A stretch of DNA of 32,218 nt from Alphaproteobacteria bacterium (lineage in GTDB: Bacteria; Pseudomonadota; Alphaproteobacteria; Bin95). Both the position numbers and the translations under genes were made by a program. Positions 1-32,218 of this stretch are shown here, piece after piece; positions within the stretch are counted from its first letter, which is position 1, and each line of letters opens with the position of its first letter. The notes under the pieces are model-generated. The model saw nothing but the letters and a program-made list of their open reading frames with translations. It was not told the origin of the DNA and made no database searches. Location of the stretch: assembly GCA_022821735.1 (NCBI GenBank), contig JAJECZ010000129.1, forward strand, positions 1 through 32,218, given 5' to 3'.

Positions 1-840
1 CTCGACATTGATCTTCCAGAGACGGAGATGCTCGTCGGAGCACTCTTCTGCGAACAGCGTGCGTTCGAGCGCGGTGTAGTAGCCGGCCATCATCGGGAAG
101 CAGTTCAGCACCATGATGTCGCCGCGCCCGATCCGCCGCGAGGTGACGGGGTTGTGGGCGCCGTCGCTGTTCGGGCCGGACTGGAGCCAGGACCATGTGT
201 CCATGAGTTCGACATGCGGCTGGCTCCGGGCGATCTCGCGCACCATGGCCTGCGTGGCGCTCAGCGCCACCTCATGTTCCGGCACGCCGACGGCGATGGC
301 CTCCACGGCCGCCGCCCCGCCCGCGTCCGCGATGCGCGCGCCCTCCTTTATCCACGCGATCTCCTCGCCGGACTTCACCATCCGCATGGCCATGGCGGGC
401 CTGCCGGCATCGACCAGCTCCGAGGCCGGCAGCGCGCCCTGCAGCTTGCGAAAGCTCTCGACGGTCAGGTGGTCGAACTCGACGCCGACCCGCCGGCCGT
501 CCGGGATGAGGGCCTTCACGGCGGCGAAGTAGTTGTCCCGGTGCCAGTCGGTATAGACGAGATTGTCGCCGAAGCTGCGGCGCGCCGGCTGGCCGCCGTC
601 CACATTCGGCGTGATCGTCGTCTGGCCGTCATGCGTGACGACGAGGCCGAAGGGGCGGCCGAAGGCGCAATAGAGGAAGTCGCTGAAATAGGCGATGTTG
701 TGATAGGAGGTGAACAGGCAGGCGTCGATCCGCTTCTCTTCCATATCGGCGCGCAGCGCGGCGAGCCGGCGTTCCATCTCGGCGGCGGAGAATGTGGGGA
801 CGGCCTTCGCGCCGTTGCGGATCGTCTTCAACTGTTCCAT
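1..840 (-). CDS. Creatinase (creatine amidinohydrolase, M24 fold), 3' end truncated by window edge
   Basis: Minus-strand translation from ATG at 840: MEQLKTIRNGAKAVPTFSAAEMERRLAALRADMEEKRIDACLFTSYHNIAYFSDFLYCAFGRPFGLVVT...NVDGGQPARRSFGDNLVYTDWHRDNYFAA...VELMDTWSWLQSGPNSDGAHNPVTSRRIGRGDIMVLNCFPMMAGYYTALERTLF; strongly resembles Pseudomonas creatinase. Open to the window edge, so absent from the ORF track. Confidence 0.92.
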   Translation of the reverse strand, partial: MEQLKTIRNGAKAVPTFSAAEMERRLAALRADMEEKRIDACLFTSYHNIAYFSDFLYCAFGRPFGLVVTHDGQTTITPNVDGGQPARRSFGDNLVYTDWHRDNYFAAVKALIPDGRRVGVEFDHLTVESFRKLQGALPASELVDAGRPAMAMRMVKSGEEIAWIKEGARIADAGGAAAVEAIAVGVPEHEVALSATQAMVREIARSQPHVELMDTWSWLQSGPNSDGAHNPVTSRRIGRGDIMVLNCFPMMAGYYTALERTLFAEECSDEHLRLWKINVE

Positions 841-906
841 CGCCCTCGTGTCCCGCGTCTCGGTGAGCCGGCTGAGTGCAGCATGTTCGGGGCCGGCGGC
901 AAAGGC

Positions 907-1016
907 CCTTCGATACGCGCCCGCTGGCGCGGGCGCTACTCAGGGTGAGGGAAAGGGCAGGGCGGAACTTTGGGGCATCCCTTATCCTGAGTAGCCGCGA
1001 AGCGGCGTATCGAAGG
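907..1016. repeat. Inverted pair of intergenic palindromic repeat units (CCTTCGATACGC...GCTACTCAGGGTGAGGG)
   Basis: + strand CCCTTCGATACGCGCCCGCTGGCGCGGGCGCTACTCAGGGTGAGGG (906-951) and, inverted, CCCTTATCCTGAGTAGCCGCGAAGCGGCGTATCGAAGG (979-1016); each unit has its own internal hairpin. Confidence 0.85.
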
Positions 1017-1083
1017 AGGCTGTCCCGAACTTGTGGAAGGGGACGGCCGGACGTCCGTTTCAGGCTGAAAGGGTTCTACTTCG

Positions 1084-2271
1084 ATGTTCCACGAGTTTGA
1101 CAGCGCGCGGATGGGCAATGTTGCGGGCCTGCGCCGGAGCGGGGACGCCGCGAGCCGTGTGATTTCGGCCGCGGACTTTGCCGGGGCGGTCGGCGAGATT
1201 GCCGCGTGGGAGGGCTACGCGCCGACGCCGCTGCTGGAGCTGGACGCGCTTGCGGGCGCGCTGGGCCTCGCGAAGGTGCTCTACAAGGACGAGGGGCCGC
1301 GCTTCGGCCTCGGCAGTTTCAAGGCGCTCGGCGGGGCCTATGCGGCGCTGCTTGTGCTGCAACGGGAGGTATCGCGCACGCTTGGGCGGCCCGTTCCGGC
1401 GGCGGACATTCGCGGGGGGCGTCATGCTGCGCTTGCTTCCCGGGTCACCCTGGTGGCGGCGACGGACGGCAATCACGGCCGCGCGCTCGCCTGGGGCTGC
1501 CGGCGTTTCGGCGCCGCTTGCTGCATCTATATCCATGCGGGGGTCAGCGAGGCCCGCGCGGAGGCCATGCGCGCGCTCGGCGCCGAAGTGGTGCGGATCG
1601 ACGGCAATTACGACGACTCGGTGGCGCTGGCGCGCGAGGAGGCGGAAGCGAACGGCTGGTTTGCCGTCTCGGACACCTCCTGGCCGGGCTACACGGAGGT
1701 GCCGCGCGACGTGATGGCGGGCTACGGGGTCATGGTGAAGGAGGTCTGCGACACGCTCGACCGGCCGCCGACCCATGCCTTCCTGCAGGCGGGCGTGGGC
1801 GGGCTGGCGGCCGCCGTTGCCGCGGGCCTCCGCCAGCACTGGGGCGGGGAGTCGCCGCGCATCGCCGTCGTGGAGCCCGAACTCGCCGCCTGCCTGTTCG
1901 AGAGCGCGCGCGCCGGAGGCAGGACGGACATCCGCATCGGGGAGGAGACGCTGATGGCCGGCCTCTCCTGCGGCGAGCCTTCCGCGCTGGCCTGGGAGGT
2001 GCTGTCGGAGGAGGCAAGCGACTTCCTGACGGTGCCGGAGAGCTTCGTCGGTCCCGCCATGCGCCTGCTCGCGCGCCCGGCCGGCGGCGACCCGGAGATC
2101 GAGGCCGGCGAGAGCGCCGTCGCCGGTCTGGCGGCCCTGATCGCCGCCGCGCGTAGCGGGACAATGCGGCGCGCGCTCGGCCTCGGCGCGAATTCCCGCG
2201 TGCTGCTGGTCGGCTCCGAGGGCGCGACCGACCCGGACAGCTACGCCGCGCTCGTGGCCGCGGGCAGTTGA
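1084..2271 (+). CDS. dpaL: Diaminopropionate ammonia-lyase family PLP enzyme
   Basis: 395 aa; PLP-lysine motif FGLGSFKALGGAYA, ATDGNHGRALAWGCR, Gly-rich loop QAGVGGLAAAVAAGL, typical of the fold-type II DpaL/YgeX family. Confidence 0.87.
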   Translation: MFHEFDSARMGNVAGLRRSGDAASRVISAADFAGAVGEIAAWEGYAPTPLLELDALAGALGLAKVLYKDEGPRFGLGSFKALGGAYAALLVLQREVSRTLGRPVPAADIRGGRHAALASRVTLVAATDGNHGRALAWGCRRFGAACCIYIHAGVSEARAEAMRALGAEVVRIDGNYDDSVALAREEAEANGWFAVSDTSWPGYTEVPRDVMAGYGVMVKEVCDTLDRPPTHAFLQAGVGGLAAAVAAGLRQHWGGESPRIAVVEPELAACLFESARAGGRTDIRIGEETLMAGLSCGEPSALAWEVLSEEASDFLTVPESFVGPAMRLLARPAGGDPEIEAGESAVAGLAALIAAARSGTMRRALGLGANSRVLLVGSEGATDPDSYAALVAAGS

Positions 2272-2338
2272 CCCGTCTTCCTGTTCCGCCGGTCCCGCAT
2301 GTAGAGTCCCCGCAGGTGGAGAGGGGGCCGTCCGGGCG

Positions 2339-3583
2339 GTGAAGCTGAACGACGAAGAACGGGCCATGCTGGCCGGCGAGGCGGGCGAGCCCCGGCGCTG
2401 GGCCGTCGAGCATATGGTCGAGGTCGGCCGCATGTTCGATGCAGCGGACTTCGTGCCCGTGGCCCAGGCGCACATGATGGCCGACACGGAATCGCTCGGC
2501 GAGGCGGGCGTGGCGTTCCTGGAGGGGCTGGCCGCCCATCCACCGGCGGAGCGGCGGGTGCGCGTGCCGATGCTGACCGACCCGCGCGGCGTCGATCTCT
2601 CGCACTACCGGCCGCTCGGCCAGACCGAGGAAATGGCGGCCCTCGAACGGCGCACCATCGCCGCCTGCACGGACCTTGGCATCCTGATGACCGACAGCTG
2701 CGTCACCTACCAGACGATCATGCCGCCGGTGCGGGGCGAGCATGTGGCCTATGGCGACACGGGCGTGGTGATTTACTGCAACAGCGTGCTCGGCGCGCGC
2801 TCCAATTTCGAGGGCGGCCCTTCGGCGCTGGCGGCGGGCCTCACCGGGCGGACGCCGCGCTACGGCCTGCATCTCGACCGCAACCGGCGTGCGACCAGGC
2901 GCTTCATCGTCACCGAGCGCCCTGAGGGGCTGACCGGTTGGGGCGTGCTCGGCGGGCTGATCGGCAGACTCTGCGGCTCCTACTGGGAGGTGCCGGTGCT
3001 GGAAGGCATCGAGGGCGCGCCGACCTCGGACGAGATGAAGCATTTCGGCGCCGCCATGGCGAGCTTCGGCTCGACGCCGCTCTTCCATATCGCCGGCGTG
3101 ACGCCCGAGGCGCCGGATCTGGCGTCGGTATGCGACGGCCCGGCGCCGGAGCCGGTCGAGATCGGCCGCAAGGAACTGGAAGGCTTGCGCGGCAATTTCG
3201 GCGCGAGCGGCGACGAGGTGGATGTCGTCGTGTTCGCCGCGCCGCAGCTGAGCCACGTGGAGATGGCGCGGGTCGCGGAGCTTCTGGAGGGCCGCCAGGT
3301 GCACGAACGGACGGCGCTTGTCGTCTGCACCTCGCCCACCGTGGCGGCGGACTGCGAGCGGCTCGGCATCGTCGGGCGGATCGAGGCGGCGGGCGCGGTC
3401 GTGCTGCGCGGCACCTGCTTCTACAACCAGTATGCGCGCGAGATCGGCGAGGCGAACGGCTGGACGCGCCTGCTCAGCAACTCGGTCAAGATCGTCAACA
3501 TCCTGGGCGGCTACGGCTACCGGCCGGCGCTCGCCAGCATGGAGGACTGCGTGACGGCGGCCGCGACGGGGCGCATCCCGTGA
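2339..3583 (+). CDS. Aconitase X catalytic (large) subunit, cis-3-hydroxy-L-proline dehydratase-like (former DUF521)
   Basis: 414 aa, GTG start; MKLNDEERAMLAGEAGEPRRWAVEHMVEVGRMFDA...HMMADTESLGEAG...DSCVTYQTIMPPVRGEHVAYGDTGVVIYCNSVLGARSNFEGGPSALAAGLTGRTP.. typical AcnX; followed by the small subunit with GTGA overlap. Confidence 0.87.
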   Translation: MKLNDEERAMLAGEAGEPRRWAVEHMVEVGRMFDAADFVPVAQAHMMADTESLGEAGVAFLEGLAAHPPAERRVRVPMLTDPRGVDLSHYRPLGQTEEMAALERRTIAACTDLGILMTDSCVTYQTIMPPVRGEHVAYGDTGVVIYCNSVLGARSNFEGGPSALAAGLTGRTPRYGLHLDRNRRATRRFIVTERPEGLTGWGVLGGLIGRLCGSYWEVPVLEGIEGAPTSDEMKHFGAAMASFGSTPLFHIAGVTPEAPDLASVCDGPAPEPVEIGRKELEGLRGNFGASGDEVDVVVFAAPQLSHVEMARVAELLEGRQVHERTALVVCTSPTVAADCERLGIVGRIEAAGAVVLRGTCFYNQYAREIGEANGWTRLLSNSVKIVNILGGYGYRPALASMEDCVTAAATGRIP

Positions 3584-4011
3584 CCCGCCGCCTGCGCTGC
3601 CATCCCGGCATCGGGCCGAGGGTCGAGGGCGAGGCGCTGGTCGCGGAAGACGACTTCTCCGCCCGCTACGACCTCGACCGGCTCGCCGGCACCTTCTCCC
3701 GTCCGGGCCACAAGCTCGCCGGGCTCTCCTATGTGGACAGGGTGCTGGTGCTGAACACGGCCAAGGGCGGGGTCGCATCGGCCTGGATGCTGCGCGAGAT
3801 GGCGGAACGCGGAATGGCGCCGAGGGCGATCCTGTTCAACGCCGCCAACACCATACTGGCGCAGGGCGCGGCCTTCGCCGGCATGGCGCTCTGCGACCGC
3901 TTCGAGGACGGCGACATCACCCGCCTCATCGCCACCGGCGACCGCGTGATCGTCGATCCCCCGGCGGGTCTGGTGACTGTGCTGGGCAAAGCCACCAACT
4001 TCACCGCTTGA
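3580..4011 (+). CDS. Aconitase X swivel-domain (small) subunit (former DUF126)
   Basis: GTG start at 3580 overlapping the upstream TGA; VTRRLRCHPGIGPRVEGEALVAEDDFSARYDLDRLAGTFSRPGHKLAGLSYVDRVLVLNTAKGGVASAWMLREM...ILFNAANTILAQGAAFA...DRVIVDPPAG. Contained in the ORF track entry 2938..4011. Confidence 0.85.
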   Translation: MTRRLRCHPGIGPRVEGEALVAEDDFSARYDLDRLAGTFSRPGHKLAGLSYVDRVLVLNTAKGGVASAWMLREMAERGMAPRAILFNAANTILAQGAAFAGMALCDRFEDGDITRLIATGDRVIVDPPAGLVTVLGKATNFTA

Positions 4012-4062
4012 CGGGGCCGGCATCGCGAACAAGGCTTTCGCACCCGGCCGGGGGAGGCTGCC

Positions 4063-5670
4063 ATGTACCGTTTCGACCTCACCGAATCCTACATTCCCGC
4101 CCAGACCGACGATGTCGTGCTGGAGACGACGGTCGGCGGCCAGCTGCGGGACATGGCGGCGCGGCGCGGCGATTGCACGGCGCTGGTGGAGGTGGAGCTT
4201 GACGGCGAAAACGGGCGGCGCTGGACCTATGCGGAACTGCTGGCTGACAGCGAACGGCTGGCCAAGGCGCTGGCGTCGCGCTTCGCGCCTGGCGAGCGGC
4301 TGGTGGTATGGGCGCCGAACGTGCCGGAATGGGTGCTGATGGAGTATGCCTGCGGGCTTGCGGGCCTCATCCTGGTGACGGCCAACCCCTCCTACCAGAC
4401 GGCCGAACTGCGCTATGTGCTGGAGCAGTCGGGCGCGTCCGCGCTGTTCTCGGTGGAAAGCTACCGGGGCAATCCGATGGCGGAGATCGCCGTCGCCGCT
4501 TGCGACGGCCTGGCGGCGGTGCGCGAAATCGTCGATCTGGACGATCACGGGGCGCTCTACCGCATCGGAGACCGCCCGGCGGAACTGCCCGAGGTCACGC
4601 CGGACCATGCGGCGCAGATCCAGTACACCTCCGGCACGACCGGCTTCCCCAAGGGGGCCGTGCTGTCGCACCGCTCGCTCACCAACAATGCGCGCTACTG
4701 CGCCGTGCGCGCGGGCACCCGGCCGGACTCGGTCTGGGCGAACTTCATGCCGATGTTCCACACCAGCGGCTGCGGGTTGATTACCCTGGGCGCGCTTCAG
4801 GCGGGCTGCGCGATGTATCTCGTCAAGCTGTTCGATCCGGCCGCCATCCTGCGGCTGATCGAGCGCGAGAAGGTGACGGCGATCCTGGGCGTGCCGACCA
4901 TGCTCGTCGCGATGATGGAATGCCTCGACCAGGAGCCGTTCGACCTCTCGTCAGTGGAGATCGCGGTTTCCGGCGGCTCGATGGTCGCGCCCGAACTGGT
5001 GCGCAACGCCAGGGAACGCTTCGGCTGCGAATTCGAGACCGTTTACGGCCAGACCGAGGCCTCGCCCCTCGTCACCATGCACCATCTGGGCGAAAGCCTC
5101 GACATCGTCTGCAACACGGCGGGCCTGCCGATGCCGCAGACGGAGGTTTCGATCCGCAGCGTGGACGGGGAGAACCGCGTGATGCCCGTCGGCGAGGTCG
5201 GCGAGATCTGTACGCGCGGCTACTGCGTAATGATCGGCTACCACGACAACCCCTCGGCGACTGCGGACGCCATCGACGCCGACGGCTGGCTGCACACGGG
5301 CGATCTCGGTACGCTCGACCGGCAGGGCTATCTGCGCATCACCGGGCGGGTGAAGGAGATGATCATCCGGGGAGGCGAGAACCTGTTCCCGGCCGAGATC
5401 GAGAACACGCTGCTGGAGCACCCCGATGTGGCGGAGGTCGCCGTGGTCGGGCTGCCGGACGACAGGTGGGGCGAGATCGTCGCCTGCTTCGTGCGCATGG
5501 AGCCCGGCCGGGCGATGGACCCGCAGGAACTCCGCCGCCACTGCCGCGCTCATCTCTCGCCGCAGAAGACGCCTGTCGTCTGGCGCGAGGTCCCCGCCTT
5601 CCCCCTCACCGGCTCCGGCAAGATCCGGAAGTTCCAGCTGGTGGAGGACTATGCGGCGGAGACCGCATAG
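4063..5670 (+). CDS. AMP-dependent synthetase/ligase (acyl-CoA synthetase)
   Basis: 535 aa; AMP-binding motif IQYTSGTTGFPKGAVLSHRSLTNNAR, VYGQTEASP, GWLHTGDLGTLDRQGYLRITGRVKEMIIRGGENLFPAEIEN, C-terminal GKIRKF; SD GGGGGAGG upstream. Confidence 0.93.
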   Translation: MYRFDLTESYIPAQTDDVVLETTVGGQLRDMAARRGDCTALVEVELDGENGRRWTYAELLADSERLAKALASRFAPGERLVVWAPNVPEWVLMEYACGLAGLILVTANPSYQTAELRYVLEQSGASALFSVESYRGNPMAEIAVAACDGLAAVREIVDLDDHGALYRIGDRPAELPEVTPDHAAQIQYTSGTTGFPKGAVLSHRSLTNNARYCAVRAGTRPDSVWANFMPMFHTSGCGLITLGALQAGCAMYLVKLFDPAAILRLIEREKVTAILGVPTMLVAMMECLDQEPFDLSSVEIAVSGGSMVAPELVRNARERFGCEFETVYGQTEASPLVTMHHLGESLDIVCNTAGLPMPQTEVSIRSVDGENRVMPVGEVGEICTRGYCVMIGYHDNPSATADAIDADGWLHTGDLGTLDRQGYLRITGRVKEMIIRGGENLFPAEIENTLLEHPDVAEVAVVGLPDDRWGEIVACFVRMEPGRAMDPQELRRHCRAHLSPQKTPVVWREVPAFPLTGSGKIRKFQLVEDYAAETA

Positions 5671-5678
5671 CGGCGCGG

Positions 5679-6845
5679 CTACCGGCTCCGGTAAACCGCC
5701 GTTTCGAAGTCCAGGTAGAGCGGCAGGGACTTCTCGTCGGCGAAGGGCAGGACCTGGGTGAGGTAGGCGCCGCCGATGCCTTTGTGCGGGTCGATCCAGA
5801 AATAGGAGTTGGCGAGGCCGGCCCAGGCGAGGCTGCCGGCCGTGCGGCCAGTGGGCGCTTCGTCATTGTTGATCATGAAGGTCAGCCCCCAGGTCTTCTC
5901 CATGCCGGGGAAGAACTCCGCATCGTTGGAGTAGGGCGGCATCGCCGTCGCGAGATTGACGACGCGATTGTCGCCCATGCTGTTGACCGACATGGCCTCC
6001 ACGGTTTCCGGCTTGAGCACCCGGTGGCCGTTCGCCGCGCCCTTGTTCAGGATCATGCGGATGAACTTGAGATAGTCGCCGGCGGTGGAATAGAGGCCGC
6101 CGCCGCCCATCTCGAACTCGGGGTCCTGCTCGACGGTGAACTCCATCGGCGCCCAGGCGCCGTCCTCGCCGCGCACATGGATGGTCGCGATCCGCTCCTG
6201 CATGGCGGGCGTGATCCGGAAGGCGGTGTCGCCCATGCCGAGCGGGTCGAAGATGTTCTCCTTCATATACTGGCCGAGCTTCATGCCGCTCGCCGCCTCG
6301 ACCATCTTGCCGGCCCAGTCGATGCCGATGCCGTAGTCCCAGCGCTCGCCCGGATCGAACAGCAGCGGCGTCGTCAGCGCGGCGTTCTCGCAGCTCGTGA
6401 TCTGCGGAATGCCCTTCGCCTCCTGGTAGGCAAGGATGTCCGTGTTCCAGATTTCGTACACATAGCCGGAGGTATGGGTGAGCAGGTGGCGCAAGGTCAC
6501 CGGGCGCTTCGGCGGGCGCGTCTTCGGCTGGCCGTTACCGTCAAAGCCTTCCAGCACCCCGACTTCGCCCAGATACGGTATGACCGCGCTTGCAGGTCCA
6601 TCCAGTTCCAGCTTGCCCTGCTCGACCATCTGCATGGCCGCCGCGCCGGTAACGGCCTTGGTCATGGAGGCGATCCAGCCGACCGTGTCGGGCGTCATGG
6701 CGACGCCGCTGCCGGCCGCGCGTTCGCCGAACCCGCCCTCGTAGACGGTCCCTTCCGCCGTCGTCGCCGCTGCCACGACGCCGGGAACGTCCCCGCGCGA
6801 AACCGCAGCCTCCAGGATTCCGTCCGCACTGTCTTTGAGCGCCAT
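5679..6845 (-). CDS. Serine hydrolase, class C beta-lactamase/esterase family
   Basis: 388 aa from MALKDSADG; SxxK motif ASMTKAVTGAAAMQMVEQGKLELDGP, LRHLLTHTSGYVYEIW, YGIGIDWAGKMVE; C-terminal GGAYLTQVLPF. Confidence 0.9.
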   Translation of the reverse strand: MALKDSADGILEAAVSRGDVPGVVAAATTAEGTVYEGGFGERAAGSGVAMTPDTVGWIASMTKAVTGAAAMQMVEQGKLELDGPASAVIPYLGEVGVLEGFDGNGQPKTRPPKRPVTLRHLLTHTSGYVYEIWNTDILAYQEAKGIPQITSCENAALTTPLLFDPGERWDYGIGIDWAGKMVEAASGMKLGQYMKENIFDPLGMGDTAFRITPAMQERIATIHVRGEDGAWAPMEFTVEQDPEFEMGGGGLYSTAGDYLKFIRMILNKGAANGHRVLKPETVEAMSVNSMGDNRVVNLATAMPPYSNDAEFFPGMEKTWGLTFMINNDEAPTGRTAGSLAWAGLANSYFWIDPHKGIGGAYLTQVLPFADEKSLPLYLDFETAVYRSR

Positions 6846-6881
6846 GCCTGCCTCCCGCCGAACCGGCCCGTTTTCGATGGG

Positions 6882-6957
<76 letters not shown>

Positions 6958-7010
6958 CACCGGGATGCGAGACTTATCCCTTTCCGCGCCGCCTGTCGAG
7001 AACGCGAGGG

Positions 7011-8201
7011 CTATTCCTCCGCGGCGGCGAGCGGGGCGCGTTTGCGGGCGGCGAGTTCGGCCAGGACCTCCTCGGTGTGTTCGCCCAAGAGCGGCGCCGG
7101 GCGGGCGATGGCCCCTGGCGTGGCGGCGAGCTTCACCGGCGTCCCGATCGTGTTCATTTTGCCGACGGCCGGATGGTCCAACTCGACGACCATGTCCCGG
7201 GCGAGCGTGTGCGGGTCGGTGAACACTTCGCCGTGATCCATCACCGGGCCTGCCGGCACGCCGACCTCCTCGAGCTCGGCCAGCCATTCGTCCCGCGTGC
7301 GGGTCTGCATCACGGCCTCGAAGATCTCGATCAGCTCGTCATTGTTCGCCACCCGGTCGGCGCGCGTCCTGAAGCGCGGGTCCTCCGGCAGATCCGGGCG
7401 GCCGAGCACGTTGCAGATGCGGAACCAGAGGTTCTGCTGCGCGCCGCCGACCGCGAGGTAGCCGTCCTTCGCCTTGAGGATCTGGTAGGGGGAGCTGCCG
7501 CGATGGCGCTGGCCGATGCGCTCCGGCGTCTTCCCGGTCGCGAAATAGGCCGCAGCCTCATAGACGCAGAAGGACATGGCGCTCTCGTAGAGCGACACGT
7601 CCACATGCTGGCCCTTGCCGGTCCCGGTGCGGCCGTGGATGGCGACCATGGTGGCGTACGCGCCGAACATGCCGGCGCCCACATCGGAGATGGCGATGGG
7701 CAGGCGGAAGGGCGGGCCGTCCTCCGGGCCGTTGATGGCGGCGAGGCCGGACATGGCCTGGGTAATCAGGTCGAAGCCGCCGCGGGTGCCGTAGGGCCCG
7801 TCCTGTCCGAAGCCGGAGATCGAGGTCATCACCAGTCCCGGGTTCTCCGCCGACAGCGCCTCATAGCCGAGGCCGAGCCGCGCCATGACGCCGGGGCGGA
7901 AGTTCTCGACCACGATATCGGCCGAAATGCAGAGGTCCCATGCGGCCTGGAAGCCCTCTTCGCTCTTCAGGTCGAGCGTCACGGAGCGCTTGTTGCGGTT
8001 CCAGAGCATGAAGGGCGCGCTCTCGCCCTCCACGAAGGGCGGCGTCTGGCGCATCGCTTCGCCCTCGGGACGCTCCACCTTGATGACGTCGGCGCCCTGG
8101 TCGGCGAGCAGCATCGCGCAAGAGGGCCCCGATAGATTGGTGGTAAAGTCGATGACTCTAAGCCCTTCCAGTGCCCCGGCCATGGCGCTCTTGCCTCCCA
8201 T
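7011..8201 (-). CDS. CaiB/BaiF family III CoA-transferase
   Basis: 396 aa from MGGKSAMAGALEGLRVIDFTTNLSGPSCAMLLADQGADVIKVERPEGEAMRQTPP...NRNKRSVTLDLKSEEG...ENFRPGVMARLGLGYEALSAENPGLVMTSISGFGQDGPYGTRGGFDLITQAMSGL; internal start at 8183 possible. Confidence 0.93.
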   Translation of the reverse strand: MGGKSAMAGALEGLRVIDFTTNLSGPSCAMLLADQGADVIKVERPEGEAMRQTPPFVEGESAPFMLWNRNKRSVTLDLKSEEGFQAAWDLCISADIVVENFRPGVMARLGLGYEALSAENPGLVMTSISGFGQDGPYGTRGGFDLITQAMSGLAAINGPEDGPPFRLPIAISDVGAGMFGAYATMVAIHGRTGTGKGQHVDVSLYESAMSFCVYEAAAYFATGKTPERIGQRHRGSSPYQILKAKDGYLAVGGAQQNLWFRICNVLGRPDLPEDPRFRTRADRVANNDELIEIFEAVMQTRTRDEWLAELEEVGVPAGPVMDHGEVFTDPHTLARDMVVELDHPAVGKMNTIGTPVKLAATPGAIARPAPLLGEHTEEVLAELAARKRAPLAAAEE

Positions 8202-8297
8202 GAGAAACCTGCGGCCATTCTCGCCAACCGGTTTCTCTTGGCAAGGGCGGCGCCGGCGCGGCATAACAGGCGCGGGCGACAGGGAGAAAAGAGTTCC

Positions 8298-9074
8298 ATG
8301 GACGAGATCAGGCTTCGCCGGCAAGGGCAGGTTGCGGTCGTCACCATCAACCGGCCGGAGAAGAAGAACTGCTGCACCAAGGCGATGTGGTTCGAACTCG
8401 GACGGTTGTTCGGCGAGCTGGACAGGGACAGCGATGTGCGGGCCATCGTGCTCACGGGCGCGGGGGAGAATTTCTGCACCGGGGCCGATATCTCGGAATT
8501 CGCCGAGGTGCGGGGCGACGCCGACCAGGCGGCGGACTATGCCCGCGCCGTGCTCGCGGCCGAGCACGGCATCGCAGAAGTATCCAAACCCGTCATCGCC
8601 GCGGTCCGCGGCTATGCGGTCGGCGGGGGCTGCGGGTTGATCGTCTGCGCGGACTTCCGCGTTTCGGACCGCAGCGGGCGTTTCGGTGTCCCGGCGGCGC
8701 GCCTCTCGATCGTCTATGGCATGGACGGGCTGCAGAAGCTCGCCAACATCGTCGGCGTCACCAACGCCAAGAAGATCATGTACACCGCAAAGCGCTTCAC
8801 CGCCGAGGAAGCGGAGCGGATGGGCCTCGTGGACATGCTGGTGGACGGCGACCCGGTCGAGGCCGCGATCGAGTTCGCGGAATCCATGGCAGGCAACGCG
8901 CCGCTCTCCATCATGGGCCACAAGATCGGGCTCAACGCCGTCGCGGCCGGCCGCATGGCCGAGACCGAAGACAGCTACCGCGACCTCCAGATGCAGGCGT
9001 CGGAAAGCGAGGATTACCGCGAGGGCCGCACGGCCTTCATGGAGAAGCGGGCGCCGGTCTTCCAAGGGCGCTAG
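8298..9074 (+). CDS. Enoyl-CoA hydratase/isomerase family protein
   Basis: 258 aa; MDEIRLRRQGQVAVVTINRPEKKNC...VLTGAGENFCTGADISEFAEV...KPVIAAVRGYAVGGGCGLIVCADFRVSDRSGRFGVPAARLSIVYG; upstream AGGGAGAAAAGAG SD. Confidence 0.93.
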   Translation: MDEIRLRRQGQVAVVTINRPEKKNCCTKAMWFELGRLFGELDRDSDVRAIVLTGAGENFCTGADISEFAEVRGDADQAADYARAVLAAEHGIAEVSKPVIAAVRGYAVGGGCGLIVCADFRVSDRSGRFGVPAARLSIVYGMDGLQKLANIVGVTNAKKIMYTAKRFTAEEAERMGLVDMLVDGDPVEAAIEFAESMAGNAPLSIMGHKIGLNAVAAGRMAETEDSYRDLQMQASESEDYREGRTAFMEKRAPVFQGR

Positions 9075-9124
9075 GCCGCGCCTATTCTGCCGCCAGCCCG
9101 ATCCAATCCAGGAGAATTCCAGCC

Positions 9125-9565
9125 ATGCGCTACCTGCACACCATGGTCCGCGTTTCGGACCTCGACAAGTCGCTCGCCTTCTATTGCGGCCTGCTGGGTA
9201 TGGTCGAAACCCGGCGTACCGAGAGCGAGAAGGGCCGCTACACCAATATCTTCCTCGCCGCGTCGGCGGACGAGGCGGTGGCCCGGGACGCGAAGGCGCC
9301 GGTGCTGGAACTCACCTACAATTGGGACCCGGAAGACTATAAGGGCGGGCGGAATTTCGGCCATCTCGCCTTCGAGGTCGATGACATTTACGGCCTCTGC
9401 CAGTCCCTCTCCGACGCCGGGGTGACTGTCAACCGCCCGCCGCGAGACGGCTACATGGCTTTCATCCGCTCGCCGGACGGCATTTCCATCGAGCTGCTGC
9501 AGGCGGGCGGCCCGCGCGACCCGGCTGAGCCTTGGGCATCGATGGAGAACACCGGCTCCTGGTAA
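9125..9565 (+). CDS. VOC family protein, lactoylglutathione-lyase-like
   Basis: 146 aa; MRYLHTMVRVSDLDKSLAFYCGLLGMVETRRTESEKGRYTNIFLAA...ELTYNWDPEDYKGGRNFGHLAFEVDDIYGLCQSLSDAGVTVNRPPRDGYMAFIRSPDGISIELLQ resembles GloA. Confidence 0.88.
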   Translation: MRYLHTMVRVSDLDKSLAFYCGLLGMVETRRTESEKGRYTNIFLAASADEAVARDAKAPVLELTYNWDPEDYKGGRNFGHLAFEVDDIYGLCQSLSDAGVTVNRPPRDGYMAFIRSPDGISIELLQAGGPRDPAEPWASMENTGSW

Positions 9566-10029
9566 TGGAAGCGGGCGATACCGGGCGCTGGTTCGACGAC
9601 TTCTGGGTCGGCCAGCGCTTCGAAACGGACGGCTACACCTTCACCGAAAGCAGCATCATCGACTTCGCGCTGCAATACGATCCGCAATATTTCCATCTCG
9701 ACCGGGAACGCGCCGTCGAGAGCATCTATGGCGGACTGGTGGCGAGTGGTTTCCACACGCTTGCGGTAGTCTTCCGCCTGCTCGTCCAGGCGCGGGTGTT
9801 CGGGTCCGGCAATCTGGGCGGGAAGGGCATGGACGAGTTGCGCTGGCAACGTGCGGTCCGGCCGGGCGATACGCTCCGCGTCACCTGCAAGGTCCTGGAA
9901 CTGCTGCCGTCGTCTCATCCGGACCGAGGCAATATGCGTATGTCGTTCCGCGCGCGGAACCAGTACAACGAAACGGCGCTGAAGGGCGTGCTCATGCCGG
10001 TGATTCAGCGCAGGCCGGGCGCGGGATAG
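9565..10029 (+). CDS. MaoC family dehydratase
   Basis: 154 aa, start overlaps upstream stop (TAATG); RWFDDFWVGQRFETDGYTFTESSIIDFALQYDPQYFHLDRERAVESIYGGLVASGFHTLAV...RAVRPGDTLRVTCKV hot-dog/MaoC motif. Confidence 0.9.
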   Translation: MEAGDTGRWFDDFWVGQRFETDGYTFTESSIIDFALQYDPQYFHLDRERAVESIYGGLVASGFHTLAVVFRLLVQARVFGSGNLGGKGMDELRWQRAVRPGDTLRVTCKVLELLPSSHPDRGNMRMSFRARNQYNETALKGVLMPVIQRRPGAG

Positions 10030-10066
10030 AAACGCCCGGGCAGGCTGCGGGCGAGCCTTGCTACCG

Positions 10067-11533
10067 ATGACGCTGCCGGAGAAGATACTCGCGCGTCCCG
10101 CCCACGCGATCGCCGTGCTGTGCGTGGCTCAGGCGCTCGTCTGGACGCTGGCGCCTGCTTTGATCCACAGCGCGCCGCCGCTCGATGTCGTCGAGATGCT
10201 TGTCTGGGGCCGGGAAGGGGTCGTCGCGACCTTCAAGCACCCCAACCTGCCGGGACTGCTGCTGGAAGGCGTGCGAAGACTCTCCTTCGGTGCACTCTGG
10301 CCCGTTTACGCACTCGCCCAAGCCTGTGTGGTCGCAAGTTTCGTTGCCGTCTATCTGCTTGGGCGCGACCTGCTGGGGCCGGGCCGGGCGGTGGCCGGCA
10401 CGCTGCTCCTGACAGGCATCTTCTACTACTCCTGGCCAACGTCGGAGATGAACCACAACCTCGTGCAGATGCCGCTCTGGGCGTGGGCATGCCTGACCTT
10501 GTGGCGCTCGGTGCAGGGCGGCCGCATCGCCTGGTGGCTCCTGCTGGGCGTTTTTGCAGGGCTGTCGCTCTGGGCGAAATACTCGTCGGGCCTCGTCCTG
10601 GCGGCGGCGGGCGTGTGGATGCTGGCGGATGCGCAGGCGCGCGCGCAGCTTGTCCGCATCGGACCGTGGGCGGCGCTTGCGGTCTTCGCTCTGGTTGCCG
10701 CGCCGCAGGCGGTGTTCCTGGTCGGGACGGATTTCCTGCCGCTCGACTATGCGCTGGCGCGGGCCGGCTCGGGCAGGGCAGGGGGGCCGCTCTCTTTCCT
10801 CCTCACCCAGATCGCAGACCATGCCGTCTTCCTGCTGATGGCGCTGACGGCGGGGCTGTTCGGGAAAGGGGCGTTCCGGTCGAGCCCGGAAGAGGCGCGC
10901 GCGCGCCGGTTCCTCATCGTCATGGGCCTGCTGCCCGCACTGCTGGCCGCGCTCATGGCCGCCGTAGCCGGGATGGGCCTGAAGGACATGTGGGGCATGC
11001 CCATGTTCAACCTCTCCGGCCTGCTGCTGCTGGCGCTGCTGCCGGGCCGTTTCGAAGGGCGAAGGCTCCCTCGGATTGCGGCCATGGCTGCGTGCCTGCT
11101 CATTCTGGTGCCGGCGGCATATGCGGCTTCGGTGGTCCTCCGCGCCGAGCGGTCGGACAAGCCTTCGCGGGTCGTCTGGCCGCAGGATGAGATCGCGTCC
11201 CGGCTGCTGCGTGCATATGAGAACGAGACCGGCGCCATGCCGCGGATCATCGCCGGGCCGGTCTGGGAGGCCGGTCTGGTCGCGCTGGCGGTGCCGGGCG
11301 GGCCTTCGGTGTCCATCGATGCCGACGAACGAAAGGCGCCCTGGGTCTCCGCGGAAGACATCGGGCGCAAGGGCGCATTGGTCGTGTGGCGGACGGGCTC
11401 GGAGCCCGCGCCGGGCCTGGTTGCGCTGGCTGCCGGGCGGACGACAACAGAGGAGACCTTCCGGTGGAGCGGCTCCGCCACGGCCCGGCCGATCCGGATC
11501 ACGTGGGCGGCAGTCCCGCCTCGGGCTCGCTGA
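10067..11533 (+). CDS. GT39/ArnT-like polytopic membrane glycosyltransferase
   Basis: About 488 aa; MTLPEKILARPAHAIAVLCVAQALVWTLAPALIHSAPPLDVVEMLVWGREGVVATFKHPNLPGLLLEGVRRL (acidic motif in first periplasmic loop), multiple TM segments. Confidence 0.8.
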   Translation: MTLPEKILARPAHAIAVLCVAQALVWTLAPALIHSAPPLDVVEMLVWGREGVVATFKHPNLPGLLLEGVRRLSFGALWPVYALAQACVVASFVAVYLLGRDLLGPGRAVAGTLLLTGIFYYSWPTSEMNHNLVQMPLWAWACLTLWRSVQGGRIAWWLLLGVFAGLSLWAKYSSGLVLAAAGVWMLADAQARAQLVRIGPWAALAVFALVAAPQAVFLVGTDFLPLDYALARAGSGRAGGPLSFLLTQIADHAVFLLMALTAGLFGKGAFRSSPEEARARRFLIVMGLLPALLAALMAAVAGMGLKDMWGMPMFNLSGLLLLALLPGRFEGRRLPRIAAMAACLLILVPAAYAASVVLRAERSDKPSRVVWPQDEIASRLLRAYENETGAMPRIIAGPVWEAGLVALAVPGGPSVSIDADERKAPWVSAEDIGRKGALVVWRTGSEPAPGLVALAAGRTTTEETFRWSGSATARPIRITWAAVPPRAR

Positions 11534-11906
11534 AGACGAAGAAGCGGTTCAGCAGATAGGTGAGCACGGCCGCAAGGCCCGTGAACAGCAGGAAGCCGAT
11601 CCGGTAGTCGAGCCCGCCGATGTCCGCCCAGAGCGCCATCGCGCCGCCATGCAGGGAGACGACGGCCGCGTAGCAGGCGAGGAAGCGCGTGCCCGCCCGG
11701 CGATGGGGCGCGCGGCTCCTCAGCACGAATGTGCGGTTGCCGGCATAGGAAACCGCGATGCCGCAGACGGCTGCGAGCGCATTCGCGATGGCTGCCGAGG
11801 CCAGTCCAGCGCCCTCGATCAGGCCGGCAAGCACGCCGTAATGGACGACGGTGGCGAACAGCCCGTTCAGGATGAAACGAACGATTCGGCCGGCTTCCTC
11901 ACGCAT
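11499..11906 (-). CDS. GtrA family membrane protein (putative polyprenyl-P-sugar flippase)
   Basis: 135 aa from [32 protein letters not shown]...ANALAAVCGIAVSYAGNRTFVLRS...AVLTYLLNRFFVFSE; canonical GtrA pattern. Confidence 0.9.
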   Translation of the reverse strand: MREEAGRIVRFILNGLFATVVHYGVLAGLIEGAGLASAAIANALAAVCGIAVSYAGNRTFVLRSRAPHRRAGTRFLACYAAVVSLHGGAMALWADIGGLDYRIGFLLFTGLAAVLTYLLNRFFVFSEPEAGLPPT

Positions 11907-12867
11907 CGCGTGAACTGTCGAGCCCGGTCGTCTCCGTCTCCAGGATGAGCGAAGCCGCGGCCGCATCGAGGTCCGCCGGCGAGCGGTAGCCGAGCGCGTT
12001 CATGATGAGCGCGACCAAGCTGAGGATCGCGGTCTGGAGGAAGACCAGGACAAGGAAGCCCGTCACGAAGGTGAGCCATCCGGGCGGCGTCTGGCCGGAA
12101 AGCTTCAGGACGACACCCACCAGAAAGACCAGAACGCCGGATATAGCCGCCCCGGCGCATACGGCGCCCATTCTGGTCAGCACGGCGTCGTCGAACACCG
12201 CGACCGCCCGGATGCCGTGCAATGCCAGGTCGTAGAAGTTCATGCGCGACCGGCCATCGTATCGGGCGCCCCGGTCGCACGAGATTTCGACGCGCCGCAG
12301 CCTGGACTTGATGAGCGCCGCCGCGAGGTGGATGCGCGTCTCCTGCATGGCGGTAAGACGCAGCAGGGCGCGGCGGTCGAGGGCGCAGAAATTGCCGAAC
12401 CGGATCTCCCGGCCCGTCAGCAGGCGGAAGAAGCGCCGGTAGAGCCGGTAGAAGACCCGGAAGGGCAGGGACTCCGTCCGCCGCCCCCGCTGCGCGACGA
12501 CCGCGTTGCAGTCCGCCCCGATAGCGGCGACCAGTTGCGGCACGTTCTCGGGCCGGTCTTCGCCGTCGCTGTCCATGACGATCGCGCCGGCATAGCGCGG
12601 CTCCGAGGCGGCCGCGGCGAGACCGACCCAGATTGCCGTCTGGTGCCCGCTGTTGCGCTTCAGGCGGACGATCCGGCCGGCCAGCCCGGCATCCCGGATG
12701 GCATCGACCGCCGGCGGAGCCCCGATCGTTCCATCGTCCACCGCAAGGACCTCCAGTGGCACGCCGGCGTCGAGACGCGCGAGGTCCCGGCAAAGCGAGG
12801 CAAAGGAATCGCCGTCTTCGTAGACCGGGGTAACGACGGCCCAGACCGCTTCACGGTCGTGCGACAT
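11899..12867 (-). CDS. GT2 family polyprenyl-phosphate glycosyltransferase (GtrB-like)
   Basis: 322 aa; [19 protein letters not shown]...VLAVDDGT...[20 protein letters not shown]...[17 protein letters not shown]...[21 protein letters not shown]; two C-terminal TM helices. Confidence 0.9.
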
Positions 12868-13834
12868 CGATCCGGTGTTCCGGGATGGTGCGGAGGAGTT
12901 CGCGGAACCAGTCGATCGTGGCGCCGAGGCCGTCTGCGAGCCCGGTGGCCGGCGTCCAGCCGAGCAGGTCGGTTGCGCGCGATATGTCGGGACGGCGCCT
13001 CGACGGATCGTCCTTTTCCAGCGGCACGAGTACGGTCTGCGACCCGCTTCCGCAGAGACTCACGACCGTCTCGGCGAGCGCTGCGATGGTCGTCTCGTCG
13101 GGGTTGCCGAGATTGACGGGACCGGGCGGCGCATCGTCGAGCGCCATGTAGGTCAGCAGGCCGTCTACAAGGTCGTCCACATAGCAGAAGGACCGGGTCT
13201 GGCTGCCGTCGCCGGCAAGGGTAAGCGGCCGGTCGAGCAGGGCCTGGACCACGAAATTCGAGACCACGCGGCCGTCGGACGGGTGCATCCGGGGACCGTA
13301 GGTGTTGAAGATACGGACGACCCGGATATCGACCCCGTGCTGGCGGTGGTAATCGAAGAACAGCGTTTCGGCGCAGCGCTTGCCTTCGTCGTAGCAGGCG
13401 CGGGGGCCGACGGGGTTCACATTGCCCCAGTCGTCTTCCTTCTGCGGGTGGGAGAGCGGGTCGCCGTACACCTCGCTGGTCGATGCCTGGAGGATGCGCG
13501 CGCCGCAGCGCCTGGCAAGCTCCAGCATGTTGATCGCCCCATGCACCGAGGTCTTCACGGTCTGCACGGGGTCATGCTTGTAATGCACCGGGCTCGCCGG
13601 GCAGGCGAGGTTGAAGATGAGGTCCACTTCCAGGCGCAGCGGCTCCGTGACGTCATGACGGATGAACTCGAAATTCGGTTCGTCCAGCAGATGCGCGATA
13701 TTCGCCTTGGCGCCGGTGAACAGGTTGTCGAGGCAGATGACATCCGAGCCGTCGGCCATCAGGCGCTCGCAAAGGTGCGAGCCGATAAAGCCCGCCCCTC
13801 CGGTGACGAGCACACGTTCGGTGTAATGCCTCAT
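12851..13834 (-). CDS. UDP-glucuronate decarboxylase (UDP-xylose synthase), SDR family
   Basis: 327 aa; [18 protein letters not shown]...[13 protein letters not shown]...[35 protein letters not shown]...[70 protein letters not shown] characteristic of UXS. Confidence 0.88.
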
Positions 13835-13950
13835 CTGGGTGTTGCCGCCATCCGGCGCATAGGCCCCCTCCCGGTCCGGCGGTAGGCCGGCTTGTCGTCC
13901 GTGGCTATCGAGGGCCTATTGTAGCCTGCGGGGGTGTCCCGGCTATGCGG

Positions 13951-14835
13951 CTATGCGTCGGGCAGGAAGTCGCCGTCCGCGCGCCACCGCGACTCCAGGC
14001 TGCGGCGCAGCTTCACGAGAGCGCGGGCCTCCAGCTGGCGGACCCGTTCCTTGCTGACGCCTAGCTCCCGTCCCAGCGACTCCAGCGTGCGCGCATCGTC
14101 TTCCAGCAACCGTTCACGGATGATTTTCGCCTCGCGCTCGGGCAGTTCATCCAGCGCCTCCCGGATCCAGCGGGCGCGCAGGTTCCCGTCGAGATGCTCC
14201 ATCGCATTGTCTTCGGGAGACGGGCGCTGGTCGGCAAGGAAATGCACCCAGGTCTCGTCGCCGTCCTCGCCGACGGGCGCGTCGAGCGAGCGGTCGGCGC
14301 CGGTCAGCCGGCCTTCCATCGTCTCCACGTCGCTTGTGGCAACCTTGAGTTCAGCCGCGATGCGTTCGCGCCCGCTGTCGTCGAGAGGCTTGCCCGTCCT
14401 GCCCTCGATGCGGGCACGCAGCCGGCGCAGATTGAAGAACAGCGACTTCTGTGACGACGTGGAGCCGGTACGCACGATCGACCAGTTGCGCAGCACATAG
14501 TCCTGCATCGCCGAACGGATCCACCAGGAAGCATAGGTCGAAAAACGCACTTCCCGTTCCGGCTCGAAACGGGCCGCCGCCTGCATCAGGCCGACCGCGC
14601 CTTCCTGCATCAGGTCCGCCATGGGCAGGCCGTAGTTCCGATATTTGGCCGCTGTGGCCGCAACAAGGCGCGTGTAGGCATTGACGAGCTCGTGCAGTGC
14701 GGTTTCGTCCTGCCCGTCGCGCCAGCGCAGCGCCAGTTCCTGTTCGCGTTCGCGAGTGAGCAGCGGCGTGCTCATCGCATGGCGAACGAAGTTCAACGCC
14801 CCCCTGCTATTGGCCGACCGGTCCAGATAGCTCAT
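13951..14835 (-). CDS. rpoH: RpoH-family (sigma-32-like) RNA polymerase sigma factor, RpoH2-like
   Basis: 294 aa from MSYLDRSANSRGALNFVRHAMSTPLLTREREQELALRWRDG...YRNYGLPMADLMQEGAVGLMQAAARFEPEREVRFSTYASWWIRSAMQDYVLRNWSIVRTGSTSSQKSLFFNLRRL (RpoH box) ...LGVSKERVRQLEARALVKLR; SD AGGAAGG. Confidence 0.92.
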   Translation of the reverse strand: MSYLDRSANSRGALNFVRHAMSTPLLTREREQELALRWRDGQDETALHELVNAYTRLVAATAAKYRNYGLPMADLMQEGAVGLMQAAARFEPEREVRFSTYASWWIRSAMQDYVLRNWSIVRTGSTSSQKSLFFNLRRLRARIEGRTGKPLDDSGRERIAAELKVATSDVETMEGRLTGADRSLDAPVGEDGDETWVHFLADQRPSPEDNAMEHLDGNLRARWIREALDELPEREAKIIRERLLEDDARTLESLGRELGVSKERVRQLEARALVKLRRSLESRWRADGDFLPDA

Positions 14836-14951
14836 CTCGTTCCTTCCTGCGCCGCGTTTCGGTTGCCGAAAGGGCGCAACGCACTTCAACAGGTGGGCAG
14901 CGTCGCGCGGTTATTCAACCTGTCTTGCGATTCCGTCCTCCCGAAAACCGA

Positions 14952-14984
14952 GAGGCGGTCTGCCCGGGGAGAACAGACCGCCTC
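14952..14984 (-). terminator. Putative intrinsic terminator downstream of carD
   Basis: Perfect 11-bp inverted repeat GAGGCGGTCTG (14952-14962) / CAGACCGCCTC (14974-14984), 28 bp past the carD stop; minus strand continues with ...TCTCGGTTTTCGG, a short T run. Confidence 0.7.
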
Positions 14985-15012
14985 GCGATGCGATATCTTG
15001 TCGCTATCGGGG

Positions 15013-15510
15013 TCAGGCGGCCTGCAGCACCAGTTCCACTCGTTTTACGGCTTTGTCCTCGTCAATCTTCTCCACCACCGCAAGTTCCCGGCTCAGCCGT
15101 TCGAGCGCAGCCTGGTAAATCTGACGCTCGCTGTAGGACTGGTCCGGCTGGTCGGCGTTGCGGTGCAGGTCCCGCACGACCTCGGCGATGAGAATCGGAT
15201 CGCCGGAGTTGATTTTCGCCTCGTATTCCTGGGCGCGCCTGCTCCACATCGTTCTCTTGATGCGCACCTTGCCTTTGAGAGTACGCAGGGCGTTCTGCAT
15301 CTCCTTCTTCGTGGAAAGCGTTCTCAGCCCTGCCGTCTGCACCTTGGCGGTCGGGATGCGCAGCAGCATCTTTTCTTTCTCGAATTCGATGACCAGCATC
15401 TCGAGCTCGTAACCCGAAATCGTCTGATCCTCGACCGCCAGAACCTTCCCCACACCGTGCGCCGGATACACCACATGATTCCCGGCCCTGAAATTACCTC
15501 GCTTTGACAT
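15013..15510 (-). CDS. CarD family transcriptional regulator
   Basis: 165 aa; MSKRGNFRAGNHVVYPAHGVGKVLAVEDQTISGYELEMLVIEFEKEKMLLRIPTAKVQTAGLRTLS...WSRRAQEYEAKINSGDPILIAEVVRDLHRN typical CarD. Confidence 0.95.
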   Translation of the reverse strand: MSKRGNFRAGNHVVYPAHGVGKVLAVEDQTISGYELEMLVIEFEKEKMLLRIPTAKVQTAGLRTLSTKKEMQNALRTLKGKVRIKRTMWSRRAQEYEAKINSGDPILIAEVVRDLHRNADQPDQSYSERQIYQAALERLSRELAVVEKIDEDKAVKRVELVLQAA

Positions 15511-15686
15511 TCCGTCCCGTTGGTCCCCAGTTCCGTACCGATGCACCAACCGTGAAGGCAAAGCGCCCGGCCGTTTCAGCAAGCGGGCGCGCCAGAGACC
15601 TACTACAGTTGGCGGGGCTTCCTCCAAGCCCGGCCCGCAGGTTAGCATAAAATCAATGGGTTGGCCAGTCGCCCGCGGCGTTGCGC

Positions 15687-16019
15687 TCACCCGCCCGGGT
15701 TCGGACTGAAATGCGCTTCCAGCTTGCCTTCGACGCCTTCCCACGACTCCGCGTCCGACGGAGGGTCCTTGCGGTAGGTGATGTTCGGCCAGCTCTCCGA
15801 ATAGCGGCGGTTGAACTCCACCCACTCCTCCATGCCGGGATCGGTATCAGGCTTGATCGCCTCGACAGGACATTCGGGTTCGCATACGCCGCAGTCGATG
15901 CACTCGTCCGGATGTATGACCAGCATGTTCTCGCCTTCATAGAAACAATCGACCGGACATACCTCGACGCAGTCGGTGTATTTGCACCGGATGCAGGCGT
16001 CGTTGACGATATAGGTCAT
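15687..16019 (-). CDS. fdxA: 7Fe ferredoxin (FdxA)
   Basis: 110 aa; [60 protein letters not shown], 3Fe-4S/4Fe-4S Cys pattern. Confidence 0.95.
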
Positions 16020-16089
16020 AGGCGAGGTCTCCGGGCAGCGGGCGGTACCGCGCAATGGATGCCGCCATTTAGCAGCCGGGCAGGGCCTG

Positions 16090-16362
16090 TCAACCGTCGA
16101 GGTTCTCGTAAAGACGGGCCGCTTCGGGCGCCGGGCCGCGCCGCTCCGCCAACGCTTCCACCCGCACGACCCGGATCGCGCCCGCCTGGGGGAAGGTCAG
16201 GATGTCGCCCACGCGAAGCATGTGATGGGCCTTCTGCACCGGCCGGCGGTTCACCCTGACCCGGCCAGCCTGGCAGAGCTTCGTTGCCAGCCCGCGCGTC
16301 TTGAAGAAACGTGCACGCCAAAGCCATTGGTCGAGCCGCTGGCCCGCTGCCGTCCCGTTCAC
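16090..16362 (-). CDS. S4-domain RNA-binding protein (Hsp15-like)
   Basis: 90 aa; [51 protein letters not shown]; start overlaps helicase stop (16359-16362). Confidence 0.9.
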
Positions 16363-18827
16363 AATCCGACCTTGAGAGAGGCGAGCTTTGCGAACGGCGA
16401 ACCGGGCCTGGCCCGGATGCGGCGCAGCGGTCTCGAACGGCTGCGGGTCATCTGCATGCCGGTTGCGCTGTCGCTTGCCTCATATCCGATATCCGCCAGA
16501 ACGGCCGGCAGGTCGTCGAGGCGGCAGCCTGACACCCGGGCGAGTTGCAGTGTGGGAACAAACGGTCCCTGTTCCGCAAGACCGGCGGCGGCGTCCGCCA
16601 GCCGCTCCAGCACAGGCGCCCGGAGCGCCAGCGGGCCCGCAACGACATAGCCGGCGGCAGCATAGCGGGCCGCGGGTATTGCAGGGTCCAACGACAGTAT
16701 CTGTCGGCCCGCCGTCAACGGCTCGCCGCCGGCATTCCGGTAAATGCGCCAAAGCAGGTCCAGCAGTCCGGCGGGCCGAGGCTTCTGCATCGCCGGTACG
16801 AACAGGGCGACACGGCCAATGCGCACTCCCAGCCGGCCGAGCGCTCGCCGATCAGCTTGAGACAACGATCTGGCGAGGTCGGCAACGGCGTCGCGCCTGA
16901 GCGTACCGAGCGCTTCAGCGATCCGGTAGGCGATTCCGCGCGCGCGGCCGGAAAGCCCCTCGGGACTGGCTAGCGCCGCCAGCGGGGCGAGGTCATGAGC
17001 AATCAGGCCGGCGGCCCATTCCCGGAGGCGGCCTTCCACGCGCCGCCGGGGAGCCGTCTCCAGAAGGTCGGAAGGCAGGACCCGGAGGCCAGGCGAAAGC
17101 GCAGTCGGACCGGCAATCAGGCGCGCGACCGGTTCGCGGTTCCAAAGCACCCGGCCGTCGGCGTCGAGAGTGAAACTCTCGTCGTTCGCCTCCACAAGTG
17201 CGTCCACCCTGCGCGCCGCTTCCTCCCGCAACACGCGCTGGGTAGCCAGCACCAGAGGCCGCCCGCCGCGTTCCGAGCGGGCTGCGGTGTAGCGAAAGCC
17301 GTCCAGGCGGCCGACGGTTTCGCCTTCCAGCAGGACGGAGCCGTCCCGCGCGACGGCTCCGGCGAGGTCGCCGCCTTCCCGCAAGCGCCGGGCCAACACG
17401 GCTGTTCGTCGATCCACGAAGCGCTGGGTCAGCCGTTCGTGCAATGCGTCGGAAAGCAGGTCCTCCAGCCGCCGGGTACGTTCCTGCCAGCCGGACGCAT
17501 CGTCGAGCCACGCGGCGCGATAGGCGATATAGGTCCAGGTGCGCACCCCGGCGATGCGCGCCATGAGAGTGTCGATGTCGCCGTCCGTGCGCTCCAGCCG
17601 GCCGACCTGCCGGGCGACCCAATCCTCCGGCAACCGGCCGCCTCGATCGATCAGGTACCGGTAAATGCGTCCCAGCAAGTGGGCATGGGCGTCGGTCAGC
17701 GTCTTGCGGAAGTCGGGGACCTGGCAAACATCCCAGAGCATGGCGATCCTCTCGCGGCCGACCGCCGCCGCCCTGATCGCCGGGTCGCGGGCCAGCACGG
17801 CCAGCGCCTGCTGGTCCTCGCCGTCCCGTCCCGGCACGAAGAACGGGAAAGGCGGCGGACGTCCGAGGCTCGCCAGCAGCGCTTCGACACTCGAAAAGTC
17901 GAGGTCGTCATTGCGCCAGAAGACCGTTTGCAGGGGTTCGAACCGGTGTTCCTCCACCCGTGCGACCGTGCGCTCCTCCATTGGCCGCTGCTCCGCCGTA
18001 ACGCCGAATGTGCCGTCGGCGACATGCCGTCCGGCGCGCCCCGCAATCTGGCCGACTTCGGCCGGTGCAAGCTTGCGCATGCGCCGGCCGTCAAATTTGC
18101 TGAGTGCGGAGAACGCGACATGGCGCACATCCATGTTGAGGCCCATGCCGATAGCATCGGTGGCGACCAGGTAGTCCACCTCGCCGGCCTGGTACATGCC
18201 GACCTGTGCGTTTCGCGCACGGGGACTGAGCGCGCCCAGCACCACCGCGGTGCCGCCGCGCTGCCGGCGGACCAGTTCGGCAAGGCGGTAAACCTCGCTT
18301 GCGGAGAACGCGACTACCGCGGAACGCGGCGGCAGCCTCGTCACCTTGCGGTAACCCGAATAGTCGAGCCGGGAGAAGCGGGGCCGGTCCTCGACCACCG
18401 CCTCCGGCGCCAATTGCCGCAACAGCGGCCGGATCGTCTCGGCGCCGAGAAACATCGTTTCGTGCTTGCCGCGGGCATGAAGAAGGCGGTTGGTGACGAT
18501 GTGGCCGCGTTCCGGATCCGCTGCCATCTGCACTTCATCCACGGCGAGGAAGGCGACGCTCCGGTCGAGCGGCATCGATTCCGTCGTGCAGACAAAATAC
18601 CGCGCCCGGGGCGGTATCAGCTTCTCCTCGCCAGTGACCAGCGCAACCGCGCTGGCGCCCTTGATGGCGGCGATACGGTCGTAGTTCTCACGTGCCAGCA
18701 ACCGCAGCGGGAAGCCGATCATGCCGGACTCGTACCCGAGCATGCGCTGCACGGCGGCATAGGTCTTGCCGGTATTGGTCGGCCCGAGTAGTGCCGTAAC
18801 CCGAGCCTGCCCGTCGGTTGCCCGCAT
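16359..18827 (-). CDS. Helicase-related protein (Suv3/DExH-like)
   Basis: 822 aa; TALLGPTNTGKTYAAVQRM (Walker A), FLAVDEVQMAADPERGHIVTNRLLHARG, VATDAIGMGLNMDVRHVAFSALSKFDGRRMRKLAPAEVGQIAGRAGRH (motif VI). Confidence 0.9.
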   Translation of the reverse strand: MRATDGQARVTALLGPTNTGKTYAAVQRMLGYESGMIGFPLRLLARENYDRIAAIKGASAVALVTGEEKLIPPRARYFVCTTESMPLDRSVAFLAVDEVQMAADPERGHIVTNRLLHARGKHETMFLGAETIRPLLRQLAPEAVVEDRPRFSRLDYSGYRKVTRLPPRSAVVAFSASEVYRLAELVRRQRGGTAVVLGALSPRARNAQVGMYQAGEVDYLVATDAIGMGLNMDVRHVAFSALSKFDGRRMRKLAPAEVGQIAGRAGRHVADGTFGVTAEQRPMEERTVARVEEHRFEPLQTVFWRNDDLDFSSVEALLASLGRPPPFPFFVPGRDGEDQQALAVLARDPAIRAAAVGRERIAMLWDVCQVPDFRKTLTDAHAHLLGRIYRYLIDRGGRLPEDWVARQVGRLERTDGDIDTLMARIAGVRTWTYIAYRAAWLDDASGWQERTRRLEDLLSDALHERLTQRFVDRRTAVLARRLREGGDLAGAVARDGSVLLEGETVGRLDGFRYTAARSERGGRPLVLATQRVLREEAARRVDALVEANDESFTLDADGRVLWNREPVARLIAGPTALSPGLRVLPSDLLETAPRRRVEGRLREWAAGLIAHDLAPLAALASPEGLSGRARGIAYRIAEALGTLRRDAVADLARSLSQADRRALGRLGVRIGRVALFVPAMQKPRPAGLLDLLWRIYRNAGGEPLTAGRQILSLDPAIPAARYAAAGYVVAGPLALRAPVLERLADAAAGLAEQGPFVPTLQLARVSGCRLDDLPAVLADIGYEASDSATGMQMTRSRSRPLRRIRARPGSPFAKLASLKVGL

Positions 18828-18889
18828 ACGCAGAGGGTCGGTCCGATTCCATGCCAGTTCAAGGGCAAATCCGTGTAGACCGTGCGCCG

Positions 18890-19192
18890 ATGTGGGCCGA
18901 AGGATCGAGCGACGGCATTCGCCTCAGGCTTCGCGTGGCGCCCGGTGTACGCCGCCCGGGCCTGGGGGGCCTCGTCGACTCCGGGACGAGGCTGGCCGTT
19001 CGGGTGTCGGCGCGCCCGACGGAGGGCAAGGCCAATAAGGCCGTGGAAGACCTGCTTGCGAAGGCGCTGCGTGTCCCCAAAGGGCGCGTCCGGATCGTGC
19101 GGGGCCATCGGAGCCGGGACAAGACCGTCCGGATCGACGGCGACCCGGTCGCACTCGCGGCGGCGGCTTCTCTGCTGCCGGAAATAGGGTAG
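18890..19192 (+). CDS. DUF167 (YggU) family protein
   Basis: About 100 aa from MWAEGSSDGIRLRLRVAPGVRRPGLGG...GTRLAVRVSARPTEGKANKAVEDLLAKALRVPKGRVRIVRGHRSRDKTVRIDG; alternative ATG at 18851. Confidence 0.85.
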   Translation: MWAEGSSDGIRLRLRVAPGVRRPGLGGLVDSGTRLAVRVSARPTEGKANKAVEDLLAKALRVPKGRVRIVRGHRSRDKTVRIDGDPVALAAAASLLPEIG

Positions 19193-19237
19193 GGTGCCTC
19201 CCTCGGCTCCAAGTCACTGCAGAAGGACGTCATCTCC

Positions 19238-20083
19238 ATGGACTACGGCATTGCGCAGTTTCCGACCGACTATTCCATTGCGCCGGCCGCGCTCGCAGTC
19301 GCCGCCGAAGAACGCGGTTTCGAGTCGTTCTGGGCTCCGGAGCATTCGCACATTCCATGGTCGCGGAAGTCTCCCTGGCCCGGCGGGGCCGAGTTGCCCA
19401 AGCAGTATTACGATGTCATGGACCAGTTCCTGGCGCTCGCCAGTGCGGCGACGGCGACCTCCCGGATCAAGCTCGGCACCGGCATATGCCTCGTCGTGCA
19501 GCGCGACCCGATCTACACCGCCAAGGAAGTCTCCACGCTAGACCGGCTTTCGAACGGGCGCTTCCTGTTCGGCGTCGGCGGCGGCTGGAATGCGGAGGAG
19601 ATGGCAGACCACGGCACGGATTTCTCGACGCGGTTTGCCCTCATGGAGGAGCGCATCGCGGCCATGAAGGCGATCTGGACCGAGGCGAAGGCGGAGTATC
19701 ACGGCGAGTTCGTCGATTTCGATTCTATGGCGCAGTGGCCGAAGCCGGTGCAGCGCCCGCATCCGCCGGTGATCGTCGGCGGGGCGTTCCCCTGGGGCGC
19801 GCGCCGGGCGATCGCCTATGGCGACGGCTGGATGCCGATAGGCGGACGCAACCAGGATGTGCTGGAGCTCCTGCCCCGCTTCCGGCAGATGGCCGCCGAA
19901 GCAGAACGCGACCCGGACTCGATTGCGGTGACGCTCTTCGGGGTCGAAGCGGACGCCGCGCTGCTCGACCGGGCCGAAGCTGCGAGTGTGGCGCGGGCGG
20001 TCTTCATGCTGCCGTCTGTGGACGATGCCGAAAGCCTGAAACTCCTCGACGCCCTAGTCGAGAAGCTCAAGCCACGCCTGTAG
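19238..20083 (+). CDS. LLM class (luciferase-like, F420-type) oxidoreductase
   Basis: 281 aa; MDYGIAQFPTDYSIAPAALAVAAEERGFESFWAPEHSHIPWSR...ATSRIKLGTGICLVVQRDPIYTAKEVSTLDRLSNGRFLFGVGGGWNAEEMADHG...KPVQRPHPPVIVGG. Confidence 0.92.
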   Translation: MDYGIAQFPTDYSIAPAALAVAAEERGFESFWAPEHSHIPWSRKSPWPGGAELPKQYYDVMDQFLALASAATATSRIKLGTGICLVVQRDPIYTAKEVSTLDRLSNGRFLFGVGGGWNAEEMADHGTDFSTRFALMEERIAAMKAIWTEAKAEYHGEFVDFDSMAQWPKPVQRPHPPVIVGGAFPWGARRAIAYGDGWMPIGGRNQDVLELLPRFRQMAAEAERDPDSIAVTLFGVEADAALLDRAEAASVARAVFMLPSVDDAESLKLLDALVEKLKPRL

Positions 20084-20094
20084 CGGATGTTGCG

Positions 20095-20655
20095 TCAGTC
20101 GCCGAAGAACGGCGTTTCGTTCTCGCCCCTGAGGCGGATGTCGAAGCGAAAACCGCCGTCTTCGGCTTGCGCCACCAATAGCGGCCGGCGGCCGGCGGGC
20201 ACGGCCGCCAGCACGGGATCGTCGGCGTTCAGCTCCTCGCCGGGGAAATAGGCGCGGGTCCGCATGCGCCGGAGCAGCCCGGCTGAGAATACCGCGACCG
20301 AGACATGCGGCGCCTGCCAGCGATTGCCCTCGAAAGGCACCGGGCCCGGCACTACGGTCGTGAAGGAGAAGCCGCCCTCGGCGTCCGTCAACACCCGGCC
20401 GAATCCGTTGAAATGCGGGTCGCGCGGGCGCGCCTCGTCCCTGTCAAGAGGATGGGCGTAGGCACCCGCCGCATTGGCCTGCCAGATCTCGACCAGCGCA
20501 TCCCGGACGGGCGCGGCGTTCACATCGGTGACGCGGCCCCGCAGGAAGATGGCGCGTCCCTCTGCCTTGCCGCCGCCGGTGAGGTCGGCACTGAACGGCA
20601 GCGCATAGTTGAAGAACGGCCCCAGCGTCTGCGACGCGGTCGGCGCAATGCTCAT
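20095..20655 (-). CDS. pcaG: Protocatechuate 3,4-dioxygenase alpha subunit
   Basis: 186 aa; TASQTLGPFFNYALPF...ALVEIWQANAAGAYAHPLD...DPHFNGFGRVLTDAEGGFSFTTVVPG...QAPHVSVAVFSAGLLRRMRTRAYFPGE; overlaps pcaH stop. Confidence 0.92.
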   Translation of the reverse strand: MSIAPTASQTLGPFFNYALPFSADLTGGGKAEGRAIFLRGRVTDVNAAPVRDALVEIWQANAAGAYAHPLDRDEARPRDPHFNGFGRVLTDAEGGFSFTTVVPGPVPFEGNRWQAPHVSVAVFSAGLLRRMRTRAYFPGEELNADDPVLAAVPAGRRPLLVAQAEDGGFRFDIRLRGENETPFFGD

Positions 20656-21356
20656 GCCTGCAACCCTTCGTCTTCCATCGGCGTCTGGTTCCGGCCTCTC
20701 AGCACGATGTCGAAGCCGTAGCCCAGCGCATGCTCGTGCAGGCCGACGGAAGTATCGGTCACCGCGACGAGCCGCTCCCTCGCGGCGTCGTCCGGCACGG
20801 ACATGAAGATGGAGTCGAGTTCGTTCAGCGGGTCGCCCGGGAAATAGACCTGGGTAATCATCCGGCTCAGGAACGCATAGCCGTATATCGAAAGGTGGAT
20901 ATGCGGCGGGCGCCACCAATTGCCGGAATTCGGCACCGGATAGGCGCCGGGCTTGATGGTGACGAAGCGGTACCGGCCTTCCGAATCCGTCACGGCTCGC
21001 CCTCCGCCGACGAAGTGGGGGTCCAGCGGCGCATCGCGCCCGTCCACCGGATGGCGGTATTTGCCGGAGGCATTCGCCTGCCAGGCTTCGACCAGCACGC
21101 CGGGAAGCGGGCGCGCGTCCTCGTCGCGGACCTGTCCGGCAAGAACCATCAGCTGGCCAAGCGCCTTGCCGCCCGCGGTCAGGTCCGCCTCGTCCTGCGA
21201 GACTCCCTCGCGCGGGAAGAGCGGCCCGGTGATCTCCGAAAGCGTCACCGGAGCCTCGACGAAGGGTTGCGACGGGGCGAGCTGGCTTGTGCGGAAATAG
21301 CGCTCGGAGTTGACCCCCGGCTGCGTGCCCTCCGGATAGGATGCATATTCGACCAT
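20652..21356 (-). CDS. pcaH: Protocatechuate 3,4-dioxygenase beta subunit
   Basis: 234 aa; TGPLFPREGVSQDEADLT...VEAWQANASGKYRHPVDGRDAPLDPHFVGGGRAVTDSEGRYRFVTIKPGAYPVPNSGNWWRPPHIHLSIYGYAFLSRMITQVYFPGDPLN with a Tyr/His (HIH) iron-ligand pattern. Confidence 0.93.
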   Translation of the reverse strand: MVEYASYPEGTQPGVNSERYFRTSQLAPSQPFVEAPVTLSEITGPLFPREGVSQDEADLTAGGKALGQLMVLAGQVRDEDARPLPGVLVEAWQANASGKYRHPVDGRDAPLDPHFVGGGRAVTDSEGRYRFVTIKPGAYPVPNSGNWWRPPHIHLSIYGYAFLSRMITQVYFPGDPLNELDSIFMSVPDDAARERLVAVTDTSVGLHEHALGYGFDIVLRGRNQTPMEDEGLQA

Positions 21357-21388
21357 GAGGCTTCTCCCGGTTGACGGCTGGAGCCGCG

Positions 21389-22981
21389 TTATGCGCCTGC
21401 CTTTATCATGTCTGCGGCCTTCTCGGCGATCATCAGCACAGCGGCGTTGGTGTTGGCCGAGACCATGCGCGGCATCACCGACGCGTCGACCACCCGAAGG
21501 CCCCCCAATCCGCGCAGGCGGAGCGAGGAATCAACCACTGCCATAGGGTCGTCGCCCATCTTGCAGGTGCCGATGGGATGATAGACCGTCGCGCCGTTGG
21601 AGCGGCAGTAGTGGAGGAGTTCGTCGTCGCTCTTCCGCTCGGCGCCAGGAATGGTTTCGCACTCGATATAGGGCGCGATGGCGGGCTGTTCGAATATCTT
21701 TCGCGCGAGCTTCAGCGCGCCCGTCATGGTATCGCAGTCGGTCTGCGTGGCGAGATAGTTCGGACGGATGACGGGATGGCGGTCCGGATCGTTCGCGCCG
21801 ATATGGATCGAGCCGATGCTTTCCGGCCGATGCTGCCAGAAGCCGAGCGTCATGCCGGGATAGTCGTCCAGAACGCTGATGACCCCGTCCTTGTAGCTCG
21901 CGGGCGCGAAGCTGTACTGCACATCCGGTGTCGCCATGCCCGGCATGATCTTGACCGAGGCGCTGACATTGCCCGGCGCGGCGGTCAGCAGGCCGGTGCG
22001 TGTGGTCGCGTAGCGCACGGTTTCCCAGAGCAGGGGCAGTCCCTTCGAACGCTCGTTGAAGGTGCGGATGCCTTTCGCCTTCATGCAGATGCGGGCGACA
22101 TAATGGTCCTGGAGGTTCTCTCCGACGCCGGGCAGGTGGTGGACCGGTTCGATCCCGAGCGGCTTGAGCCGCTCGCCGTCGCCGATACCCGACAGTTCCA
22201 GCAGTTGCGGCGAAGCGATGGATCCGGACGACAGGATAACCTCGGCGTTGGCCCGGACCTCTCGGACGGTATTGCCCTGCCGGAACACGACCCCGACCAC
22301 GCGCCCCTCTTCGACGACAAGCCGCTGGGCAAGCGCATGCGTCTCCACCCGCAGGTTCGTCCGGCCGTCCGTCTGGCGCAGATAGGTCCGTGCGGTGCTC
22401 TCCCGGCGGCCGTTGCGGATGGCGTGCTGGAAGTAGCCTACACCTTCCTGCTCGCCGTCATTGTAGTCGTTGTTGCGCGGGATGCCGGCCTCCATGCAGG
22501 CTTCGATGAACAGCCTCGTCAGCGGATGCTGCTCGATCGGGTCGATGACGTTGATCGGGCCGCCCCGGCCGCGAATCTCCTCGTCGCCGCCCGCCCGGTT
22601 CTCGAACCTCTTGAAGTAGGGAAGCACCTCTTCGTAGGACCAGCCGCGGTTGCCGAGCTGGGCCCATCCGTCATAGTCCTCGGGCTGGCCGCGCACGATG
22701 AGGTGGCCGTTGATCGCGGACGAGCCGCCCAGCACCTTGCCGCGTGGCCAGTGAATCGCCCGGTTCCCGCTGTTCTCCTCCTTCTCGGTTGCGTAGCACC
22801 AGTTGACGGAGGTGTCGTACAGCGTCTTGAAGAAGCCGGCGGGTATATGGATGAAGGGGTTGAGGTCGCGCCCGCCCGCCTCCAGCAGCAACACGCTGGC
22901 CGCCGGGTTCTCGCTCAGGCGATTGGCCATGACGCAGCCGGCGGACCCGGCGCCGATAACGATATAGTCGAAGCGGTTCAT
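21389..22981 (-). CDS. GMC family FAD oxidoreductase (choline-dehydrogenase-like)
   Basis: 530 aa from MNRFDYIVIGAGSAGCVMANRLSENPAASVLLLEAGG...WPRGKVLGGSSAINGHLIVRGQPEDYDGWAQLGNRGWSYEEVLPYFKRFE...YHPIGTCKMGDDPMAVVDSSLRLRGLGGLRVVDASVMPRMVSANTNAAVLMIAEKAADMI. Confidence 0.92.
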   Translation of the reverse strand: MNRFDYIVIGAGSAGCVMANRLSENPAASVLLLEAGGRDLNPFIHIPAGFFKTLYDTSVNWCYATEKEENSGNRAIHWPRGKVLGGSSAINGHLIVRGQPEDYDGWAQLGNRGWSYEEVLPYFKRFENRAGGDEEIRGRGGPINVIDPIEQHPLTRLFIEACMEAGIPRNNDYNDGEQEGVGYFQHAIRNGRRESTARTYLRQTDGRTNLRVETHALAQRLVVEEGRVVGVVFRQGNTVREVRANAEVILSSGSIASPQLLELSGIGDGERLKPLGIEPVHHLPGVGENLQDHYVARICMKAKGIRTFNERSKGLPLLWETVRYATTRTGLLTAAPGNVSASVKIMPGMATPDVQYSFAPASYKDGVISVLDDYPGMTLGFWQHRPESIGSIHIGANDPDRHPVIRPNYLATQTDCDTMTGALKLARKIFEQPAIAPYIECETIPGAERKSDDELLHYCRSNGATVYHPIGTCKMGDDPMAVVDSSLRLRGLGGLRVVDASVMPRMVSANTNAAVLMIAEKAADMIKAGA

Positions 22982-23167
22982 CCCGCCTTGCCTCCCCCGT
23001 ACGGTTCGCTGTGGCGGCGAATGTCGGATACTACGGTGCATCGCAGCTTACGATGGAGCGCGCCGAATTCAACAATCGAGGATCGCTGGACTATCGTCCC
23101 GGATACCCGGAAGGCGGGTCTCCATATCGTGGATGTGCCGGTTCACGATGCAAACCGCCCGGGCGCC

Positions 23168-24862
23168 TCACTCCGGCTTGCGGAAGAGCTGGATGCCCCA
23201 GGCCAGGTGTCCGGCATCCGCGGCCTTCACCCAGTTCTCGAGGCCGACGGTCATCTTGTCGAGATACCCGGCCGAGGCGCCGTTTTCGCGCAACTCGTCG
23301 TAACGGGCCGTGAGGTCCTTCCGCACCCGGTCGTAATGGGTGCGGAGATGGCCTGTCATGTTCTCCTGTGCCAACACCTCGAAGCCCAGAGCCTGCGCTG
23401 CTTTGCGGTAGTAGTGCGCGGAGCCGAGGCTGTTGAGCTGGAGCCGGTCGTAGACGGGCTGGAGCACGCCGTCCGGCACGTCGTCGGCCTGCATCGGGTC
23501 GGTGAAAACAAAGTGGCCGCCCGGCTTCAGCACGCGCCAGACCTCGGCCAGCACCCTGTCGCGCTGGTCCGAGTGCAGGATGGCGTCCTGACTCCATACC
23601 GCGTCGTAGCTGGCGTTCGGATCGGGGATGTTTTCGAAGACGCCGTGCACCACTGATATCCGGCTGCCGAGCTTTGCCTGCCGGTTCCTGGCCCGGTTGG
23701 TGTCGTTCTGCGTCTCGGAGATGTTCAGGCATGTGGCCGTGCAGCCGGTCCGCTTGACGAGGCGCCGCATCGAACCGCCGTAACCGGCCCCGATGTCCAT
23801 GACGCGGGTGTCGGGGCCGATACCCGGCAGCATCGCCATCATCCGGTCGACGGTTTCGGCGCTGGCCTCGCGGATGTCCTGCGTCGTCTCGTAGATGCCG
23901 ATATGCAGGTCCTCGCCGCCCCAGACCATCGAGTAGAACGTGTCGGCGTCGTCGCTGTCGTAATAGTCCTCGGTGACGTCGCGAACGTCGATCTCGCCTT
24001 CCTCGCGGACGCCGCCGCCCCAGCGCACGACATGCAGCGTGGACTTCTCGGCAACATGAATGAAGAAGTCCGGTTCGTTCTCTGCGTAAGTCTCCTGGAA
24101 GTCGCCATAGGTTCGCACCCGTGCGAAACCCGCCTCGCTGAGCAGACGGCGCACGTAGTTCTTGCGAATCGGACTGAGGTTGAGCGTGTAGCCGGAACCG
24201 TCGGCGAAACTGTACTTCATCCGGACGAGGCTGTCGTCGATATATTCGGGCTCCGCATTCACTTCGTCGCCGCAGTAATAGTATTTGTGCTTGGACGAGA
24301 AGCCCTCATCCAGCATGGCGTCGTAGTTACGCTGGTCCAGGATCAACATCCCGTCATGCTTCAGCGCGGCGTAGAACTCGGCCAAGGCGCGACGGCGGTC
24401 CTGCTCGTCATGCAGGTGGGTGAACGAGTTGCCGAGGCAGATGATCGCGTCGTACTTGCCCTGGATATGACGGTTCAGCCAACGCCAGTCGGCTTGGACG
24501 GTTTTGAGGATCAACCCGCGCGCCCTGGCATTGTCGAACGCTTTGGCCAGCATCGTCGCCGACCCATCGGTCGACGTCACATCGAAGCCGGCCTCGGTCA
24601 GTCGTACCGAGTGGAAGCCCGTGCCACAGGCGACGTCCAGCACGGACTCCTTGCCGCGGGCGCGAAGCACGTCGATGAAGAACTGTCCCTCGCTCTCGGC
24701 GCGCGCCGCCCAGTTGATCAGCTCATCCCACTTCTCAACAAACGAGAGGATGTACTCGCCGCGGTAGAGATCGGTTTCGCGGTCCTCGAGCGGGTCGTCG
24801 CTGTAGCTCTGGCGGTCGAGCGCAAACTCCGAGTTCGTCGTCAACAGGGACGCATCTGGCAT
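23168..24862 (-). CDS. Fused glycine/sarcosine N-methyltransferase + sarcosine/dimethylglycine N-methyltransferase (glycine betaine synthesis)
   Basis: 564 aa with two SAM methyltransferase domains: N-term VEKWDELINWAARAESEGQFFIDVLRARGKESVLDVACGTGFHSVRLTEAGFDVTSTDGSATMLAKAFDNARARG..QADWRWLNRHIQGKYDAIICLGNSFTHL (GSMT-like) and C-term FYSMVWGGEDLHIGIYE..VMDIGAGYGGSMRRLVKRTGCTATCLNISETQN (SDMT-like); SD GGGAGAAGG upstream of ATG 24862. Confidence 0.92.
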   Translation of the reverse strand: MPDASLLTTNSEFALDRQSYSDDPLEDRETDLYRGEYILSFVEKWDELINWAARAESEGQFFIDVLRARGKESVLDVACGTGFHSVRLTEAGFDVTSTDGSATMLAKAFDNARARGLILKTVQADWRWLNRHIQGKYDAIICLGNSFTHLHDEQDRRRALAEFYAALKHDGMLILDQRNYDAMLDEGFSSKHKYYYCGDEVNAEPEYIDDSLVRMKYSFADGSGYTLNLSPIRKNYVRRLLSEAGFARVRTYGDFQETYAENEPDFFIHVAEKSTLHVVRWGGGVREEGEIDVRDVTEDYYDSDDADTFYSMVWGGEDLHIGIYETTQDIREASAETVDRMMAMLPGIGPDTRVMDIGAGYGGSMRRLVKRTGCTATCLNISETQNDTNRARNRQAKLGSRISVVHGVFENIPDPNASYDAVWSQDAILHSDQRDRVLAEVWRVLKPGGHFVFTDPMQADDVPDGVLQPVYDRLQLNSLGSAHYYRKAAQALGFEVLAQENMTGHLRTHYDRVRKDLTARYDELRENGASAGYLDKMTVGLENWVKAADAGHLAWGIQLFRKPE

Positions 24863-24887
24863 AGTTCGATCCTTCTCCCGGTTATTC

Positions 24888-24908
24888 GCCGGTCCCGTCC
24901 GGACCGGC
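24888..24908 (-). promoter_or_regulatory. Perfect hairpin in the 5' leader of the betaine methyltransferase gene
   Basis: GCCGGTCC-CGTCC-GGACCGGC, 8-bp perfect stem, 25 nt upstream of the ATG and just upstream of the SD. Confidence 0.45.
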
Positions 24909-25143
24909 TTGTCATGGACCGGCCCGGTAAAGAGCCGATGCACGTTGGATGCCGTTTGCGCCATAAGTCGGGATCGGGCCTGCAATGAGGCCCCGTCCCC
25001 TCAAAAGTCCGGCGCGTCCTGCCCAGGCAAGCGCTTGCGCCGTTGCAAGGATGCCGGCAGGGGCTCGCTGCGGTCGATATGTGCCGCAGTGGAGGCCGCG
25101 GTCGCCCGGAGGCGAAGCGGCACTCTCGAAGTCAGTTCAATGA

Positions 25144-25198
25144 CAAGGGAAGCTCCCGGGGCCGTTCGGCCGCTCGGACGAGCCACAGCTTCCCCTTG
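25144..25198 (-). other. Candidate structured RNA / three-way junction upstream of the betaine methyltransferase gene
   Basis: Minus strand CAAGGGGAAGCT gtg GCTC-GTCC-GAGC GGCC-GAAC-GGCC ccggg AGCTTCCCTTG: 11-bp outer stem with one bulged G, enclosing two perfect 4-bp tetraloop hairpins. Confidence 0.45.
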
Positions 25199-25282
25199 AA
25201 GATGGAACGACGATATTACGGGATGAGGCTCTTGTAAAATTTCCGGGCCGCACCGGTTCGGAAGCCGGTTCGCGGCAAGGCT

Positions 25283-25327
25283 GCCCGCCAGCAACCAGTC
25301 CTCGATTTCCTGGTGCTGACGGCGGGC
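25283..25327. other. Long imperfect hairpin directly after the CaiB-type CoA-transferase stop codon (terminator-like, no T tract)
   Basis: + strand GCCCGCCAGCAACCAG...CTGGTGCTGACGGCGGGC; arms complementary apart from a 2-nt insertion and one other mismatch; abuts the stop at 25328. Confidence 0.55.
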
Positions 25328-26557
25328 TTAGTCGGCGGCAGCTTGCGCTGCTGCGCGGGTTCGGCCCTTGCGTGCGCCGTCGATGATCGCGCCCGAGGAC
25401 GCCATGCCGTCGATGTCCCGGTCGCTGTAGCCAAATTCGCGGAGCACGGCGCGGCTGTGGGCTCCAAGGTCCGGCGCGGTCGCAAGGAAGCTTCCTTCCG
25501 GAGCCGTCTCGATGGCGGGCACGACATGCATCGGCACCCGCCCGACCGCATCGTGCTCCTGCCAGGCGACGGCCTCGTTATGGAGCACCTGCGGTTCCCG
25601 GAAATAGTCGCCGAAATCGTTGACTGGCCCGGCAATGATGTCCGCCTCGCCGAGGAGCCTGACCCACTCCGCCGTGGGCCGCTCCCTTACCAGCGGGCGC
25701 AGCAGCGCGAGCAAGGCAGCCTCGTGCTCGATCCGGGCTTCGTAGGTCGCAAAACGCGGGTCCCGTGCGAACTCCGGCCGGTCCACGAGGCTGCAAAGCG
25801 CCTCGAAATGCTTCTCGCGACGGGCATTGATATTCACGTAGCCGTCTGCGCTCTCGAATGTCCCGACAGGAACGCCGACCACCTGGGGCACAGGGCCTTC
25901 GAGATGGTATTCGATCATCTTCGCGGCCATGAAGGCGCCGGCGGACTGCTGAAGACTCATGTCTATGTAGCGGCCGGGTGCGCCCCGGACGGCGCGGGCA
26001 TACAGAGCCGTCGAGACCGCCTGGAAGGCATAGAGGCCGGTCATCACGTCGATGGCGATCATGCCGACCCGCTGCGGCAGCCCATCCTTGTCCCGGTTCA
26101 TTGACATCATGCCGGTCACCGCCTGGGCTATCGAGTCTGTCAGCGGCCGGTCGCTCCACGGTCCCGTCTGGCCGTAGCCCGTCACGGACAGGTAGATGAC
26201 ATCCGGATTGACGGCCCGTACGCTCTCATAGCCGAGGCCGAACCGCGCGGTAACGCCCGGCCGGAATGCCTCCAGAACCACATCCGCGGCTGCCGCAATC
26301 TTCGCTGCCGCGTCCCTCGCTTCCTGCTGTTTCAGGTCAAGGGCGAGCGAGCGCTTGCCTCGATTGACCTGAAGGAAAAAGGCGGAGTAGGGTCCGTGCC
26401 GCTTGCCGATACCCCGTCCCCAGTCGCCGCCGGGCGGTTCGATCTTGATGACATCGGCGCCGTGCTGAGCCAGAAGAAAGGCGCAATGAGGCCCTGCGAC
26501 GCCCTGCGTCAGGTCGCAAACGCGAAGGCCGGCAAAGGCGCGGTGGTCGGTCGTCAT
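25328..26557 (-). CDS. CaiB/BaiF family III CoA-transferase (second paralogue)
   Basis: 409 aa; MTTDHRAFAGLRVCDLTQGVAGPHCAFLLAQHGADVIKIEPPGGDWGRGIGKRHGPYSAFFLQVNRGKRSLALDLKQQEARDAAAKIAAAADVVLEAFRPGVTARFGLGYESVRAVNPDVIYLSVTGYGQTGPWSDRPLTDSIAQAVTG. Confidence 0.92.
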   Translation of the reverse strand: MTTDHRAFAGLRVCDLTQGVAGPHCAFLLAQHGADVIKIEPPGGDWGRGIGKRHGPYSAFFLQVNRGKRSLALDLKQQEARDAAAKIAAAADVVLEAFRPGVTARFGLGYESVRAVNPDVIYLSVTGYGQTGPWSDRPLTDSIAQAVTGMMSMNRDKDGLPQRVGMIAIDVMTGLYAFQAVSTALYARAVRGAPGRYIDMSLQQSAGAFMAAKMIEYHLEGPVPQVVGVPVGTFESADGYVNINARREKHFEALCSLVDRPEFARDPRFATYEARIEHEAALLALLRPLVRERPTAEWVRLLGEADIIAGPVNDFGDYFREPQVLHNEAVAWQEHDAVGRVPMHVVPAIETAPEGSFLATAPDLGAHSRAVLREFGYSDRDIDGMASSGAIIDGARKGRTRAAAQAAAD

Positions 26558-27603
26558 TGATGAGCCTCTTGTTCTAGCGCGGCCGTCCACACCGGCCGGC
26601 CCTCGACGGGATATTGCGGATCGTTGTAGCCGGGCGTGGAAGGATGGCCGGGCGCCACAAGGCCGTCTATCAGCGCTTCGTCTTCGGCGGTGAAAGCGCG
26701 GTCCATCGCGCCCAGATAGTCGCGCCACTGCGCCGGCGTCCGGGGACCGCCGATGACCGAGGTGACGAAACGGTTGTTGAGTACCCAGAGAGTTGCAAAC
26801 TGGGAGGCCGTCATGCCGCGCTGCTTTGCGTGGGCAGCAACCTTCGCGGCAATCTCCAGCGATTCGTCCCGGATTTCCGTCTCCCGGATGCGCCGGTCGC
26901 CGCGCGCCGCCCGGCTGCCGGTCTCGGGCTCGGCGCCGGGTCGGTACTTCCCGGTTAGCACGCCGCGCGCGACGGGGCTGTAGGGCACGACGCCGAGGCC
27001 GAACCAGTTGCAGGCCGGCAGGTGCTCGGTCTCCGGCATCCGATTGACCGCATTGTAATAGGGCTGGCTGGCGACCGGGCGCGGCGCTCCGAGGGCGTCC
27101 GCGATCCGGCAGATTTCGGCGACCCTCCAGGACCTGTAGTTCGACACGCCGTAATAGAGCACCTTGCCGGCCCGGATCAGGTCGTCCATCGCCCGCACGG
27201 TCTCCTCGAGCGGCGTGTCGGGGTCTTCCTTGTGCAGGTAGTAGAGGTCGATCCGGTCGGTGCCGAGGCGTTTCAGACTGGCCTCGCAGGCGCGGACCAT
27301 CCACTTCCGCGAGAGGCCGCCCCCATTGGGTCCTTCGCCCATCGGGTTGAAGAGCTTGGTTGCGACGACCCAGCCGTCGCGGTCGCGCGCCACGGCCCGG
27401 CCGACGACTTCCTCCGAGCGTCCCCGGTTATAGCCGTCCGCCGTGTCGACAAAGTTGACGCCGGCGGTCCGGGCGTCCTCGACCATGGCTTCGGCGTCCT
27501 CGGGCGCCGTCGGCCCGCCGAACATCATCGCGCCCAGGCACAGCTTAGAGACCTTGAGGCCGCTCCGCCCGAGATTCCGGTATTCCACTGGGTTTTCCCC
27601 CAT
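26554..27603 (-). CDS. Aldo/keto reductase
   Basis: 349 aa; MGENPVEYRNLGRSGLKVSKLCLGAMMFGGPT...FVDTADGYNRGRSEEVVGRAVARDRDGWVVATKLFNPMGEGPNGGGLSRKWMVRACEASLKRLGTDRIDLYYLHKEDPDTPLEETVRAMDDLIRAGKVLYYGVSNY; ATGA overlap with the downstream gene. Confidence 0.94.
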   Translation of the reverse strand: MGENPVEYRNLGRSGLKVSKLCLGAMMFGGPTAPEDAEAMVEDARTAGVNFVDTADGYNRGRSEEVVGRAVARDRDGWVVATKLFNPMGEGPNGGGLSRKWMVRACEASLKRLGTDRIDLYYLHKEDPDTPLEETVRAMDDLIRAGKVLYYGVSNYRSWRVAEICRIADALGAPRPVASQPYYNAVNRMPETEHLPACNWFGLGVVPYSPVARGVLTGKYRPGAEPETGSRAARGDRRIRETEIRDESLEIAAKVAAHAKQRGMTASQFATLWVLNNRFVTSVIGGPRTPAQWRDYLGAMDRAFTAEDEALIDGLVAPGHPSTPGYNDPQYPVEGRPVWTAALEQEAHQ

Positions 27604-28244
27604 GCTTGCGCGCCTCTATATGGCCGAACCGCTACCGGCGCGGCAAGTATCGGCTGTCGTCGGCGCCGTGCCCGGTTTGCGCGTCGGCACGGTGGCCAAT
27701 AGGATGACCGGCATAACGCTCCGGCTACCGGTTCGGGTGCAAGGGGCGGGCCTCGTGCCGGAGTGGGAGGGGAACCGGGGATGACCGTCGAGCCGCGCGC
27801 CTTCCGGGACACACTAGGGCGGATGCCGACCGGAGTGACCGTGATTACGACCACGGCGCATAACGGGGAAATGCACGGTGTGACGATCGGGTCGTTCAGT
27901 TCCCTGTCGCTTCAGCCGCCACTGGTGCTTTTTTGTCTGGACAAGGATGCCAACTGCCGCCAGGCGTTTCTCGACAGCACTCATTTCGCGGTCAATGTGC
28001 TGGCCGAGAACCAGTCGGGAATTTCCTCGATTTTCGCCACCAAGAATGCGCCTCGTCCGTGGCACGAACTCGACTGGTCCATCGGCGAGGCAAGCGGCGC
28101 GCCGCTGATGGCGGGCGCCGTCGCCCAGATCGAATGCACCACCGAGGCGATCCATGACGGCGGGGACCACGACATCCTGATCGGGCGGGCAAGAACCCTG
28201 GCTACTGACGACGAGGGCCGTCCGTTGATCTTCTTTGCCGGCGG

Positions 28245-29410
<1,166 letters not shown>

Positions 29411-29411
<1 letters not shown>

Positions 29412-29914
29412 CAGAATGGCGGGTTCTGCGCCGCCAGCATGCCGTAAAGCATCGGGATCGACAGCATGGTGTTGGTGCGCGAGAACAGCAGCGCCCGACG
29501 CGCGGCCGGAGGCTTCTGGTCGTCCGGCGCATCCACGATGCCGAGCGCGATCTTCTGGCTGGGCCAGATCACGAACCAGACATTGAAGGCCATGATGAGG
29601 CCGAGCCACATGCCGATGCCGATGAAGGCGCTGACGCTGCTGCCGTCGGCCAGGCCGATGGCAAGCCAGTCGCCGAACGTGCCCTGCATCAGGGCAAGCA
29701 ACAGGCCCCAGAGCACAGTCGAGGCCGCCGACCACCTGAACCAGAACAGTACGGCCGGAGCGATGTGCTTGCCGATGGCGGGTTTCATCTCATCGGGGAT
29801 TTTCGGCATGGTCGGGACCTGCACGAAGTTCAAGTACCAAAGCAGGCCGATCCACATGACGCCGCTCAGCACATGGAACCATCGAACGAGATGGAGAAGG
29901 AATTCATTTTCCAT
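29411..29914 (-). CDS. PuuD-like (urate hydroxylase N-terminal domain-like) integral membrane protein
   Basis: 167 aa; MENEFLLHLVRWFHVLSGVMWIGLLWYLNFVQVPTMPKIPDEMKPAIGKHIAPAVLFWFRWSAASTVLWGLLLAL...MWLGLIMAFNVWFVIWPSQKIALGI; TGATG overlap with queG. Confidence 0.8.
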
Positions 29915-29939
29915 GACGTATCGCCCTCCCTTTCCGCGC

Positions 29940-30035
29940 CTAGCTGCCGATTGCTTGGGCGACGATTATCAGGACGACGGTCAACACGACCCCCAGTCCG
30001 ACCGTCATGTGGAGCGATTCCAAGGGGTTCTTCAT
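29940..30035 (-). CDS. Putative 31-aa single-pass membrane small protein (not in ORF track)
   Basis: Minus-strand ATG at 30035: MKNPLESLHMTVGLGVVLTVVLIIVAQAIGS*, preceded by GGGGAGGAGACGTCG (strong SD at good spacing); one hydrophobic helix; same strand, just upstream of the PuuD-like gene. Confidence 0.65.
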   Translation of the reverse strand: MKNPLESLHMTVGLGVVLTVVLIIVAQAIGS

Positions 30036-30121
30036 CGACGTCTCCTCCCCGCCGGGTTTTCGCGCGATTATAGCAGCGAGCCGGCGTGCGAAAGCAAGCA
30101 GCGTTTACAGCGGAATTCCGG

Positions 30122-30829
30122 ATGGCCGATTCGAATGACGACGCCTATTGCAGGGACCGGGTGGCCCGCTTCGACCCGGACCGCGCCGCCGTCATCGCGT
30201 TCCAGCCGGCGGAAAGCAGGCCCGGCCTCTATGCGCTGCACGCCTTCAACCTCGAAATATCGCATCTCAGGGAGACGGCGGGCGAGCCGGCGCTCGGCGT
30301 CATGCGGCTCCAGTGGTGGCGCGACGCGCTCGACGAGGCCGCTTCGGGTCGGGAACGCCGCCACGCCGTGCTGCAGCCGCTGGCGGCCGCCATACGCAGG
30401 CATGACCTGCCCGCGGCCTATTTCCGGCGCCTTCTGGATGCGCGCGAGGCGGACCTGGACGCATCGCCGCCCGCCGACCTGGCTGCTTATGCGCGCGAGA
30501 CGGGCGGAACCCTGGCGGCGCTTGCGGGACAGGTCGTGAGCGGGCGGCCGGGGAACGAAGACATCGGCGCCGCCTGGGCGCTTGTCGGCTGGCTGCGCGC
30601 GGCCGCCTTCTTTCGCTGGCCATTGCCGGAGGGGGCCGAGCCGCGCGCCATCGTGCGGGAGGCCGCAGCACTGCTGCCGCCCGCTGCCGACCCGTACGGA
30701 CGCGCGCTTGCAGCACTGACGCGCGCTTATATCCGAAAACTCGACCGACTGGACTACGATCTCTCCGATTCGCGCGCGGCCGAACCGTTGCGGCTCAGGG
30801 GCTGGCGCATCGCGTTTGGGAGGGGTTGA
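30122..30829 (+). CDS. Squalene/phytoene synthase family protein (NDUFAF6-like)
   Basis: 235 aa; DDAYCRDRVARFDPDRAAVIAFQPAESRPGLYALHAFNLEISHLRETAGEPALGVMRLQWWRDALDE...YARETGGTLAALAGQVV. Confidence 0.87.
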   Translation: MADSNDDAYCRDRVARFDPDRAAVIAFQPAESRPGLYALHAFNLEISHLRETAGEPALGVMRLQWWRDALDEAASGRERRHAVLQPLAAAIRRHDLPAAYFRRLLDAREADLDASPPADLAAYARETGGTLAALAGQVVSGRPGNEDIGAAWALVGWLRAAAFFRWPLPEGAEPRAIVREAAALLPPAADPYGRALAALTRAYIRKLDRLDYDLSDSRAAEPLRLRGWRIAFGRG

Positions 30830-30832
30830 AGC

Positions 30833-32011
30833 ATGGCGAAGGCAGGCCAGGTCGTATTCTCGCGGATGCAGAGGGTCGTGTGGGGACGGCCCGCTGCGGA
30901 AGTCGTGGCCGAAGAGGCGGGCCGGCTCGGGGCGGAGCGCGTCTTTCTCATCGTGAGCCGGACCCTGAACCGCGAGAGCGATGTCGTCTCGGAGATCGGC
31001 AGGGGGCTCGGGAACCGCGTCGCGGGGTTGTTCGAAGGCATCCCGGCGCATGTCCACCGCGAAACGGTGATCGCGGCGACTCGCGAGGCTTGCGCGGCGA
31101 AGGCGGACCTGATCGTCACCGTCGGCGGCAGTTCCGCGTCCGGCGTCGGCAAGATGGCTCGGCTGGCGCTGGCGCACGGGCTCGAAACCGTGGACGACAT
31201 GGAGCCGTTCCGCACGGTCACAGCACCCGACGGCACAAGAACGAAGCCGGAATTCCGGGGGCCCGACATCGGCCAGGTCGCCGTGCCGACAACGCTTTCG
31301 GGCGGCGAGTACTACCACTACCAGGGGAGCACCGACACGCGCATTCCGGAGAAGCAGGGCTATGAGCACCCGGACATGATCCCGACCTCGGTAGTGCTGG
31401 ACCCCTGGGCCGCGCTGCATACGCCTGAGTGGTTGTGGTTCTCAACCGGCATCCGGGCGGTGGACCATGCGGTCGAAGGGCTCTGCGCGCCCGGCGCCAA
31501 TGCCTATACCGACGGCATGAACCTCCAGGCGCTCAGGCTTCTGGCCCGCTCGCTCGCGGCGTCGAAGGCTGCGCCCGGCGATGTGGATGCGCGGCTGGAA
31601 AGCCAGCTCGGCGCCTGGATGTCGATGGCCGGTGTCACGGCGGGCGTGCGGGTGGGGGCCAGCCACGGAATCGGGCATGTCCTCGGCGGCGCCTGCGACG
31701 TGCCGCACGGCTACACCTCCTGCGTGATGCTGGCTCCGGTGCTGCGCTGGAACCGGCAGGCCGAGGGGGGCGCAGAGCGCCAGCGGGTCGTGTCCGGGGC
31801 GATGGGGCAGCCGGACCGCCCGGCGGCCGACCTCGTGGCCGAGCTGGTCGCTGGCCTGGGTCTGCCGACGCGGCTCGGCGATGTCGGCGTCGGACCGGAC
31901 CGTTTCCCGGAAATCGCCGAGCAGGCGATGCGCGAACCCTTTGTCCATGCCAATCCGCGCCCGGTGCGCAGCGTCGGCGATGTCCTGGAAATTCTGCGCA
32001 GCGCTCTGTAG
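30833..32011 (+). CDS. Iron-containing alcohol dehydrogenase (maleylacetate-reductase-like)
   Basis: 392 aa; VVWGRPAAEVVAEEAGRLGAERVFLIVSRTL...DLIVTVGGSSASGVGKMARLALAHG..VAVPTTLSGGEYYHYQGSTD...FSTGIRAVDHAVEGL...GASHGIGHVLGGACDVPHGYTSCVMLAPVLRWN. Confidence 0.9.
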   Translation: MAKAGQVVFSRMQRVVWGRPAAEVVAEEAGRLGAERVFLIVSRTLNRESDVVSEIGRGLGNRVAGLFEGIPAHVHRETVIAATREACAAKADLIVTVGGSSASGVGKMARLALAHGLETVDDMEPFRTVTAPDGTRTKPEFRGPDIGQVAVPTTLSGGEYYHYQGSTDTRIPEKQGYEHPDMIPTSVVLDPWAALHTPEWLWFSTGIRAVDHAVEGLCAPGANAYTDGMNLQALRLLARSLAASKAAPGDVDARLESQLGAWMSMAGVTAGVRVGASHGIGHVLGGACDVPHGYTSCVMLAPVLRWNRQAEGGAERQRVVSGAMGQPDRPAADLVAELVAGLGLPTRLGDVGVGPDRFPEIAEQAMREPFVHANPRPVRSVGDVLEILRSAL

Positions 32012-32018
32012 CCGGCGC

Positions 32019-32047
32019 TTGACATTCTTCCCATATATTCTATATAT
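32019..32047 (+). promoter_or_regulatory. Strong sigma70-type promoter reading out of the window
   Basis: TTGACA (32019-32024), 16-18 nt spacer, TATATA/TATATG (32041-32048); distinct AT-rich patch in a GC-rich background after the ADH stop. Confidence 0.75.
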
Positions 32048-32068
32048 GTTCTGTCAAATCCCTGACAG
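32032..32068. promoter_or_regulatory. Two operator-like palindromes at and after the -10
   Basis: CATATAT-tct-ATATATG (32032-32048) overlapping the -10, and CTGTCA-aatccc-TGACAG (32051-32068) near the expected start site. Confidence 0.5.
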
Positions 32069-32218
32069 GGCGAAAGGGCCATGACCTGGAGCTGACGGGC
32101 CGGCGCAGCCGCGCAAGCCGCCTTTTCCGGACCTCTGCCGCGAACCCGCCGCCCCGCGGCGACGAGGGGAGAGGCCGGCCCGGCGGCCGGCTGTCGCGGT
32201 CTGCCTGGGCGGCCGGAG

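Follow-up and report, generated by a model that had tools for sequence, protein, structure and literature searches.

A conserved, folded leader precedes the betaine-synthesis gene GSMT-SDMT in one alphaproteobacterial genus and is a candidate cis-acting regulatory region

In five species of one alphaproteobacterial genus, the gene encoding the fused glycine/sarcosine/dimethylglycine N-methyltransferase (GSMT-SDMT) is preceded by a promoter-like block and a leader of about 345 nt. The block, the leader, the folding of the leader and their linkage to the gene are all conserved. The analysis started from a 32,218-nucleotide contig of an Alphaproteobacteria bacterium (the window), in which the features of interest lie on the minus strand (Table 1). 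We favour, with about even confidence, the explanation that the leader is a clade-specific structured 5′ untranslated region that acts in cis and sets the amount of the betaine-synthesis enzyme. As no intrinsic terminator was identified in the leader (0 terminator-like sites), the proposed regulation would probably be at the level of translation.

Table 1. Features of the GSMT-SDMT locus, in window coordinates.
Feature	Position	Strand	Observation
Promoter-like block	25209–25250	−	Conserved; TTTACA 25238–25233, 17 nt, TATCGT 25215–25210 (or TAATAT 25218–25213)
Structured leader, about 345 nt	24863–25206	−	Conserved; identity 0.66–0.89 to ATG (five species); single-sequence z −4.65; alignment z −8.1
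Three-way junction of the original prediction	25144–25198	−	Outer stem core 25194–25187/25154–25147 largely kept, inner hairpins partly
Long-range helix GGCUCG (25184–25179)/CGAGCC (25067–25062)	25062–25184	−	100% of cells paired
Long-range helix 25193–25185/24955–24947	24947–25193	−	97.5% of cells paired
Hairpin CUGCGG...CCGCAG	25068–25089	−	Two pairs changed on both sides, five species
Hairpin GGGGACGGGGCC...GGCCCGAUCCC	24970–24999	−	Three pairs changed on both sides
Hairpin AUCGGCUC...GGGCCGGU	24916–24941	−	Both-sided changes in two pairs, one of them a G-C to C-G flip
Hairpin GCCGGUCC-GGACG-GGACCGGC	24888–24908	−	97.5% of cells paired; a single double change, G-C to A-U
Shine-Dalgarno region GGGAGAAGGAUC	24869–24880	−	Sequence
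GSMT-SDMT	23168–24862	−	Gene behind the leader; two methyltransferase domains

Conservation of the locus

Eight genomes of the genus were sampled, five of which carry GSMT-SDMT at 89–100% protein identity; the full-length orthologues in the four congeners are 89–93% identical. The leader was present directly before the gene in all five carriers, as a single copy per genome by covariance-model search, and was absent from the three congeners without the gene. The promoter block and the whole leader showed 74–87% identity overall among the carriers. Identity across the five species was 0.25–0.54 upstream of the promoter, rose to 0.84 at about 25250 and then stayed at 0.66–0.89 to the ATG at 24862, with the fourfold-degenerate sites of GSMT-SDMT at 0.77. 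Conservation in close relatives, which the original prediction had named as a check on itself, was thus found in five carriers from the promoter through the ATG.

Three of the carriers share an upstream CaiB gene. The spacer from CaiB to the promoter is only 18–23% identical in this trio and rich in gaps; the promoter is 84–92%, the junction 88–91% and the remaining leader 79–86% identical, with 1–2 gap columns per 280 in the leader beyond the junction. The two other carriers have different genes upstream of the promoter. Given that promoter, leader and gene are conserved while the spacer is scrambled and the upstream gene varies, the sequence comparison identifies the three as one unit that travels together.

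GSMT-SDMT is followed directly by a gene encoding a GMC oxidoreductase of the choline-dehydrogenase-like family (window 21389–23041, minus strand), as it is in the congener G006, and a tRNA gene is present at 6885–6957 (minus strand). Actinobacterial GSMT-SDMT proteins (L092, L094, L095 and L097–L100; Mycolicibacterium and MAGs) are 67–70% identical to the alphaproteobacterial protein of the window, which suggests horizontal transfer.

Promoter-like block and extent of the leader

The original prediction had placed a TAATAT and a TTTACA element just upstream of the fold, and both are present where it put them, 14 nt apart. A consensus promoter scan favoured TTTACA with TATCGT at the ideal spacing of 17 nt (25238–25210) over TTTACA with TAATAT; this arrangement agrees with the consensus at 9 of 12 positions, where chance would give 0.1 such sites. 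The scan match and the conservation bear out a promoter-like block at this position. Among 14 genomes of the order that were scanned, a 31-nt promoter pattern was present in the five carriers, at one site per genome, and absent from the others. With a predicted mRNA start near 25203–25206 and the ATG at 24862, the leader would be about 341–345 nt long, in support of the long leader of about 335 nt that had been proposed for the GSMT-SDMT mRNA.

Alternatively, the fold had been suggested to be a separate small RNA, which is unlikely because the conservation is unbroken to the start codon and no terminator is present. That the junction is a small RNA in its own right, or a generic repeat, is favoured by its place right at the promoter. 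Set against this reading are the single copy per genome, the conservation that runs on to the ATG, the lack of a terminator and a junction fold that is marginal (below); it is largely refuted, and we consider it barely tenable.

A small protein or leader peptide encoded within the leader was also considered. The ribosome-site-like GGGGAAG (GGGGAC in G001) and the GTGGCT that follows it are kept in all five species, and some of the variation in the first codons falls at third positions, as would suit translation from the GTG at 25186 (61 codons in the window). Against coding, the frame lengths of the five species are 61, 16, 90, 108 and 17 codons, frameshifting single-base gaps occur, and an overlapping longer frame gave no Pfam match. 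As the frames are not conserved, the candidate starting at GTG 25186 was rejected, and small-protein coding is very unlikely.

Folding and covariation of the leader

RNAalifold analysis of the five leaders against conservation-preserving column shuffles gave a z-score of −8.1 for the sense strand and −6.1 for the antisense strand; four coding windows from the same species gave −0.5 to +2.9 in the same test. The window's own leader scored −4.65 against dinucleotide shuffles, none of 100 of which folded as well. In the consensus fold, derived from the same five-sequence alignment that was used to score covariation, 92.1% of cells were paired (a value reached by 1 of 500 shuffles) and nine pairs were changed on both sides (reached by 7 of 500). 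The covariation is modest because only five sequences were available. The best-supported hairpins are 24941–24916, 24908–24888, 25089–25068 and 24999–24970, and about 10 nt separate the second of these from the Shine-Dalgarno sequence downstream. The Shine-Dalgarno region may also pair with the leader's 5′ end (25210–25194), a helix with weak support in the models: 84.6% of its cells are paired, and double changes are absent.

The locus could instead be a regulatory region at the level of the DNA, with operators around and below the promoter; the RNA structure would then be a by-product of GC-rich inverted repeats. In favour of this, the promoter block ranks with the most conserved parts, and the antisense strand also folds significantly. 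This reading fits poorly with conservation that extends over 345 nt to the Shine-Dalgarno sequence almost without gaps, with a sense fold that beats the antisense fold, and with kept helices in which pair variation consists mainly of double or G-U changes; it is considered unlikely.

The three-way junction and competing long-range helices

The helices of the proposed three-way junction were found in the window as described: minus-strand CAAGGGGAAGCU (25198–25187) pairs with AGCUUCCCUUG (25154–25144) in 11 pairs with one bulged G, and the abutting hairpins GCUC-GUCC-GAGC (hairpin 1) and GGCC-GAAC-GGCC (hairpin 2) lie inside this outer stem. The 75-nt junction alone folded with a z-score of −1.15 (22 of 200 shuffles as good), and a trimmed 55-nt element with −2.06 (5 of 200), with values of −1.1 to 0 in the relatives. 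The paired cells in the relatives amounted to 92% in the outer stem, 95% in hairpin 2 and 80% in hairpin 1. The innermost pair of the outer stem changes from U-A to C-G in one species; a U-A pair of hairpin 1 is lost in three of the five species, so the three helices are not all kept in the relatives. Across the five species, covariation and paired cells in the junction were no better than in shuffles. Given the broken hairpin, the shuffle-level covariation and the competing pairings of the outer strand, the data do not support the three-way junction, as a static fold, in the role of functional unit.

Two long-range helices provide such competing pairings. The helix 25184–25179/25067–25062, in which three pairs vary by G-U changes only, is mutually exclusive with hairpin 1, and the helix 25193–25185/24955–24947 is mutually exclusive with the outer stem. 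For the window's species, the junction is predicted to form with a probability of about 0.9 when 150–260 nt have been transcribed and 0.15 at 300 nt; at full length, the junction and the long-range fold are predicted to be 0.7 kcal/mol apart. Replacement of the junction by the helix 25193–25185/24955–24947 is predicted in the window's species and not in all five: the predicted preference is for the long-range fold in the window's species, for the junction in G006, for the helix 25184–25179/25067–25062 in G001 and for neither in G005. Since fold preference differs between species, a switch between the folds is put forward from these models as a hypothesis and not as a result. A change in Shine-Dalgarno accessibility between the two folds was sought in the models and none was observed; the predicted accessibility was equal, so the model offers no route by which a switch would act on translation.

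Searches for known RNA families and homologues

At the gathering score, Rfam 15 identified only the tRNA in the whole window. In the leader, matches at E up to 10 were limited to chance eukaryotic microRNA and lncRNA families and osmY, all far below gathering, and neither a riboswitch nor any other Rfam family was found in any of the leaders of the 80 GSMT-SDMT orthologue loci. The original prediction had recognised no known riboswitch class in the fold, which agrees with these searches. Known RNA families are excluded at the thresholds tested. The open-access literature searched described no leader or riboswitch control of GSMT-SDMT.

Covariance models were built for the 3′ domain (R1) and the 5′ domain (R2) of the leader. 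No leader homologue outside the genus was found with R1 and R2 in 76 orthologue loci, and only the five known copies were strong matches to R1 in 289 genomes of the class and to R1 and R2 in 14 genomes of the order; all other matches had E above 0.003 and were chance-like. No further homologues were found in the viral contigs searched. Without a homologue outside the genus, no independent lineage tests the structure.

A metabolite riboswitch of a new class within the leader, responding to SAM, SAH, glycine or betaine, would suit the position before an osmolyte gene that consumes SAM, and long, conserved, little-paired runs such as CAUUGAAC.GACUUCGAGAG (25143–25123) would suit a binding site. 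It is nevertheless improbable, given the lack of an Rfam riboswitch at E 10 or in the 80 leaders, the confinement to one gene in one genus, where most metabolite riboswitches span many genes and taxa, and the lack of an evident expression platform.

GSMT-SDMT leaders in other clades

A genome scan identified 80 GSMT-SDMT loci, and neither the sequence of the window's leader nor its models matched any locus outside the genus. Many clades possess a region of their own, 270–385 nt long and upstream of the gene, that is conserved within the clade and begins at a promoter-like block. The sense-strand fold z-score was −9.05 in Roseibium; five other sets gave −4.7, −3.9, −3.4, −3.3 and −2.9, and some sets gave values close to 0. 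Across 81 loci, with relatedness ignored, the 300 nt before the gene (mean z −1.40) folded better than coding sequence (−0.37; paired p = 2 × 10−7), than the region 700–1000 nt upstream (−0.36; p = 3 × 10−6) and than its own reverse complement (p = 8 × 10−4); the comparison sets were coding sequence of the same gene, this upstream region and the reverse complement.

A larger three-way junction was observed in Roseibium and relatives, with a P1 of GUCCGGCA/UGCCGGAC around two hairpins, about 120–200 nt upstream of GSMT-SDMT (L059:2307–2380, L063, L067, L079, L082, L054 and L086). In this junction, 88.5% of cells were paired, and the covariation score was above that of all 500 shuffles. A promoter-like block TGTCGCA-N~9-TTGAA-N2-GTCG was identified in Rhodobacterales at about −260 to −340 before GSMT-SDMT (L061, L065, L070, L076, L078, L081, L080, L088, L071, L083, L044, L045 and L043). 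In this block GTCG is repeated directly at a distance of about 21 nt, which may mark an activator site.

The occurrence of long, conserved GSMT-SDMT leaders of unrelated sequence in several alphaproteobacterial clades, more folded than coding or upstream sequence, is as would be expected if a bound protein, or sensing of ionic strength or temperature by the leader, tuned translation without a small ligand. Fast sequence turnover with retained folding is also more easily reconciled with this than with a fixed ligand pocket. On the other hand, the sequence conservation within the genus exceeds what plain stability would need, and the fold comparison lacks intergenic control regions of other genes. 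We regard this alternative as possible, if doubtful.

Discussion

For the preferred explanation, a structured 5′ untranslated region that acts in cis, we infer the following course of events. Transcription would start near 25203–25206, and the 5′ arm of the leader would first fold on itself as the three-way junction. As the distal segments 25067–25062 and 24955–24947 emerge, they may capture the 5′ arm into a larger multibranched fold; stable hairpins would stand immediately before the ribosome-binding site. The balance between the folds, and with it translation, would be shifted by a signal, for which salt or ionic strength, osmolytes, metabolites of the SAM cycle and proteins are candidates.

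In a broader and decidedly speculative form, which we hold to be rather improbable, the GSMT-SDMT leaders across Alphaproteobacteria would form a functionally equivalent, fast-diverging group of large RNA switches, which respond to osmotic state or to a metabolite of the betaine pathway and gate de novo betaine synthesis; the genus studied here would carry one lineage of the group. Taken together with the analogous leaders of other alphaproteobacterial clades, a leader of about 345 nt that is both conserved and folded would suggest that betaine synthesis is controlled at the RNA level. Named strains exist in clades with analogous leaders (Roseibium, Nitratireductor, Chelativorans and Mameliella).

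The SAM and SAH riboswitches (Rfam SAM-II, SAM-V, SAM/SAH and SAH) likewise lie before a gene of the SAM cycle in Alphaproteobacteria; the leader described here, however, is unmatched by them at E 10, is several times longer and is limited to one gene in one genus. The glycine riboswitch (RF00504) is similar in that it might, in principle, respond to the substrate of GSMT, but it has no match in the leader, and its sole match among the 80 loci is on the opposite strand. This match, in Phycocomes zhengii (L089:1873–1961, minus strand), lies about 540 bp upstream of GSMT-SDMT. The leaders of Roseibium, Rhodobacteraceae, Nitratireductor and Chelativorans resemble the window's leader in having a promoter-like block about 270–385 nt upstream and a conserved leader, yet they cannot be aligned with it and are unmatched by R1 and R2. 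Autogenous ribosomal-protein leaders and thermosensor leaders are long, structured 5′ leaders that control translation. They differ from the candidate leader described here in gene function, length and signal; they share with it a lineage-specific sequence, several hairpins that extend up to the Shine-Dalgarno region and an organisation without a terminator.
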